64,000 nucleotides of DNA, taken from Thermomicrobiales bacterium. GTDB taxonomy: Bacteria; Chloroflexota; Chloroflexia; Thermomicrobiales; CADCWN01. The translations under genes were made by a program, and so were the position numbers. The notes under the pieces were generated by a model. That model saw only the letters and a program-made list of their open reading frames with translations, had not been told where the DNA came from and made no database searches. The stretch is taken from positions 262,206 through 326,205 of the forward strand of contig JAUJMV010000001.1 in the NCBI GenBank assembly GCA_030446685.1, written 5' to 3'. Below, in pieces: positions 1-64,000 of the stretch (position 1 is the stretch's first letter; each line of letters opens with the position of its first letter).

Positions 1-1
1 G

Positions 2-667
2 GCCCGGTCGTCCCTCTTCGAGGACCCGAGCCGCCTGATGGGGGTGCGCGACTACCAGCGGGGGGACTCGCCCCGGCGGGTCCACTGGCCGGCGACCGCC
101 CGCGCCGCCCGGCTGGTGGTGAAGCAGTACCAGCCGGCGGTCGCCCGCGAGACGCTCCTCTGCCTCGACCTGGACCCCGAGGGCTACGACCCCGAGCGCC
201 GCGCCGAGGCGACCGAGCTGGCGATCGTCGCCGCCGCCTCGCTGGCCCACCACGTCAGCACCCGCGAGGGGCTGCCGGTCGGCCTGCTCACCGCGGCCCG
301 CGACCCGCTCGCCGATGGGCGCCGCGAGTTCATCCTGCCGCCCCGCGCCGGGGGGGCCGCGCTGATCGCACTGCTGGAGATCCTGGCGCGGGTCGAGGTC
401 GCGCCGGCGGAGGGGGGTGGGTTCGTCGCGCTGGTGCGCCGCGCGCGGGCGCTCTTGCCCTGGGGGGCGACGGTGATCGTCGTGACCGGCGCCACCGACC
501 CGGCGTTGCGCGAGGCGCTGCTCGGCTTGCGGCGGCACGGCTGCGCGGTCCTCCTGCTGGTGGTGGGTCCGGGGGGCGGGTCGGACGGCGCCGACACGGC
601 TGACGCCGCGGTCGCGGCGCCGGTCTGGCGCATCCGGACGGAAGCGGACCTGGAGCGGGGGCGATGA
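2..667 (+). CDS. DUF58 domain protein, C-terminal part (5' end outside window)
   Basis: The frame is open from the first bases of the window, so the start lies upstream. The visible part contains the DUF58 signature GVRDYQRGDSPRRVHW, in which Gly, Tyr, Gly-Asp and Arg-His-Trp are the conserved positions, followed by a vWA-like fold with hydrophobic strands such as ETLLCLDLD and ATVIVVTGA. DUF58 proteins usually sit next to a MoxR AAA+ ATPase and vWA proteins; the MoxR gene would be expected just upstream. The stop overlaps the next start as ATGA (664-667), which indicates translational coupling to the DUF4129 gene. The role of the family (client handling or envelope assembly with MoxR) is inferred from family knowledge. 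Confidence 0.85.
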   Translation, partial: ARSSLFEDPSRLMGVRDYQRGDSPRRVHWPATARAARLVVKQYQPAVARETLLCLDLDPEGYDPERRAEATELAIVAAASLAHHVSTREGLPVGLLTAARDPLADGRREFILPPRAGGAALIALLEILARVEVAPAEGGGFVALVRRARALLPWGATVIVVTGATDPALREALLGLRRHGCAVLLLVVGPGGGSDGADTADAAVAAPVWRIRTEADLERGR

Positions 668-2203
668 GCCGGCCGTCGCGCCTGGACCTGTTCTGGCGCC
701 CGCTGCTCGTCAGCCTGCTGGTCGGCGCGGTCGTCGTCTCGCTGACCGACCTGCTCGGCCGGATTCTCCCGGGGTGGGACGGCCGCTACCTGGTGGCCTT
801 CTGCATGCTGACGGCGCTCGAGGCCGCCGCCACCTACCACCTGATCGATCGCAGCCTGCTGCGCATCTCGGGCGCGTGGCGGGTCCGTGCGATCGAGGGG
901 GTCCTCCTCTTCCTCCTGCTGCAGATCGCCGCCAACCTCGCGGAGGGGCGCGCGAACCCGCTGGCCGGCATCCCCCGCTTCGACGGGCCGATCGCGTTCG
1001 GCATGGGCCTGGTGGCCCTCTCCTGGCTCGCCGCCACGGCGACCGCGCGCGACTTCGACCGCCTCGGCGAGCCGGTCGAGCGGAGCCGCGAGTACGTGTC
1101 GCCGTTCGAGCTCCTGGCGAGCCGCTTCTTCGCCGGCGCGGCCGTGCTGGTGCTGGCCGCCGGGCTCGCCCTGGTCGATCCGCGCCAGCTCCTGAACCCC
1201 TCCCGCGCCGCGGTGCCGGGGCCGCTGCTCAACGTGCTGGCCTACTTCCTGCTCGGCATGGTCCTGCTCGGGCAGGTGCAGTACGCCGTGCTGCGGGAGC
1301 GGTGGCGGGAGCAACGCCTGGCGGTCGCCCCCAACCTCGGCGGCCGCTGGCTGCGCTACAGCCTGGCCTTCCTCGCCCTGGTCGTCCTCCTGGCGGCGAT
1401 CCTGCCGACCAGCTACACGGTCGGCCTGCTGGACCTCCTGCGGGCGGCCCTCGGCGTCGTCCTCTACGTCCTCTACATCCTGGGGCTGGCGATCGTCTTC
1501 CCGTTCGCCTGGCTCCTCTCGCTGATCCGCGGCGACGCGGGCGGCGCGGCCGCCCCCGCCTTCGAGCCCCCACCCCTGCCGGCGCCCCCGCCCGCCGCGG
1601 CGCAGGGCGATTGGGCCGGCCTGTCGCGGTCGCTCCTCTTCTGGATCGTCGTCGGGATCATCCTGGTCTACCTGGTCCGCGTCTACCTGGTCCAGCACCC
1701 GGCGGTCCTGCGGGGCCTGCGCCGCTTCCGCCCCTTCCGGCTCCTGGCGGGCATCTGGGCCGCGGTGGGGGGGCGGGCGCGCCGCTACGCCGCCGCCATC
1801 GCGCGCGCCGCCCGCGCCGCGCGCCGCCGCAGGCCGCGCCCGGCCTGCGGCGACCCTTCCGCCTGGGGACGGCCACGCCGCGCGAGCAGGTCATCTCCTA
1901 CTACCTGCGCCTCCTGCACCGCGCCGATCGGCAGGGCTTCCCGCGCGAGCGCCGGCAGACCCCCGCCGAATACCAGGCGGCGCTGGCCCCGCGGCTGCCC
2001 GAGGTGGCGGACGACCTGGCTGGTCTGACCGGCGCCTTCGTGGAGGCGCGCTACAGCCGGCACGCGGTCACGCCGGCCGAGGCGGGCCGGGCGCGCGCGG
2101 CCTGGCGGCGGCTCCAGGCGGCCCTCCGGGCGCTCCGCCGCCCGCAGGACGGCGCGAGCCGCCCCCGCCCCCCGCCGATCCCGCGTCCCCCGACGACCGT
2201 TGA
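664..2203 (+). CDS. DUF4129 membrane protein (transglutaminase-associated type), frameshifted
   Basis: Starts at the ATG overlapping the DUF58 stop. The first 380 residues are strongly hydrophobic with about eight or nine membrane segments and a Pro-rich stretch near residue 300. After about 1830 the reading frame changes; the new frame carries a typical C-terminal DUF4129 domain (REQVISYYLRLLHRA, then QTPAEYQAALAPRLPEV, then FVEARYSRHAVTP). The position next to DUF58 is the usual MoxR-DUF58-DUF4129 arrangement, although no transglutaminase core is visible here. The shift lies in a GC-rich Arg/Ala tract. A second slip near the C-run at 2160-2190 would give the TGA at 2201-2203; without it the frame stays open to 2570. 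Sequencing error or genuine decay cannot be separated from one sequence. Confidence 0.65.
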
Positions 2204-2339
2204 CTGCCCGGCGCGGCGCGTGGATAGGCGCTCCAGTGGTCGGTCACAGCACGGTCTGGGGTGCGCCACGGGACTTTCTGGAACGGGTGCGTGTGGTGAC
2301 ACCCGCCAAGCCGGATGGGCGAGGAAGGATCGAAGGACA

Positions 2340-2570
2340 ATGACCTATGCGCTCTGGGATACCGAGACACGCAATCTCGTCGCCTGGTTCGACACAGAAG
2401 GCGCCGCGCTGGCGGCCGTCCGCGAGATGTTGCGCGAGGACGGGCGCGCGGCGGCGGAGACGTTGTTCCTGGGGCATGAAGACGCCGCCGGGACGCCGAC
2501 ACTGATCGCGGTCGTCGCCGCCCTGATCGAGCGCGCCGAAGCCGCGGCAGCCGCCTCCCACGGCGCCTGA
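2340..2570 (+). CDS. Small acidic hypothetical protein (76 aa)
   Basis: ATG at 2340 preceded by a purine-rich stretch (GGAAGGATCGAAGGA) that can act as ribosome binding site. The product begins MTYALWDTETRNLVAWFDTE and then forms Ala-rich helices ending in a helical tail. I recognise the general type (short proteins opening with a YALWDTE-like phrase, seen in Chloroflexota) but no function. The reading frame is the same as the shifted end of the DUF4129 gene upstream, so the two could be read as one frame; the good ribosome binding site argues for a separate gene. No cysteines or signal peptide are seen. Confidence 0.55.
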   Translation: MTYALWDTETRNLVAWFDTEGAALAAVREMLREDGRAAAETLFLGHEDAAGTPTLIAVVAALIERAEAAAAASHGA

Positions 2571-2783
2571 TCTCCCGCCGGATCTTTTAACCTCCGGTTA
2601 ACATTCCCTTGAAGGGGCCTTAACGCTGGCGGTATAGACTGACCGTAGTAGACGGGGCGCGCCCCACCGGGTTCGATCAGGCCCTCGCCTATCTCCGCCG
2701 CGCGTCGTCTGCATCGGGCTGTGGTGCCGGCCCGCCCATCCCTCTCCCACCCCACTCTCTCCCTACAGGTACCACCCTCCCCA
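2571..2783. other. Intergenic, AT-richer than its surroundings
   Basis: No gene is supported here. The stretch around 2585-2635 is relatively AT-rich (CTTTTAACCTCCGGTTAAC) and includes a short palindrome-like pair, consistent with a promoter or terminator zone between the converging small plus-strand gene and the minus-strand DinB gene. Confidence 0.4.
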
Positions 2784-2805
2784 AGGCCCCGCTCAGGCGG
2801 GGCCT
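2784..2805. terminator. GC-rich stem-loop at the end of the DinB gene
   Basis: A perfect 9-bp inverted repeat (AGGCCCCGC / GCGGGGCCT) with a 4-base loop. The loop contains the TGA stop of the minus-strand DinB gene. There is no clear T-run on either side, so an intrinsic terminator is plausible but not certain. Confidence 0.5.
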
Positions 2806-3332
2806 CCTCCTTGCCCGCGGTCGCGGCCGCTTCCGCCCCGCCAGCGCGCCAGCGTGCTGGCGAGCTGACCCTGATGCTCGCGCAGGTGGCCGGCCGCGCG
2901 CGGCCTGACGCGCTCGCGGAGCGTCGTGGTCATCGCGGGCGGTTCGCCCGGCTGCTGGTCCAGGAAGACGAAGGGCCGGTCGAGTTCCTCCGGCGTGAGC
3001 CCCTCGAGGGCGGCCAGCAGGCGCCGGTGGGCGCGCTCGAAGGCCTCGCGCGCGGCCGGCGCGGTGGCGCAGCGGGCGACCTCGGCCTCCGTGGCCCGCG
3101 CCCGGCAGCAGGCGCTCGAAGTCGAGTTGGACCGCGCGAACCCGCCCTCACGCGCGCCCTCGATGATCGCCAGGTAGAAGTCGGTCGCCGCCGCGACGTG
3201 GCCGATGATTTGCCGCGGCGACCACTCCCCGCCGCCCGGCCGCCAGTCGAGCGCCCCGTCCGGGATCGCGCCGATGGCGGCGGCGATCGCCTCGCCCGCC
3301 CCGCCCAACTCCGCCGTGGTTGCCGTTGCCAT
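2793..3332 (-). CDS. DinB-like superfamily protein
   Basis: About 179 residues beginning MATATTAELGG; this start is chosen because a GGGGAGGGG stretch lies about 9 bases upstream. The four-helix DinB fold is suggested by WSPRQIIGHVAAATDFYLAI near residue 40 and by HLREHQGQL near the C-terminus; the two histidine regions are where the family binds a metal. DinB/YfiT proteins are metal-dependent thiol-transfer or damage-inducible enzymes, but the substrate cannot be named. The middle (SNSTSSACCRARA) is odd, and the neighbouring frame reads more naturally there (VQLDFERLLPGA), so a pair of compensating indels is likely around 3105-3150. Confidence 0.65.
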   Translation of the reverse strand: MATATTAELGGAGEAIAAAIGAIPDGALDWRPGGGEWSPRQIIGHVAAATDFYLAIIEGAREGGFARSNSTSSACCRARATEAEVARCATAPAAREAFERAHRRLLAALEGLTPEELDRPFVFLDQQPGEPPAMTTTLRERVRPRAAGHLREHQGQLASTLARWRGGSGRDRGQGGGPA

Positions 3333-3531
3333 GCCAGGCACCCCTCCCCCATCCTCCATGGCCGGGGCAGTCCCCGGCTCTCCCCGGCCGCCCCGTCGCG
3401 TCCTCTCGCCGCAGGATACCCCACACCGAGGGAGTTCGCCGGCGGGGTGCGGACGAACACGACGCGGGCGCCGGTCTGGCGCCCGCGCCCGTTCATCCCG
3501 TCCGGAGGTTGTGGCGGAGTCCGCCGGCGGC

Positions 3532-4040
3532 TCAGTCCGCCTCGGCGACCGCGCGGCGCACGGTGTCGCGGCTGACCTCGCGGCGCGCGATCCGCTTCAT
3601 CGACTGGTCGCCGGCCTGCTCGCGCAGGTAGCGGCGGAAGCGCGCGGTCGCGCGCCGCCGCCAGCCGCAGATGTCGTCGGGCTCGGTGAAGACCTTGTCG
3701 CACTCGCGGCAGCGGAAGCGCCGCCGGTTGAGGAGGAGGACGACCCGCTTGCCGTCGGCCCCGAGGTCCTGCTTCTGCTGCAAGCGGCGCTCGTGGACCG
3801 CCGACGTGCTGGCCCCGCAACTCGGGCAGACCGCCGAGGTCCGGCGCGAGACGACCTCGACCAGCAGGACTTCGCCCTCCTGGCGCTGGCTCAGGATCGT
3901 GAGCTGGCTCAGCCCGTTCGGCCAGAGCGCCTCGCCATCGAGCGGCTGGGCGGCCGGGCGGGGCGTGGGTCCGGTCTTCGCGGGCGGCGCGGGAGGGGCG
4001 ACGGAACGGTCGGCCTGATTCGATCGCGTTGCAGCAGTGC
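3532..4040 (-). pseudogene. ISL3-type transposase N-terminal (zinc-finger/HTH) remnant
   Basis: The frame ends at a TGA at 3532. It encodes a CPSCG knuckle followed about 30 residues later by FRCRECDKVF, the two halves of the ISL3 N-terminal zinc binding domain, then a helix-rich basic tail ending RDTVRRAVAEAD. The catalytic DDE part of an ISL3 transposase is absent, so this is a truncated copy or a domesticated DNA-binding domain. A strong AAGGAGG lies upstream of an ATG at about 4050, but that ATG is one frame off the zinc-finger frame; the true start is unresolved. It lies 900 bp from a second, longer ISL3 ruin. Confidence 0.5.
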
Positions 4041-4301
4041 CATCCGCGGGTTCCTCCTTGTGTGTCGGCGTGTGTCGACGTTCCGCGAGCAGCCGTTCCG
4101 CTCCACCCCGGAGCCGGCCGGCGGGCTTGCTCGCTGGCGTCTCCTGACCGCGCCTGTAGAATACGGTGGCTGTGTTAACCCGACGTTAAGCGATCTTTAG
4201 GGTGACGTTAAATCGTGATCGTCCGCGCGAGATTGACACCCGGCGGCCAGGGGTGCGCGCGGGAGGCGCCTGGGCGGCGCGTGCGCGATCGGAGGGATCT
4301 G

Positions 4302-4723
4302 ATGACCGGTGCCGATGGACCCCGCGGATCGCGCGCGTCCGGCGATTCCGTCGTCGCGGCGAGGACGGTGTCGTTGCGCGACCCCGGCTGCGCCGAGGCC
4401 GTCGCCGCCTTGCTCGGGGCCACGCTGGGGGAAGCCCCGTTCCGGCACATCCGCGCCTGCTGCTGCGCAACCGCGCGCTCGGGGCGGAGGTGCTCGATCT
4501 CTGGCCGGCGCTGGCGCGGGTTGATGTGGCGGTCGGCGACTGCTTCTTCGTCTTCACCGGCGTCGCCGAGGTGCTGCTGCTCCCCGGCGTCGAAGTCCTT
4601 TTCCGCCGCGCCGCGCCGCGAGGCTTCCTCTTCGTCACCGTCGCCGGCGCGGTCGCCCTCGTCGTAGCCCGCGGCGAGGAAACGCCGAGCGCTCCTTCCC
4701 CGTGCCGCCATGCCTCCGGGTAA
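4302..4723 (+). CDS. Hypothetical protein, probably frameshifted
   Basis: ATG at 4302 with a good GGAGGG ribosome binding site six bases upstream. The first 50 residues (MTGADGPRGSRASGDSV, then ARTVSLRDPGCAEAVAALLG) read as an ordinary soluble protein. Near 4450 a one-base slip gives a more protein-like continuation: LLLRNRALGAEVLDLWPALA, then a hydrophobic beta-rich stretch (VAVGDCFFVFTGVAEVLLLP). No family is recognised. It lies just outside the inverted repeats that flank the ISL3 element. Confidence 0.35.
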
Positions 4724-4784
4724 CCACACCGCGGTGCGGTCGAGGAAGCTTCGGTAAGGCGACGGCTGGCGTCGTCCGGCGCCC

Positions 4785-4829
4785 GCTGTCACGTTCATCG
4801 GTAGGTAGGCCGCCTTTCTGGCTCTCCCG
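4785..4829. repeat. Left outer inverted repeat around the ISL3 element
   Basis: About 45 bp, beginning GCTGTCACGTTCATCGGTAG and ending CTGGCTCTCCCG. It is repeated in inverted orientation at 6808-6851 with a single indel. It lies 124 bp outside the left end of the insertion sequence, so it is not part of the IS itself. Confidence 0.85.
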
Positions 4830-4950
4830 ACCTTTTGGTGATCCGGCCGGCATCACCTCCGAAAGTGGGGCACGGGGCCACCGATCGGGCTGAGAAGGGC
4901 CTTTCAGACGCATTCCGCGCCACTTTCCGAGGGGTCCGCAAAAGGTCGGG
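4826..4950. repeat. Palindromic spacer left of the IS
   Basis: CCCGACCTTTTG at 4826-4837 is inverted at 4939-4950 (CAAAAGGTCGGG). The segment folds as a long imperfect hairpin between the outer repeat and the IS end. The right flank of the IS (6658-6813) has the same architecture with a different arm sequence. Confidence 0.7.
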
Positions 4951-4952
4951 AG

Positions 4953-6656
4953 GGCTCTTGGCCACTTTGCGTGACGCCTGCTCGCCGGTTCAGGCTGCCC
5001 ACAGCACTCGCTGGCGCAGCAGATCCAGCTTCGCCCGGCCATACATCGACTGCTTCACCAGCTTCAGCCGCGTGATGTGGCCCTCGACCGGCCCGGTGCT
5101 CACGGGAGTCCCAATGCCGCGGCTCACCGCCGCCTCATCGTGCTGGATGCCCGTCGCCAAGCGCTGCAGCTCTGACGGCTGTTCAGCGCGCTCCAGCCAG
5201 ATGTCGAATTGCTCGACGGTCCGCTCTCGACCATCTGCGCGCTCGGCCAGCGCGGCGAGCGCGGCGATAGTGCCATCTGGCGCAGAGCTGCGTCAGCACC
5301 TGCTGCTCGGCCGCAGTACGCTCGTCTGGCGGCCGGATCAGCAGGAAGGAGAGCCGCCGCGCTGTCGGTGCTGGTGCTGGTGCGGCCGACTCGCGCTTGG
5401 GCGGCCCGACGGCGGATCGGCCGGCCCCGACGCAGGGGCGCAAGGAAGCCGGCGACGACACCATAGGCGCCGCTGTAGCCCCGCGCCCGTACCTCTCGCC
5501 GCAGGTGGGTGGCGTTGTGGCAGCCCTCGCCCCAGCGCCGCAGCAGGTAGTCGTGGTAGGGGCGAGGGCGCTGGTGTCCGGTGCGGCGCTTGCGCTCAGG
5601 GAAGGCCCCAGCCGCCAGCCACCGACAGGCGGTGCGCCGACCGATGCCCGCCCGCCGGGCGCTTCCTGCCGGCGCGCGGCCCGCAGGCGGTGGTACTGGT
5701 CAAGGCCTCGTCGCGCCGCGTGAGCCGACCGCGTCAGCGCGGCGCCCCGACGGGGTAGCGCAAGAGATGGGCTCTGGGCCGGCGACTCCTCCGGTGCCAG
5801 CGGCGCGTTCGACCGTCGGCAGGCGGCGATCATGCTGCCCCAGCTCCACTTCGACCGCCTGCCGCACGTTCGCCAGCACGTGCCAGCGTCGGCGACTTGG
5901 GTCGCCGGGTGCGCTTGAGCCGCCCCGGCGGCGTAGCCCTCAGCCCGGTCACGCGCGGTGACCCTGACGGACGGACGCTCGGCCAGCCACGCGGTGACCG
6001 CCTGGGACGACCGATCGGGCAAGAGGGCGATCGGGCGCCGGCGCTCCAGGTCCACGGGCGCCGTACCCGCCCCTTGCGTTGCGCCCAGTCATCCACGCCG
6101 ACGACGGTGGGCGGCGGGACAGTGGGGGGCGGCAGGCGCCGCAGGCGGCGGAGGACGCGTGTTGCGGCTGGTGGGCGGCCCTGCCGGGTGAGGAGCCGAG
6201 CGCCCGCTCCGCCGAGGGCGAGCCCGGTGTCGCCTGGGCGTGGGCCAGCCGAGGCGTGGCGCGGGCATAGGGTGGGGCGACAGCGGGCAGGCGTTCGGTG
6301 AAGGTGCGCCGCTGGCAGGACGGTCGATCCCAGAAGAATCGGCGCACGTGCAGGTGGAGTCGCACCGGCGTGCTGGCCCAGGGCAGGTCGGCCAGGGTGC
6401 GGCGATAGCCGCTGTGCACGCGCGTCGCCGGGTGGGCACATGCGGGGCAGGCGGCCGCCGGGGCGGTCGCCGCCAGCACCACGCAGGCATCCCCGTCGAT
6501 CGCAGCCGCAGGTGCTCCGATGGTGGAGGAGGCCGGGCGGCAAGTCGGTCAGCATAGTGGTCGAAGCCTTTTTCGGATAGGCGGGCAACGCTCCATACTG
6601 CGGTTATAGCGCACGTCCAGGCGAGGGCACCAAATCACGCAAAGTGGCCAAGAGCC
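4953..6656. mobile_element. ISL3-family insertion sequence (about 1.7 kb, decayed)
   Basis: Bounded by perfect 22-bp terminal inverted repeats: GGCTCTTGGCCACTTTGCGT followed by GA at 4953-4974, and its reverse complement at 6635-6656. The GGCTCTT start is typical of ISL3 ends. It contains one transposase locus on the minus strand, broken by several frameshifts. No clear 8-bp target duplication is visible directly outside the ends, which abut other inverted repeats. Confidence 0.85.
4990..6482 (-). pseudogene. ISL3-family transposase, frameshifted
   Basis: Several minus-strand frames have to be joined. The N-terminal part has ACPACAHPATRVHSGYRRT and a second zinc knuckle region (RRFFWDRPSCQRRTFTE), the ISL3 zinc finger. 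The middle has VVGVDDWAQRKGR, the first catalytic Asp region of the ISL3 DDE domain, followed in another frame by LERRRPIALLPDRSSQAVT. The C-terminus reads TGPVEGHITRLKLVKQSMYG and ends LDLLRQRVLWAA with a TGA at 4990, which is the canonical ISL3 tail containing the last catalytic Glu (VEG). At least three shifts separate these segments, so the gene is inactive as sequenced. Confidence 0.8.
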
Positions 6657-6657
6657 G

Positions 6658-6813
6658 CTCTCCCGCAAAGTTGGTGCTTCAGGTGCCGAAGGAGGGACGA
6701 CACCCCCGGAAACGGCCCCATGTCGGCCTCTTCGGCGCTGATCTGCGGCGATTCCCGGTCCGCTGGCCCCACCTTCCGGGCGATGTTCAGCCGAAGCACC
6801 AACTTTGCGGGAG
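6658..6813. repeat. Palindromic spacer right of the IS
   Basis: CTCCCGCAAAGTTGGTGCTTC-like arm at 6660-6680 is inverted at 6793-6813 (GAAGCACCAACTTTGCGGGA, then G). The roughly 110-bp centre carries no gene. Together with the left palindrome it brackets the IS inside the outer 45-bp repeats. Confidence 0.75.
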
Positions 6814-6851
6814 AGCCAGAAAGGCGGCCACCTACCGATGAACGTGACAGC
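6808..6851. repeat. Right outer inverted repeat around the ISL3 element
   Basis: Inverted partner of 4785-4829 (starts CGGGAGAGCCAGAAAGGCGG, ends CGTGACAGC). The remaining stretch to the next gene (6852-7113) carries only the promoter described separately. Confidence 0.85.
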
Positions 6852-6954
6852 GCCCGCCGCGTTCGCCCGCGCGTGGTCGCGTTCTCGCGTTGCCGGCCGC
6901 CGCTCGCGCCGCTATCCGGCATCGCCGGGACGGCGGCGCAGGGCGGCACGACCA

Positions 6955-6983
6955 TTGCAGAAGGGGCGGCGGCGCACTACACT
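6955..6983 (+). promoter_or_regulatory. Predicted sigma-70 type promoter of the first vWA operon
   Basis: TTGCAG at 6955-6960, 17-base spacer, TACACT at 6978-6983. The paralogous operon has the same arrangement (TTGCAC, 17 bases, TACACT at 14752-14780), which supports both calls. The leader to the first start codon is about 125 bases. Confidence 0.6.
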
Positions 6984-7113
6984 TTCCATAGTGAACGTTC
7001 CACCGTGACACAGTGCAGTGGCCGGGGGCGGCGCCGATCGCCGGAAGCATACGCCGCGCGGCCCCGCTTGCGGCTCCGATCGGGCGAACGCTGGCGAGGC
7101 GCAGGGAGGGCGG

Positions 7114-8727
7114 ATGAACAGGATCGTCGAGCGCGGCCCGGCGCGATCCGCCCAGTCGCGGATCCGGCCCGCGCGGCTCGGCCGGTTCTTCTGGGAAGTC
7201 CTCTGGCTGCCCTTCTGGCTCGGCAGCACCCTGCCGCCCCCGGCGCTGCCCGGACGGCGCGAGCGCGCCATCCTGCCGGGCGAGCGCACGCCGCGCATCC
7301 TGCGCCAGCTCGACGAACTGCGCGGGATTATCTGGCGGCAGCGCGCCGGCATCCTCGCCTTCCGCACGATCTGGCTCGCCTTCCTCGTCCTCGACGCCTG
7401 GCTGGCCCTCCGCGTCGTCGCCGGCCAGCGGGTGAGCCCCTGGCCCTTCGTCGCGCTCTTCCTGGCGCTCTTCCCGCTCGGGGTGACCGCGATCGCCCTC
7501 GCGCGGCCCTCGCGCGGCCAGCTCGCGCGCACGCTCGACCGCTCGTTCGGCCTGCGGGAGCGCGTCTCGACCGCGCTGGAGGAGGCCCACGGCCGCCGCC
7601 TCACCGGCCTGCGCGCGCTCCAGGTCGTCGACGCCACCCGCGTGACCGGCCACGTCGGCAAGGCCCGCGCCTTCGAGCGGCGCCTCCCCGTCCGCGAGAT
7701 CCTCCCCGCCCTCGCCGCCGTCCTCGCCTGCGCCGCCCTCCTGCTGGCGCTCCTCTTCCAGCTCGTCGCGCCGCCTCGGGCGGATGGCGGCGGCGCGCCC
7801 GACCAAACCACGCCGCCGGGCGCGGCGGGGGTGCCGGGCGTCGGCCCCATGCCGGGCGGTGCCCCCGCCGCGAACGGGCGCGGGGAGCAGCAGGGCGCGG
7901 CCGGGGCACCAGACGGGGCGGGCGCGGGGTCCGGCCAGAGCGGCCAGTCGGGCCGGGGCGCGCCCGCCAGCGGCCCGTCCGCGCAGGGGCAGCGCGACCT
8001 CGACGCCGTCTCCGGCGCGCTCCGCGACCACGCCGCCACGCGTGACGCGGCGGATCGCCTCCAGGCCGGCGACTACCGGGGCGCGGCGGACGCGCTCCGC
8101 GAGGCCGGGCGCGACGCCGGACAGTTGTCGTCGGACACCCGGCGCGGGCTGGCCGGCGACCTCCGCGACGCCGCCGGCCAGGTCGGCGACCAGCAACTCC
8201 AGCGCGACCTCAACGACACCGCCAGCGCGCTCGAAGGGCGCGACGCCGGGGCGGCCCAGTCCGGCTTCGACCGCGTCGCGTCCGACATCGAGCGGGCGGG
8301 GCAGGGGCAGCCCCCGGACGGGCAGGCCGGCCCGCCCGCCCCGCCGCAGGGTGGCGGCCAGGGGCAGGGCGGCCAGCAGCCCCCGTCTGGCGGGGCGGGC
8401 GCTGGCGGCGGCACAGGCGCCGGCCAGGGGTTGCCGGGCGACCAACGCCAGGGTCCGTCCTACGGGCAGAACACGCCGCCACTCGGCGCGGACGGCCAGC
8501 CGGTCGAGTTGCCGCGGGGGGATGGGCGCGGCCCGCTGATCCCGAGCCAGGCGCAGGGCGGGTCGGGGGGCGGCCCCGCCGAGCCTGGCAGTGCGACCAC
8601 CGGCGGCGGGCAGTTGCGGCAGGGCGCCGTCGGCGAATCCGGCCCGGACGCCAACCGCGTGCCGCTCGACCAGCGCGGCGCGGTCGAACGCTACTTCACC
8701 CCGCGCTCCGACGAGCAGGAACCGTAG
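7114..8727 (+). CDS. Membrane-anchored DUF4175-like protein with long disordered tail
   Basis: 537 residues, start ATG 7114 with GGGAGGG just upstream. Residues 15-45 contain RFFWEVLWLPFWLGSTLPPP, shared with the paralog at 14879. Three hydrophobic segments follow (about residues 80-100, 110-135 and 195-220). The C-terminal half is Gly/Pro/Gln/Ala-rich with two conserved helical pieces (SGALRDHAATRDAADRLQAG, then DLRDAAGQVGDQQLQRDLND) and ends with NRVPLDQRGAVERYFTP. That closing phrase is almost identical in the paralog and resembles the tail of DUF4175-type proteins in other MoxR/vWA operons. First gene of an operon with DUF58 and two vWA proteins; probably a membrane partner of these. Exact function unknown. 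Confidence 0.75.
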   Translation: MNRIVERGPARSAQSRIRPARLGRFFWEVLWLPFWLGSTLPPPALPGRRERAILPGERTPRILRQLDELRGIIWRQRAGILAFRTIWLAFLVLDAWLALRVVAGQRVSPWPFVALFLALFPLGVTAIALARPSRGQLARTLDRSFGLRERVSTALEEAHGRRLTGLRALQVVDATRVTGHVGKARAFERRLPVREILPALAAVLACAALLLALLFQLVAPPRADGGGAPDQTTPPGAAGVPGVGPMPGGAPAANGRGEQQGAAGAPDGAGAGSGQSGQSGRGAPASGPSAQGQRDLDAVSGALRDHAATRDAADRLQAGDYRGAADALREAGRDAGQLSSDTRRGLAGDLRDAAGQVGDQQLQRDLNDTASALEGRDAGAAQSGFDRVASDIERAGQGQPPDGQAGPPAPPQGGGQGQGGQQPPSGGAGAGGGTGAGQGLPGDQRQGPSYGQNTPPLGADGQPVELPRGDGRGPLIPSQAQGGSGGGPAEPGSATTGGGQLRQGAVGESGPDANRVPLDQRGAVERYFTPRSDEQEP

Positions 8728-8737
8728 GCGACGTGGC

Positions 8738-8941
8738 AACCGCCGCCGGTTGAAACCCGCGGCGCGCTGGCAACGCGGTGCCACGGACGCACCCTGAAGG
8801 GTGCAAAACCGCCATAGCCGGCCAGGGCAGAGTCCTGGCCCTGTGTCAATCAGACGAGCCGGGCGCACCAATCGCCCCAGCCCGCGCAGGCGGGCTTCGT
8901 GGCCGCAGGCCCGCGAGACGCCGGTTTCAACCGGCGGCGGT
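8738..8941. repeat. 204-bp element with 19-bp inverted ends in an operon gap
   Basis: ACCGCCGCCGGTTGAAACC (8739-8757) is inverted as GGTTTCAACCGGCGGCGGT (about 8922-8940). Inside are further hairpins (GCACCCTGAAGGGTGC; CCAGGGCAGAGTCCTGG; CCCGCGCAGGCGGG). It separates the first gene of the vWA operon from the DUF58 gene. It resembles a small miniature-transposon or REP-type unit; no open frame is present. Confidence 0.65.
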
Positions 8942-8980
8942 ACGGGCGATGATCGATCGGCGGGAGCGGAGGGGTAAGGG

Positions 8981-9958
8981 ATGATCTTCTCGCGGCAGGC
9001 ACTTTCCCGGCGGCGCGAGCCGCCGCCCGAGGAGCCCCTGTTCGACGCCGCCTTCCGGCGGCGCCTCGAACAGTTGGCGATCCGCACCCGGCAGGTCCTC
9101 GCCTGGCAGACCGTCGGCGAGCACCGCAGCCCGCGGCGCTCCCCCTCGCGCGAGTTCGTCGACTTCCGCGCGTACAGCCAGGGCGAGGATTTGCGCTACC
9201 TCGACTGGAACACCTACGCCCGCCTCGGCGAGCTGGTCACGCGCCTCGGCGAGATCAGCACCGAGCTGACCGTCCACATCCTGCTCGACACCAGCGCCTC
9301 GATGAACTGGGGCGACCCGAACAAGTTGCGCTACGCCAAGCGGCTCGCCGCCGCCCTCGGCTACATCACCCTCTGGCACTTCGACCGCCTGGTCGTCGCC
9401 CCGTTCGACACCGGCCTCGGCGAAGCCTTCGGGCCGCGCCAGGGGCGCGGGGCGATCGCGCCCCTCTTCACCTACCTCGACGGGCTGCCGAGCGGCGGGA
9501 GCACCGGCCTGGAGCGGGTGCTGGCGACCTACGCCCAGCGCCAGCAGCGCCGCGCCGTCCTCCTGCTGGTCTCCGATCTCCTCTCCGGCGAGATCGCCCC
9601 CGCCCTGCGCCCCTTCCTCGAACGGGGCTGGGAGGTGATCGTCTTCCACACGCTCGATCCCCAGGAGGTCGAGCCGACCTACATCGGCGACCTGCGGCTG
9701 GAGGACATCGAAGGGGCGGGCGCGGCCGCCAACCTCCGCGTCGTGCCGGACGAGGAGGCGCTGGCGGCCTACCGGGCGTCGTTCGACGGCTGGCTCGGCG
9801 AGGTGGAGGACTACTGCCGGGGCCACCGGATCGGCTACCTGCGCGTCCTCACCGCCTGGCCCTTCGAGTCGCTGGTCCTCCGCTTCCTCCTGGAAGGCGG
9901 CTTCCTCGGCCCGCGCAGCGACCGCGGGACCAACGCGCGGATGATGGTGCGCTCATGA
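8981..9958 (+). CDS. DUF58 family protein
   Basis: 325 residues. The DUF58 core is clear: FVDFRAYSQGEDLRYLDWN (Gly-Glu-Asp and Asp-Trp-Asn replacing the more common GD...HW), then a vWA-like strand with LLDTSASMNWG, a MIDAS-type D-x-S-x-S metal site, and further strands RRAVLLLVSDLLSG. Full family length. GGGATG precedes the frame; a GGAGGGG stretch about 10 bases upstream serves as ribosome binding site. The stop overlaps the next start (ATGA, 9955-9958). DUF58 proteins act with MoxR ATPases; none is in this operon, so the ATPase may be the one expected beyond the left window edge. Confidence 0.85.
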   Translation: MIFSRQALSRRREPPPEEPLFDAAFRRRLEQLAIRTRQVLAWQTVGEHRSPRRSPSREFVDFRAYSQGEDLRYLDWNTYARLGELVTRLGEISTELTVHILLDTSASMNWGDPNKLRYAKRLAAALGYITLWHFDRLVVAPFDTGLGEAFGPRQGRGAIAPLFTYLDGLPSGGSTGLERVLATYAQRQQRRAVLLLVSDLLSGEIAPALRPFLERGWEVIVFHTLDPQEVEPTYIGDLRLEDIEGAGAAANLRVVPDEEALAAYRASFDGWLGEVEDYCRGHRIGYLRVLTAWPFESLVLRFLLEGGFLGPRSDRGTNARMMVRS

Positions 9959-11949
9959 TCACCTTCCTGGCGCCGCTCGCCGGCCTCTTCCTGCTGACCC
10001 TGCCGCTGATCGTGGTGCTGCACATGCGCCACTCGCGCCCCCGCCCCCTGCCCGTCACCACGATGCGCTTCTGGCAGGAGGCCACCCGCCACCAGCGCCA
10101 GCGCCTGACCTGGCGGCGCCCGCCGCGCAACCTGCTCCTCCTCCTCCAGTTGCTCGTCGCCGCGATCCTCGGCCTGGCGCTGCTCCGCCCGGCGCTGCCG
10201 CTGCCGAGCCTGCCGGGGGCCGCGCAGCCCCCGCAACTGATCGTCGTCCTCGACCGCTCGCTGGCGATGCGCGCCACCGACGTGGCGCCCTCCCGCTTCG
10301 CCGTTGCGAAAGATCGCGCCCGCGCGCTGATCCTCGCCGCCGGCGCCGACGAACCGGTGACGCTGCTGACGCTGGGGGCCGATCCGCAATTGCAGCGCTC
10401 GCGCGACGCCGCCGACCGCGCCGGGCTGCTGGCCGCGCTCGACGCCCTCCCCGCGGGGGGCGGGCGCGCCGACCTCAACGGCGCGCTGCCGGTCCTGCGC
10501 GCCCTGCTGCTGCCCGAGCGCGAGAACCGCGTCGTCCTCCTCTCCGGCGGCGCCTTCGCCACGCCCCCCGACGGGGCGGCGCTGGGGGCGCTCGCCGCGA
10601 CCGTCCGCTGGGAGCGGATCGGCGACGAGACCGACAACCTGGCGATCACCCGGTTCGTTGCGCGCCCCTCCGCCCTCGCGCCCGACCGCGTCGAACTCTT
10701 CGCGCGCGTCGCCAACTACGGGGCGGGGCCGGCGACGGCGCGCGGCACCCTCGACGCTGACGGCGCGACGGTCGACCAGAAGGCGCTGCAGCTCGCGCCC
10801 GGCGGCACGGTCGAACTGGTCTGGCAGTTGCCACGCGGCACGCGCGGTGCGCGGCTGCGGATCGACGGGCGCGACGCGATGCCGTTCGACAACGAGGCCC
10901 AGGTCGTCCTGCGCCAGAACAGCGAGACCCGCATCCTCCTCGTCTCCGACGCGCCCGGCGGCGACCTCGGCCGCGCGTTGACCGCCCAGCCCGGCGCCGT
11001 CCTCACCACCGTCGCCCCGGCCGCCTACCTCGACCGCGACCGCTACGACCTGACCGTCTTCGACGGCGTCGTGCCGGAGCGGCTCCCCCCCGGCGGGGTG
11101 CTGCTGGTCAACCCCCCGGCCGACAACCGGCTGATCGCCAGGGTCGGCGACCCCGCCGCCGCGGGCGAGACGCCGAGCATCGTCCGCTACGACCGCGAGA
11201 GCCCGCTGCTCGCCGGCGTGGACCTCAGCGGCGTGACCTTCGCCCCGCAGGCGGCCTTCCAACTCCCCGACTGGGCGTCGGAGGTCGTCGGCGCGAAGGG
11301 CGGGCCGCTCGTCCTGGCCGGGCGCTTCGAGGGGCGCGAGGTCGTCGCCTTCACCTTCGATCTCGCCCGCTCGAACCTGCCGCGCAAGCTGGCCTTCCCC
11401 CTGCTGGTCAGCAACACCGTCGAGCGCCTGCAGACCCACCGCGTCCCGGCCGCGGTCGCCCTCGGCGAGGGGGCGACGCTGGAGCCGGTCGCCGGGACCG
11501 CCTCGGTGCAGCTCCGCGATCCCGCCGGGCGGACGCGCGACCTCGATCTGCGCCAGTCGCCCGGCGGCGCCCCGACCGCCTACGTCGTGCCGGACGAGCC
11601 CGGCCTTTACACCCTGATCGAGCGCGACAGCACCGGGACCACGCTCCTGCAGGAGGGGTTCGCGGTCAACGGCGGCGACGCGGTCGCCTCCAACCTGCGC
11701 GGCGCGCCGGCCTCCCTGCCCGCCGGCACGGGGGGGATCACCCCCGCCACGGCGACCGGGCTGGCGACCAACCCTGCGCCGAGCCGCCTCGGCGAGCTCT
11801 GGCCGGTCCTGCTGGCCCTGGTGCTGGCCCTGCTGTTGCTCGAATGGGTCGTCGGGCTGCTCGGCCCCGGCGCGCCGCGCGGCCTGCCCGCGCGGGTGCG
11901 GCCGCGCGCCGGCCTGACCGGCCCCGCACGCGGCACGAGGGGCCGCTGA
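9955..11949 (+). CDS. BatA/vWA domain membrane protein
   Basis: 664 residues. The N-terminus (TFLAPLAGLFLLTLPLIVVL, then HMRHSRPRPLPVTTMRFWQ and a second membrane segment near residue 70) is the Aerotolerance/BatA N-terminal region. A vWA domain follows at residues 90-220, with the metal motif changed to LDRSLAMRA: D-x-S is kept but the second Ser is Ala. A long beta-rich part then follows, including a segment (ETRILLVSDAPGGDLGRAL) like the degenerate amidotransferase fold of such proteins, and a C-terminal membrane helix (LLALVLALLLLEWVVGLL). Start overlaps the DUF58 stop. The altered MIDAS suggests weak or no metal binding. The role with DUF58/MoxR partners is inferred. Confidence 0.8.
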   Translation: MITFLAPLAGLFLLTLPLIVVLHMRHSRPRPLPVTTMRFWQEATRHQRQRLTWRRPPRNLLLLLQLLVAAILGLALLRPALPLPSLPGAAQPPQLIVVLDRSLAMRATDVAPSRFAVAKDRARALILAAGADEPVTLLTLGADPQLQRSRDAADRAGLLAALDALPAGGGRADLNGALPVLRALLLPERENRVVLLSGGAFATPPDGAALGALAATVRWERIGDETDNLAITRFVARPSALAPDRVELFARVANYGAGPATARGTLDADGATVDQKALQLAPGGTVELVWQLPRGTRGARLRIDGRDAMPFDNEAQVVLRQNSETRILLVSDAPGGDLGRALTAQPGAVLTTVAPAAYLDRDRYDLTVFDGVVPERLPPGGVLLVNPPADNRLIARVGDPAAAGETPSIVRYDRESPLLAGVDLSGVTFAPQAAFQLPDWASEVVGAKGGPLVLAGRFEGREVVAFTFDLARSNLPRKLAFPLLVSNTVERLQTHRVPAAVALGEGATLEPVAGTASVQLRDPAGRTRDLDLRQSPGGAPTAYVVPDEPGLYTLIERDSTGTTLLQEGFAVNGGDAVASNLRGAPASLPAGTGGITPATATGLATNPAPSRLGELWPVLLALVLALLLLEWVVGLLGPGAPRGLPARVRPRAGLTGPARGTRGR

Positions 11950-14605
11950 CCCGCTCCGGCCGCCTCCTCGGCTTCGCCTACCAGGGCGCGCTCCGCGAGC
12001 CGCGCGTCCTCCTGCTCGGCGCGGCCCTGGCGGCGCTGGCCGGCGGGGCCGGGGGGGGGCGCGGCCGCGCGCGGGCGCGCCCGGCCGCCGTCCTGGCGCG
12101 GGTCCTGGCGCTCGCCGCCTGCGCGGTCGCGCTGGCCGGGCCGGCGCTGGCGCGCCCCGCGCCGGCGGGGGCGACCGTCTTCGTCGTGGACCTCTCGCGC
12201 AGCATCGGGGAGGAGCGCCAGCGCGCCCTGGAAGCCCAACTCGGCGAGGCGATCGCCGCGAACGGGGCGCGCGGCGCCGGGCCGTTCGGGATCGTCGCCT
12301 TCGCCGAGCGCCCCGCCATCGTCGCCCCGGTCGGCGCGCCCTCCCCGCCGACGCGGCGGCGCTGCGCGCCACCCTGGAAGGCGCCGACGTCGGCTCGCGC
12401 GACTACACCGACCTGACCGCCGCCCTGCGGCTGGCCGAGGCCCTGCCCGCCAGCGGCGGCAAGCGCCTGGTTCTCCTCTCCGACGGCCAGGAGACGGTCG
12501 GCGATGCGCTGGCCTGGGCGGCCGGGGCGCGCGAGCGCGGCGTGACGATCGACGCGCTCCCGCCGCCCGGCCGCGCCGCGACCGGCGACGTCTACCTGAG
12601 CGACCTGCGCGTGCCGGAGAGCCTCTGGCAGGGCGACGAGCTGGAGGTCGAGACGATCGTCGGCAGCGACGCCGCCGGCCGCGCGACCGTCCGGCTGGCG
12701 GTCGACGGGCGGGCGGCGGGCGAGGGGGCGATCGAGCTGCGCCCCGGCGCGAACACCCACCGCTTCGCGCTGCGGCCCCTCGCGCCCGGCTTCCACGCCC
12801 TCCGCGTCGAGGTCGTCCCGCGGGGGGCCGACGCGATCGCCGAGAACAACTGGCTCGGCGCGACGACGGTCGTCCGCGACAAGCCGCGCGTCCTGGTCCT
12901 CCAGGGCGACGCCGTCGCCGCCGACCGGCTGCGCCGCGCCCTGGAGCAGACCGGCAGCGAGGTGACGCTCCGCGAGCCGGAGAGCCTCACCGAGCGCCTC
13001 TCCGACCTTGCCCGCTACGACGCGATCGTCCTGGCCGACGTCCCCGCCGCGCGCCTCAGCTTCGAGCGCCAGAAGGCGCTGCAGGAGTACGTGCGCGCGC
13101 TCGGCAAGGGGCTGGTCGTCACCGGCGGCGCCAACAGCTTCGGGCGCGGCGGCTACGAGCGGACGACGCTGGAGGAGATCCTGCCGGTCGCCGTCGAGCC
13201 GCGCGACGAGGGCAAGCGCGCCCCGGTCGCGCTGCTGATCGTCATCGACACCTCCTACTCGATGGACTTCCCGCGCGGCGCGCCGACCCGGATGGAGATG
13301 GCGAAGACCGCCGCCGCCGGCGCGGTGCGCGCCCTCTCGCCCGGCGACGAGGTCGCCATCCTCGCCTTCAGCGACAACAACAACTGGGTCACCCGCCTGC
13401 GCCCGCTCGCCGGCGAGGCCGACGCCGACCAGGTCGCCGCCCAGATCGCCCGCCTGCGGCCCGACGGCATCACCCGGATGCGCGAGGCGCTGGCCGGCGG
13501 GGTCGACGAGCTGGCGAAGAGCCAGGCGCCGACCAAGCACATCATCTTCCTCTCCGACGGCGCCCCCTCCGACCCGGTCGACGAGGGGGACCTGGCGGCC
13601 CGCGCCCGCCGCGCCGGGATCACCCTCTCCAGCATCGCCATCGGCGACGGGGCCGACACCGCGCTGATGGAGCGGCTGGCGAAGGGCGGCAACGGGCGCT
13701 ACTCCTTCGCCGGCCGCCCCGAGGACATCCCCAGGCTGACGCTGGAGGAGGCCGAGCAGGTCGGCGGCAAGGCGCTGGCGACCGGCGAGTTCCGCCCGGT
13801 GCAGACCGCGCCGAGTTCGATCATGCGCGGCCTCGACCCGGCCCGGCTGCCGGCCCTCAACGGCTACCAGATCACCGAGATGAAGCCGGACGCGCAGCAG
13901 ATCCTCGCCTCCGGCCGCGACGAGCCGGTGCTGGCCCAGTGGCAGTACGGCCTCGGCCGCGTCGTCGCCTGGACCAGCGACCTCGGCCAGGACCTCGCGC
14001 CGGGCTGGCGTGACGCCGCCGCCTACGCGCCCTTCTGGAACGGGGTGGTGCGCTGGACCCTCCCCGAGCCCGGCAGCGGCGCCTTCCGCGTCCGCACGAC
14101 CCGGCTGGATCGCGACCTGCTCCTGTCGGTCGACGCCCTCGGCCCCGACGGGCTGCCGATCAACCTGGCCGAGACGCGCGCCACGCTGCGCACGCCGGAC
14201 GGCGCCAGCGTGCCGCTGGCCCTGCCGCAGAGCGCACCCGGCCGCTACGAGGTCCCCCTGGCCGCCCCCGCGCCCGGCACCTACCGGCTCGAGATCGAGC
14301 AGGTGCGCGGCGGGCAGCGGGTGACCGATCTGGCCGGGTTCAGCGTGCCCTACCCGGCGGAGTTGCGCGGGCCGCGCGCCAGCGAGGCGACCCTGTCGGC
14401 GCTCGCCGACCGCACCGGTGGCCGGGTGCTCGACGGGGCGAGCGGACTCTTCGGCGCGCGTGACGAGGCGCGCGCGCCGCGCCTCCAGCCGATCTGGCCC
14501 TGGTTCGCCGCGCTCGGCCTCGCCCTCTTCCTGCTCGACATCGCCCTGCGCCTCGGGGCCGCCGCCACCCCTCCCGCCCGGCTGCGCCGCCTGCTGCCGC
14601 GGTAG
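11946..14605 (+). CDS. Large membrane protein with two vWA domains and a GATase1-like domain, frameshifted
   Basis: Homologous over its full length to the intact 889-residue gene at 16760. Residues 1-130 are read in one frame (two membrane segments, then VFVVDLSRSIGEE, a MIDAS). After about 12345 the frame shifts and continues ADAAALRATLEGADVGSRDY to the end at 14605, including a second vWA domain with LLIVIDTSYSMDFPRG and a C-terminal membrane helix. The start is unclear: in the right frame there is only a CTG (11946-11948) overlapping the upstream TGA as CTGA, where the other junctions have ATGA, so either a CTG start or a base error. The break lies beside CCCTCCCCGCC, a likely indel spot. 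Confidence 0.7.
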
Positions 14606-14620
14606 CCTGCCGCCCCGGCC

Positions 14621-14712
14621 CCCCAACGTTGGGGGAGAAGGGCCAGAGGCAGTCGGTGGTCTCTCGGGAGGGCTCACGCCACGCCCGCGTCCTCTCCCTC
14701 CAACGTTGGGAG
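14621..14712. repeat. Pair of CCCAACGTTGGG palindromes
   Basis: CCCCAACGTTGGGG at 14621-14634 and CTCCAACGTTGGGAG at 14698-14712 flank about 60 bp. The same palindrome type recurs at 23852-23871, 25501-25519 and 25574-25597, usually with a G-run on one side. Confidence 0.75.
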
Positions 14713-14751
14713 CCGGGGGGGCGCTCTCCCGCGCCACGGGGCGCGCGGGGA

Positions 14752-14780
14752 TTGCACAATCGCGGGCCGCCGGATACACT
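14752..14780 (+). promoter_or_regulatory. Predicted sigma-70 type promoter of the second vWA operon
   Basis: TTGCAC at 14752-14757, 17-base spacer, TACACT at 14775-14780. Nearly identical to the promoter at 6955-6983 in front of the paralogous first gene. A second weaker candidate (TTGACC at 14780) overlaps it. Confidence 0.6.
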
Positions 14781-14878
14781 TGACCCACCTTTGTCACGTC
14801 ACGATGGGGTGACCGGCCGGGGCCATGATACCGTGGCCTGATTGCGCTACCCTCCGCCGCCCGCCCTCGAGAGGTCAG

Positions 14879-16522
14879 ATGCAACGAGCGTTCGATCGCC
14901 GCTGGCGACCCGCCTTCCCCGACCGCACCCGCTGGGGCCGGTTGGCCTGGGACGCCCTCTGGACCCCGTTCTGGCTCGGTAGCACCTTGCCCCCGCCCGA
15001 ATGGCCCGCCCGTCGCCGGGCCGGGGAGGCGGCCCCGGCGGATCGGGTGCCGGTCATCGTCGTCCAGCTCGACGCCCTCCGCCGGACGGTCTGGCGGCAG
15101 CGGGTCCCGATCGTCCTCTGCCGGACCGCCTGGCTGCTGCTGGCGGTCGCGGCGGCCTGGCTGGCGTTCCGGGTCTTCGCCGGGCCGATCGCGCCCTGGC
15201 CCTTCCTGGCCGCCGGGCTGGTCGTCCTGGCCCTCGGGCTGGCGCTCCTCCGGCTGACCCACCCGTCGCGCGGCGAATTAGCCTACACCCTCGACCGCGA
15301 TCACCACCTGCGCGCGCAGGTCTTCACCGCGCAGGAGGAGGCGCAGGGGCCGCTGCTGACCGGCGTGCGCGCCCTGCAAGTGGCCGCGGCCATGCGCGTG
15401 ACCGACGACCTGGCCCCACGCATCTCCCGCCCCCGCCGCCCCGTCCGCGAGTTGCGCCTCGTCGCCGGGTGCGCGCTCCTGACTCTGGCGCTGCTGCTCG
15501 TCCTCAACGGGCGCGGCCCCGGCACCGCCGCCGGCGAGACGACCGACAACGCCGGGCTGCCGCTCGACGACCAGGCGATGCTCGGCATGGACGGCGAGAG
15601 CTCCGGCGCCGCCGCGGCGGGCGAGTACAGCGAGGAATACGGCGAGCCTCCTGTCGGCGGCGTCGCCGACGGGCAGAGCTTCCCCGAGCAGCAGGACCAG
15701 CAGTACCAGCCAGATCAGCAGGACCAGCAGAGCGCCGGCAGCAGCGGCCCCGACGCCCAGGGCCAGCACGACCTCGACATGCTGGCCGACGCGCTCCGCG
15801 ATACCGGGGTGACCCGCGACGCCGCCGACAAGCTCCAGTCCGGCGATTACCAGGGCGCGACGGACTCGCTGCGCCAGGCCGGGCGCGACGCCGGCCAGCT
15901 CTCCCCCCAGGCGCGGCGCGACCTCGCCAACGACCTGCGCGACGCGGCGAACCGCATCAACGATTCCAACCTGGCGCAGCGCGTGCGGGATGCCGCCGAC
16001 GCGGTCGAGCGCGGCGACGCGCAGGCGGCCCAGTCCGCGCTCGACGCCGTCGCCGGCGACATCGATCGCGCGATGCGCGGCGCGGATCCGCCGTCCCAGG
16101 ACGGGCAGGGCAATGCGCCGGTGCGCACCCGCCCCGGCGAGGCCCCGCAAGCCAACCGGCCCGCCCAGCCGGGCGACAACAGCGGTGGCGGGGGCGGCGG
16201 CAGTGGCTCCAGCCCCGCCCTGCCGGGCCAGCAGCGCGCCGGCCCGGCCTACGGCCCCAGCACCGCCCCCTTGGGCGCCGACGAGAAGCCGGTCAAGCTC
16301 CCCAAGGGGGACCAGCGCGGCGCCACGGTGCGCGGCAGCGGCGGCGGCAGCCGCGGCGCCACCTCGGCCAACCCGAACAGCGCCGGCACCGGCGACGGCA
16401 AGCTGCAGCAGGGCGAGATCGGCGAGGTCGGCCCGGAGATCAACCGCGTGCCGCTCGATCAGCGCGGCGCGGTCGAGCGCTACTTCACGCCGAACCCTGA
16501 GAAGCGCGAGCAGGCGCCGTAA
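14879..16522 (+). CDS. Membrane-anchored DUF4175-like protein, paralog of the 7114 gene
   Basis: 547 residues, ATG at 14879 after GAGAGGTCAG. Shares with the 7114 product the N-terminal TPFWLGSTLPPP phrase, the hydrophobic segments, helical pieces (ADALRDTGVTRDAADKLQSG; RRDLANDLRDAANRI) and the closing NRVPLDQRGAVERYFTP. The central part is different: a Gln/Tyr/Asp-rich stretch (QQDQQYQPDQQDQQ) instead of Gly/Ala. It heads a shorter operon that keeps only this gene and the double-vWA gene and lacks the DUF58 and BatA genes. Tandem duplication followed by loss or gain of the two middle genes is the likely history. Confidence 0.75.
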   Translation: MQRAFDRRWRPAFPDRTRWGRLAWDALWTPFWLGSTLPPPEWPARRRAGEAAPADRVPVIVVQLDALRRTVWRQRVPIVLCRTAWLLLAVAAAWLAFRVFAGPIAPWPFLAAGLVVLALGLALLRLTHPSRGELAYTLDRDHHLRAQVFTAQEEAQGPLLTGVRALQVAAAMRVTDDLAPRISRPRRPVRELRLVAGCALLTLALLLVLNGRGPGTAAGETTDNAGLPLDDQAMLGMDGESSGAAAAGEYSEEYGEPPVGGVADGQSFPEQQDQQYQPDQQDQQSAGSSGPDAQGQHDLDMLADALRDTGVTRDAADKLQSGDYQGATDSLRQAGRDAGQLSPQARRDLANDLRDAANRINDSNLAQRVRDAADAVERGDAQAAQSALDAVAGDIDRAMRGADPPSQDGQGNAPVRTRPGEAPQANRPAQPGDNSGGGGGGSGSSPALPGQQRAGPAYGPSTAPLGADEKPVKLPKGDQRGATVRGSGGGSRGATSANPNSAGTGDGKLQQGEIGEVGPEINRVPLDQRGAVERYFTPNPEKREQAP

Positions 16523-16585
16523 GCCGCCGGCGTAGGCGGCGGCGCTCCCTGCCGTGGCGGCCCCAGGTCGCCGGCGCCGTGTCGT

Positions 16586-16700
16586 CGTAGGGGCAGCCCT
16601 GTGTGGCTGCCCGCGGCCCCGCAGGGCCGCCCCAAGCCAATGCCCTGCCCGCCGGGTTGATGGTAAGCAACGTGGGCAGCCACGGGGGGCTGCCCCTACG
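16586..16700. repeat. Inverted pair of GTAGGGGC-type hairpin repeats
   Basis: CGTAGGGGCAGCCCTGTGTG then GCTGCCC at 16586-16612 is repeated inverted at 16674-16700 with two differences. The unit itself can fold (GGGCAGCC with GGCTGCCC). Related units starting GTAGGGGCG occur at 20901, 28982 and 29158. Confidence 0.8.
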
Positions 16701-16759
16701 CATCCAGTACGGTTCGCCCGTGGCCGCTGACCGCCGACCGTGGGAGCTGAGAGACCGCC

Positions 16760-19429
16760 ATGGCTTGGACAGGATCGCTCTTCGGACGCCCCTTCATCCT
16801 CCACGAGCCGCGCCTCCTGCTGCTCGCCCTCGCCCTCGGCGCGGTCGTTGCCGCCATCTGGCTGCGCCGCGGCCGGCACCAGCTCCCCTGGACCGCCGTC
16901 CTCGTGCGGACCCTCGTCTTCACCGCTTTCGCCGTCGCCCTGGGGCAGCCCGCGGTCGAGCGGCCCACCCCGGTCGAGGCAACCGTCTTCGTCCTCGACA
17001 TCTCGCGCAGCATGGGCGGCTTCGACGACGAGCGGCTGCGCGCCGTCGAGGCGCGGCTGCGCGACGCCGTCGCCAGCAACAACGGACGCCAGCCCCTCGG
17101 CCTCGTCGCCTTCGCCGAGCGCGCCGTCGTCGTCTACCCGGTCGGCGCCCTCGGCGCGCTCCCCGATCGCGCCCGCTTCCGCGCCGCGCTCGACGGGGCC
17201 GACGTCGGCTCGCGCGACTACACCGACCTCACCGCCGCCCTGCGCCTCGCCGAGGCCCTCCCCGCCAGCGCCGGCAAGCGCCTCGTCCTGATCACCGACG
17301 GGCAGGAGACCCTCGGGGACGCCGCCACCTGGGTCGTCGCCGCCCGCGCCCGCGGCGTCTCGGTCGACACCTACCGCCCCGACGGCCGCCCCTGGGCCGC
17401 CGACATGCGCCTCTCCGACCTGCGGATGCCCGAGAGCGCCTGGCAGGGGGACGACCTCGAGGTCGAGACGATCGTCACCAGCGAGGCCCCCGGCGAGGCG
17501 ACGCTGCGCCTGCTGGTGGACGGCCGGCCGCTCGGGTCGCAGCCGGTCACCCTCCAGGCCGGCGCCAACAGCTTCCGCCTCGTCCTCAAGCCGCTGTCCC
17601 CCGGCTTCCACGCCGTCACCGCCGAGATCGCGCCCCAGGGGCCGGACGCCATCGCCGAGAACAATGCCCTCGCCGCCACCACCGTCGTCCGCGACAAGCC
17701 GCGCATCCTCGTCCTCGAAGGGCAGCGCGGCAACGCCGAGAAGCTGCGGCGGACGCTCGAGGCGGGCAACAGCACCGTGACCGTCCGCGAGCCGGGCAGC
17801 CTCTCGGAGCGCCTCCCCGACCTCGCCGCCTACGACGGCATCGTGCTGGTCGACGTCCCGGCCGGCGCCCTGAGCGCCGGCCGCCAGAAGGCGCTCCAGG
17901 AGTACGTCCGCACCCTCGGGCGCGGCCTCGTCGTCACCGGCGGGGTCGGCAGCTTCGGGCGCGGCGGCTACGCCGGCACCACCCTCGAGGAGACGCTGCC
18001 GGTGCGGGTCCGCCCGCGCGAGGAGGTGCGGCGCGTCCCCGCCGCCCTGCTGATCATCATCGACACCTCCTACTCGATGGACTTCCCGCGCGGCGCCGCC
18101 AGCCGCATGGAGATGGCGAAGACCGCCGCCGCCAGCGCCATCCGTGCGCTCGAGCCGGGCGACGAGGTCGCCGTCCTCGCCTTCAGCGACAACAACAACT
18201 GGGTCACCCGCCTACGGCAGATCCGCACCAGCCAGGACATGGACCAGGTCGCCGAGCTGATCAGCCGCCTCAAGCCGGAGGGGCTGACCCAGATGTACCC
18301 CGCCCTCAACGAGAGCATCGGCGAGTTGAGCACCAGCCGCGCCGGCACCAAGCACGTCGTCCTCCTCTCCGACGGCTCCCCCTCCAACCCCTTCGACGAC
18401 CGCCAGTTGACCGGCCGGATGCGCGCGGCGGGGATCACCCTCTCCAGCATCGCCATCGGCGACGGGGCCGACACCGCGCTGATGGAGCGGCTGGCGAAGG
18501 GCGGCAACGGGCGCTACTCCTTCGCCCGCAAGCCGGAGGAGATCCCCCTGCTGACGCTGGAGGAGGCCGAGCGGATCAGCACCAAGACCGTGGCGAGCGG
18601 CAGCTTCCGCGCGGTGCAGACCGCCCCCAGCCCGATCATGCGCGGCCTCGACCCCGCCAAGCTCCCCGCGATCGGCGGTTACCAGATCACCGAGGTCAAG
18701 CCGGACGCGCAGCAGATCCTCGCCTCCGGCGAGAACGAGCCGGTGCTGGCCCAGTGGCAGTACGGCCTCGGCCGCGTCGTCGCCTGGACCAGCGACACCA
18801 GCCAGAACCTCACCCCCGAGTGGCGCGAGAGCGACCTCTACGCCCCCTTCTGGAACCAGGCGGTGCGCTGGACCCTGGCGGAGTCGGGGAGCCGCCACTT
18901 CCGCCTGCAAACGGCCGCCGACGGGCGCGATCTCGTCGTGACGGTCGACGCCTTCGACGACAACGGGGTGCCGGTCAACCTCGCCCAGTTGCAGGGGACG
19001 CTGCGGACCAGCGCGGGCGACGGCGTGCCGATCGTCCTGCCGCAGAGCGCGCCCGGCCGCTACGAGGTCCGCCTCTCCGAGCTGGAGCCGGACGCCTACC
19101 AGCTCGACCTGCAGCAGGCGCGCGGCGGCGGCACGGTCGCCGATGTCCTCGGCTTCAGCGTGCCGTACCCGATCGAGTTGCGCGGCCAGTCCCAGGACGA
19201 CGCCAAGCTCACCGCCCTGGCGGAGCGGACCGGCGGCTTCGTCCTGACCGGCGACCAGTCGCTCTTCGACAAGCGCGGCAGCTCGCGCGTCCTCAGCGTG
19301 CCGCGCTTCCAGCCGGTCTGGCCCTGGTTCGTCGCCCTCGGCCTGGCCCTCTTCCTGCTTGACATCACCCTGCGCCTCGGTTACACCGGCACCTCGCTCA
19401 CCCAACTGCGCCGCCTGATGCCGCGCTAG
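16760..19429 (+). CDS. Membrane protein with two vWA domains and a GATase1-like domain
   Basis: 889 residues, intact. Order: membrane segments (residues about 15-35 and 45-65), first vWA with VFVLDISRSMGG (MIDAS D-x-S-x-S), a beta-rich region with the conserved phrase AENNALAATTVVRDKPRILV leading into a class I amidotransferase-like fold without an evident catalytic Cys (RGLVVTGGVGSFGRGGY), second vWA with LIIIDTSYSMDFPRG and LLSDGSPSN, then Ig-like beta segments and a C-terminal membrane helix (WFVALGLALFLLDITL). This is the architecture of membrane-bound double-vWA proteins found beside BatA/DUF58 genes. Its start is preceded by GGGAGCTGAGAG. Extracytoplasmic location of most of the chain is inferred from the terminal helices. 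Confidence 0.85.
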   Translation: MAWTGSLFGRPFILHEPRLLLLALALGAVVAAIWLRRGRHQLPWTAVLVRTLVFTAFAVALGQPAVERPTPVEATVFVLDISRSMGGFDDERLRAVEARLRDAVASNNGRQPLGLVAFAERAVVVYPVGALGALPDRARFRAALDGADVGSRDYTDLTAALRLAEALPASAGKRLVLITDGQETLGDAATWVVAARARGVSVDTYRPDGRPWAADMRLSDLRMPESAWQGDDLEVETIVTSEAPGEATLRLLVDGRPLGSQPVTLQAGANSFRLVLKPLSPGFHAVTAEIAPQGPDAIAENNALAATTVVRDKPRILVLEGQRGNAEKLRRTLEAGNSTVTVREPGSLSERLPDLAAYDGIVLVDVPAGALSAGRQKALQEYVRTLGRGLVVTGGVGSFGRGGYAGTTLEETLPVRVRPREEVRRVPAALLIIIDTSYSMDFPRGAASRMEMAKTAAASAIRALEPGDEVAVLAFSDNNNWVTRLRQIRTSQDMDQVAELISRLKPEGLTQMYPALNESIGELSTSRAGTKHVVLLSDGSPSNPFDDRQLTGRMRAAGITLSSIAIGDGADTALMERLAKGGNGRYSFARKPEEIPLLTLEEAERISTKTVASGSFRAVQTAPSPIMRGLDPAKLPAIGGYQITEVKPDAQQILASGENEPVLAQWQYGLGRVVAWTSDTSQNLTPEWRESDLYAPFWNQAVRWTLAESGSRHFRLQTAADGRDLVVTVDAFDDNGVPVNLAQLQGTLRTSAGDGVPIVLPQSAPGRYEVRLSELEPDAYQLDLQQARGGGTVADVLGFSVPYPIELRGQSQDDAKLTALAERTGGFVLTGDQSLFDKRGSSRVLSVPRFQPVWPWFVALGLALFLLDITLRLGYTGTSLTQLRRLMPR

Positions 19430-19777
19430 CGTGGCCCCCGGCCCTCAACCTGGAAGGAGCGCAGGTCCAGGGATGAGTTGAAGCCGTAGGCGCGGTACAA
19501 CGCGACCCGAAGGGAATCGGTGTGCTATGGCGCCGAGTGCTGGCGTTGCGCCGGGCGCGCGTGCAGTCCTCCCCGGTTGATGGGACGCCGTCACCACGGT
19601 CATGCGCCTATAGATTGGGCTACGGGGTGGCCCTGTCATCCTGAGCCGCAGCGAAGGATCGGTCTCCCCGGCACCCGTGTGGCGGATGGCCTCGTCCGGT
19701 GCTGGAGAAACCGATCCTGACAGGGAAGATCGCTGCGGTTCTTCCTCAGGACGCCAGTTGCCGTAAAATCGTGGGCG
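19430..19777. repeat. Intergenic region with a REP-like hairpin element
   Basis: No gene is supported. At 19631-19750 a hairpin element is present: GTCATCCTGAGCCGCAGCG then AAGGATCGGTCTCC on one side, and GGAGAAACCGATCCTGACAG then GGAAGATCGCTGCGG on the other, giving nested inverted repeats. The GTCATCCTGAG...GCAGCGAAGGATC phrase is a widespread repeat type in GC-rich bacterial genomes. Confidence 0.6.
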
Positions 19778-20737
19778 CTATCTTTGCCGATCACCGCTCG
19801 GTTTTGTGCGCGATGAAGAGCACACCCGTGTACGGCCACCAGGAGCGCCGGTGGCCGCATTCCGGCACGGCTCGCGGTGCCTAGAGGGTGATTCGGCCCA
19901 GCCGGCGATCAGCGCGGCGGCCTCCTCCTCGCGGTCGGTGTAGACATGGTCCGCGCCGGTGATGAGGTGGGTGGTGACGCGGGCGGCGCGCGCGGCCGCG
20001 CGGATGGTCGCCAACTCGACCTCGCCGCCGACATCGCGATCGCCGTAGAACACCAGCAGCGGGAGGCGGAGCCGTGCGATCGATGGGCCGGCGGGGTCGG
20101 CGGTGTATGTCTGCGCCTGCACCGTCGCGCGGCTGACCACGTTCCCGGCGCTCAACCGGTACCAGTGCGCGCCCATCAGGGGCGCGCAGCAGTTCAGTCG
20201 CGCGCCCCTCCGCGGCGAGGCGCCGTGCCCGCTCGACGATCTCCTTCGGCCAGTGTCCGTGCAAGTCGGGGGAGGCGAGCGCCACCCCGGCGATCGAGCG
20301 CCACCCCGGCGATGCGCGGGTCCTGCCGTTCCGCCTGGTAGCGGATCACCTTGACGGCGCCCAGGCTGTGCCCGACGAGCACGACGCCGCGCGCGCCCTC
20401 CATTGCCAGGTCCACCCACGCGGCGAGGTCGCGGGGCTTTCCTCAATCGTTCCCAGGCACTCCCGCCGGCGACCGGGCGATCCGTCGCGACTTGCCAGAG
20501 GGTGGCGCCGATGTCGTGCCCGCGCGAATTGCCGCTGACGAAACAGTAGCCGCGCCGCGCCAGCGCCCGGCCGAGGGTCACATAGGGATAATCGCAGAAG
20601 GAGCCGGTGTTGCCGTGCATCCAGACGATCGCGACGGGCCGGATCGGGCCGTCGCCCGGCCGGATCGCGATCCCGGTGAGGGCGATCCCATCTTCGCTCG
20701 CCGTGTAGACCAGTTCTTCGCTGGACCTGGTTGCCAT
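19778..20737 (-). pseudogene. Alpha/beta hydrolase, multiply frameshifted
   Basis: Start MATRSSEELVYTASEDGIAL at 20737. The first 90 residues (AIVWMHGNTGSFCDYPY, the oxyanion HG region; GYCFVSGNSRGHD) are in one frame. The nucleophile elbow GVVLVGHSLGAVK is found in a second frame (about 20340-20400). The cap region (SPDLHGHWPKEIVERARRLA) is in a third, and the C-terminal VFYGDRDVGGE with the acid Asp and GADHVYTD with the catalytic His are back in the first. All catalytic elements exist but are separated by at least three shifts. Either a decayed gene or a stretch with several base-call errors; neighbouring genes show the same problem. Confidence 0.65.
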
Positions 20738-20900
20738 GTCCCCTCGCCATGCATTGCCCTGCCATCCACTCGCACGCCGAGCCCCTCCCGCTATTGTCCA
20801 CGGGTATCATGACACCCTCTGGCAGGAAAACAGGGCATTCCACGCCCGGACGGCGAGTTAGAGCGGTTTCCGAAAAGATTGCCTCCGCCTCGGTGTCGTT

Positions 20901-20927
20901 CGTAGGGGCGTATTGCATACGCCCGAC
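20901..20927. repeat. GTAGGGGCG-type hairpin repeat
   Basis: GTAGGGGCGTATTGCATACG then CCC: a 10-bp palindromic core (GGGCGTAT / ATACGCCC). Single copy in the 280-bp gap between the broken hydrolase and the methyltransferase; nothing else is seen in this gap. Confidence 0.75.
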
Positions 20928-21016
20928 ACCCTGCCCTGGCACTTGTTCAACCATGTGGCGAACCGCTCTCATCGGACAAGCCCGCGCCGCGCTGGCCGGC
21001 AGTGGGGAGTGCCGAA

Positions 21017-21734
21017 TTAGCCGAGCTTGTACGCGATGAAGAGCACATCCGTATACGGCCGCCAGGAGCGCAGCGGCAGGGCCACCGCCCCGAACCCCGC
21101 ATCGCGGAGGGCGGCGAGCGATTCGTCGGTGTCGAGGAAGTAGAGCCCGTGCCCCTGCGTCGGGCCGAGGTGCGTCATCAGCCACTCCTGGCCCCTGGTG
21201 ATCGCGTACTTCCAGCGCGGCCGGCGCACCTGGCTCTTCCACAGGAAGACGCCGCCCGGCGCCAGCAGCCGGTAGCAGGTCGCGATCAGCTCGCGCTGCT
21301 TGTCGGGCGGGATCAGGTAGAAGACATCGGCCACCGTGATCGCCGCGTAGGGGCCGTCCGCCGCGTCCGGGTCGGCCGGCAGCGCCGTCGCGTCGGCGAC
21401 GTCGAAGCGGATGTTCGCGCGGTCGCCGACCGTCCGCCGCGCCGCCGCGATCTTCTCGGCGTCGATGTCGACCCCCCGCACCCGCCGCCCCGCACTGCCG
21501 AGCGCCAGCAGGTTGGCGACCAGCCCGTGCCCGCAGCCCAGGTCGAGGATCGCGCCGCGCCGGGGGCGTGCCGTTCCAGGACGGTCAGGTCGCTCAGGAA
21601 GGCGCGGACGCGAACGAAGAGCCGCTCCGCGGCCGGCGAGTCGTCGTAGAGGGCGAGCGCGCGCCGCAGAGCGCGCGGCGCGGCGCCGGCGAATGCGGCG
21701 TCTCGGTCGTCGTCTCGCGCGTCGTCACCGTCAT
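21017..21734 (-). CDS. Class I SAM-dependent methyltransferase, frameshifted in its N-terminal third
   Basis: ATG at 21734 (MTVTTRETTTE), then by frame changes near 21700 and 21555 the chain continues LYDDSPAAERLFVRVRAFLS and AILDLGCGHGLVANLLALG. DLGCGHG is motif I (SAM binding); GVDIDAEKI carries the acidic residue after strand 2; FDVADATALPAD and ITVADVFYLIPP are motifs II/III. The C-terminal 150 residues are intact to the stop at 21017. The second break lies at a run of five C. It is the last gene of a four-gene sugar/lipid operon and probably methylates a small-molecule or lipid-linked product; the substrate is unknown. Confidence 0.7.
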
Positions 21735-21741
21735 GCGCTCG

Positions 21742-23407
21742 TCACCGTATCATCTCCACCGCGTTGCGACCGGCGTCGAACCGGAACTGGGCGCCGCCGG
21801 CCGGCGTCTCGGCGACCGCCAGGGCGAAGCGGTCGCAGGCGAGCGGGATCCGCTCCAGCCCCGCCCCCGTCGGCGGCGCGCATCTCCAGGTCGAAGATCA
21901 GCGTCCGCTCGATCCCCGGCGGCGTCTGCCAGCGCTCGTCCCGCCCCGAGTTCAGGAATCGCACCCGCCCGTATTCCGGCAGATAGTACTCCATATGCTG
22001 CAAATAGGCCGAGGTCACGATCTCGGTCGTCGCCGGCGGGAAGTCGGCCCTGATGGTGGCGACCGCGTCGGCGATGGCGCGGTCCCGGCAAGCCAGGGTC
22101 GCCGCCGAGAAGAACGGATCGCCGCCCCCGGCGAAGAGCCAGACGTGGTACGGCAGGATCAGCGCCGCCAGCCCGGCCGCCAGGGCCGGTCGCAGCGTCG
22201 GCCCCCGGCCGCCCGCCACGCGCGGGGCAAATTCTCCGCGAAGGCGCCCGCCGCGTGGGCGATCCCCGCCGCCGCCGCCAGCAGCACCGCCGGCAGGAAG
22301 CTGAAGACGTAGCCCGCCTCCCCGATGTGGACCAGCAGGTAGAACGCCAGCGCCGGCCCCATCCAGAGGATCAGGAAGGGCGGGCGCCAGCCCTCGCGCC
22401 GCGGCTGGGTCGGCCACTGCACGAAGTAGGCGACCGCGGGGAGATCGCGAGGTGCAGGGCGTAATTGCCGAAGTTGACCAGCAGGGCCGCGTTCGCCCGC
22501 AGCCCCGCCCGGCCGGTCGCGAACGCCGACGTGCCGCGCTCCACGTTGGCCCCTTGCGCCGTCAGCGAGCGCCAGAGCGACCCCCACCCCTCCGAGGCCA
22601 GGTCGGTCGCCGCCCACCACGCGGCAACGCCCGCGATCCCCGCCAGCGCCGCCAGCCCCAGTTGTCCCCAGGCCGCGCGCCCCGCCAGGCCCGCCCCCCA
22701 GCCCCGCGACGAAGCAGGCCGCGAAGAGCGGGCCGAGGAAGAGGAGCAGATCCTGCCGGAAGCCGGCGATCGATCCGAACGCCAGCGCCGCCGCCCAGGG
22801 CCGCGCGATCCGCCCGTGCAGCAGCAGCCAGGCCAGCAGCGCCAGCACGGTCGAGCCGAGCGCCAGGACGGTATAGGGGTAGGTGATCTCCGCGAAGAAC
22901 CAGAACGAGACCGAGGCCAGCGCCAGGCCCCCGCCAGCAGGCCGGTCAGCCGGTCGAAGATCAGCGCCCCGAGCAGGTAGAGCGCGCCGGCCGTCAGGCT
23001 CGCCGCGACCATGCTGATCGCCACGTAGGCGGCGTTCGCCTCCCACCCCGTCAGCGCCGCGATCAGCTTGCCCAGCCCGACATAGTAGACGTAACCCGGC
23101 GGCTGCGGGTGGTGCGCCACGACGTTGTAGTCCCGCAGCGCCTGCGCGAAGAGCCCCGAATCCCAGGCCCAGAGCATCCGCGTGCGGAACGGCCAGCGGG
23201 CGATCAGCCCCAGCAGGACCAGCCCCGCCGCGATCGCGACATCGGCCCGCGTCCACAGGCCCGCCCGCGCGCCCGCCCCGTCCGCCACCCCGGCCCGCGC
23301 CCCGCGCGCCCCCCGCCGCCCCGCCGGCGACCGCGCCGCCCGCCCGGCCCCCGTAGCCCCCCTCCGGCATTCGACGGCGCGGGGGCGCCGTCCCTGCCCG
23401 TCATCAT
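21742..23407 (-). CDS. GT39/ArnT-like membrane glycosyltransferase, multiply frameshifted
   Basis: Start taken at ATG 23407, overlapping the ChbG stop as ATGA. Pieces in different frames give one polytopic protein: RADVAIAAGLVLLGLIARWP, then LWAWDSGLFAQALRDYN (the acidic residue in the first loop is typical for GT-C enzymes), YVYYVGLGKLIAAL, WFFAEITYPYTVLALGSTVL, GFRQDLLLFLGPLFAA, FLILWMGPALAFYLLVHIGE, and a C-terminal soluble part ending FDAGRNAVEMIR. At least four shifts, several at long C runs. GT-C enzymes use polyprenyl-phosphate sugars, which fits the neighbouring polyprenyl-phosphate glucosyltransferase-like GT2. Confidence 0.6.
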
Positions 23408-24398
23408 CCCCCACCCGCCCCCGCGGTCAGCCACCCCCGCGCGCGCGCCGCCGCGAAGCTGGTCACCGCGACCCCCTCCCCCCGAAAATCGCGTTCACGC
23501 GGGGATCGCCGAGCCCGCGCAGCTCCGCCTCCCGCGCGGCCACGTAGGCGTCCAGCCCGCGCAGCGCGTCGTCGACCAGCCCCGGATGACACATCATCTC
23601 GGTCACGCCGGGCGGCAGCGCGCGCAGCAACCCCCGCCACGCCTCGACCGTCGCCGGGAAGCGGAAGCCCGTGAACGCCGCCGCGCGCCGAGACCGTCAT
23701 ACGCCCCGCCCCACCGCCGATCCGCCGCCCTCACCAGCGCCGCGCGCGGCCCGCCCCCCCCCGCCCCCCGCAAGGGCCGCGGGTCGCGGATCGGCCGTTC
23801 TCTGGCGCCCCTTGTTCCGCATTCCGCGTTCCGCGTTCCGCGTTCCTTCAGCTCCTCCCAAAGTTGGGGGGCGGGGGGGGGCCGCGGCCCGCCGCACGAC
23901 CGGTATCCCGTACTCCCGCGCCAGCTCGGCGGCGACCGCCGCGACCGGCGCGAAGAGGTGCGTGTGGTGGTGGCCGTCGAGGTGGCTGAAGGGCAGGCCG
24001 GTCGCCAGGGCGCGCTCGAGCTGCGCGCGCAACTCGGCGCGCACCTCGTCCGCCCGCAGCCGGCCCCCGGCGGCGCGGGCCAGCCAGACCGGCAGCGGCG
24101 GGAACCGCCCGCCCCGCGCGACCAGGCTGGGGATGCGCGCGGCGGGCAGCGCCGGCCCGACGGCGGTCAGTGCCAGGTGGACGCCCAGATCGAGCGCCGG
24201 GTGCCGCCGCGCCAGCGCCACCGCGTCCGCGAAGCCGGGCGTGGTGACCATCAGCGAGGCGCCGCGCACCGGCCCCCGCAGGAAAGCGCCGATGATGCCG
24301 GCGTTGACCCCCGCCGTCAGCCCGAAGTCGTCGGCGTTGACGATGATTGCCCGCCGCGCCCCGTCCGTGCCGTTCGCCGGCGCCTGCTCGTGGATCAT
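23404..24398 (-). CDS. ChbG/YdjC-type carbohydrate deacetylase, disrupted by a repeat insertion
   Basis: N-terminal half is clear: AIIVNADDFGLTAGVN (metal-binding Asp-Asp), LDLGVHLALTAVGP (metal His) and FSHLDGHHHTHLFAP (His cluster), the hallmarks of the YdjC/ChbG/HpnK fold that deacetylates N-acetylated sugars or lipid-linked sugars. After YGIPVVRR (about 23890) comes about 110 bp of repeat sequence (a CCCAAAGTTGGGG palindrome plus tandem GGAACGC heptamers). In another frame the expected C-terminus then follows: GFRFPATVEAWRGLL, GVTEMMCHPGLVDDAL (the last metal-site His region). The repeat appears to have inserted into, and partly replaced, the coding sequence. Starts 46 bases after the GT2 stop. 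Confidence 0.65.
23814..23871. repeat. GCGTTCC heptamer array next to a CCCAAAGTTGGGG palindrome
   Basis: GTTCCGCATTCCGCGTTCCG and on to 23846: four to five tandem heptamers of GTTCCGC/ATTCCGC. Directly beside it is CTCCTCCCAAAGTTGGGGGG (23852-23871). No inverted partner array is seen here, unlike the other heptamer sites. Confidence 0.8.
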
Positions 24399-24444
24399 CA
24401 GCGGTTCCGCCAGGGGAGTGATACCGATCGCGGGCGGGGGGGCG

Positions 24445-25320
24445 TCACTCGGCCTCGTCGCCCTTGCGCGCCAGCCCTCGGTAGACGCCGCGCGCCGCGT
24501 TGAGCCGGATGCGCGCCAGGTCGCGCAACATCAGCAGCGAGTCCTGCACCGGGCGCACGCGGCTGCCGTCGGTGGAGCGGAGGGCGAACGGCACCTCCTT
24601 GATCCGGTAGCCCGCGCGCGCCGCCAGGAAGATCACCTCGGCGTCGAAGCTGAAGCGCTCGACCCGCTGCGCGCGGAAGAGGTTGCGGGCCACGTCGGCG
24701 CGATAGGCTTTGCAGCCGCACTGCGTGTCGCGCACGTCGCTGACCACCAGCCGGCGCACGCACCAGCGGAAGACGCGCCCCATGATCCGGCGCCGCAGCG
24801 GCGGCGGCACGACGTTGGTCGAGGCGGGGTGCCAGCGCGAGGCGATCGCGATGTCGTAGTCGCCGCGCAACGCGTCGAGGAAATCAGCCGTGATATCGAT
24901 CGGGATCGACAGGTCGGCGTCGGTGAACATCACGTAGCGCCCGCGCGCTGCCAGCACGCCCGTCCGCACCGCGTAGCCCTTGCCCCGGTTGGCGCGGTAG
25001 CCCAGCGCGCGCAGGTAGGGTTGCTCCGCGCCCAGCCGCTCGACCAACTCGGTCGTCCCGTCGGTGCTGCCGTCGCTGACGACGATGATTTCGTAGTCGA
25101 TCCCGCTGCCGGTGAGGTACTCGTGGATGGCGGCCAGCGAGGGGCCGAGGCGCTCGCCCTCGTTGTAGGCGGGGACGATCAGCGAGAGGAGGGGCTGCGG
25201 CTCCTCCTCTGCCGCCCGCGCCGCCGCGGTCGCGGGCAGCGGCGTCAGGATCGCCCGGCCGTCGCCGGCCTCCGCGCGTCGAACCGTGTTCACCTGTCCC
25301 CCGCGGGCGCGCTGCCCCAT
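24445..25320 (-). CDS. Family 2 glycosyltransferase, dolichyl/undecaprenyl-phosphate glucosyltransferase-like
   Basis: 291 residues, start ATG 25320 with GAGGGG upstream. GT-A fold: LSLIVPAYNEGERLGPSL (nucleotide binding), EIIVVSDGSTDGT (Asp contacting UDP), FTDADLSIPID (the DAD variant of the DXD metal motif), IASRWHPAST and RRLVVSDVRDTQCGCKAYRA. The DTQCGCK phrase and ADLS are characteristic of the polyprenyl-phosphate glucosyl/mannosyltransferases. No C-terminal membrane helices are seen. First gene of the operon with ChbG, GT39-like and methyltransferase genes: GT2 makes a polyprenyl-phosphate sugar, ChbG could deacetylate it and the GT-C enzyme transfer it; the order of steps is inference. 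Confidence 0.85.
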   Translation of the reverse strand: MGQRARGGQVNTVRRAEAGDGRAILTPLPATAAARAAEEEPQPLLSLIVPAYNEGERLGPSLAAIHEYLTGSGIDYEIIVVSDGSTDGTTELVERLGAEQPYLRALGYRANRGKGYAVRTGVLAARGRYVMFTDADLSIPIDITADFLDALRGDYDIAIASRWHPASTNVVPPPLRRRIMGRVFRWCVRRLVVSDVRDTQCGCKAYRADVARNLFRAQRVERFSFDAEVIFLAARAGYRIKEVPFALRSTDGSRVRPVQDSLLMLRDLARIRLNAARGVYRGLARKGDEAE

Positions 25321-25699
25321 GATTTCCCCTCGCCGTGGGGCGTGGCGGCGCCCACTCCGTCCCGCCTACTCTCCTAATCGGGCGTCCCTCCGGGGAGATG
25401 ATACGTGCTTCCGCCCCAACTGTAAAGGCGGGCGGCCGCGCGCGCAGGGCGAATGCGTTCTGGGATCGGCGTCCCCGCGGTGCGTGGCGCGCCCCCCGGC
25501 CTCCCAACGTTGGGGGGAGCAGACGTGGGGAAGGCGCCGGCCGCGCGGTGCGGCACGGGGCCGGCCGCGGTCCTGCTCCCCCCAGGATTGGGGGGCCGGG
25601 GGGGCGCACCCGCGGGACGAACTCCGAAGCATGGAGGATGCCTTCGCCCTGCCGCGCGCGGCGAGGCCGTCGCGCGGCCCCATGCCCCTCGCCGGGCGT
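25321..25699. repeat. Intergenic region with two CCCAACGTTGGG-type palindromes
   Basis: CTCCCAACGTTGGGGGGA at about 25501-25519 and CTCCCCCCAGGATTGGGGGG at about 25574-25594, separated by about 55 bp, the same spacing style as the pair at 14621-14712. No gene is supported in this 380-bp stretch. Confidence 0.65.
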
Positions 25700-26770
25700 T
25701 CAGCCGCCCGCCCCCGACGGCGCCCGACTGCCGGTCGGCGAGGTGAGGTAGACCACCAGGTCGCCCGCCGCCAGCGGCAGCCCCGCGCACTGGTGGAGCA
25801 GGAAGCGCCGGTCGCCGCGCGCGACCCCGAGGACGATCGTGCCGCGCAGGTCGGGCAGATCCCCGATCGTCAGCCCGTCCTCCGCCGCCGTGACGACCCG
25901 CTCGGCGGCGTCCACCCCCTGCCCGAAGGAGAGCAGATCCTCCAGGAAGCGCGGGACCGCCTGCTGGCGCACCGACGCCGCCATCAGGCGCCCCCCGGAC
26001 ACCGAGGGGGAGACGACCAGATCGGCCCCGGCCCGGTAGAGCAGCTTGACGTTCTCCTCCTCGCGCGCGGACGCGACCAGCCGGACCTGCGGCGCGAGGC
26101 TGCGCACCGTCAGGCAGATCAGCACGCAGGCGTCGTCGCGGTCCGGCGCGGCCAGGACGTGGGCCGCCCTCTGGACCACCGCCGAGTTCAGGAGCGCCTC
26201 GGTCGAAGCGTCGCCGCGCAGGGCGACGAAGCCCTGGGCGGCTGCCTCCGCGATGGCGCCCTCGACCGGGTCGATGACGACGATGTCCCGCCGCTCGTGG
26301 CCGTGCGCCAGCAGCTCCTCGACGATCGCCCGCCCCTTGACCCCGAAGCCGCAGACGATGACGTGGCCGTTCAGCCGCTCGCGCAATTGCTGCATGCGGT
26401 ACTCCTCCCGATAGCGGAAGCGCAACAGGCTCAGCTCGTAGGCGGTGCCGAGGAAGAGGAGCAGGATGAAGATGCGCACCGGGGTCAGCAGCAGCGCGTT
26501 GACCAGGCGCGCCTGATCGGTCACCGGGGTGATGTCCCCGTAGCCGACCGTGGTGATCGACACGATGGTGAAGTAGAGGACCGCCACGAACCCCGGCGGC
26601 TGGTCCGGGTGGGCGTTGTCCCGCAGCCCGTCGCGCGTGAACCAGAGCAGGACGGTGACCGCGAAGACCAGGCCCAGCGCGAACGCGATTCGTCGCAGCA
26701 GCGCCGGCCACGGCGAGCGTTCCGGCAGCCGGAGCACGCTGAGATGCCGGAACTCCTCCGCGGGTCGCAT
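25700..26770 (-). CDS. Two-TM potassium channel with RCK (TrkA-N/TrkA-C) regulatory domain
   Basis: 356 residues from ATG 26770 (MRPAEEFRHLSVLRL), preceded by a GGGAGGGGGG stretch. First membrane helix at about residues 28-48, pore loop with the selectivity filter TTVGYGD at about 78-84, second helix ARLVNALLLTPVRIFILLLF. Then the RCK Rossmann fold: HVIVCGFGVKGRAIVEELL (GxGxxG nucleotide site), IVVIDP with the acidic strand-2 end, and VLICLTVRSLAPQVRLVASA. A C-terminal TrkA-C lobe follows. Family members are K+ channels gated by nucleotide or Ca2+. Upstream is a CPA2 antiporter with the same regulatory fold, so the pair probably handles K+/pH. Confidence 0.9.
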   Translation of the reverse strand: MRPAEEFRHLSVLRLPERSPWPALLRRIAFALGLVFAVTVLLWFTRDGLRDNAHPDQPPGFVAVLYFTIVSITTVGYGDITPVTDQARLVNALLLTPVRIFILLLFLGTAYELSLLRFRYREEYRMQQLRERLNGHVIVCGFGVKGRAIVEELLAHGHERRDIVVIDPVEGAIAEAAAQGFVALRGDASTEALLNSAVVQRAAHVLAAPDRDDACVLICLTVRSLAPQVRLVASAREEENVKLLYRAGADLVVSPSVSGGRLMAASVRQQAVPRFLEDLLSFGQGVDAAERVVTAAEDGLTIGDLPDLRGTIVLGVARGDRRFLLHQCAGLPLAAGDLVVYLTSPTGSRAPSGAGG

Positions 26771-26912
26771 CGTCCCCCCGCCCCCCTCCCTCACGCCGCG
26801 CCGCGCGCCGTCACCCTCCCCCGTAGCGACAGTCATTCTACGCGATGCTCCGGCCATCGTCGGGACGACCGGGGGAGGGGGCGTCGACAAGCCCCGTCGT
26901 GGGCGAGGCCGC

Positions 26913-28658
26913 TCAGGCGCGCGCCGGGCTGGGGGCCCCGGCGCCGTCCAACTCCTCCCGGCGGGCGCCGGCCCCGTCCGCGGTCACCGGGTTCAGGTCG
27001 AGCGCCTGCGGCGTCAGCGGCACGTTCAGCACCCGCGCGCTCTCCGCCAGCAGGAGCAGCGCCCCCGCCCGCTCCGGACCGATCACCGTGGTCGCCCCGA
27101 CCGCGCGCAGCATCCCCTCGTCCTCCTCGCGCACCAGGCGCGCCAGGATCGGCACGTCGGGGTTGGCCCGCCGCGCGTCGCGCACCACCGCCCGCGTCGC
27201 GCCCGAGTCGGGCAGGGCGACGACGATCAGGCGCGCGCGCTCGGGGTGCGCCGCGGCCAGGATGCTGCGGTGCGAGGCGTCGCCGAGGATCGTCGGCACC
27301 CCCGCCCGCCCGAGCTCCTGCACCAGGTGGAGGTCCTCCTCGATCACCACCACCGGCAGGCCGGTCTCGCGCAGCCCGGCGACGACGTGCCGCCCGACCC
27401 GCCCGTAGCCCGCGACGACCGCGTGGGCCGCCAGCGCCTCCTCCGCGGCCAGGACCGTCGGGCGCGCGGCGAAGAGGCGCCCGGCGACCGGCACGCCGGC
27501 GAGCCGCCGGGTCAGCCGGGGCGCGACCATGAATGCCGCCGGGGTCAGGACGATCGTCACCAGCGAGGAGGTGAGGATCAGGCTGTTGAGCCCGTCGCTG
27601 ATCGCCCCCACCTCCCGTCCGGTCCGCGACAGCACGTAGCTGAACTCGCCGATCTGGATCAGGCCCAGGCTGGTGAAGACGGTCGTCTTGCTCCCCAGCC
27701 GGAAGGGCAGGATCGCCACCAGCGTGATCAGCGCCTTGACGACGACGATGAAGAGGGCCAGCCCGACGACCGCCGGCAGGTTCCGCCAGATGAACCCGGG
27801 GTCGATCAGCATGCCGACCGAGACGAAGAAGAGCGTGGCGAAGAGGTTGCGCATCGGCACCACCTCCGCCACGATCCGGTGGTCGAACTCGGTCTCGGTG
27901 ATCATCAGTCCGCCCATGAACGCGCCGAGCGCCACCGAGAGCCCGAGGACCGCGCTGACCGTGGCGGCGCCGAGCGCCAGCCCGACTGCCGTCAGCAGGA
28001 AGAGTTCGGGCGAGCCGAGGCGCTCGACCCGCGCCATCAGCGCCGGCACCACCCGCGCCCCCAGGAAGAGGGTCGCCCCGATGAAGGCGACCGCCTTCAG
28101 CAGCAGGGCCGCCATCTGCGTCAGGGCCACGTCCCCCCCGCCCAGCAGGAGCGGCAGCAGGACGATCAGGACGACGACGACGAGGTCCTGGACGATCAGC
28201 ATCCCGAGGAGGACGCGCCCGTGGCTGGAGGCCACCTCGCCGCGGTCGAGCAGCGTCTTGAGGATCACCATCGTGCTGCTGATCGCGATCACGCCGCCGA
28301 AGAAGAGCCCCTGCGCCGCCGGCCAGCCGAGCGCCAGGCCGAGCGCGCCGCCCGCGGCGATCGTCAGCCCCACCTGGACGAGCGTCCCGATCAGCGCCAC
28401 ATTCCTGACGCGCGCCAGTTCCTTCAGCGAGAACTCGATCCCCAGCGCGAACATCAGGAAGATCACTCCCACCTCGGCCAGCGCGGCGATGTCCTCGCGG
28501 TCGCCGATGAAGCCGGGGGTGAACGGGCCGATCGCCATCCCCGCCAGCAGATAGCCGACGATCACCGACTGGCGCAGCCGGTGCGCCAGCAGCCCGCCGA
28601 TCAGCGCGACAGCGACGGCGATGGCGACATTCTGGACCAGGTGCAGTTCCGCGCTCAT
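26913..28658 (-). CDS. CPA2-family cation:proton antiporter with TrkA-N domain (KefB/YbaL type)
   Basis: 581 residues. About 12 membrane helices in residues 5-400: VIVGYLLAGMAIGPFTPGFI, LAEVGVIFLMFALGIEFSL, GVIAISSTMVILKTLLDRGE, LLGMLIVQDLVVVVLIVLLP; the QD in the last is the ion-exchange site of CPA2 proteins. The C-terminal 150 residues are a TrkA-N Rossmann domain (AVVAGYGRVGRHVVAGL, then VVVIEEDL) without a TrkA-C lobe. Known family role: K+ or Na+ exchange for H+, gated by nucleotide. A -10 like TATACT (reverse complement at 28836-28841) lies about 180 bases upstream. Probably cotranscribed with the downstream K+ channel (gap 142 bases). Confidence 0.9.
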   Translation of the reverse strand: MSAELHLVQNVAIAVAVALIGGLLAHRLRQSVIVGYLLAGMAIGPFTPGFIGDREDIAALAEVGVIFLMFALGIEFSLKELARVRNVALIGTLVQVGLTIAAGGALGLALGWPAAQGLFFGGVIAISSTMVILKTLLDRGEVASSHGRVLLGMLIVQDLVVVVLIVLLPLLLGGGDVALTQMAALLLKAVAFIGATLFLGARVVPALMARVERLGSPELFLLTAVGLALGAATVSAVLGLSVALGAFMGGLMITETEFDHRIVAEVVPMRNLFATLFFVSVGMLIDPGFIWRNLPAVVGLALFIVVVKALITLVAILPFRLGSKTTVFTSLGLIQIGEFSYVLSRTGREVGAISDGLNSLILTSSLVTIVLTPAAFMVAPRLTRRLAGVPVAGRLFAARPTVLAAEEALAAHAVVAGYGRVGRHVVAGLRETGLPVVVIEEDLHLVQELGRAGVPTILGDASHRSILAAAHPERARLIVVALPDSGATRAVVRDARRANPDVPILARLVREEDEGMLRAVGATTVIGPERAGALLLLAESARVLNVPLTPQALDLNPVTADGAGARREELDGAGAPSPARA

Positions 28659-29342
28659 GGCTTCGTCCCGATCGTCGTAGGTTGCGAAGCCGCCGCTACC
28701 GGTGGTGGCAGCGTCCTGGCCTCGCGGCCGGGCGGGGTGTGCGGAGTGCTTCCGGTTAGCTGTCGCTGATGCAGTCGTAGGATCGAATCAATGGGGGAGG
28801 GACTGTTCCCGCCAGTGCCTGTCGCGGCTAGGCGCAGTATAGCGGCAAAGCCCTTCTTTGCACAGCAGCACAATATCGCCCGCCGGATCGGCGGAGCGTG
28901 CTGAACGTACCGTGCCGACCGTGTCCCCCGTGCGCCTGCGCACCAAACCCGTCCGCCGGATCGGCAGGGCACGCTGAACTGGTAGGGGCGGCCCCCGTGG
29001 CCGCCCGCCTGGCCGACCACCGGCCCACTCGGTGGCCCGCGGCGAGGGACCGCCCCATGGCGTCTTGCCCTATCGGCCAGGTCAGAGGACTGGCGGCGCG
29101 GACTGCCACGAAGCGCTGGACAAGCCCGCCGCGCCTCGACCGCCGGTGGTGAACCCTGTAGGGGCGTTTGACAAAACGCCCGTTGTCCGCGCCGTGGAGC
29201 CGGCGGTCAAGCTGTCGGGCGTCCCGTCGAGCGCCCGTACGACAGGGGCAGTCGACCCTCGCCGGGACGCGCAAACGCCCGGCCTGACGGCGACACCAGA
29301 CCGGGCGCTCTGCTAACGACGATTGCGCGCCGCGGCGCCGGG
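28659..29342. repeat. 684-bp intergenic region rich in short repeats
   Basis: No gene is supported. It contains two direct repeats of about 28 bp (CCGCCGGATCGGC then GGAGCGTGCTGAAC at 28879-28906; a similar copy at 28952-28979) and two GTAGGGGCG hairpins (28982-29006 GTAGGGGCGGCCCCCGTGGC; 29158-29182 GTAGGGGCGTTTGACAAAAC). The AT-richer part near 28790-28880 probably carries the antiporter promoter. Confidence 0.6.
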
Positions 29343-30341
29343 CTACGCCGGCGCCGGACGTCCGCCGCGCCGGAAGCGGGCGACGAAGCGCGACAACTCG
29401 CGGTTCTCCCAGGAGACCAGCAGCAGGCTCGCCACGAAGATCGAGGAGAAGGTGCCGCTGATGATGCCGATCAGCAGCGCCAGGATGAAGTTCTTGATCG
29501 TCTCGCCGCCGAAGAGGTAGAGCGCCAGCAGCGTGAAGACCACCGTCAGCGACGTGTTCACCGAGCGCGCCAGCGTCTGCACGATGCTGTGGTTGACGAT
29601 GTCGGCGTAGTCGCGCCCCGCGCGCCGGATCACGTTCTCGCGCACCCGGTCGAAGACGACGATCGTGTCGTGGACCGAGAAGCCGATCACCGTCAGCAGC
29701 GCGGTGACGAACAGCGCGTCGATCTCGATGTTGGCGAAGTAGCCGAGGATCGCGAAGATTCCCAGGACGATCAGCACGTCGTGGATCATCGCCAGGATCG
29801 CGCAGATGCCGAAGCGGAACGGGTGCTGCGCCTGCCGGAAGGCATAGGCGATGTAGGCCAGGATGCCGAGCGAGGCCAGCGCCACCGCCAGGACCGCGCG
29901 CTGGCTGATCGCCGTGCCGGCCGACGGCCCGACCGTCTGGATCTGCAGCTCGGTGAACTCGCCGAAGCGTTCCCGCAACGCCTGCGCCAGGCGCGCCTTG
30001 TCCTCCGAGCCCTCCTTCAACTCCCGCGTGCGGATCAGCGCGGTGTCGCCCTCGGCGATCTGCACCTGCGCCCGGTCATAGCCGTTCTGCGCCAGCACAT
30101 CGCGGATCGCCAGCGACTCGACCGGCTGCCGGAACTGCAGCTCCCAGATCGTCCCCCCGGTGAAGTCGATCCCCAGCTTCAGCCCGCCGAGCAGCAGGAA
30201 AATGATCCCCGGCACCATGATCGCCAGGGAGAAGAGGTAGAACCACTTGCGCTTGCCGACGAAATCGAACACCGCCTCCGGCGGTGACCAGGACTGAGGA
30301 CTGAGGACTGAGGACTGAGTGGACCGACCGCTCATCGGCAC
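29343..30341 (-). CDS. secF: Protein translocase subunit SecF
   Basis: Membrane core complete: KRKWFYLFSLAIMVPGII (TM1), GIDFTGGTIWELQF (the conserved D-F-T-G-G motif after TM1), a periplasmic domain, then TM2-6 with AMIHDVLIVLGIFAILGYF, ALLTVIGFSVHDTIVVFDRV (the conserved D-T-I-V-V-F-D-R-V-R-E-N block), NTSLTVVFTLLALYLFGG and the final helix. SecDF uses the proton gradient to finish Sec export. The N-terminal 20 residues (with SSVLSPQS) are encoded by one arm of a heptamer stem-loop, so the native start is probably near SPPEAVFDFVGKR. Lies directly downstream of secD. Confidence 0.9.
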   Translation of the reverse strand: MPMSGRSTQSSVLSPQSWSPPEAVFDFVGKRKWFYLFSLAIMVPGIIFLLLGGLKLGIDFTGGTIWELQFRQPVESLAIRDVLAQNGYDRAQVQIAEGDTALIRTRELKEGSEDKARLAQALRERFGEFTELQIQTVGPSAGTAISQRAVLAVALASLGILAYIAYAFRQAQHPFRFGICAILAMIHDVLIVLGIFAILGYFANIEIDALFVTALLTVIGFSVHDTIVVFDRVRENVIRRAGRDYADIVNHSIVQTLARSVNTSLTVVFTLLALYLFGGETIKNFILALLIGIISGTFSSIFVASLLLVSWENRELSRFVARFRRGGRPAPA

Positions 30342-30383
30342 GCCACTCAGCCGCTCGTCACTCGCCCTCGCCCCTCTTCGTCC

Positions 30384-30400
<17 letters not shown>
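30291..30400. repeat. Heptamer stem-loop GGACTGA at the secD/secF junction
   Basis: Four tandem GGACTGA units at 30291-30319 and an inverted array of three to four TCAGTCC units at 30380-30400, with about 60 bp between. Read on the minus strand, the first arm met by a ribosome (30400 to 30380) has TGA in every heptamer and supplies the secD stop at 30384. The second arm is stop-free and is read as part of secF. Confidence 0.9.
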
Positions 30401-31912
<1,512 letters not shown>

Positions 31913-32048
31913 CGAGATCGTCCTTTCCTAGCTGCTCGGCGCATTGGCCGCCTCACCGGCGCCCCGGCACGCCCGTCGCCGCGCGTCGGGACGCCAGCCG
32001 CAGGGGCTGTTCGCCTGTCGCGCCGGATTCCGGCCATTCCCGCTTATT

Positions 32049-32261
32049 CTAACACACGGGCCGGTTGCCAGGTGTCCGGCGCGGCGCCGTGATCTCTCGG
32101 GCGGTGCCGGGGAACACCAGTTGAAACGCGGACAGGTCGGCGTTGACGACGAGGTAGCGGCTGGCGACCGGCCAGTAGCCGCGGTGCAACACCGCCCGCA
32201 GCCACGTCCACCACGTCCACCACGTCCACCATAGGAAGACGGCGGTGATATTGGGCATCAC
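32049..32261 (-). CDS. Possible small protein with WWT repeats (70 aa)
   Basis: Frame from ATG 32261 to TGA 32049, starting MMPNITAVFLWWTWWTWWTW. The repeated part comes from a nonamer tandem GTCCACCAC (32202-32231, three to four copies). After the repeat the sequence (LHRGYWPVASRYLVVNADLS, then AFQLVFPGTAREI) looks like ordinary protein. No ribosome binding site stands out and no family is recognised, so the frame may be non-coding repeat sequence. It lies in the secD upstream region; the rest of 31913-32322 shows only a TAGAAT-like -10 box near 32044. Confidence 0.25.
   Translation of the reverse strand: MMPNITAVFLWWTWWTWWTWLRAVLHRGYWPVASRYLVVNADLSAFQLVFPGTAREITAPRRTPGNRPVC
32202..32231. 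repeat. Nonamer tandem repeat GTCCACCAC
   Basis: CCACGTCCACCACGTCCACC and on: three full copies and a partial. Being a multiple of three, it keeps one frame open on each strand and encodes Trp-Trp-Thr or Val-Asp-Val repeats. Confidence 0.85.
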
Positions 32262-32322
32262 GGACCTCGATCGCGGCGCACGGGAATGCGGCGTCCAGAC
32301 CGCGTGCGTCGCGCGATCGGTG

Positions 32323-33234
32323 TCATGCGTCGCGCGCGTGCTCCGCGAGGACGTCGGCGATGACGCGCCTGGCTCTTCCCGCCTCCGCGGGGTCGGTGTG
32401 CCGGTGTCCGGCGAAGGTGAGGAGGGCCTTCCACAGCGCCCAGCCGCGCCCGCGCGCCCAGGTCGCGCCGTCCGCCGGGAGCGCGGCGCGGAACACCTCC
32501 CGGCCCTCCCCCGCCAGGAGCGTCCAGGCGATCGTCAGGTCGCAGGCGGGATCGCCCACGCCGCAACACCCGAAGTCGATCACGGCGCTCAACCGGCCCC
32601 CCCTGACCAGGAGGTTCCCGGCGGCGACGTCGCCGTGGAACCAGACCGGCGGGCCGTGCCAGGTGGCCGCGAGGGCCGCTTCCCACAGCGCGGTCGCGGC
32701 CCCGGCGTCGATCTCGTCGGCCAGGGCGGCGATGGTGCGCCGGGTTTCGGCGTCATAGGTCTCCAGCGGCCCGCCGCGGAAGAAGCTGTGCGGGCCGGGC
32801 GGCGGTCCGCCGGCCGGGTCGACGCGCTGTAGGGCGGCGAGGAAGCCGGCGAGCGCGGCGGCGAACTCGCGCGGATCGGCGATGCGCTCGACCGTCGCGA
32901 CGTCGCCCTCGAGCCACCGGTAGACGGACCAGGGGAAGGGATAGCCCTCCGCGGGGGTCCCCTTCGCCAGGGGGACGGGGATGGGGAGCGGGAGGCGCGG
33001 CGCGAGGAGCGGCAGCCAGCGGTGTTCCTTCTCCACCTGGGGGGTGTAGCCCTCGGCGCTGGGCAAGCGCACGCTCAACCCCTCGCCGAGCCGGAAGGTC
33101 CGGTTGTCCCACCCGCTCACCGCCACCGGCCTGACCGGGAGGTCGGCCCACCTCGGGAATTGGGCGGCGACCAGCCGGCGCACGAGAGCCGCGCTCACGT
33201 CCACCCTGTCGGCGTGCCGATCCTGCGCTGACAC
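32323..33234 (-). CDS. Aminoglycoside phosphotransferase (APH) family kinase
   Basis: 303 residues, full length for the family. N-lobe: VSGWDNRTFRLGEGLSVRLP. Hinge and C-lobe: FPWSVYRWLEGD, then the catalytic Brenner motif VWFHGDVAAGNLLV (HGDxxxxN) and the metal-binding SAVIDFGCCGVGDPACDL (D-F-G and GDPACD). This set is typical of the phosphotransferase group that includes streptomycin, homoserine and many small-molecule kinases, so the real substrate may not be an antibiotic. Start ATG 33234 has GAAAGGAGGGC upstream. It sits alone between secD and an ABC exporter. Confidence 0.85.
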   Translation of the reverse strand: MSAQDRHADRVDVSAALVRRLVAAQFPRWADLPVRPVAVSGWDNRTFRLGEGLSVRLPSAEGYTPQVEKEHRWLPLLAPRLPLPIPVPLAKGTPAEGYPFPWSVYRWLEGDVATVERIADPREFAAALAGFLAALQRVDPAGGPPPGPHSFFRGGPLETYDAETRRTIAALADEIDAGAATALWEAALAATWHGPPVWFHGDVAAGNLLVRGGRLSAVIDFGCCGVGDPACDLTIAWTLLAGEGREVFRAALPADGATWARGRGWALWKALLTFAGHRHTDPAEAGRARRVIADVLAEHARDA

Positions 33235-33395
33235 GATGCCCTCCTTTCGCGAGTCACCGGACGGCCCGCCGCGTCATGCGCCGCGCTCGTCATCGGTACT
33301 CGTCATCGGTAGAGGAAGTGGTTTTCGCGAGCCGCGGTGATCGGCCCACGAGGGCGGGCAGCCTCGGTCGCGCCAGGAGCCCCCCGGTTCGCGTG

Positions 33396-35195
33396 TTATG
33401 CCAGGGCAACGTGATCGTCCGCGTCATACCACAGGGACCGCATCTCCGCGCAACTTTCCAGTAAGAAGGCGAGCGTGCCCTGGGCCTCGACCCGCCCCTC
33501 CCTCAGGACGATGATGTGGTCGGCGCGACCCAGCGCGGCGCGGCGGTGCGAGACGGCCAGGCAGGTCACCCCCCCGCCGGCGAAGAGCCGCCCCCACAGC
33601 AGCTCCTCTGTCTCGACATCCAGCGCGCTGGACAGGTCGTCGATCACCAGCAACTCGGACTCGCGCACCAGCATGCGCGCCGCCGCCGCGCGCTGCACCT
33701 GGCCCCCGGAGAGCTTGACGCCGCGGGTGCCCACCGGCGTCGCCAACCCCGCCTCCAGCGCCTCCACATCGCGCTCCAGGGCGGCGCCCCGCACGGCGGC
33801 GGCCAGGGCCACGGGGTCGTCGGGGAGCCCCAGGAGGATGTTCTGCTTGAGCGTCTCGCTGAAGAGGCGCGGCGCCTGCGCCGTATACGCCGCGCGGGGC
33901 GGCACGAAGAAGGAGGCCGGGTCCTCCACGATCTGCCCGTTCCAGCGGATCTCCCCGGCCTCGCGGGGCAGCAAGCCCAGCAAGGTCCGCAGGAGGGTGG
34001 TCTTGCCCGCGCCGACGCGCCCCGTCACCACCGTCAGCGTGCCGCGCGGCAGGCGCAGATCCACCGCGACGATGCCGCGCCTCCGGTCCGCCTCGGCGGG
34101 GAGGCCGGGGTGGCGGTAGGTCAGCCCGCGCGCCTCCACGACGGCGAGCCGGTCGTTCGCGCCGCGCGTCGGCGCCGGCACGGCGGGCAGCGGGTCGCGC
34201 AGGTGCAGCGGGGCCGACGCGACGATCGCGGCGGGCGGGGCGCCGCCCAGCAGGGTGCCCATGCGCGCGAACGCGACCCCGGCCTGCTGGTAGTGGGCCA
34301 GGTACCGGCCGAGCCCGTCGGTGAAATCGGCGATGAAGCCCAGGTAGGAGACGAACAGGACGAAGTCGCCCACCGTCAGGCTGCCGTCGCGCAGGAGGCC
34401 GGCGGCCAGCAGCATGATCAGGCCGGTGCCCACGCTGACCGTGTTGGCCGTGAGTGCTTCCAGCGCCTGTGTCGCCAGGCGATCGGCCAGCACGGAGGAG
34501 CGGCGCCGCTCGTTCAGCCGCCGCAAGTGGGCCACGGTCCGCGCCTCGGCGCCCGCGGCCTGCACCGTCTGCACCGCCGTCAGGATATCGCCGATCGCCC
34601 CGGTGACCTGGCTGGTCGCCTGGCTGCTGGCCGCGCGGAAGCGGGTCAGCGCGGCGCTGGCCCGCCGCGCCACCGCCACCACGATCAGCAGGGGCAGGAT
34701 GACGACCAGGGCCATGCGGACGTTGACGGACAGGAGGACCGCGAATGCCACCAGCGCGAAGAGGCCCTGGCTGACGATCTCGTCGGTCCAGTCCACGCTA
34801 TCCTCGGCCTGATAGGCGTCGTCGCGAAAGCGGCTGATCGTCTCGCCGATCGAGTAGGGCAGGGCGGCGGCGCCCGGTCGTTCCAGGACGTGACGCAGCA
34901 GGTTGCGGCGCACGAGCCCGCTCATCGTGAACCGGAGGACGATCTCGACAGAGCCGGCGATCAGCCACAGGGCCATCTGGCCGGCGGCGACCACTACCAG
35001 CAGCGCGAGCAGCCCCGTCGTCCCCACCGGCAGGCGCGCCGCCCCGGTGAGGGTGTCGAAGAAGGCGCGGGCGATCAGCCCCGGCAGCAGCGATGACAGG
35101 TTCATCGCGCTCCACAGGGCCGCGTGGAGCAGGTAGAGCCCCGGCGCGTAGCGGCCCATCTTCGCCACGTAGCGCCAGACCGGGAGCGGCTTCAC
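33396..35195 (-). CDS. ABC exporter half-transporter, second subunit
   Basis: 600 residues. Start is the GTG at 35195 ([19 protein letters not shown]), which overlaps the upstream TGA as GTGA and has AAGGAGG 8 bases away. Membrane domain with six helices (residues 1-310; [15 protein letters not shown] is the intracellular coupling loop). Nucleotide domain: [19 protein letters not shown] (Walker A), [13 protein letters not shown] (Q-loop region), [18 protein letters not shown] (signature), [20 protein letters not shown] (Walker B with Asp-Asp instead of Asp-Glu) and [11 protein letters not shown] (H-switch). The Walker B Glu is replaced by Asp, so this half carries a degenerate or weak site. 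Forms a heterodimer with the upstream gene product. Confidence 0.9.
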
Positions 35196-36943
35196 CGGGG
35201 GACCTCCTTCGCGGCGACCCGCAGCAACGCGGCGAAGCGCGAGCCGGGGTCGGCGGCGAGGGCGAGCCGCGGCCCGTGCTCGCGCACCCGCCCGTCCTCC
35301 AGGACCAGGATGTCGTCGGCGAAGGCGATCGTGGCCAGCCGGTGCGCCACGATGATGCCGGTGCGGCCGTCGAGCAGCCGCCCCAGCGCCGCCTGCACCA
35401 GCCGCTCGGTGGCCGGGTCGAGGCGCGAGGATGCCTCGTCCAGGATCACCACGTCGGGGTCGCGCAGGAAGATGCGGGCGCAGGCCAGCACCTGCGCCTG
35501 CCCGGCGGAGAGCCCGACGCCACCGGCTCCCAGCGGGGTGTCCAGCCCGCGCGGCAACCCTCGCAACCAATCGGCGAGGCCCAGCCCCTCCAGCACGGCG
35601 CCGATCCGCTCATCCGGCACGCTGTTGTCGAAGAGGGTCAGGTTGTCGCGCACGCTGGCGTCGAAGAGATGGACCTCCTGCGTGACCAGGCCGATCCGCG
35701 CGCGCACCGCCGCGAGACGCACCGACCGCAGATCCACGCCCCCCAGGCGCACCGTGCCCGCCAGCGGATCGTAGAAGCGCGGGAGGAGGCGCGTCAGCGT
35801 CGTCTTGCCGCTGCCGGTGCGCCCCACCACCCCCAGCACCCGGCCCGGCGCCACGCGCACGTTGATGTCGCGCAGGACCGGGGTGTCGGCCGCGTAGCCG
35901 AACGAGACGCCCTCCAGTTCCACCGCCAGCGGCCCCGGCGGCAGCGCGGCGCCGGGGCCATCGGCCAGGCGCGGGGCCGTGCCCAGGAGCGCCTCGACGC
36001 GGCCCATGCTGGCGTCCGCCTGCTGCAGATCCTGCACTTCGTTGCGGATCTGCTCGGTCGGCTGACGCAGCATCGCGGTGTACTGGAAGATCAGGTAGAC
36101 GGCGCCGATCGTCAGCGTGCCCGCCCTGAACAGCATGGCGCTCAGGGCGAAGGCGACGACCGTGCCGAGCGCGAACAGCCCCTGGCTGGAGGCGACCAGG
36201 GCGTAGCCCTTCATCTGCGCCCTGCGCGTCACCGCCAGCCACGACCGCATGGTCTCCGCGCAGCGGCGGATCACGAACGCCCCCGCCCCGCTGGACCGGA
36301 TATCCTCCAGGCCGGCCAGGTGCTCGCCCAGGAAACCGTAGAAGTCGGCGCTGGCCTGGCGCTCCGCGGCCCAGGAGGGGGTGGCGGCGGCGCGGATGCG
36401 CAGCATGACGATCACGGCCAGCGCGACGAAGAGGCCCAGCCCCAGGCCGACCCGCCAGTCCACGCCGAACAGGAGCCCGATCATCCCCAAGACGAGGAGG
36501 CCGTTGCCGACCACCAGGACCACGAACCGCGAGAAGAAGCGGGCCAGGGTGGCCACGTCGCCGTCCACCCGCTCGATCAGTTCGCCCGGCGTGTGGGCCG
36601 TGTGGAACGAGGCGTCCAGCCGCAGCAGGTGCGCGATCAGGTCCGCGCGCAGCGCGTTCGTGGCCGCCCAGCTCACCTGCTCGGCCACGTAGGTCTCGGC
36701 GACCGCGCCCCCCTGCCTCGCCAGGGCCAGGCCCATGGTCAGCAGCGCCAGGACGATCAGATCGCGCAGGGCCGCGCCGCTGGTGGCCCGGTCGATGAAC
36801 CGGCTCACCACCAGCGGGGCGACCACCTGCACGCCGATGGTGCCGCACAAGATCACCGCCAGCAGGCCCATCCGCGACCGCTCGGGCCGCAGGTAGCGGG
36901 CGAGCAACCGCCAGTAGCGGTTCAGGGATTGCCAAGGATGCAT
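35192..36943 (-). CDS. ABC exporter half-transporter, first subunit
   Basis: 583 residues from ATG 36943. Six membrane helices (residues 25-300) with the coupling loop [20 protein letters not shown]. Nucleotide domain: [19 protein letters not shown] (Walker A), [17 protein letters not shown] (Q-loop), [19 protein letters not shown] (signature with LSAGQ replacing LSGGQ), [20 protein letters not shown] (Walker B with the catalytic Glu) and [14 protein letters not shown] (H-loop). Together with the GTGA-coupled second gene it forms a heterodimeric exporter with one canonical and one degenerate ATP site. It is next to a ribosomal-protection gene, which may suggest drug export, but the cargo is not predictable. 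Confidence 0.9.
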
Positions 36944-37132
36944 GCAGACTCCTCATCTCGCCGCGGACGGCATCCGGGCTAGCGCCGTGGGAACCGGGGT
37001 TCTCGACCGCGCGATGTCGGCCAGATCGTGCGCGGTCGTGCGGGTTCGAGCCGCCGCGCGCGCCTGGACGCCTCGCCGTGCCGCGCGGGGGCCGGATTCG
37101 GCTGACGAGTCCGGCGATCGCTAGTCTTGGCG

Positions 37133-39103
37133 CTAGACCCGCCGCACGACGTGCAGCAGGTATTCCTTGCGGTTGAGCGGATTGTGGTCCGACCGCGGTC
37201 GGGTCGGGATCGCGCCGCGGACCGGTCGGTAGCAGGCGAAGGCGCTTTCCAGCACGCCCTCACCGCGAGACAGCTCCGGCAGCCGTTGCTGCAGCTCATG
37301 CACCCGCGCCGCCGGGATCTCACCCTCCAGCAGGTACGCCGAACCCCGCCCTTCCTGCCTTTGCGGGACGGCGCCCAGCCGCGCCAGCGCGGGAGCTGTT
37401 GCCCCGAACGTGTCCGCGGGAATCTCGAGGTGGAAGCGGTGGATCGGCTCGCACACCACGGTGCCGGCCTGCTTCAGCGCGCTCATCAGCACGAGCGGCG
37501 TCAGCTTGCGGAAGTCGCCGGCGGTGCTCGCCGGCGACACATAGCCGGAATGCGTCATGGTGACCCTGCAGTCGATCACCTGCCACCCGTACAGGCCCTG
37601 GCGCAGCGTCTCCCGCACCGTATCCTCGATTGCCCCGCGGAATTCCTCGACGGACTTGTAGACATAGAGCGGCATCGACCGGACATCGACCTCCAGCCGG
37701 AATGCCACGCCGCCGTCGATCGCCGCCGGCTCGACGCGCAGCCCGACGGTCGCCAGGAACGGGTTGGGCGCCTCGCCGAGCGTCTCGACGGCGGCCCCGA
37801 CGCCGACCGGCCGCTCGATGCAGATCGTCGTTGTCTCGCGGAAGGTGACATCGATGTCGAAGTCGTCCGCCAGTGTCGCCCCGATGACCTCTTTCTGCAC
37901 CTCGCCGTAGAGCGAGACGGCGATCTCCTGCCCCCGATCGTCCTGCCGCAGGTTGATCAGCGGGTCCTGCTCGGCGAGCTGGGCGAGCGCGACGTGCAGC
38001 GCCCCTCTGTCCTCGGGGCGCCGGGGCACGACGATCGTCTCCAGGGTCGGCGGGGCGAAGTGGTGGCGCGCCGCGGTCGCGCTCGACCGGCCGATCGCGT
38101 CGCCGATCCGGATGGCGTCGAGCCCCCAGAGCTTGCCGATCTGCCCCGCGGCGACCGCCGCACCCCGGGCGGCCGAGCCGCGGTCGAAGACGCCGATTGC
38201 GGTGACCTTCCCCTCGTTGTCCCGGCCGAACGCCAGCCGATCGCGCGCCCGCACCGTCCCGGAGAACATGCGGACGTAGGCGATCTTCTCCCCGCCCGGA
38301 CCCCGCTCGACCTTGAACACGGCGCCAGCAACCGGGCCATCGACATCGCCGCCGGCCGCCGGCAGCAACTCCGCGATGCCGGCGATCAGCGCGTCCACCC
38401 CTGCGCCGGTGATCGCCGAGCCGAAGAAGACCGGATGCACCAGCGCCCGCCCCGTCTGCACCGCCAGCGCGCGGCGGAGTCGGCCATACGAGACGACGGT
38501 CTCGTCGTTGACGTACGCGGCGAGCAGCGCATCGTCGTGGTCGGCGAGGAGATCGACCAGCCGGGCCGTAAACTGGGCATCGGCGGCGCCGTACGGCGCG
38601 TACCGCGCCCCGCGGGTGCCCAGCCCGCAGGCCGCGCCCAGCGGGATGATCGCCGGCGTCAGGCCCTCGGCGATGCCCCGCAGCACGCGCCCGGCGTGCG
38701 CGCCGCCGCGGTCGATTTTGTTGATGAAGATGAGGGTGGGGATGCGCAGCCGCTGTAGCGCCCGCATCAGCACGCGGGTCTGTGGCTGCACGCCCTCCAC
38801 GGCGGAGATGACCAGCACCGCGCCGTCGAGGACGCCCAGCACCCGCTCCACCTCGGCGATGAAGTCCGGGTGGCCGGGCGTGTCGATCAGGTTGACTGTG
38901 ACATCGGCGATGACGAAGGAGACGACGGCGGACTTGATCGTGATGCCGCGTTGCCGTTCCAGCGCCAGGGAATCGGTCTGGGTGTTGCCGTCATCGACGC
39001 TGCCGATCGCGTCGATGACACCGGCGGCGTAGAGCAGCCGCTCGGTCAGGCTCGTCTTACCGGCGTCGACATGCGCCAAAATCCCCAAGTTCAACGTGCG
39101 CAT
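37133..39103 (-). CDS. Ribosomal protection GTPase, Tet(M)/OtrA type
   Basis: 656 residues, the usual length of this family and shorter than EF-G. G-domain motifs: LGILAHVDAGKTSLTERLL (G1), RGITIKSAV (G2), NLIDTPGHPDFIAEVER (G3) and LIFINKIDRGG (G4). The phrase GVLDGAVLVISAVEGVQPQT followed by RALQRLRIPTLIFINKIDRG is characteristic of tetracycline-resistance ribosomal protection proteins of the OtrA/Tet branch, which displace tetracycline from the 30S subunit. Domains II-V follow, with a C-terminus ending NPLNRKEYLLHVVRRV as in domain IV/V tails. A leader ORF overlaps its start. Base composition matches its surroundings, so recent acquisition is not indicated. Confidence 0.9.
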   Translation of the reverse strand: MRTLNLGILAHVDAGKTSLTERLLYAAGVIDAIGSVDDGNTQTDSLALERQRGITIKSAVVSFVIADVTVNLIDTPGHPDFIAEVERVLGVLDGAVLVISAVEGVQPQTRVLMRALQRLRIPTLIFINKIDRGGAHAGRVLRGIAEGLTPAIIPLGAACGLGTRGARYAPYGAADAQFTARLVDLLADHDDALLAAYVNDETVVSYGRLRRALAVQTGRALVHPVFFGSAITGAGVDALIAGIAELLPAAGGDVDGPVAGAVFKVERGPGGEKIAYVRMFSGTVRARDRLAFGRDNEGKVTAIGVFDRGSAARGAAVAAGQIGKLWGLDAIRIGDAIGRSSATAARHHFAPPTLETIVVPRRPEDRGALHVALAQLAEQDPLINLRQDDRGQEIAVSLYGEVQKEVIGATLADDFDIDVTFRETTTICIERPVGVGAAVETLGEAPNPFLATVGLRVEPAAIDGGVAFRLEVDVRSMPLYVYKSVEEFRGAIEDTVRETLRQGLYGWQVIDCRVTMTHSGYVSPASTAGDFRKLTPLVLMSALKQAGTVVCEPIHRFHLEIPADTFGATAPALARLGAVPQRQEGRGSAYLLEGEIPAARVHELQQRLPELSRGEGVLESAFACYRPVRGAIPTRPRSDHNPLNRKEYLLHVVRRV

Positions 39104-39167
39104 TGAACGTCATGTCCTCCATGTAGGTAGCAACTCGCTGCTGGGTGGACATGAACGTTGCGCGCAT
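39057..39167 (-). CDS. Leader peptide overlapping the ribosomal protection gene
   Basis: 36 codons starting MRATFMSTQQRVATYMEDMT at 39167, with a strong AAGGAG 8 bases upstream; stop at 39057. It overlaps the first 47 bases of the GTPase gene in a different frame. The GTPase start itself has only a poor Shine-Dalgarno of its own (inside the leader, GGAGGACATGACG). The arrangement suggests that translation of the leader controls access to the GTPase start, as known for tet(M)-type and erm-type leaders. Function is inferred from position. Confidence 0.55.
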   Translation of the reverse strand: MRATFMSTQQRVATYMEDMTFNAHVELGDFGACRRR

Positions 39168-39996
39168 TTCCGTCTCCTTGGTCGATCGGCGGTCGTCGGG
39201 GGTGTCGTGGTCGCTCGACTGCTGGCGGGAGTGTAGCAGATGGCCGACCGGGCGGGCAACCGAGGAGTTGGGCGCCCCAGCCGGCGCCGGCGAGCGTCGA
39301 AGCTGCCGCGCGCGATCCCCGCTTGGATCGGCCGGATCGACCGCCGCCAGGCCGAGGGTCAACTCGACGGGCGGCCACCAGGCTGCGACGCCGCCCTGTC
39401 CAACGCACGCCGCCCCGTCGGACGCGCCTTCGGGCGCCTCGAGCCATGGCGCGGCAGCGCCACCCGCCGCCACCAACACGCCCCCATCCACCTCGCCGCC
39501 ATCGTCCCCACCCACCCCATCCGCATCTCGCAGTCATGCCCCAGTCGGCCAGGGGACATCGCGATCGGCCCGGACCCTCGCGATGCCGCCGTCCCCTACC
39601 CGCCTGCCCGCCTCTCCCCCTCCGCCCCCGCGGCACCGCCCGCCCCCGCCGCCGGGTCCGATCGGTATCCGGGCGCGCACGCCCCGCCCCCCGCGCGGGC
39701 GCGACCAGCCGCGAAACCTGCTTTTCGCGAAACGAACCACCTCCAACCGGCGTGATTGTGGCGTCCCATCAAGGAAAACGACCCCGGCGACGGGTCAGGA
39801 GGATGACCAAAATGACCCCCAAATAATCCCATTCCTCCCCCCTTTCGCGCCGCCCGCCCGGCGGCGGCGGCGCACACGGCGCCGCCGCGGTCCCGTCCGG
39901 TTGCGGCGCCAGGGCGCTTCCCTGTAGCATTGCCACGATACCGCCGGCCAATCCACGACGCCGCGGCCGGCGGGAGTGGGGAACGGGAGGCACTGC
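39168..39996. other. 829-bp intergenic region, no gene supported
   Basis: All long frames here are low-complexity Arg/Pro/Ala readings of GC-rich DNA on both strands without ribosome binding sites. It lies between divergently transcribed genes and must hold the promoters of the GTPase (minus) and gltX (plus). A short low-GC patch (CCAAAATGACCCCCAAATAA) occurs near 39805-39830. Confidence 0.5.
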
Positions 39997-41511
39997 ATGA
40001 CCGCAACGAACGACGGCGCGATCCGCACCCGCTTCGCGCCCAGCCCGACCGGCGACCTGCACGTCGGGACGGCGCACACCGCGCTCTTCAACTGGCTCTT
40101 CACCCGCCACCACCGCGGCACGGTCGTGCTGCGGATCGAGGACACCGACCGCAAGCGCCTCGTCGAGCGCTCGCTCGGCGGCATCCCCGAGGCCCTCGCC
40201 TGGCTGGGGATCGACTGGGACGAGGGGCCGGAGGTCGGCGGGCCGTACGGCCCGTACTTCCAGAGCGAGCGCAAGGAGATCTACCTGGAGTACGCCGAGC
40301 GGCTGATCGCCGGCGGCCACGCCTACTACTGCTTCTGCAGTCCGGAGCGGCTGGCGCGGGTCCGCGAGGAGCGCGCCAACCTGCCGACCAAGTACGACCG
40401 CCACTGCCGCGACCTGTCGCCCGCAGCGATCGCCGCCGCCCGCGCCGCGGGGATCACCCCCACGGTGCGCTTCAAGATGCCGCTGGAAGGGCAGGTCACC
40501 TTCACCGACGCCATCCGCGGCGAGATCACCTTCGACGTGCGCAACCTGGAGGACGCGATCCTGATCAAGTCGGACGGCTACGCCCTCTACCACTTCGCCA
40601 ACGTGATCGACGACAAGCTGATGGCGATCAGCCACATCCTGCGCGGCGAGGACTGGATCCCCAGCGCGCCGCTCCACCTGCTCCTCTACCGGGCGTTCGG
40701 CTGGGAGATGCCCCTGATCGCGCACACCCAGCTCCTCCTCGGCCCCGACCGCAAGAAGCTCTCGAAGCGGCACGGCGCGACGAGCATCCAGGAGTTCCGC
40801 GACAACGGCATCCTCCCGGAGGCGCTGGTCAACTACCTGGCGATCATCGGCTGGTCCTGGGACGACAAGACCGAGATCTTCTCCCGGGACGAGCTGATCG
40901 CCAAGTTCGACCTCGACCGGGTCAAGCCCTCCTCCGCCATCTTCGACCACCAGAAGCTGGAGTGGATGAACGGCCACTACATCAACCACCTCCTCACGCT
41001 CGACGGGTTGACCGCCCGCGCCCTCCCCTTCCTGGCGGGGGCCGGCCTCTTCCCGCGCGGCGCGCCGGCCCCCGGCACGCCGGAGTACGACTACCTGACG
41101 AGCGTGCTGGCGCTGGAGAAGGAGCGGATCAAGCGGCTGACCGAGATCCCCGAGGCGGTGGCCTACTTCTTCAGCGACGAGATCGCCTACACCCAGGACG
41201 TGCTCGTTTCCAAGAAGCAGAAGCTCACCCCCGAGATCGCCCTCGCCGCGCTGCCGCGGGCCCGCGAGACGCTCGCGGCCGGCGACGTGGCCGACGAGGC
41301 CGACACCGAAGCGCGCCTGACCGCGCTGGCCGGGGAACTCGGCCTCAAGCGCGGCCAGCTCTTCATGCTGATCCGCGCCGCCCTCACCGGCCGCACCGCC
41401 ACCCCCGGCCTCTTCGCGCTGATGCGCGTCCTCGGCCAGGAGCGCTGCCTCGCCCGCCTCGCCGCCGCCGAGTCCTGGCTGCGCGAGCACAGGCAGGCCG
41501 CGGCGGACTGA
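39997..41511 (+). CDS. gltX: Glutamyl-tRNA synthetase
   Basis: 504 residues. Start ATG 39997 (MTATNDGAIRTRFAPSPTGD) with GGGAGG 7 bases upstream. Class I synthetase signatures: FAPSPTGDLHVGTAHTALF (HIGH motif as HVGT), IEDTDRKRLVERSL, LLGPDRKKLSKRHGATSI (KMSKS as KLSKR) and the C-terminal anticodon-binding helices (LGLKRGQLFMLIRAALTG). DLHVGTAHTALFNWLF is the bacterial GluRS form. Charges tRNA-Glu (and possibly tRNA-Gln, if the organism uses the amidotransferase route). Single gene, no operon partner in the same direction. Confidence 0.95.
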   Translation: MTATNDGAIRTRFAPSPTGDLHVGTAHTALFNWLFTRHHRGTVVLRIEDTDRKRLVERSLGGIPEALAWLGIDWDEGPEVGGPYGPYFQSERKEIYLEYAERLIAGGHAYYCFCSPERLARVREERANLPTKYDRHCRDLSPAAIAAARAAGITPTVRFKMPLEGQVTFTDAIRGEITFDVRNLEDAILIKSDGYALYHFANVIDDKLMAISHILRGEDWIPSAPLHLLLYRAFGWEMPLIAHTQLLLGPDRKKLSKRHGATSIQEFRDNGILPEALVNYLAIIGWSWDDKTEIFSRDELIAKFDLDRVKPSSAIFDHQKLEWMNGHYINHLLTLDGLTARALPFLAGAGLFPRGAPAPGTPEYDYLTSVLALEKERIKRLTEIPEAVAYFFSDEIAYTQDVLVSKKQKLTPEIALAALPRARETLAAGDVADEADTEARLTALAGELGLKRGQLFMLIRAALTGRTATPGLFALMRVLGQERCLARLAAAESWLREHRQAAAD

Positions 41512-41618
41512 CGGGGCGGGCGAGGCGGGCAGCAAGCCCGCTCTATGCCAGCGGGGCGGCCCCGATATCCCGGAGCCGCCCCGCTATGCACTACCCGCCT
41601 GCCCGCCTGCCCGCCTCG

Positions 41619-43058
41619 TCAGCGCATCGTCGAGGGCAGGATTCCCAACTCGGCGCGGTACTTGGCGACGGTGCGCCGCGCGATGCGGATGCCTTGCTGG
41701 AGCAGCCGGCTGCAAATCTCGCGGTCGGTCAGCGGGTGCCCCTTCGCGCGCTCCTTGACGATCATCTCCTTGATCACGTCCTTCACCGACAGCGACGGCG
41801 TGAAGAAGTCGCTGAAGGGGATCACGCGGCGCGACGGCAGCATCACGTACTTGTTGGCGGTGGCGCGGCTGACGGTCGACTCGTGGACGCCTACCTGCTG
41901 CGCGACGACCGCGCGGGTCAGCGGTCGGAGCTCGCGGACGCCGCCCCGCAGGAAATCCCCCTGCAAATCGACCAGGCAGAGCGCGATCTTGCGCAGCGTC
42001 TCGCGCCGCTGGTGGATGTTGGCGATGAAGAGCTTGGCGCGCGAGCTGTACTCGCGGACGTGCTTCTTATCGGCGTCGCTGACGCCCGCGGTGATGGTTT
42101 CGGCCGGCGCCTTCTGGCCCAGCGTGCTGGCGAGCGTCTCGTACATCGGGTTGATCCGCAGGAAGAAGTGCCGCGCCTCGACGACCTCGACGACGAAGTC
42201 GCCGTCGCGCAGGTTGATGATCACGTCGGGCGCGACGTAGGGCGCGGTCGTCGGGCTCTTCCAGGAGCGCGCCTCCTGGCTCTGCAGCGGGAAGGGGCTG
42301 AGCTGGCCGCGGATGAAGTCGCGCGCCTCCTCGACCTCGTCGGTGCCGATCCCGAGCATGTTGGCGATGTAGCCGTACTTGTGCGCGCCCAGGTCGTCCA
42401 GGTGGTCCTCGATAATCCGCCGCACCGCCGGCGGGATTGCCGCGCCGTTGCGCTCCAGGTAGGTGAGCTGGAGCAAGAGGCACTCGCGCACGTCGCGCGC
42501 CGCCACCCCGACCGGGGCGATCTGCTGCACCAGCCCCAGGATCTCCTCGACCGTGTCGGGCGCGACCCTCAGGTCGGCGGCGACCGCCTCGACCGTGCCG
42601 CCGAGGTAGCCGCGCTCGTCGAGGCTCTCGATCAGCCACTCGGCGATCGGCACCTCGTCGTCTTCCAGGAGGGTGCGGACATCGGAGAGCATCTGCTCGT
42701 GCAGGCTCTGCTCGGAGGCGATCAGCGTCATCGGGTCGAATTCGTCGTCGGCGATGCCGTTGGCGGTCTGCTGCGTGAGCACCTCGGGGAAGTCCTCGTA
42801 GCTGGTCTCCTGGCGGTCGGCCTGCTGGCTGATCAGGCAGGTCGGGCAGAACTGCCCCTCGATCACCCCGCCGCAGACCGGGCAGGTCTCCTTGTCCTCC
42901 ATCTCGAGCGCGGGGTTGGAGAACATCTCCTCGCGGATGACCTCCTGCAACTCCTGGCGCGAGAGGCTGAGGATGTAATTCGCCTCGATCAGGCTGGGGG
43001 AGACCCAGGCGCGCATCTCCGCGGACATGTCCATTCCGGCTTCCATGTTCATGCTCAT
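41619..43058 (-). CDS. rpoN: Sigma-54 family factor with inserted zinc ribbon
   Basis: 479 residues. C-terminal RpoN box is clear: GIRIARRTVAKYRAELGILP; the preceding core-binding and HTH regions include VAARDVRECLLLQL, ETLRKIALCLVDLQGDFL and HESTVSRATANKYVMLPSR. Region I is atypical: SPSLIEANYILSLSRQELQE replaces the usual Gln-rich QQL segment, and right after EEMFSNPALE a four-Cys ribbon follows (CPVCG at about residue 58 and CPTC at 71). Sigma-54 needs AAA+ activators; none is encoded in this window. Its own -35/-10 type promoter is at 43275-43303, leaving a 217-base leader. Confidence 0.85.
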   Translation of the reverse strand: MSMNMEAGMDMSAEMRAWVSPSLIEANYILSLSRQELQEVIREEMFSNPALEMEDKETCPVCGGVIEGQFCPTCLISQQADRQETSYEDFPEVLTQQTANGIADDEFDPMTLIASEQSLHEQMLSDVRTLLEDDEVPIAEWLIESLDERGYLGGTVEAVAADLRVAPDTVEEILGLVQQIAPVGVAARDVRECLLLQLTYLERNGAAIPPAVRRIIEDHLDDLGAHKYGYIANMLGIGTDEVEEARDFIRGQLSPFPLQSQEARSWKSPTTAPYVAPDVIINLRDGDFVVEVVEARHFFLRINPMYETLASTLGQKAPAETITAGVSDADKKHVREYSSRAKLFIANIHQRRETLRKIALCLVDLQGDFLRGGVRELRPLTRAVVAQQVGVHESTVSRATANKYVMLPSRRVIPFSDFFTPSLSVKDVIKEMIVKERAKGHPLTDREICSRLLQQGIRIARRTVAKYRAELGILPSTMR

Positions 43059-43274
43059 GCGCTGCCCTCCTGTATGCTTGCGTCAATGCGCGTCGCTGAG
43101 TGTCGCGGACCCGGACGGCTCGCCGCCGGGTCGCCGTGAACGGTGCGGGGCGGCGCTGTCGGGCGCGTCCCAGGCGCGGGTTGATCCGCTGGTGAAGCGA
43201 GGTCTCCCTGGGCTACGAGGGGCGAGTGCGGCACGGCCCAGCGCGGGGCGCCGACGGTACTCCTGTCCACCCGC

Positions 43275-43303
43275 AGTATAGCGCGCTTTGAAATCGGTGG
43301 CAA
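43275..43303 (-). promoter_or_regulatory. Predicted promoter of the sigma-54 gene
   Basis: On the minus strand TTGCCA (43303-43298), 17-base spacer, TATACT (43280-43275): a near-consensus housekeeping promoter. The 217-base untranslated leader (43059-43274) shows no recognised riboswitch. The rest of the gap to 43425 is featureless. Confidence 0.65.
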
Positions 43304-43424
43304 GGAAATTGCTAGAAATGGCCCGCCGGACGATAACTTGCCCGCTGTCTGCTACCACTTCCATCTCTGGCGGGCCGGTGGTCGGCGCGCCCCGGCTGGT
43401 CCCCTGGGACCGCGCCGCCCCCCG

Positions 43425-44276
43425 TCACCCCGCCGCCGGCGGCAACTGCCGCAACCAGTCGGTGATGACGCGGATCAGCTCCTGCGGGCGGAGTTGGGGG
43501 ATGAGGTGGCCGACGCCGCCGATCTGCGCCAGCGTGCTGCCGGGGATGGTGCGCGCCAGGCGACTCGCGTCCGCGCGGGAGAGCACATCGCTCCGCGCGC
43601 CGCGGACGATCAGCGTCGGCGCGCGGATGCGCGCGATCAGGTCCCAGTAGTCCCGCCCCCGCCCCAGCCGCACCGCCGCGATCGCCGCGTCGAGATCGTA
43701 CCCCCAGCCGAGCATGCCGTCCGGCAACCGGCGCAGGTTGTGGCGCACGTAGGCGCGGGTGGCGGCGTTGGGGGCGAGGGCATCGCCGATCAGCGTGCGG
43801 ATCGCGTCGTCCTCGCTCGCGAAGGGGCCGTAGCCCGCCTCCATCTCCGCGACCAGCGCGGGGATCGACTCCGGCGCCCCGGCGGCCCCGATATCGATCA
43901 GCGCGAGCGCGCCGGGGCGGTCGGGGTGGAGGCCGGCGAAGGTGTAGGCGGTGCGGCCGCCCAGCGAGTGGCCGATCAGGACGGGGCGGTCGAGCCCCAG
44001 CGCGTCGCAGAAGCCGGCGAGGTCGGCCGCGAAGTCCTCCGGCGCGTAGCCGCCCGGCGGCCGGTCGCTGCCCCCGTGGCCGCGCTGGTCGGGCGCCAGC
44101 ACCGGCCCGAACGGGCGGAGCGCGGGGGCGATGGTGTCCCACTCGTGCGCCTGGTCGCGCAGGCCGTGCAGCAGGACGATCGGCCTGCCCGGCCCGCCAC
44201 CCCAGTCGAGATAGTGCAGCGTCAGCCCGTTCGCCTCCACGAAACCGTCCCGTGGCGTCGCCGCGGCGCGCTCCAC
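43425..44276 (-). CDS. Alpha/beta hydrolase
   Basis: About 283 residues from GTG 44276, chosen because GGAGGAGG lies 7 bases upstream; an earlier in-frame GTG at 44324 lacks a site. Core: IVLLHGLRDQAHEWD (oxyanion HG), VLAPDQRGHGGSDRP, PVLIGHSLGGRTAYTFAGLH (nucleophile Ser in GHSLG), APTLIVRGARSDVLSR (acid Asp) and IGGVGHLIPQLRP (catalytic His). Close to the haloperoxidase/esterase branch. No signal peptide, so cytoplasmic; substrate unknown. Ends in a G/C-rich gap before the sigma-54 promoter. Confidence 0.85.
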   Translation of the reverse strand: MERAAATPRDGFVEANGLTLHYLDWGGGPGRPIVLLHGLRDQAHEWDTIAPALRPFGPVLAPDQRGHGGSDRPPGGYAPEDFAADLAGFCDALGLDRPVLIGHSLGGRTAYTFAGLHPDRPGALALIDIGAAGAPESIPALVAEMEAGYGPFASEDDAIRTLIGDALAPNAATRAYVRHNLRRLPDGMLGWGYDLDAAIAAVRLGRGRDYWDLIARIRAPTLIVRGARSDVLSRADASRLARTIPGSTLAQIGGVGHLIPQLRPQELIRVITDWLRQLPPAAG

Positions 44277-44468
44277 CGGTCCGCCTCCTCCCTCCCGCCT
44301 CGCGCGCGGCGCGTGCCGGCGCACGGAGGATGATACTCGCGCCGCGCCGTGCGGGGCGAGTGGGGGCGTGCTGCGGTCGGTTCTGGTGCGAACGGAGGTG
44401 GGACCGCCGGGGAGCCGCGCCGTCTTTCCCGGACGGCGCGGCCTGACGAACTGGAGCCGGGAACGGCG

Positions 44469-45326
44469 CTACGGCAGGACCGCGATCTCCTCGACCACGG
44501 TCGCGCCGCCGGAGGTGCGGTCGAGCTGCAGGCGCACCGCCATGCCCTGCCGGAGATCGGCCAGCGAGCCGTGCCGCCCATCCGGCAGCACCACCCGCGC
44601 GTCGCCGGCGACCGCGTAGGTCTCCGACTGGCCCGTGGCGTCGAGCCGCACCTGGAGCCGGCCCTCGCTCGCCCAGACCGCGCGCACGGCGCCGCTGATG
44701 ACGACCGGCGCCGCCCGCTGGCGCGGCGTGCCGGTCGCGGTCGGCGGGGCGCCGACCGCCGCCGAGCCGGCCTGCGCGAACGCGATCGGCTGCAACGTCG
44801 GCTGCGCCTGCCGGTGCAGGCTCGTGGTCGTCGGCGTGCCGCGCGCGGAATCGCCCATGCCGGCGATCGCGGCCTGGGTCGGCGGCGCGATCAGCAGGGT
44901 CGCGGCGAGCGATCGGCTGAAGGCGTCGTCGGACTTCCGGCTCGGCTCCGGTGTCTCGACCCCCGGCGCCACCGCCCCGAGCGCGCCGAATCCGCCGACC
45001 AGCATGATCGCCAGCGTGGCGACCGCGACGCTGGTCACCCCTTGCCGGCGGACGGCGGCGCGGCGGCGGTCGCGCGGCGCCGCGGCCGCGAGGGCGGGGA
45101 GTTGGCACAGGATCGCGCCGCGCGCCTCGTTCGACAGCGTGATCGCCGGCAACTGGCGCAGGGCGCGGTCGCCCGCGCGATAGGCGGCCAGCCGCGCCCG
45201 GCACGCCGGGCAACCCAGCAGATGGGTGCTCAGCCGGACCGACTCCGCTTCGGTCAGGTCGGGGTCGTTGTAGCGCGCCAGCAGCGGCGCGACGGAACGG
45301 CACGAGCCGCCGGCAGGATGGGGCAT
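44469..45326 (-). CDS. Membrane anti-sigma factor with zinc-finger (zf-HC2) domain
   Basis: About 285 residues from ATG 45326 (MPHPAGGSCRSVAPLLARYN). The start is 4 bases after the sigma gene stop, with AGGAGG inside the sigma gene tail. LSTHLLGCPACRARLAAYRA holds the H-x3-C-x2-C zinc motif of ZAS anti-sigma domains. One membrane helix (VTSVAVATLAIMLVGGFGAL, about residues 95-115) separates a cytoplasmic sigma-binding part from an extracytoplasmic beta-rich C-terminus (VISGAVRAVWASEGRLQVRL; VVLPDGRHGSLADLRQGMAV), which looks like a DUF5666/DUF5667-like domain. Holds the ECF sigma factor at the membrane until a signal arrives (family knowledge). The signal is unknown; a site-2 protease gene lies 1.1 kb away. 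Confidence 0.8.
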   Translation of the reverse strand: MPHPAGGSCRSVAPLLARYNDPDLTEAESVRLSTHLLGCPACRARLAAYRAGDRALRQLPAITLSNEARGAILCQLPALAAAAPRDRRRAAVRRQGVTSVAVATLAIMLVGGFGALGAVAPGVETPEPSRKSDDAFSRSLAATLLIAPPTQAAIAGMGDSARGTPTTTSLHRQAQPTLQPIAFAQAGSAAVGAPPTATGTPRQRAAPVVISGAVRAVWASEGRLQVRLDATGQSETYAVAGDARVVLPDGRHGSLADLRQGMAVRLQLDRTSGGATVVEEIAVLP

Positions 45327-45330
45327 GGGC

Positions 45331-45915
45331 CTAGACTTCCTCCTGGCCATAGGCGATGCGGAACGCCTCCCGCGCGCGGAAGAGCCGCGTCTTGACCGCG
45401 CCGGGGGAAATGCCGATGATCTCGGCGATCTCGTTGCAGGAGAGCCCCTCGTGGCTGTGCAGCAGCAGGGGGGCGGCGTACTTCGGCGGCAGCTTGGCGA
45501 GGGCGCGGTGGACCGCCTCCGCCTCGACGATCGCCCCGTCGACGCTGCTCGTCTCGATGCCGTCGTTGAGCAGGGGCAGCCAGCGGATCAGCTTGCGCCG
45601 GCGCAGGGCGCTGAACGCGGTGTTCCCGGCGATCCGGTAGAGCCAGGGGGCCAGGCGCAGGTCGTCGTCCATGCGCGGCAGCGCCTTGTAGGCCTTGAGG
45701 AAGCTGTCCTGCGCGAGGTCGTGCGCCAGCTCGCGGTCGTGGACGAGGCCGTACAGGTAGTTGACGATCCGGTGGTGATAGCGCTCGAAAATCTCGGTAA
45801 AGGCCGCGGCATCGCCGCGCCGCGCCCGCGCCACCAGTAATTGATCGACCGTCTGCGCGGACGCCGCCGCGGCCGGCTGCGGCGTCCCGATTGCCTGCTC
45901 CATCAGTGTTTGCAT
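45331..45915 (-). CDS. ECF-family RNA polymerase sigma factor
   Basis: 194 residues from ATG 45915 (MQTLMEQAIGTPQPAAAASA). Region 2: AFTEIFERYHHRIVNYLYGL, LAHDLAQDSFLKAYKALPRM, APWLYRIAGNTAFSALRRRK (DNA -10 recognition). Region 4: ALAKLPPKYAAPLLLHSHEG and LSCNEIAEIIGISPGAVKTR (HTH for the -35 element). The normal ECF two-domain layout without extra parts. Transcribed with the anti-sigma gene (4-base gap). Only a weak ribosome binding site precedes the chosen ATG. Confidence 0.9.
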   Translation of the reverse strand: MQTLMEQAIGTPQPAAAASAQTVDQLLVARARRGDAAAFTEIFERYHHRIVNYLYGLVHDRELAHDLAQDSFLKAYKALPRMDDDLRLAPWLYRIAGNTAFSALRRRKLIRWLPLLNDGIETSSVDGAIVEAEAVHRALAKLPPKYAAPLLLHSHEGLSCNEIAEIIGISPGAVKTRLFRAREAFRIAYGQEEV

Positions 45916-46483
45916 TGTCTGGCGCCCCCATCGCGCATCACCATCGGATTCCACATCACCACAACGCACGGCCCCGGAAGATGGTTCCCCGCCGGATCGC
46001 ACGGCTGTCGGCGCGACCCGCGCGCCGGCCGCCCCGCGCGCCGCCGGGCGCGACTGCCTCGCCCGGCCCGCCCGCTTCCCGGCCGGCGTTCAGGCCCTGC
46101 CGCGCGGCGGCCTCTACATAGAGATACGTCGCGGACCGGCCTTTGGTGCGATCCCTCCGCCCATCCGTCCCGCCCGGCCCCCGCGCGCGCCCTGTCACCT
46201 CCGGGCGCCCCCTTGGATTGCCCGCGCCCCAGCCTGGTTATTGACCGCGACCCGGCGCTGTTCTACTATATGTTCGTACGTCGCCGCCGGCATGGCATAA
46301 TTCTCGCGTATTGCTCACGATGCGCCGACGAGCCGGGATCGCCGCGCACCCTCTTGCCCCCGCGCGACGGCGTTCTCTGACCCGCCGCACCAGCCGGGGC
46401 CTCCAAGCGTTGTTGCAGTGCGCGCGGCGCCGGATCGGGAATGGCCCCCCTGAGCGCCCGACGGGCCGAACCATCGTTCGCGG
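45916..46483. other. 568-bp divergent intergenic region
   Basis: Separates the minus-strand sigma/anti-sigma pair from the plus-strand site-2 protease. No gene is supported. The central part (46235-46330) is AT-richer (TGTTCTACTATATGTTCGTA) and is the likely promoter zone; a TACTAT/TATATG -10 like patch occurs near 46265. Confidence 0.4.
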
Positions 46484-47727
46484 GTGTCCGATACCGACCG
46501 CCGTGGGCAGCGCGGCCGGGCGGGGCATGGAGAGGCCAGGGACCAGTTGGGCAGATCGCTTGTCATCGGGCGGGTCCACGACATCGAGATCAAAATCCAC
46601 CCGACCTTCCTGCTCCTCCTCCCCTGGATTGTCCTGAACTGGGGCTACCTCGGCGGGTACGGGCTGTCCGGGGTCGCCTTCGGCGCCGTCCTGATGCTGC
46701 TGCTCTTCACCTTCGTCCTGCTCCACGAACTCGGCCACAGCGTCGTGGCGCTGCGCTACGGCGTCGGCGTGCGCGACATCACGCTCTTCCCGATCGGCGG
46801 CGTCGCGCGGATCGAGCGGCTGCCGACCGAGCCGGGGCGCGAGATCGCGATCGCGCTGGCCGGCCCGGCGGTCAATCTGGCGATCGCCCTCCTCTTCGCC
46901 CCGCCGATCCTGCTGCTCACCCACGCGCGCGGCCAGACCAATCCCCTCGAACTCCTCGCGATCATCACCGATCAGACCGCCGCCGGCTTCATCGTCTACC
47001 TGTTCTTCACCAACGTCATGCTCGTCCTCTTCAACCTCCTGCCCGCCTTCCCGATGGATGGCGGGCGCGTCCTGCGCGCCTTCCTCAGCCTCTTCATGGG
47101 CCGGCTGCCCGCGACGCGCGTCGCGGTCCTGCTCGGCCAACTCTTCGGCCTCGGCCTCGCCGTCCTCGGCCTGCTCGTCCCCGCCCCCTCGCTGATCCTG
47201 GTGGCGGTCTTCATCATCGTCGCGGCCCATTCCGAAGGCACCGCGATGCGGGTCGAGGAGACGCTGCGCACGCTGCGGGTGGGGCCGTTCATCGTCTGGG
47301 ACATGGGCGGCGTCAACGAGCATCATCCGCTGGCCTACGCGCTGCGCGGCGGCCCGCGCGACGTGGCGGTCCTCAACGCCGACGGGCGGGTGGTCGGGAT
47401 GCTCTGGCGGCACGAACTGATGCAGGCGCTCAACGGCGGCGCCAACCGCCACCGCACCGTGCGCGAGCTGATGGACACCGAGGCGGGCGTGGCCGACGTG
47501 GACGACACGATCCACGACGTGCAGCAGCGGATGGTCGCCACCGGGCGGCGGGCGCTGCCGGTGACCGAGAACGGCCTCTATCGCGGCATCTTCACCAGCG
47601 ACCGCTTCTGGCACGTCTACCGGCACGTCGCGCGGCGCCCTGGCTCGACCTGCGCGCCCGCCTGCGCCGCCTGCTCGACCCGATCGCCGCCAGGCGGTCG
47701 CGACGGGGGCGCCGGTCACAAGTCTGA
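46484..47727 (+). CDS. Site-2 type metalloprotease (M50) with CBS-like region, late frameshift
   Basis: The start is uncertain: GTG 46484 or TTG 46547, the latter preceded by GGAGAGG. Catalytic motif LLHELGHSVVALRYG (HExxH) in the second hydrophobic segment, and NLLPAFPMDGGRVLRAFLSL (the N-x2-P-x4-DGG motif with the third zinc ligand) in a later one. C-terminal region DVAVLNADGRVVGML then RALPVTENGLYRGIFTSDRF is CBS-domain like. About 47640 the frame slips; the alternative frame (WLDLRARLRRLLDPIAARRS) ends at 47727 and is preferred, since the original frame runs on without a stop into the next gene. M50 proteases cleave within membranes and often release sigma factors; the adjacent ECF pair is a candidate target. 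Confidence 0.8.
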
Positions 47728-47758
47728 AGGGGCGCGGGCCACACGGGGGAGGCGACGT

Positions 47759-48463
47759 ATGATCCGGGGCATGCTGTTCGACCTCTATGAAACGCTCATC
47801 ACCGAGTTCGTGCCGGACTGGTCGCCGCGCCCCTCGACCGCCGATCGCCTCGGGGTCGATGCGGCCGCCTTTGCCGCCGCCTGGCAGGCGCGCCAGCCGG
47901 ACCGCCTGCGCGGCGTCTATCCCGACTATCCGGCGGCCCTCCGGGCCATCTGCCAGACCCTCGGGCGACCGGGCGACCCGAGCCTGATCGAGCAGTTGCA
48001 CCGGGAACGCCTGGCGGACAAAGCGGCACCGTTCGCACGCGTCGCCCCCGAGATTCTCGACTTGCTGGAGCAACTGCGGCGCCGGCGTCTCAAGCTTGGC
48101 GTGGTCAGCAACTGCGCGCCGGAGGAGGTTGTCGCCTGGTGGACCTCCCCGCTCGCGCCGTATTTCGACGCCGTGCTCTTCTCCTATCAGGTTGGTGCCT
48201 GCAAACCCGAGCCGACAATCTACCGTCTCGCCTGCCGGCGACTGGGCCTGGCCCCGGCGGAGATCGCCTTCATCGGTGATGGCGGCAGCGACGAGTTGGT
48301 CGGCGCGGCCGAGGCCGGGCTGACGCCGTACTGGGCCACCTGGTTCCTGGATCTCTGGCCCGCCTGGAAACGCGCGGCGGTCGCGCGCTGCCGGGATGCG
48401 CGCTATCCGCGACTGCGGACCCCCCGTGACGTGCTGGGGATCGTGGGGCCGAGGTTGAACTGA
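47759..48463 (+). CDS. HAD-superfamily hydrolase
   Basis: 234 residues, ATG 47759 with GGGGGAGG upstream. HAD motifs: MLFDLYETLIT (motif I; nucleophile Asp, with the second Asp position replaced by Tyr, then Glu), LGVVSNCAPEEVV (motif II, Ser), GACKPEPTIYRLA (motif III, Lys) and IAFIGDGGSDELVGA (motif IV, Asp-Asp pair). A four-helix cap between motifs I and II places it in subfamily I, like phosphoglycolate phosphatase or haloacid dehalogenase relatives. Substrate not predictable. Confidence 0.85.
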   Translation: MIRGMLFDLYETLITEFVPDWSPRPSTADRLGVDAAAFAAAWQARQPDRLRGVYPDYPAALRAICQTLGRPGDPSLIEQLHRERLADKAAPFARVAPEILDLLEQLRRRRLKLGVVSNCAPEEVVAWWTSPLAPYFDAVLFSYQVGACKPEPTIYRLACRRLGLAPAEIAFIGDGGSDELVGAAEAGLTPYWATWFLDLWPAWKRAAVARCRDARYPRLRTPRDVLGIVGPRLN

Positions 48464-48581
48464 TCGACAGGGTCACGTCCGAGGGTAGGTGCCGGAGGAG
48501 GCGGGGCCGTCTATCGATGGGGAAGAACGCAGGTGAAGTTGCGCTGCGAGGCCGCGGCAGCAGCCATGAGCCGGCGTGCGA

Positions 48582-48830
48582 TCAATTCGCCCCAATTATC
48601 GACCCGGCCTCGTCCGGTTCGTAGGGCGTGCTGAGGACGCCGACCGCGCCGTCTTCGAGCGCGATCACCTCGGTGTCGCGGAAGCGGCGGGCGTCGGTGA
48701 CGATGCGCGTCTGCGCGCTGACCGGGCGCTCGGGGGGCGCCAGCACCGTGCTGACCAGCGCCAGGTTGAGCATCGCCGCCGCCGCGTAGTTGCGGCCGCC
48801 ACGGCGCAGGCGGCTGACGAATTCGGTCAT
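48582..48830 (-). CDS. Small hypothetical protein (82 aa)
   Basis: ATG 48830 (MTEFVSRLRRGGRNYAAAAM) with GGAGAGAG about 12 bases upstream. One hydrophobic stretch (AAAAMLNLALVSTVLAPPE) could be a signal or membrane anchor, followed by a short polar part (TRIVTDARRFRDTEVIALED) ending DEAGSIIGAN. No family recognised. Last gene of the purL-darA-Uma2 run. Confidence 0.45.
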   Translation of the reverse strand: MTEFVSRLRRGGRNYAAAAMLNLALVSTVLAPPERPVSAQTRIVTDARRFRDTEVIALEDGAVGVLSTPYEPDEAGSIIGAN

Positions 48831-48936
48831 CGTTGCTCGATCTCTCTCCACGCGTGTCCCTGCCATCCCGGTGGGCGGCGTTGCCCATGAGAGAGTATAC
48901 CCCGTGTCACCGCGCGGCGGCGAACAACTCCCCGAC

Positions 48937-49464
48937 CTACACCCGGAACCCCGGCAGCACGTCGCCCCCGTCCAGTTCGTCGTCGGGGCCGAGTTCGCGG
49001 GTGACGCCGCCCGCGGCATGCACGCTGACCGAGCGATACTTCGGCCAGAGCACCCAGACCACGCGCACGCCGGCTTCCAGGTATTCGCGCACCTTGCCGT
49101 AGACCTCCACGGCCCGATCACCCGGCGAGACGATCTCGACCGCGAGGTCCGGCGCGAAGGGGATGTAGCCCTGGACATCCTCATCGGGGAGCCGACCCTT
49201 GGCGATGAACGACACATCGGGGATGCGCACCAAGTCCGGCGTGCGGGCGATGACGTAGCCGAGCCCGTCGCCAAACACCGCCCCGAGGTCGTGCTCGGTC
49301 ACAAACGGGTCCAGTAGCCGCAGGAGCGCATTGATCAGCCGCGCGTGAAGGTAACCGGCGCCGGGCACTTCGACCAACTCCCCCTTGACGAGTTCGTACC
49401 GCTTGCCGGGGATCTCGGGCATCGCCCACAACTCCTCGGCCGTCACGAGTTGCTTGACGCTCAT
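48937..49464 (-). CDS. Uma2 family (PD-(D/E)XK) protein
   Basis: 175 residues, ATG 49464 with GAGGTGAAGGATG overlap as ribosome site. Typical Uma2 phrases: TAEELWAMPEIPGKRYELVK then GELVEVPGAG, VRIPDVSFIAKGRLP (PDV), FAPDLAVEIVSPGDR (PDL-x-V-E-I-V-S-P), the metal and catalytic residues being Glu, Asp and Glu of the PD-(D/E)XK fold. Uma2 genes are found in many copies in Cyanobacteria, Deinococcus and Chloroflexota, often moving; the function is unproven. Two Uma2 genes occur in this window, both inside the purine operon. Confidence 0.85.
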   Translation of the reverse strand: MSVKQLVTAEELWAMPEIPGKRYELVKGELVEVPGAGYLHARLINALLRLLDPFVTEHDLGAVFGDGLGYVIARTPDLVRIPDVSFIAKGRLPDEDVQGYIPFAPDLAVEIVSPGDRAVEVYGKVREYLEAGVRVVWVLWPKYRSVSVHAAGGVTRELGPDDELDGGDVLPGFRV

Positions 49465-49504
49465 CCTTCACCTCGCCTCACACCAGGCCGGGGCCTTGGG
49501 TCGA

Positions 49505-49831
49505 TCAGAATCGCTCGTAGCGAGCGACGGGCAGCACGAAGACCGTCGCGCCGCCGGTCTCGACCGGCACGACCTCCGTCAGCGCCCATTCCGGCAGCCC
49601 GCTCGGCAGGTCGGTCGGCAGCAGCACCGTCCGGCGCCGGCAGTGCGCGTCGATCAGCGTGAGGGCGCGCGGCACCGCCCGCTCCTCCAGTCCGGCCAGG
49701 ATTGCCGCGTTGCCCTGGCGCAGGAAGCCGCCGCGCGCCTCGATCACCGTCGCCGGCAGCCCCGCCCGCGCGAACGCCTCCACCACCGGCGGCGTGTCCT
49801 CCCGCCCGACGATCGCCACGAGTAGCTTCAT
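49505..49831 (-). CDS. darA: Cyclic-di-AMP receptor, DarA/PstA PII-like
   Basis: 108 residues, complete. MKLLVAIVGREDTPPVVEAF is the first strand and helix of the PII-like fold; GGFLRQGNAAILAGLEE contains the conserved GGFL-x-x-G-N-x-T/A nucleotide-binding loop of DarA proteins; the central B-loop is the usual length. The stop is followed by the Uma2 gene, and the start lies 13 bases after purL. DarA binds c-di-AMP in Firmicutes; the downstream partner is unknown. Linkage to purL is noted but the reason is not evident. Confidence 0.8.
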   Translation of the reverse strand: MKLLVAIVGREDTPPVVEAFARAGLPATVIEARGGFLRQGNAAILAGLEERAVPRALTLIDAHCRRRTVLLPTDLPSGLPEWALTEVVPVETGGATVFVLPVARYERF

Positions 49832-49843
49832 CGCGCCCCTCCG

Positions 49844-52195
49844 TCACGCGCTCGCATCGTCGCGCATTAGGCCGTTCTCCCAGGTCCGCCGCAACTCCGC
49901 GACCGGCACGCTCAGCGCCTCGCCGATCGTCAGCGCGTCGCCGCCGGTCTGCCCGAGCGTCAGGGTCGCCAGCCCGTGCTCGCGCGCGATCCGCTCCAGG
50001 TTCGACAGATCGTGCGGATCGGCGGCGACGATGATCCGCGAGCCGGCCTCGCCGAAGAGCGCGCGATCGAGGCGCCCGCCATTGTCCGCGACCAGGGCGT
50101 CGAGCGCCTCTTGCGTGATCGTCGCGCCCAGATCGCCGGCGATGGCGCACTCAGCCAGCGCCACCGCTAGCCCGCCCTCGCTAGTGTCGTGCGCCGCGAG
50201 CGCAATCAGCGGCTTGTGGAGTTCCCGGAAGCACCGCTGCAGCCGGGCCTCCTCGTCCAGATCGAGCGGGGGCGGCGCCCCGGCGGTCCGGCCGTGCAGC
50301 AGGGCCAGGTACTCGCTGCCGCCGAGCGTCGCCTCCCGCCGGCCGAGCAGGACCAGCGCCTGGTCCGCCGCCCAGGCCATCGTCAGGGCCGCGGCGACAT
50401 CGTCCAGCAGCCCGACCGCGCCGACGGTCGGCGTCGGCGGGATCGCGGCCCCCGCGCTCTCGTTGTGGAGGCTGACGTTGCCACTGACCACCGGCGTGCC
50501 GAGCGCGCGGCAGGCGTCGGCCATCCCGCGCACCGCCCGGTCGAGCTGGAAGAAGTTCTCGGTCTTCTCCGGCGAGCCGAAGTTGAGGCAGTTCGTGATC
50601 GCCAGCGGCTCGGCCCCGGTGCAGACGACGTTGCGCGTCGCCTCCGCCACCGCGTGCCGCCCGCCGAGTTCGGGGTCGAGGAAGCAGTAGCGCGGGTTGC
50701 AGTCGGTCTTCAGCGCCAGCCCCTTCTTCGTCCCCTTGACCCGCACCACCGCCGCGTCGGCCGCGCCTGGCGGCACGACCGTGTTGGTCAGGATCGTGTG
50801 GTCGTAGCGCCGGTAGACCGGGCGCCGGCTGGCGATATTCGGCGCGGCCAGGAGGCGCAGCAGCGCTTCGTAGGCCGTGGTCGAACGTCGAACGTCGGAA
50901 CGTCGAACGTCTCCACCGGGCTCGTTATAGGCCGAATCGGTCTCGACTACTTCGGTGACGTTCGACGTTCGACGTTCCGACGTTCGACCCGCCAGGTCGG
51001 GCCGCACCGACCGGTCGAACGCGCGCAGTTCGGCCATCTCGGGCGCTTCGCGGCCGGTGCGGTAGTAGGTGGGGCAGGCGTCGGTGAAGAGGCGCGCGGG
51101 GACCTCGGCGGCCGTCTCGTCGCCGTCGACGATCCGCACGACGCCGTCGTCGGTGACGTGGCCGATCAGATCGGAGTGCAGCTCCCAGCGATCGAAGATC
51201 GCGCGCACCTCGTCCTCGCGCCCGCGCTCCACCACCACCAGCATCCGCTCCTGGCTCTCCGAGAGCATGATCTCGTAGGCCCCCATCCCGGTCTCGCGCC
51301 GCGTCACCTTGCCGACGTCGATCCGCACCCCGACCCCGCCGCGGTCGGCCACCTCCACCGTCGAGCTGGTCAGCCCGGCCGCGCCCAGATCCTGCATCCC
51401 CACGACCGCGCCGGTCGCCAGCGCCTCCAGGCAGGCTTCCAGCAGCAGCTTCTCCATGAAGGGGTTGCCGACCTGCACGGCGGGGCGCAGCTCCGCGAAG
51501 CGCGCGGCCGGGTCGGTGCGCGAGGCCAGCCCGGACGCGCCGTGGATCCCGTCGCGCCCGGTCGCCGCGCCGACCAGGATGATCGGGTTGCCGACGCCCG
51601 ACGCCTTGGCGCGCATGATCCGCGCCGCCTCGACGATCCCGACGCACATCGCGTTGACCAGCGGGTTGCCGTTGTAGCCGGGGTCGAAGAAGAGGTCGCC
51701 GCCGACCGTCGGGATGCCGAGGCTGTTGCCGTAGCCGGCGATCCCGCCGACCACGTTGCCGAAGAGGTAGCGGTTGCGCGCCCCGGCCTGCGGGTCGTCC
51801 AGCGGGCCGAAGCGCAGCGAGTCGAGGAGGGCGATCGGCCGCGCGCCCATCGTGAAGATGTCGCGCACGATGCCGCCGACGCCGGTCGCCGCGCCCTGGT
51901 ACGGCTCGACCGCGCTCGGGTGGTTGTGCGACTCGATCTTGAAGACGACCGCCTGCCCGTCGCCGATGTCCACCGCGCCGGCGTTCTCGCCCGGCCCCTG
52001 CACGACGCGCGGGCCGCCGGTGGGGAACTGCCGCAGCACCGGGCGCGAGTTCTTATAGCCGCAGTGCTCGCTCCACATCGAGCCGAACATGCCCAGTTCG
52101 ACCGGCGTCGGCTCGCGCCCCAGCAGCTCGACGATCTGCTCGTATTCCTCGCGCGCCAGCGCGACATCCTGCAACTGGGCCTCGGTGACGGTCAT
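49844..52195 (-). CDS. purL: Phosphoribosylformylglycinamidine synthase subunit PurL (small type)
   Basis: 783 residues, about 40 longer than usual. N-term [31 protein letters not shown] (conserved SEHC), [20 protein letters not shown] (ATP site), [15 protein letters not shown] and LITNCLNFG-like [17 protein letters not shown]. It catalyses the ATP-dependent amidation of FGAR with ammonia from PurQ, bridged by PurS. The extra length comes from an in-frame insertion of about 37 residues (RTSERRTSN through [12 protein letters not shown]) between DLAG and [10 protein letters not shown], encoded by a heptamer stem-loop. The insertion sits in a linker between the two halves and so is probably tolerated. 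Separated from purQ by a Uma2 gene and a toxin-antitoxin pair. Confidence 0.95.
50879..50989. repeat. Heptamer stem-loop CGAACGT inside purL
   Basis: Two 32-base arms, 50879-50910 (GGTCGAACGTCGAACGTCGG and on) and 50958-50989 (ACGTTCGACGTTCGACGTTC and on), are inverted repeats built from the heptamer CGAACGT with one octamer variation. The unit has no stop codon in any frame on either strand, so the whole element is translated as part of PurL. Confidence 0.9.
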
Positions 52196-52263
52196 CGGTT
52201 CTCCCTTCGGTCGGGCGGCGATCGAGGATCACGACCGTTGCTCATTGGTCCGCTCGACGCACG

Positions 52264-52671
52264 TCAATCCGGCAGGCTGCGACGCACTTCCACGCCATGT
52301 GTGGGGAAGCGGGCATCGAACGAGTAGAGGACTCTCGGCCCCACCGATTGCACCGCGGCCCAGGTCAGCGCGTCGGCGAAAGAGACGCGCCCCGCAGGGC
52401 GGCAAAGGCGCAGCCCCTGGATAACCATGCCCTTGTCCAGGCCCGCAACGCCGATGTTCCGCTTTTGCAGGACCGCGAGCAAGCCGTCCACGACCACCTC
52501 GCGCGGGAGCCGATAGACTGAAGTCAATACGTACCCGGCCTCGGCCAGGATGACATCCGTCACGTAGAGGTCGATGGCGCTGTCGATAATCCGCGCGGCT
52601 TGCTCCGCCAGTTCGGGCGGGTCGTCGAGGAGGTACCGAACCAGCAGATTCGTGTCCAAGAACCCGCTCAT
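52264..52671 (-). CDS. VapC-type PIN domain toxin
   Basis: 135 residues from ATG 52671 (MSGFLDTNLLVRYLLDDPPE), overlapping the antitoxin stop as ATGA. The four acidic positions of the PIN RNase site are present: FLDTN, VILAEAGYVL, SFADALTWAA and YSFDARFPTHG. Typical VapC length. VapC toxins cleave tRNA or rRNA when free of antitoxin. Here it follows a MazE/AbrB-fold antitoxin, a normal VapB type. The pair is placed between purQ and purL and reads in the same direction. Confidence 0.85.
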   Translation of the reverse strand: MSGFLDTNLLVRYLLDDPPELAEQAARIIDSAIDLYVTDVILAEAGYVLTSVYRLPREVVVDGLLAVLQKRNIGVAGLDKGMVIQGLRLCRPAGRVSFADALTWAAVQSVGPRVLYSFDARFPTHGVEVRRSLPD

Positions 52672-52946
52672 CCCGACCTGTCGGGCCGGTCTCGATCCGC
52701 GCGGACATTCGTCTCCCACGCTTCTTCCACCGCCCGGTCCCACTCCTCGCCGGGGGCGATGCGTACGGTCGTATGCGGGGCCAGGATGCCCCGGAGCGAT
52801 CGATTGTGCTCCGGCGGCACGAAGTAGATCTCGACATGGTCGTCGACCAGCCTTTGGAGGGCTAACCAGCCCGGCTGCACCTGCAGGCGGTCACGAATCT
52901 CCTTGGCGATGACGACCTGGCCCTTCGGTCCTACTCGGTGTTCCAT
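52668..52946 (-). CDS. AbrB/MazE-type antitoxin (VapB)
   Basis: 92 residues from ATG 52946. N-term MEHRVGPKGQVVIAKEIRDR then LQVQPGWLALQ is the swapped-hairpin SpoVT-AbrB DNA-binding domain (GPKGQVVIPKxIR); the C-terminal half (EEWDRAVEEAWETNV) is the toxin-binding tail. A GGGAGTTATACG stretch upstream serves for initiation. It probably represses its own promoter together with VapC; a TATACG-like box in 52950-52980 might provide independent transcription within the pur operon. Confidence 0.85.
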   Translation of the reverse strand: MEHRVGPKGQVVIAKEIRDRLQVQPGWLALQRLVDDHVEIYFVPPEHNRSLRGILAPHTTVRIAPGEEWDRAVEEAWETNVRADRDRPDRSG

Positions 52947-53058
52947 CGTATAACTCCCGCGCTTCAAGTGCGACCAAGGCCAGGATAGCACCGCGCCTGA
53001 GGATCGACAATTCGGACGGGATAGCACGCGCCGCGCGGCAGTACGCCGCGCGTAACCC

Positions 53059-53760
53059 TTATGTGCTTCCCCCGTCGGCGCCAGGCTCCCTGCCCGGCGC
53101 CGGCACGGCCGCGGCCAGCGCCCGCGGCGCGATCGCCGCCAGGAGCGGCAGGGCATTGGGCAGCGGCTCCTGCCAGAGCCACGCGGGGTCGAACCAGAAG
53201 CCCGGCAGCACGGTCGAGTGGTATCGGCCCCACTCGTCCGGCAGGATCGCCAGATATTTCCCGTCCGCCGTCAGGCGATAGCCGTCGACCCGCTCTTTCC
53301 CCGCGCGCGGATCGATCAGCCAGTACTCGGGGATGCCCGCCTCCTGGTACTCGAAGAACTTGTCGTTCCGGTCGCGCGCGGCGCTGCTCTCGGAGACCAC
53401 CTCCACCACGAGATCGGCGGGGCCGCTGAGCCGCTGGGGTGTCAGCCGGCCCGGGTGTTCGCGCGCGATGAAGAGTAGATCGGGCTCGCGCGCCGGGCCA
53501 TCGGGGATGGCGCGCATCCCGAACGGCGCGAATAGCACGGTGCCCAGGTCGAACAACTCGGTGAAGATGGACATGAGATTGTAGAGCAAGCCAACGATCG
53601 CCTGGTGCTTGTCGTTCGGCGACATGAAGACGATGACTTCACCATTGACCCACTCGGCGCGGACATCCTCATCCGCCCAGGCCAGGAACTCGTCGTAGGT
53701 CATGACGAGCCGTTGCTCCTGGTCAGACGCGGCGATCGGGTTGACCCTTTGCTGGACCAT
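53059..53760 (-). CDS. Uma2 family (PD-(D/E)XK) protein, second copy
   Basis: 233 residues, ATG 53760, 10 bases downstream of the purQ stop. Uma2 signatures: MTYDEFLAWADEDVRAEWVN then GEVIVFMSPNDKHQ, REPDLLFIAREHPGRL (PDL), GPADLVVEVVSESSAARDRN and KFFEYQEAGIPEYWLIDPRA, with a C-terminal extension (PLPNALPLLAAIAPRALAA). The EYWLIDPR phrase is the usual last core strand. It belongs to a different Uma2 branch than the copy at 48937. Likely passenger gene in the purine operon; function unknown. Confidence 0.85.
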   Translation of the reverse strand: MVQQRVNPIAASDQEQRLVMTYDEFLAWADEDVRAEWVNGEVIVFMSPNDKHQAIVGLLYNLMSIFTELFDLGTVLFAPFGMRAIPDGPAREPDLLFIAREHPGRLTPQRLSGPADLVVEVVSESSAARDRNDKFFEYQEAGIPEYWLIDPRAGKERVDGYRLTADGKYLAILPDEWGRYHSTVLPGFWFDPAWLWQEPLPNALPLLAAIAPRALAAAVPAPGREPGADGGST

Positions 53761-53769
53761 GCGCTGCTC

Positions 53770-54474
<705 letters not shown>

Positions 54475-54495
54475 TGCCCCCTGATTCCCAAAGGA

Positions 54496-54556
54496 AGAGG
54501 GCGGAAGGCAGAGGATGGCTGTTGTGCAGCCCTCCGCCCTCAGCCCTCCGCCCTCA
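54496..54556. repeat. Heptamer stem-loop at the purS/purQ junction
   Basis: Arm 54496-54518 (AGAGGGCGGAAGGCAGAGGA and on) and arm 54529-54556 (GCCCTCCGCCCTCAGCCCTC and on). The unit on the minus strand alternates GGGCGGA and GGGCTGA. The purS stop TGA (54542-54540) is one of the GGGCTGA units. Confidence 0.8.
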
Positions 54557-54797
54557 CAACGTCGCAGCGGTAATTCTCGATCACCGTATTGGCGAGCAGC
54601 CGGTCGCTCATCTCCTCCGCCAATCGCTGGGCTGTCGGCTGATCGGGGGCGTTCAGGCGAACTTCGAGGTACTTGCCCGCGCGCACGTCCTCCACGCCGG
54701 TGTAGCCCATGTTGTGCAACCCCTCGGCGATCGCCAGCCCCTGCGGGTCGTTGACGACCGGCTTGAGCGTCACGTAGACCTTCGCCAACCAGACCAT
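54540..54797 (-). CDS. purS: FGAM synthase subunit PurS
   Basis: 85 residues. [20 protein letters not shown], then [20 protein letters not shown], is the PurS consensus; the GKYLEVRL strand and the [18 protein letters not shown] helix complete the fold. PurS links PurL and PurQ and channels ammonia. ATG 54797 has GGAGCGACGATGG as ribosome site. The last residues (VVRAEG) and the stop lie in a heptamer array, so the native C-terminus may have differed slightly. Confidence 0.95.
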
Positions 54798-54813
54798 CGT
54801 CGCTCCGCTCCTT

Positions 54814-54917
54814 CAGTGCTGAATGCTGAGTGTTGGGTGCTGAGCCGGGGCCGATGCACCGCCAGCCGGCGCCTGCTTCGAAAGCACTCAGCACTCAGCA
54901 CTCAGCACTCAGCACTC
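54814..54917. repeat. Heptamer stem-loop GTGCTGA at the purC/purS junction
   Basis: Arm 54814-54844 (degenerate GTGCTGA, ATGCTGA, GTGTTGG, GTGCTGA units) and arm 54883-54917 (five AGCACTC units), inverted to each other with about 38 bp between. On the minus strand the first arm reads GTGCTGA repeatedly and supplies the purC stop at 54895. Confidence 0.9.
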
Positions 54918-55812
54918 TCCCGTGGCCGGTCAGCCGTTCGTAGGCGGCGGCGTACTTGCCGGCGATCCGCGCGACGACCTCCGGCGGCAGGGCCGGGGCG
55001 GGCGGCTCGCGGTCCCAGCCGGATGCCGTCAACCAGTCGCGCAGCGGCTGCTTGTCGAGGCTGTCCTGCGGGCGGCCGGGCGCGTAGTGCTCGACCTCCC
55101 AGAAGCGCGAGCTATCGGGCGTCAGCAACTCGTCGATCAGGATCGGGCGCCCGTCGAGCAGGCCGAACTCGAACTTGGTGTCGGCCAGGATGATGCCGCG
55201 CGCCAGCGCGTACTCGGCGGCGGCGGCGTAGATCGCGCGCGACAGCCGCTCCAGCTCCCGCGCCAGGTCCGCCCCGATCAGCGCGGCCATCCGCGCCGTG
55301 CCGATGTTCTCATCGTGCCCCTCGTCCACCTTGATCGCCGGCGTGAAAATCGGCTCGGGCAGGCGCTCGCTCTCGACCAGGCCGGCGGGCAGCGGCTGGC
55401 CGCAGACGGTCCCCGCCCGCCGGTACTCCTCCCAGGCCGACCCGGCGAGGTAACCCCGCACGACGCACTCGATGTCGATCCGCTCTGCTTTGCGGACGAT
55501 CACGCTCCGCCCTCGCAGCAGATCGGCGTGGGCGCGCAACGTCGCGGGGAAGTCGGCGACCTCAGTCGCCAGCAAGTGGTTCGGCACCAGCCGGGCCGTG
55601 CGCTCGAACCAGAAGTTGGAGAGCCGGGTCAGGACGACGCCCTTGCCGGGGATGCCGTTCGGCATGACCACGTCGAAGGCCGACACCCGGTCGGTCGAGA
55701 CCATCAGCAGCGTCTCGCCCAGATCGAAGGTGTCGCGCACCTTCCCACGCCGGAAGAGCGGCACGTCGGGGAGATCGACCCGGAGGATCGTCGGCGGATC
55801 GGTCACCGGCAA
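54895..55812 (-). CDS. purC: SAICAR synthase PurC
   Basis: 305 residues. LFRRGKVRDTFDLGETLLMV (KVRD ATP-binding start), STDRVSAFDVVMPNGIPGKG, IECVVRGYLAGSAWEEYRR, DEGHDENIGTARM, ILADTKFEFGLLDGRPILID and DELLTPDSSRFWEVEHY are the conserved PurC blocks of the long (about 300-residue) type. It ligates aspartate to CAIR. The last six residues (RVLSAEC) are coded by the heptamer array; the native end is near YERLTGHG. The start ATG is 145 bases downstream of the likely purB stop, with the octamer hairpin between. Confidence 0.95.
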   Translation of the reverse strand: MPVTDPPTILRVDLPDVPLFRRGKVRDTFDLGETLLMVSTDRVSAFDVVMPNGIPGKGVVLTRLSNFWFERTARLVPNHLLATEVADFPATLRAHADLLRGRSVIVRKAERIDIECVVRGYLAGSAWEEYRRAGTVCGQPLPAGLVESERLPEPIFTPAIKVDEGHDENIGTARMAALIGADLARELERLSRAIYAAAAEYALARGIILADTKFEFGLLDGRPILIDELLTPDSSRFWEVEHYAPGRPQDSLDKQPLRDWLTASGWDREPPAPALPPEVVARIAGKYAAAYERLTGHGRVLSAEC

Positions 55813-55840
55813 AGCCCTCGCTCTTCAACGGTTTGGGAAC

Positions 55841-55943
55841 GGTGTCACCACAGAGGCACAGAGGACGAGGGGGAGGACGCGGAGTTCTCTCTTTATTCTC
55901 TCTGTGCCCTCTCCTCCGTCCTCTGTGCCTCTGTGGTGACACC
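55841..55943. repeat. Stem-loop with CAGAGGCA octamers between purB and purC
   Basis: GGTGTCACCACAGAGGCACA then GAGGAC at 55841-55866 is inverted at 55917-55943 (GTCCTCTGTGCCTCTGTGGT then GACACC), a near-perfect 26-bp stem with about 50 bp between the arms. Same architecture as the heptamer elements but with an 8-base period. The CACAGAGGCACAGAG motif type is widespread in unrelated GC-rich genomes. Confidence 0.9.
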
Positions 55944-55956
55944 CTCGTCCCATCCT

Positions 55957-57301
55957 TCAGCCGCGCACCGCTTCGACGTTCGCCGCCGCCTGTTCGTGGC
56001 TGCTCGCGCGGCAGGAGGCCGACGCGGCGAAAGCCCTCGTCGACGAAGCGCAGGTGGTAGTCGGGGTCGAAGAGCGCCCGCAGCGCGCCCGGCGCGAGGT
56101 GGCGGGTGACCTCCGGCTCGGCCTCCAGCAGCCCGAGCAGCGGCGTGTCCTCGGCCCAGGCGCGCATCGCCGCGCGCTGCACGATCTTGTAGGCCGCCTG
56201 CCGGTCCAGCCCCGCCTCGACCAGCGCCAGCAGCACCCGTTGCGAGTAGACCAGCCCCTGCGTCAGCTCGAGATTGCGGCGCATCCGCTGCGGGTAGACC
56301 TCCAGCCCGGCGATCACCCGCGTCGTCAGTGCCAGCAGGTAGTCGGTCGCGATGCAGGCGTCCGGGAAGACGATCCGCTCGACCGAGGAATTGCTGATGT
56401 CGCGCTCGTGCCAGAGCGCGACGTTCTCCAGCGCGGCGACGCTGTAGCCGCGCACCACGCGCGCCAGCCCGCTGATCCGCTCGGTCAGCACCGGGTTGCG
56501 CTTGTGCGGCATCGCCGACGAGCCCTGCTGCCCCGCGCCGAACGGCTCGGCGACCTCGCGGACCTCGGTGCGCTGCAGGTGGCGAATTTCGGTCGCGAAC
56601 TTGTCGAGCGTCGAGGCGATCAGGGCGAGCGTGCCGATGAACGCCGCGTGACGGTCGCGCTGCACGATCTGCGTCGAGACCGGCGCGGGCGCCAGCCCGA
56701 GGAGCGCGCAGACGCGCTCCTCGATGGCCGGCGGCACATTGGCGTGCGTGCCGACCGCGCCGGAGATCTTGCCGACCGCCATCTCCGCGCGGCTCTGCTC
56801 CAGGCGCCGTCGCGCGCGGCCCAACTCGTCGTACCAGCCGGCCAGCTTCAGCCCGAAGGTCGTCGGCTCGGCGTGGATGCCGTGGGTGCGCCCGACCTGG
56901 ACGGTGTCCTTGTGCGCCAGCGCCAGCCCGCCGACCGCCTCGCGGAGCGCGTCAATATCGGCCAGCAGCAGATCGATCGCCTCCAGGGTCTGGAGGCTGA
57001 GCGCGGTGTCGATCACGTCGGAGGAGGTCAGGCCGAGGTGGATGAAGCGGCCCGCCTCGCCGGCCGTCTCGCCGGCGGCGCGCAGGAAGGCGATCACGTC
57101 GTGCTCGGTCTCGCGCTCGATCTCGCGCATGCGCTCGAGATCCACCGTCGCCGCGCGAATCGCCGGCAGCGCGGCGGCCGGGATGGTCCCCTGCTCCGCC
57201 CACGCCTCGCAGACCGCGACCTCGACCTTCAGCCAGAGCGCGATCTTGCGCTCCTCGCTCCAGATCGCGCCCATCTCCGGGCGCGTGTACTTCTCGATCA
57301 T
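55957..57301 (-). CDS. purB: Adenylosuccinate lyase PurB
   Basis: About 445 residues from ATG 57301 (MIEKYTRPEMGAIWSEERKI). Fumarase-superfamily motifs: RTHGIHAEPTTFGLKLA, TSSDVIDTALSLQ, and the signature GQQGSSAMPHKRNPVLTERI with the catalytic Ser. It acts twice in purine synthesis, releasing fumarate from SAICAR and from adenylosuccinate. The C-terminus is ambiguous: a slip near 56000 gives the natural end HEQAAANVEAVRG with TGA at 55957; otherwise the frame runs through the octamer hairpin into purC. First gene of the operon. Confidence 0.9.
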
Positions 57302-57355
57302 CCCCGCTCGCCCACCGCCCTCGATCCCGCCGCCGCTTCCGTCCGTACGTGCGCG

Positions 57356-57364
57356 ATTGTACCA
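57356..57364 (-). promoter_or_regulatory. Extended -10 box upstream of purB
   Basis: On the minus strand TGGTACAAT: a TACAAT -10 hexamer with the TGn extension, 55 bases before the purB start. No good -35 is seen, as is common for extended -10 promoters. No PurR box was recognised. Confidence 0.45.
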
Positions 57365-57514
57365 TACCGGCCGTTTCGGATTCTCCGCCCATACCTTCGC
57401 TGTCATTCGCTGTGTGGTCGCGCCCCCACGCGCACCGTAACCGCCTCCGTGCCCCGGTCGTTGTAATGGGTGAACGAACCTCGCTTACTTCATCTCCTTC
57501 TCCCCCATCCCTCG

Positions 57515-57553
57515 CCAGGGGGCCGCGGCACCAGCCGCGGCCCCCTGGTTTGT
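57515..57553 (+). terminator. Strong stem-loop with T-run in the purB/57646 divergent region
   Basis: CCAGGGGGCCGCGG (57515-57528), 6-base loop, CCGCGGCCCCCTGG (57535-57548), then TTTGT: a perfect 14-bp stem with a short T stretch, in plus-strand orientation. No plus-strand gene ends here; 57302-57514 shows no convincing coding frame. It may end a small RNA or act as an attenuator in front of the 57646 gene. Confidence 0.6.
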
Positions 57554-57645
57554 CACGCTCAGCGCGACCCGCCCCCATCGCCATGCGCTATGATGCCGCC
57601 CGAACCCGAGGTGGGAAGGCGGCGTTGCGGCGAAAGGGGTGGCGG

Positions 57646-60222
57646 ATGAACGGCGGGGAGAACCTGCGGCGGCGCGTGGCGGCGGGCGATATTGTGAAAC
57701 CCTGGCTGGTGCTCGGGCCGTTCTACGAAGACCTGTCGGCGCGCGTCGAGGGGCTGACGCTCTTCGAGCGCCCCGGCTCGACCGTCGGGAGCGCCGTCAT
57801 GGCCGAGATCGCCGAGGGGGCGGGCGACCTCCTGCGCGCCGCGCCGCGCGAGGGGGACGCGGCGACGTTCCGCGGCCAGTCGGCGGAGTGGGCCCTGGAG
57901 CGCCGCCCCGAACAGTTCCTCTCCTGGGGGACCTACAACATCGCCAACCACCTCGGCGCGGCGTTCCTCTCCACGCGCCTGACGCCGGATCGGCCGGGCC
58001 GGCGCCGCTGGCGGCTGGTCACGCGGATCACCTCGCGCGCGATCGTCGCGGTCAACGGCGCGATCGTCCACGACACCGCGACGGCGCCGGCCGAGCGGAG
58101 CGATGGCAGCTTCGTCTGGTCGTTCGACGCGCACCTCGCGCCGGGGCCGAACGTCGTGACGGTCGCCCTCTTCCGGCTGGGCCGGATGGCGCAGATCGGC
58201 TGCCGGCTGGAAGTCGTGGACGGCGACGTGACGGCGGAGACGCCGCTCGGCGAAGGGGTCGAACCCGCCGTCCGGGTGGCGGTGGAGGGCGCGCTGGCCG
58301 GCCTCGCCCTCGCGCGGGATCTCCTCCACCCCGAGCATCCGGTCGGCGTCGCGCTCGCCGCACCGCCGCCCGACGGCGCGACGCTGCGGATCGCCCTGGT
58401 CTCGGCGGCGGGGGAGGCGTTGCGCGAGCTGACGCCGGGCGCCGCCGGCGACCACACGCTCTGCCGGGCGGGCGAGCTGGCCGACGGCTCTTACGAGATC
58501 CGGTGCGCCTGGGCCGACCGGGCCGGGAGGCCGCTGACCGCCACCGGCTTCGCCATCCGCAAGGTGACGCCGCTCCCCGCGCCGCCCGGCTACGAAGGGT
58601 TGGCGGAGCGCCGGCGGCTGGTGCTGGAACACGGCGCGGCCGGCCGGGAGTTCCACCGCACGCACGCGATGATCTGGCCCGAGGTCGCCCGCTACGCCCT
58701 CGGCCGCCACGCCGAGGTCGACGAGGGGCGCATCCGCGACCTGTGCGCCTTCATCGCCGCGCGCAAGGACTGCGCCGACTTCGGCATCCAGGGGCTGCTG
58801 CGGATCATGTACTGGGAGCGGCAGGAGCGCCGGCTCTCGCCGGCGATCAACGCCCTGATGAAGGAGACGGTCCTCGGCTTCAAGTACTGGGTGGACGAGC
58901 CGGGCGACACGGTGATGTTCATGGGCAGCGAGAACCACCGCCTGCTCTTCCACGTCGCCGAGTGGCTGGCGGGGCAGCTCTTCCCTCTGGACGAGTTCAC
59001 CAACAGCCGCCAGCGCGGGCTCTACCACGCCACCAAGGGGCGGATGTACATCACCGAGTGGCTGCGCCAGCGGGGCCGCTTCGGCTTCGACGAGTGGCAC
59101 TCCAACTCCTACTTCCCGATCGACATCGCGCCGCTGCTGAACGTCTACGACTTCGCGATCCACGAGGACGCCAAGCTGCGGCAGATGGCGGGCGCGGTCC
59201 TCGACTACCTCTTCTTCATCCTGGCGGCGGACACCTTCCGCGGCGTCTTCGGCACGACCCACGGGCGCAGCTACGGCGTCAACCTCAAGTACCCCGACCT
59301 GGAGGGGACCGCGGCGACCTGCTGGACCCTCTTCGGCACCGGCGCGCTGGTCGCCGGGGCGGGCGGGATGGCCCCGGTGTCGATCGCCACCAGCGGCTAC
59401 ACCCTGCCGCCGGTCCTGGCGCGGATCGCGACCGACGACACCGCCGCGATCGAGTCGCGGCAGCGGCAGGGGATCCTCGTCGGCGCGGCGCGGCACGCCA
59501 ACTTCGTCGTCTACCGCACGCCCGACTACCTCCTCTCCGGCCTGCAGGACCACCGCAAGGGCGAGTACGAGTCCTCGACCCACGTCGCGCAGGTGACGCT
59601 GGGGAACGGCGCCGTCATCTTCTGGTCCTGCCCGCAGACGATCGGCGAGGGCTCGGGGGTGCGGCCCGACTACTGGTCCGGCCACACCACCCTGCCGCGC
59701 GCGGTCCAGCACCGCAACGTCCTGGCGCTCACCTGGCGGCTGGGCGCGTACGCCTGGATGACGCACTGCTTCTTCGAGCGGGCGCGCTTCGACGAGACCC
59801 GGTTCGCCGGGGCCTGGGCCTTCGCGCGGGTGGGGGACGGCTACGCCGGCATCTGGTCGCAGCACGGCTTCGTCATCGGCGACAGCGGCCAGTACGCCGG
59901 GCGCGAGCTCCTCTGTTACGCGCCGGAGAACACCTGGATCGTCGAGTGCGGGCGCGCGGCCGACTGGGGATCGTTCGACGCCTTCGTGGCGGCGCTCAGC
60001 TCGGCGGCGGTCGAGGCGCGCGACGGCGTCGTCACCTACGCCTCGCCCTCGGTCGGCCGCTTCGTGACCGGCTGGGACGCGCCGCCGACCGTCAATGGTG
60101 AGCCGATCGCCCTGCGGGGCTATCCCCTGGTGGAGAGCCCCTGGGCGCACGCGGCCTTCGGCTCGGGCGAGCTGGCAATCACCTACGGCGACGAGCGGTA
60201 CGAGATCTGGTTCAACCAGTGA
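57646..60222 (+). CDS. Large uncharacterised protein (858 aa), predicted beta-sandwich plus helical toroid
   Basis: ATG 57646 after AAAGGGGTGGCGG. The first 330 residues are beta-rich (LVLGPFYEDLSARVEGLTLF, TRITSRAIVAVNGAIVHDTA) like galactose-binding or Ig modules. From about residue 350 a long helical part follows with His/Asn/Tyr-rich conserved-looking phrases: FMGSENH RLLFHVAEWLAG, TEWLRQRGRFGFDEWHSNSY, FGTTHGRSYGVNLKYP. The pattern (toroid of helices, NHR...H, EWHSNSY) recalls polysaccharide lyases of the heparinase/alginate type, but I cannot assign a family. A late beta domain (AVIFWSCPQTIGEG, AYAWMTHCFFERARFDETRF) would also fit that architecture. No signal peptide, so cytoplasmic unless the start is wrong. 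Followed by a terminator at 60259. Confidence 0.7.
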   Translation: MNGGENLRRRVAAGDIVKPWLVLGPFYEDLSARVEGLTLFERPGSTVGSAVMAEIAEGAGDLLRAAPREGDAATFRGQSAEWALERRPEQFLSWGTYNIANHLGAAFLSTRLTPDRPGRRRWRLVTRITSRAIVAVNGAIVHDTATAPAERSDGSFVWSFDAHLAPGPNVVTVALFRLGRMAQIGCRLEVVDGDVTAETPLGEGVEPAVRVAVEGALAGLALARDLLHPEHPVGVALAAPPPDGATLRIALVSAAGEALRELTPGAAGDHTLCRAGELADGSYEIRCAWADRAGRPLTATGFAIRKVTPLPAPPGYEGLAERRRLVLEHGAAGREFHRTHAMIWPEVARYALGRHAEVDEGRIRDLCAFIAARKDCADFGIQGLLRIMYWERQERRLSPAINALMKETVLGFKYWVDEPGDTVMFMGSENHRLLFHVAEWLAGQLFPLDEFTNSRQRGLYHATKGRMYITEWLRQRGRFGFDEWHSNSYFPIDIAPLLNVYDFAIHEDAKLRQMAGAVLDYLFFILAADTFRGVFGTTHGRSYGVNLKYPDLEGTAATCWTLFGTGALVAGAGGMAPVSIATSGYTLPPVLARIATDDTAAIESRQRQGILVGAARHANFVVYRTPDYLLSGLQDHRKGEYESSTHVAQVTLGNGAVIFWSCPQTIGEGSGVRPDYWSGHTTLPRAVQHRNVLALTWRLGAYAWMTHCFFERARFDETRFAGAWAFARVGDGYAGIWSQHGFVIGDSGQYAGRELLCYAPENTWIVECGRAADWGSFDAFVAALSSAAVEARDGVVTYASPSVGRFVTGWDAPPTVNGEPIALRGYPLVESPWAHAAFGSGELAITYGDERYEIWFNQ

Positions 60223-60258
60223 CCGACGAGTGCGTCGGGTACGTGGGCCGGCGACGGG

Positions 60259-60300
60259 GGGAAGGGCGCGCTCCGTCACCGCAACGGAGCGCGCCTTCCC
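60259..60300. terminator. Bidirectional stem-loop between convergent genes
   Basis: GGGAAGGGCGCGCTCCGT (60259-60276), 7-base loop, ACGGAGCGCGCCTTCCC (60284-60300): a 17-bp stem with one bulged base. It lies between the plus-strand 858-residue gene and the minus-strand HNH/Ro locus and would terminate both. Confidence 0.75.
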
Positions 60301-60313
60301 GCCCGCCTGTCTG

Positions 60314-60430
60314 TTAGCTCCCCGTCGCCGCGCCTGCCGCGGTGGCGAAGTCCGCCAGCACGGTCGGCGTCGCCGTGTCGAAGCCGACGACATCGAGCAT
60401 GCCCGCGCCGTCGGGATCGGCGATGATATG
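60314..60430 (-). pseudogene. Displaced native 3' end of the Ro60 gene
   Basis: Encodes IADPDGAGMLDVVGFDTATP then TVLADFATAAGAATGS and a TAA at 60314. This is a second copy of the vWA-domain C-terminus of the Ro protein, whose functional-looking copy (IADPLDRGMLDVVGFDTAVP) lies at about 61180-61275. Codon choice here is the GC-rich style of the host gene, while the copy now fused to Ro is less GC-rich. It is joined in frame to the HNH protein, without its own start. Best explained as the original 3' exon displaced by the HNH element. Confidence 0.8.
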
Positions 60431-60987
60431 CGGGCAGTAGCCATAATATGCCAGCGCGGAATTGCAGTTGTGACACAGGAGGCGATAGCCGGGCAAACGT
60501 TTAGGCGCCTTGTACAGTCTCTGATACACGCCAGTTGGTCCTAACCTCTTACGCTCCTCCGAGCCGTTACCAGCGATATGGTCGATAACCAAGAACTCAA
60601 TTCGCGTCTCTCCGCAGCACTCACACTGCCCGCCGTAACGGCGCAGTAACTCCTCTTTCCTGCGGCGGTAGCGCTCCCTGTTCCGGATGGAAAGTTGCTC
60701 CTTGGCCCTCTGTCTATACTTCGCGCTCGCTTCCCTGTTAGCCAGGCGATATTCCGGGTCTTCGCGCCATCGCCGACGTCGCTCTTCATTGCGCTTGACA
60801 TCATAAGCGCGATACGACCCGCGTCGCCGATCTGGATAACGTTCTTTGTAAGCGAGACTCTTCGCGCGATCTCTTTGCGACAGAGGACACACTGTCTCGG
60901 GCGACGGAGCTTCCCTTGTCCTCGCGAGGGTGGGAACTCTGCCTCCGACTTGGTTTTTCGGCAGCGGGTACAAATCATCTTGCCCAT
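60431..60987 (-). pseudogene. HNH endonuclease of a mobile element, one frameshift
   Basis: ATG 60987 (MGKMICTRCRKTKSEAEFPP, then RRPRQCVLC) opens with a four-Cys zinc ribbon. One base is missing near 60870; the next frame continues YKERYPDRRRGSYRAYDVKR and a long Arg/Glu-rich linker, then GGQCECCGETRIEFLVIDHI and LPGYRLLCHNCNSALAYYGY then CPH: the HNH fold with paired Cys knuckles (CxxC, D-H, C-x-N-C). This zinc-ribbon plus basic linker plus HNH layout is common in phage and mobile endonucleases. Its stop has been lost and the frame runs into the displaced Ro segment. The start overlaps the last codons of the Ro reading frame. Confidence 0.75.
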
Positions 60988-62812
60988 TGTATCCTCGTTG
61001 TGGTGGGCATCGGTACGGCAAGGATCATCATACCCACCACGACGAGGATCTGCGGGTGCGATGCAATGTCTTGCGTCGCCTGCTTGGGGCGGTTCAGCCA
61101 GCCGCGTCGGTACTCGAAACGCCCCGGTGTACGTACCGGTCGCGCAAGACGTTGCATCGCACCCGATTTACAAGCCCCGGTGCCGAAGTCGGACAGCAGT
61201 GCTGGGACGGCGGTATCGAAGCCCACCACGTCAAGCATACCCCGATCCAACGGATCGGCGATGCTAAAGTTTGAGCTCACCATCCCGATGACCACCAGCT
61301 TCGCCGCCGGGTTGACCTTCCGGCGGTACTCCCGCAACGCCTGCGCCGGGTGGACCGCCCCGTGCCAGGTCTCGCTGTCGGTGTAGACCGCGAAGACGTC
61401 GACCGGGATCTGGTGACGCATGGCCCAGAGCAGCGGCAGGGCGCAGTCGGTGCCGCCCATCGGCAGCCGCGCCGTCTCCCCGACCACGTCGTCCAGGCGC
61501 TGGCGCGGCGAGATGGTCAGCCGGGTCAGGCCGGGGTCGCCCCCGCCCCACTGGCCGCCGTAGCCGCCCCGCGCGGCGGTGAAGGCGACGAACGTGGCGT
61601 CGGCCTCGGCGTTGGCCGTGACCAGCGCCATCGCCGCCGAGGCCACGCGCGGCGTCAGCCCCGGCACGCCGGCGACGGCGCCCGCGCCCATCGAGCCCGA
61701 CACGTCGAGCGCCAACAGCCAGCGCCTGCCGGTCGGCGGCACGTTGCCGAACGCGGCGTAGAACGCCCCGTCCAGCGCGTCCACCACCGGCGCCACCGGC
61801 TCCCAGGTATGGCGGCCGCGCTCGCCGCGCCCCTGCGCGTAGGTCTTCAGCGCCGCCAGCACCGCGATCGGCCCTATGCGCGCCCGGCGCAGGCGCGCGC
61901 CGTCGCCGAGCCGCGCCGCCACCGTCCGCGCCGCGTCACTCCCCGGCGCGAGCAGGCCGACCCGCGTCATCGTCGCCAAGTTGCGGATCATCGCCCCCAG
62001 CGGCATCTCCTCGAGCAGCGCCTCCCAGACGGCCGCGTCGCGCAGCCACTCGGTCGGCACCGCCTCGCGCGGCAGCCTGTGGTCGCGGATCAGCGCGACG
62101 ATCTCCGCCGCCGTCCCCGCGCGCTGGGCGCGCTCGAACGCCCAGATCAGGCGCAGCGCCGGGTCGGGGTGCGGCTCCGCGCCGACGCCCGGCCAGCCCT
62201 GCGTGATCCAGTGGTAGATCGCCGCGCGCGTCTCGCCCGCCGGCCGCGGGTGGGCCAGGCGCAGCAGGTCGCGGTGTGACCAGCCGTCGCGCGCGCGTAC
62301 TTGACGACCTGGTAGGCGAGGTCCGCCTCGGCCTGGCCGGCGTACCACCCGGCGATCGCGCGGCGCAGGCCGCGCCCCCAGCCGCGGAAGCCCTCCGCGT
62401 AGGCCGCGAAGTGCAGCAGGTGCGTGCCGGTGCGCGCCACGCGCGGCAGGGCCGCGAGCGCCGCCGCGCGCGTCGCCTCGTCCCCCTCCGCCGCCGCCAG
62501 CGCCAGCGCGAAGAGGGCCGGGTCGTTCTTCGGCGCGCGCCCCGCCTCCGACACCGCGGCGATTCGCGCGACCGCGCGCGGGCCGTTGGCCGCCAGGCAG
62601 CGCAGGACCGCCGCCGCGTTCTCGCGCGTCAGCGCCCCCTCGGTCGCGTAGTACGACCCGCCCTCGCTGCCGAGGATCAGGAAGCGCTCCAGGCGCGTCC
62701 AGTCGTCCACCGCCCAGGAGTAGCCGCCCGAGCTGTTCGGCACCTGAGTGGAACCGGGGATCGGCAGCGTCTGCGGCGTCTCGCGCGTGGCAAAGGTCTT
62801 CAGGTAGCGCAT
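60975..62812 (-). CDS. rsr: Ro60/Rsr (TROVE and vWA domains), with frameshift and replaced C-terminus
   Basis: ATG 62812 with GAGGAGG 6 bases upstream. The TROVE domain (HEAT-like ring) runs from MRYLKTFATRETPQTLPIPG through DWTRLERFLILGSEGGSYYA to KTYAQGRGERGRHTWEPVAP. Near 62295 a one-base deletion in a GCGCGCGCG run breaks the frame between DLAYQVVKYAR and RDGWSHRDLLRLAHP. The vWA domain follows with an intact MIDAS: LALDVSGSMGAG, PMGGTDCALPLLWAM and AVYTDSETWHG. Ro60 binds Y RNAs and the ends of misfolded RNAs and in Deinococcus works with PNPase. From about 61275 the C-terminus (SNFSIADPLDRGMLDVVGFD) is element-derived and then reads on through two hairpins (GACKSGAMQRLARP) to a TGA at 60975. 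Confidence 0.9.
60991..61165. repeat. Two back-to-back long hairpins of the HNH element
   Basis: Hairpin A: 60991-61010 (ATCCTCGTTGTGGTGGGCAT) with 61030-61049, 20-bp stem, 19-base loop. Hairpin B: 61053-61075 (CGGGTGCGATGCAATGTCTT then GCG) with 61143-61165, 23-bp stem with one mismatch, 67-base loop. They are three bases apart and fill the space between the element copy of the Ro C-terminus and the HNH start. They are translated as the odd tail of the Ro frame. Confidence 0.85.
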
Positions 62813-62840
62813 GGCAGACCTCCTCGAGTGATGGGGAACG

Positions 62841-62914
62841 GGGAATGGGCAAGGCTCGCGCGCCGAACGACACCTGTCTGACAGACGATAACCGGCGCGC
62901 TTCGGCCCATCCCC
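62841..62914 (-). ncRNA. Y RNA (canonical topology), upstream of the Ro gene
   Basis: A 74-nt RNA whose ends pair: 10-bp stem GGGGAUGGGC / GCCCAUUCCC (one G-U), internal loop CGAA opposite GAGCCUU, then a perfect 7-bp stem GCGCGCC / GGCGCGC, and a 29-nt loop beginning GGUUAUCG with a mini-hairpin CUGU-CAG-ACAG. The asymmetric loop between two helices with GGGCCGA on the 5' strand and CCUUGCCC on the 3' strand is the Ro-binding layout of Y RNAs, and GGUUAUC right after the helix is also found in vertebrate Y RNAs. Position 29 nt upstream of the Ro start codon is as in Deinococcus. Read on the minus strand, same as rsr. Confidence 0.8.
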
Positions 62915-62916
62915 GG

Positions 62917-63049
62917 GGGCGGCGGAGGGATTCGAACCCTCGATCTCTCCGTCCACAGCGGTAACCCTCCGCGCGCGCGCGCATGGCGCGCTGGGCGAGG
63001 TCCGGCCGAGGGCGTTGTAAGCGCGTTAGGCCGCTACGCTACGCCGCCC
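62917..63049 (-). ncRNA. tRNA-like RNA 1, anticodon GUG, with inserted stem
   Basis: Acceptor stem GGCGGCG / CGCCGCC plus an extra G at the 5' end pairing with C73 (the G-1 hallmark of tRNA-His). D arm GCGU-AGCGGCCUA-ACGC. T arm GAGGG-UUCGAAU-CCCUC. A 3' anticodon arm CCG-CUGUGGA-CGG shows anticodon GUG (His). Between D arm and anticodon arm are about 60 extra nt with CCCUC / GAGGG closing a GC-rich stem (GCGCGC-CAU-GCGCGC) and GGGUUAC before the anticodon arm. The GGGCCGA signature of the other copies is missing, possibly lost in the GC run. Its 3' end is 2 nt from the Y RNA 5' end. Confidence 0.75.
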
Positions 63050-63109
63050 ATGCTTCTTGCTGTTGTCGTGTCGTGGGAGGGCGATCACCACGCGTGCCGC
63101 GACGCCGGA

Positions 63110-63246
63110 GGCGGGAGCAGGGTTCGAACCTGCACTGACTCGCGTCAACCGGGTCCAACGATAACCCTCAACCGTCGGCCCGTGGTCGGGCAAGGTCTGG
63201 TGTCGAGGGATCAGCCCGGCGCGTCTGCCGATTCCGCCATCCCGCC
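63110..63246 (-). ncRNA. tRNA-like RNA 2, Ser/Leu-like, with inserted permuted Y stem
   Basis: Acceptor GGCGGGA / UCCCGCC (7 bp). D arm of Leu/Ser type (GCGGAAUCGGCAGACGC). T arm GCAGG-UUCGAAC-CCUGC. The insert after the D arm folds as CCCUCGAC / GUUGAGGG (8 bp with one G-U), asymmetric loop ending CCUU opposite CGACG, then GCCCG-ACCA-CGGGC. It carries the Ro-site elements CCUUGCCC and GGGCCGA in reversed order relative to the canonical Y RNA, followed by GGGUUAUCG. Then a possible anticodon arm AUCG-UUGGACC-CGGU (GGA) and a class II-like variable arm UGAC-GCGA-GUCA. 137 nt; no CCA encoded. Confidence 0.75.
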
Positions 63247-63288
63247 AGGTCAGTCGCCGGCTATGCCGCGAGGAGCGCCGTGGTGTGG

Positions 63289-63350
63289 GAGGGCCGACGG
63301 GTTGAACCCTGTTGCTCGCGGGCCTCCGGCCACGAAGCCCGCCGCTGAGG
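63289..63350 (-). ncRNA. Degenerate copy in the tRNA-like array
   Basis: Minus strand has GCGGGC / GCCCGC around GGCCGGAG, then a T-arm-like GGGUUCAACCC and GGCCCUCCC. There is no clear D arm, acceptor 5' strand or GGGUUAUC. It occupies the same spacing as the better copies and is best seen as a decayed unit. The rest of 63351-63510 shows no structure I can support. Confidence 0.3.
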
Positions 63351-63510
63351 GCTGCTATCGGGAAAGAGCTGGTGGTGACCGAGCGAATGTTGTCGTCCAT
63401 CTGTTCTGATTTGCAGCATCATAATTGGTGCTCGTTTCGGTCTCTCTTGCTGTACGCTTTCCCGATGAAAGCCGGCGACGGCGATGGCAACCGGCGTCGT
63501 GGTCGTCTGG

Positions 63511-63636
63511 GGGTGACGGCGGGACTCGAACCCGCGACCTGTCGATTTACAGTCGATAACCCTCGGCCATCGGCCCGGCTCACGGCGGGCAAGGGGTGGC
63601 AAGGGAATATTGCTCTACCACTGAGCTACGTCACCC
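63511..63636 (-). ncRNA. tRNA-like RNA 4, anticodon GUA, with inserted permuted Y stem
   Basis: 126 nt. Acceptor GGGUGAC / GUCACCC (7 bp), D arm GCUC-AGUGGUA-GAGC, T arm GCGGG-UUCGAGU-CCCGC, anticodon arm UCGA-CUGUAAA-UCGA (anticodon GUA), variable loop of 5 nt. Between D and anticodon arm: CCCUUG / CGAGGG helix, asymmetric loop with CCUU opposite CGAUGGC, then GCCCG / CGGGC closed by an 8-nt loop. The 3' strand (GGGCCGAUGG, then GAGGGUUAUC) matches the 5' Ro-binding strand of vertebrate Y RNAs at most positions. Tyr tRNAs of bacteria have a long variable arm, which this lacks, so it is unlikely to be a normal tRNA-Tyr. Confidence 0.8.
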
Positions 63637-63675
63637 ATGCGCGGGCGAGGGTGTGCAACTGGGAACATCCCTCGC

Positions 63676-63740
63676 GGGATGGCAGGAGTTGAACCTACAA
63701 GACCGATAACCCAGCCGCGTCGGCCCGCCCGGATAGGATA
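63676..63740 (-). ncRNA. tRNA-like RNA 5, 3' part with Y motif (5' part unresolved)
   Basis: The minus strand shows GGGCCGACGCGG then CUGGGUUAUCGG, directly followed by a short linker and a T arm GUAGG-UUCAACU-CCUGC and CCAUCCC as acceptor 3' strand. No anticodon arm fits between. A matching 5' acceptor (GGGUGG) with a G-U pair exists near 63840, but the CCUUGCCC strand is not found between them. Either a degenerate unit or one with a longer insert. Confidence 0.45.
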
Positions 63741-63862
63741 CGTCTTTGCCCCGCCTGGGACACCGATCGCTGGTACAGCGATTCGCGTATTAAGGTTCCC
63801 TCTGGCGCCTGTCCGGTCGGTCCCGCGGCGAGGCCGGAACCACCCAGAACAACGCCGACAGT

Positions 63863-63890
63863 TTGAGGATCGTCCCGGGCGTGCTACGAT
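63863..63890 (+). promoter_or_regulatory. Predicted promoter at the right window edge
   Basis: TTGAGG (63863-63868), 16-base spacer, TACGAT (63885-63890) on the plus strand, diverging from the RNA array and leading to the frame that starts at 63966. Confidence 0.4.
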
Positions 63891-63965
63891 GCGGTTGCCG
63901 GGGCGCCGCGAACGGTGCCGGAGTGCGGCTTAACAGTACTGGCGGTGTGATCGGGAAGGTGCGCA

Positions 63966-64000
63966 ATGGGGGCGGTAGCGGACCTGTTGAGCCTGCTGGT
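63966..64000 (+). CDS. Start of a plus-strand gene running out of the window
   Basis: ATG 63966 with GGGAAGG about 9 bases upstream; only MGAVADLLSLL is visible. It follows a reasonable promoter, so a real gene is plausible; nothing can be said of its function. Confidence 0.35.
   Translation, partial: MGAVADLLSLL

Follow-up and report, generated by a model that had tools for sequence, protein, structure and literature searches.

Does a short ORF that runs out of frame across the start of a ribosomal protection-type GTPase gene control the translation of that gene? The question arises in a 64,000 nt stretch of a Thermomicrobiales bacterium genome (hereafter the window), for which a sequence-only reading had described a 36-codon ORF with a strong Shine-Dalgarno (SD) sequence that overlaps the GTPase start by 47 bases in another frame, and had proposed that ribosomes slowed on this leader under tetracycline-type stress could change access to the GTPase start. 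We confirmed the ORF, its SD and the out-of-frame overlap at this position (Table 1), and compared the locus with its homologues.

The GTPase and its overlapping leader ORF

By homology, the GTPase encoded in the window is a ribosomal protection protein of the TetM/TetO/Otr(A) type. Its match to TetO spans residues 1-652 (E = 1.8e-111), and that to TetM is likewise full-length; among the matches listed, the best stretches of EF-G mostly ended near residue 160. Pfam found EF-G domains in the protein, and a domain IV loop of the SPxST..DFR type is present (sgyvspastagdfr in the GTPase, aligned with lyyspvstpadfr in TetO). The curated NCBIfam cut-offs were reached neither for Otr(A) (759.5 bits; cut-off 900) nor for tet_protect (718.9 bits; cut-off 775). 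On sequence grounds, the GTPase is related to ribosomal protection proteins and falls outside the named resistance families; it is not a housekeeping EF-G, and we make no claim of resistance for it. In several Streptomyces, at G061:C5:292059-294101 and similar loci, the GTPase match fell into two separate pieces within one open frame (e.g. residues 1-301 and 291-656), which suggests an insertion in the middle of the protein.

Table 1. Features of the leader-GTPase region, in window coordinates
Feature	Coordinates	Strand	Details
GTPase, TetM/TetO/Otr(A)-type ribosomal protection protein	37133..39103	minus	656 aa; assigned by homology
Leader ORF	39057..39167 (39167..39057)	minus	36 codons plus TAA; +1 frame relative to GTPase
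Leader stop TAA	39057..39059	minus	formed from P-loop codons Gly15 (GGT) and Lys16 (AAG) of GTPase
Outer helix, 3′ side	39097..39102	minus	GTPase start region; TGCGCA; MFE folds
Inner hairpin, 3′ arm	39107..39117	minus	leader nt 51-61; overlaps GTPase SD
GTPase SD, GGAGG	39116..39120	minus	partly within hairpin
Inner hairpin, 5′ arm	39147..39158	minus	leader nt 10-21, codons 4-7; ACGTTCATGTCC
Outer helix, 5′ side	39161..39166	minus	leader start region, nt 2-7; TGCGCG; MFE folds
Leader SD, AAGGAG	39174..39179	minus	6 nt before leader ATG; SD also ahead of leader ATG in homologues
Extended -10-like element	39230..39238	minus	TGCTACACT; similar in L002, L035, L039 and L046
-35-like element, TTGCCC	39254..39259	minus	18 nt before -10-like element

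The leader ORF of the window reads MRATFMSTQQRVATYMEDMTFNAHVELGDFGACRRR up to its stop codon, and the overlap with the GTPase coding sequence is exactly 47 bases. Because the leader frame is open upstream as far as a GTG at 39515 in this GC-rich DNA, the length of the ORF is in itself no evidence. The leader stands above chance because it is conserved.

Conservation of the leader start, frame and stop

Homologues were drawn from 61 related genomes, a species-genome collection and 101 Streptomyces genomes, the collection contributing Actinomycetota, Chloroflexota, Phenylobacterium, an uncultured Caulobacteraceae and Devosia. The resulting 159 distinct homologous loci, mainly from Actinomycetota and Chloroflexota with a few from Alphaproteobacteria, share descent, and the counts given here are between related sequences. 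A candidate leader start was found in 157 of the 159 loci, at least one of them (L044) spurious, and the automatic placement rule of this survey misplaced the leader of L006. The sequence-only reading had staked its proposal on the conservation of the leader in homologous loci, and the leader is indeed conserved, with 150/157 loci in the phase seen in the window. Nearly all homologues are preceded by an SD, by an ATG mostly followed by CG (ATGCG), and by a hairpin whose end falls just short of the GTPase start.

The distance from the leader start to the GTPase reference codon ranges from 58 to 103 nt across the loci, and the phase is nonetheless mostly kept; some of the longer distances reflect N-terminal extensions of the GTPase, for which multiples of three would be expected in any case. 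With the start of the GTPase held fixed, 16 spacing changes were inferred on the tree, and 12 of these keep the phase (binomial p = 8e-4 under a one-in-three null). In the loop part of the leader, codon-position entropies revealed third positions that are less variable than first and second positions, with no coding-type signal. Selection on the sequence of the loop peptide finds no support in these entropies, and the loop peptide is probably under none. Judged from the alignments, what is conserved in the leader is the start, the frame and the stop, not the loop peptide.

The leaders of five actinomycete loci (L073, L082, L091, L112 and L168) are frame-shifted, and three of these five end at +37, where GTA is read as TAG. 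L073 has the only leader that ends upstream of the GTPase start. L044, L106 and L184 carry GTPase homologues without a recognisable leader, none of which has GGT at the P-loop glycine; they offer natural controls for regulation.

A predicted hairpin over the GTPase SD

Three features of the locus were absent from the sequence-only reading: a hairpin that hides the GTPase SD, a leader stop within the P-loop codons, and a spread over several phyla. The window belongs to stem class 1, which comprises 60 loci with a spacing of 64. In the 60 sequences of this class, 86.5% of the cells of the inner stem were paired, both sides had changed at 5 of 11 pairs, and 23 cells had changed on both sides compared with 8.8 in shuffles; two of the five shuffle-tested measures were unexceptional. 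As RNAalifold returned no consensus structure for class 1, the structure of this class rests on the counts for the named structure and on the folding z-scores of single sequences.

The Chloroflexota relatives (class 2) have a stem of different sequence, e.g. CGTTGAAGA with TCTTCAACG. Changes on both sides occurred at 11 pairs and in 33 cells in this class, compared with 12.1 cells in shuffles, and the covariation score was 0.338 versus 0.187 in shuffles. RNAalifold recovered this stem unprompted, together with the outer helix between the leader start and the GTPase start, which is strong in class 2 (81.9% of cells paired) and weak in class 1 (70.8%). Class 3 consists of Streptomyces Otr(A)-like paralogues of ~50% identity, in which a GAGGA SD is paired with leader codons in 12/12 folds, fully in 10, and is followed 11 nt downstream by the GTPase start in 10. 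As far as alignment and folding reveal, three versions of the stem that are unrelated in sequence share one layout, and the two that were tested both carry compensatory changes.

The folding z-score of the hairpin averaged -3.1 over 135 loci, 98% of which were below -1; the three loci with a spacing of 70 had no excess folding in this test. When a ribosome was modelled on the leader start codon by masking the RNA up to 17 nt beyond the P-site, the mean P(unpaired) of the GTPase SD region, averaged over loci, rose from 0.20 in the free RNA to 0.45. For leader nt 49-56 of the window sequence, it rose from 0.13 to 0.61. Two marks of a translational attenuator are present at this locus: a leader ORF with its own SD, and a hairpin that hides the SD of the gene with leader codons in its other arm.

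Leader stops within the P-loop codons of the GTPase

The leader terminates with TAA at +47 in 125 loci and with TGA at +38 in 15, which places 140/157 stops at two sites in the P-loop codons. The TAA at +47 requires GGT as the P-loop glycine codon of the GTPase. Gly15 is GGT in 85% of rows, compared with at most 32% at the other 37 conserved Gly sites and with a share of 10.7% among all Gly codons of these GTPase genes; in the EF-G-like paralogues, GGT occupies the P-loop glycine site in 7 of 23. The distance of the stop inside the GTPase gene appears to be under selection by way of GGT. When the last base of codon 12 is T, giving an earlier leader stop, GGT was found in 1/15 cases, compared with 125/135 otherwise (p = 1.5e-12 from the raw table). 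Counted as independent events on the tree, three support the exclusivity of the two stop types and two are uninformative; the direction holds but is not significant. An exclusive GTT-or-GGT leader stop was not retained, as the raw association is strong but the independent tree events are too few.

The neighboring codons are also biased. Val12 is GTA or GTC and almost never GTG; GTA makes up 41% here, and no other Val site exceeds 9%. Ala14 is GCC or GCA and hardly ever GCG, with the lowest GCG share among all conserved Ala sites. The choices at Val12 and Ala14 preserve arginine in the last leader codons. It is conceivable, though doubtful, that an Arg-Arg-Arg-stop leader end is selected via these synonymous P-loop codons and that slow termination there queues ribosomes over the GTPase start, shutting it; the switch would then sense the flow of ribosomes through the overlapping ORF as well as a stall at its start. 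The proportion of A/T third positions is 0.28 in GTPase codons 2-16 versus 0.11 later, and a general preference for weak structure near the GTPase start may contribute to the codon choice.

A candidate translational attenuator

Because the SD is modelled to become more accessible, and because stalling by tetracycline and attenuation have published precedents, we take the leader and its hairpin to be, quite probably, a cis-acting translational attenuator of the GTPase. The sequence itself provides the leader with a conserved phase and stop, the hairpin with compensatory changes in its stem, and the computed rise in accessibility of the SD; we infer that the leader is translated, that drugs stall its ribosomes and that the GTPase rises as a result. 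In the mRNA, leader codons 4-7 would form the 5′ arm of the hairpin and the GTPase SD would lie in the 3′ arm, with the outer helix pairing the two start regions. In the absence of drug, a leader ribosome would cross the hairpin and the out-of-frame GTPase start and end 38-47 nt inside the GTPase gene; the hairpin would re-form behind it, and few initiations would occur on the GTPase. With a ribosome held at the leader start or the first codons by tetracycline or another inhibitor, the 5′ arm would lie under the ribosome's leading edge (about +16 to +18) and the GTPase SD would be released. A second ribosome would then initiate the protection protein on the freed SD.

Of the earlier proposal, the control of a ribosomal protection GTPase by the leader is well supported by sequence, with a conserved leader and a full-length TetM/TetO homologue. 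Its drug-responsive part is an extrapolation from the geometry and the ToiL precedent, with which a response to tetracycline-type stress fits (PMC12121999). If true, this switch, with its overlapping leader conserved in several phyla, would act as a widespread sensor of the tetracycline class and would explain the choice of rare codons within a catalytic motif. Otr(A)/TetM-like protection genes are frequent among actinomycetes of the soil and among environmental bacteria. In the open-access PMC papers searched, their control beyond transcription by WblC is little described, and we found no description of this leader switch.

Alternative readings of the overlap

In coupled gene pairs, the first stop usually lies within a few bases of the next start. 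Plain translational coupling, in which passing leader ribosomes melt the hairpin and GTPase initiation follows at a constant ratio without drug sensing, would account for a conserved leader whose path crosses the hairpin. It is unlikely here, as the stop lies well inside the next gene in 140/157 loci, at a distance apparently selected through GGT, and only the L073 leader ends upstream of the GTPase start. The leader might otherwise act as a decoy uORF, drawing in ribosomes that then pass over the GTPase start, so that output would follow initiation efficiency with no hairpin switch. The out-of-frame overrun and the conserved stop agree with such a decoy, but the conservation of a hairpin on the GTPase SD, with three versions of its stem, is left unexplained, and we consider a decoy improbable.

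In tet(M) and tet(W), as in the window locus, a ribosomal protection gene is preceded by a leader ORF (PMC5418344, PMC3350403), and tet(M) differs in that transcription attenuation has been reported for it (PMC5418344). A leader ribosome controlling a terminator in this manner is very unlikely in the window, where no terminator-like site occurs in 38900-39400, and thus none between leader and gene, and where the hairpin lacks a U-run and leads directly into the start of the GTPase. A chance ORF in GC-rich DNA, for which the frame open far upstream could speak, is refuted because the leader is conserved (phase, SD, stop and hairpin are kept across phyla), and a misread N-terminal extension of the GTPase conflicts with a leader that is out of frame with it, so that we give next to no weight to either.

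Relation to known attenuators

The leader of tetQ is very short and does not overlap its gene, and ermC relies on a set of alternative stems together with a peptide stall site specific to the drug. By description, the window leader differs from that of tetQ in its length of about 36 codons, its out-of-frame overlap with the gene and its stop in P-loop codons; unlike ermC, the element consists of one hairpin, with one arm close to the leader start and a loop peptide that varies. Translational attenuation was reported for tetQ of Bacteroides (Wang et al., 2005, via the review PMC5418344), and tetQ resembles our candidate element as a ribosomal protection gene whose translation is controlled by a leader together with an RNA structure masking the ribosome-binding site. 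ermC-type systems likewise combine a leader ORF with a sequestered SD that is relieved by a stalled ribosome (reviewed in PMC5418344).

In the E. coli toiL-topAI system, tetracycline stalls ribosomes at the start codon of the toiL uORF with the 3′ edge at +16 to +18, inducing topAI (PMC12121999). The toiL uORF pairs with the downstream ribosome-binding site and a start-stalled ribosome opens it (PMC12121999); the spacing between start codon and 5′ arm suits the window leader too. The operon under toiL control encodes a toxin-antitoxin system, and drugs of several classes are sensed along the length of the uORF (PMC12121999), whereas the target in the window is a gene of the tetracycline-protection type whose start is overrun by the leader. 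The putative overlapping-leader attenuator is kin to the tetQ, ermC and toiL systems, and its layout of overlap and P-loop stop appears, from the open-access papers searched, to be new.

Genome searches, promoter and neighborhood

A covariance model of the leader, whose E-values are rough, was searched in 247 Actinomycetota genomes and matched 10 of them at E ≤ 0.01, the query Streptomyces included. All ten matches sit just before a ribosomal protection GTPase, and the training set had included a few of the loci. The genome of the window has one strong copy of the leader. An occurrence of the element before other genes was considered for a match in the same genome (E = 0.96) and one in Devosia (E = 0.03); no GTPase start follows either, and both are probably due to chance. 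A mobile or repeated element was also rejected, as the 201-base region is present once in the genome. Searched against Rfam, neither the window leader nor the leader regions of four homologous loci gave a match at the gathering score.

Upstream of the leader, a TTG...TACACT-like layout recurs in many homologues. The version in the window, TTGCCC-18-TACACT, is a probable promoter of the leader-GTPase mRNA as judged from its sequence; a consensus promoter scan did not call this pair of -35-like and -10-like elements. A WblC-like motif precedes the -35-like element in 26 of 123 actinomycete loci (13/62 and 13/61), where shuffles expect about 0.1, and in 0 of 22 Chloroflexota or window-relative loci. 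The WblC/WhiB7-like AAAWY lies 3 nt before the -35-like element in actinomycete loci such as L129, L132, L037 and L062. Transcription of tetM in S. coelicolor is activated by WblC (PMC7157823), and in actinomycetes, transcriptional and translational layers may act together.

Downstream of the GTPase on the same strand (32323..36943, minus), the window carries ABC exporter genes (33396..35570 and 35192..36943) and a gene for an APH-family phosphotransferase (32323..33234), which possibly form a resistance cluster.
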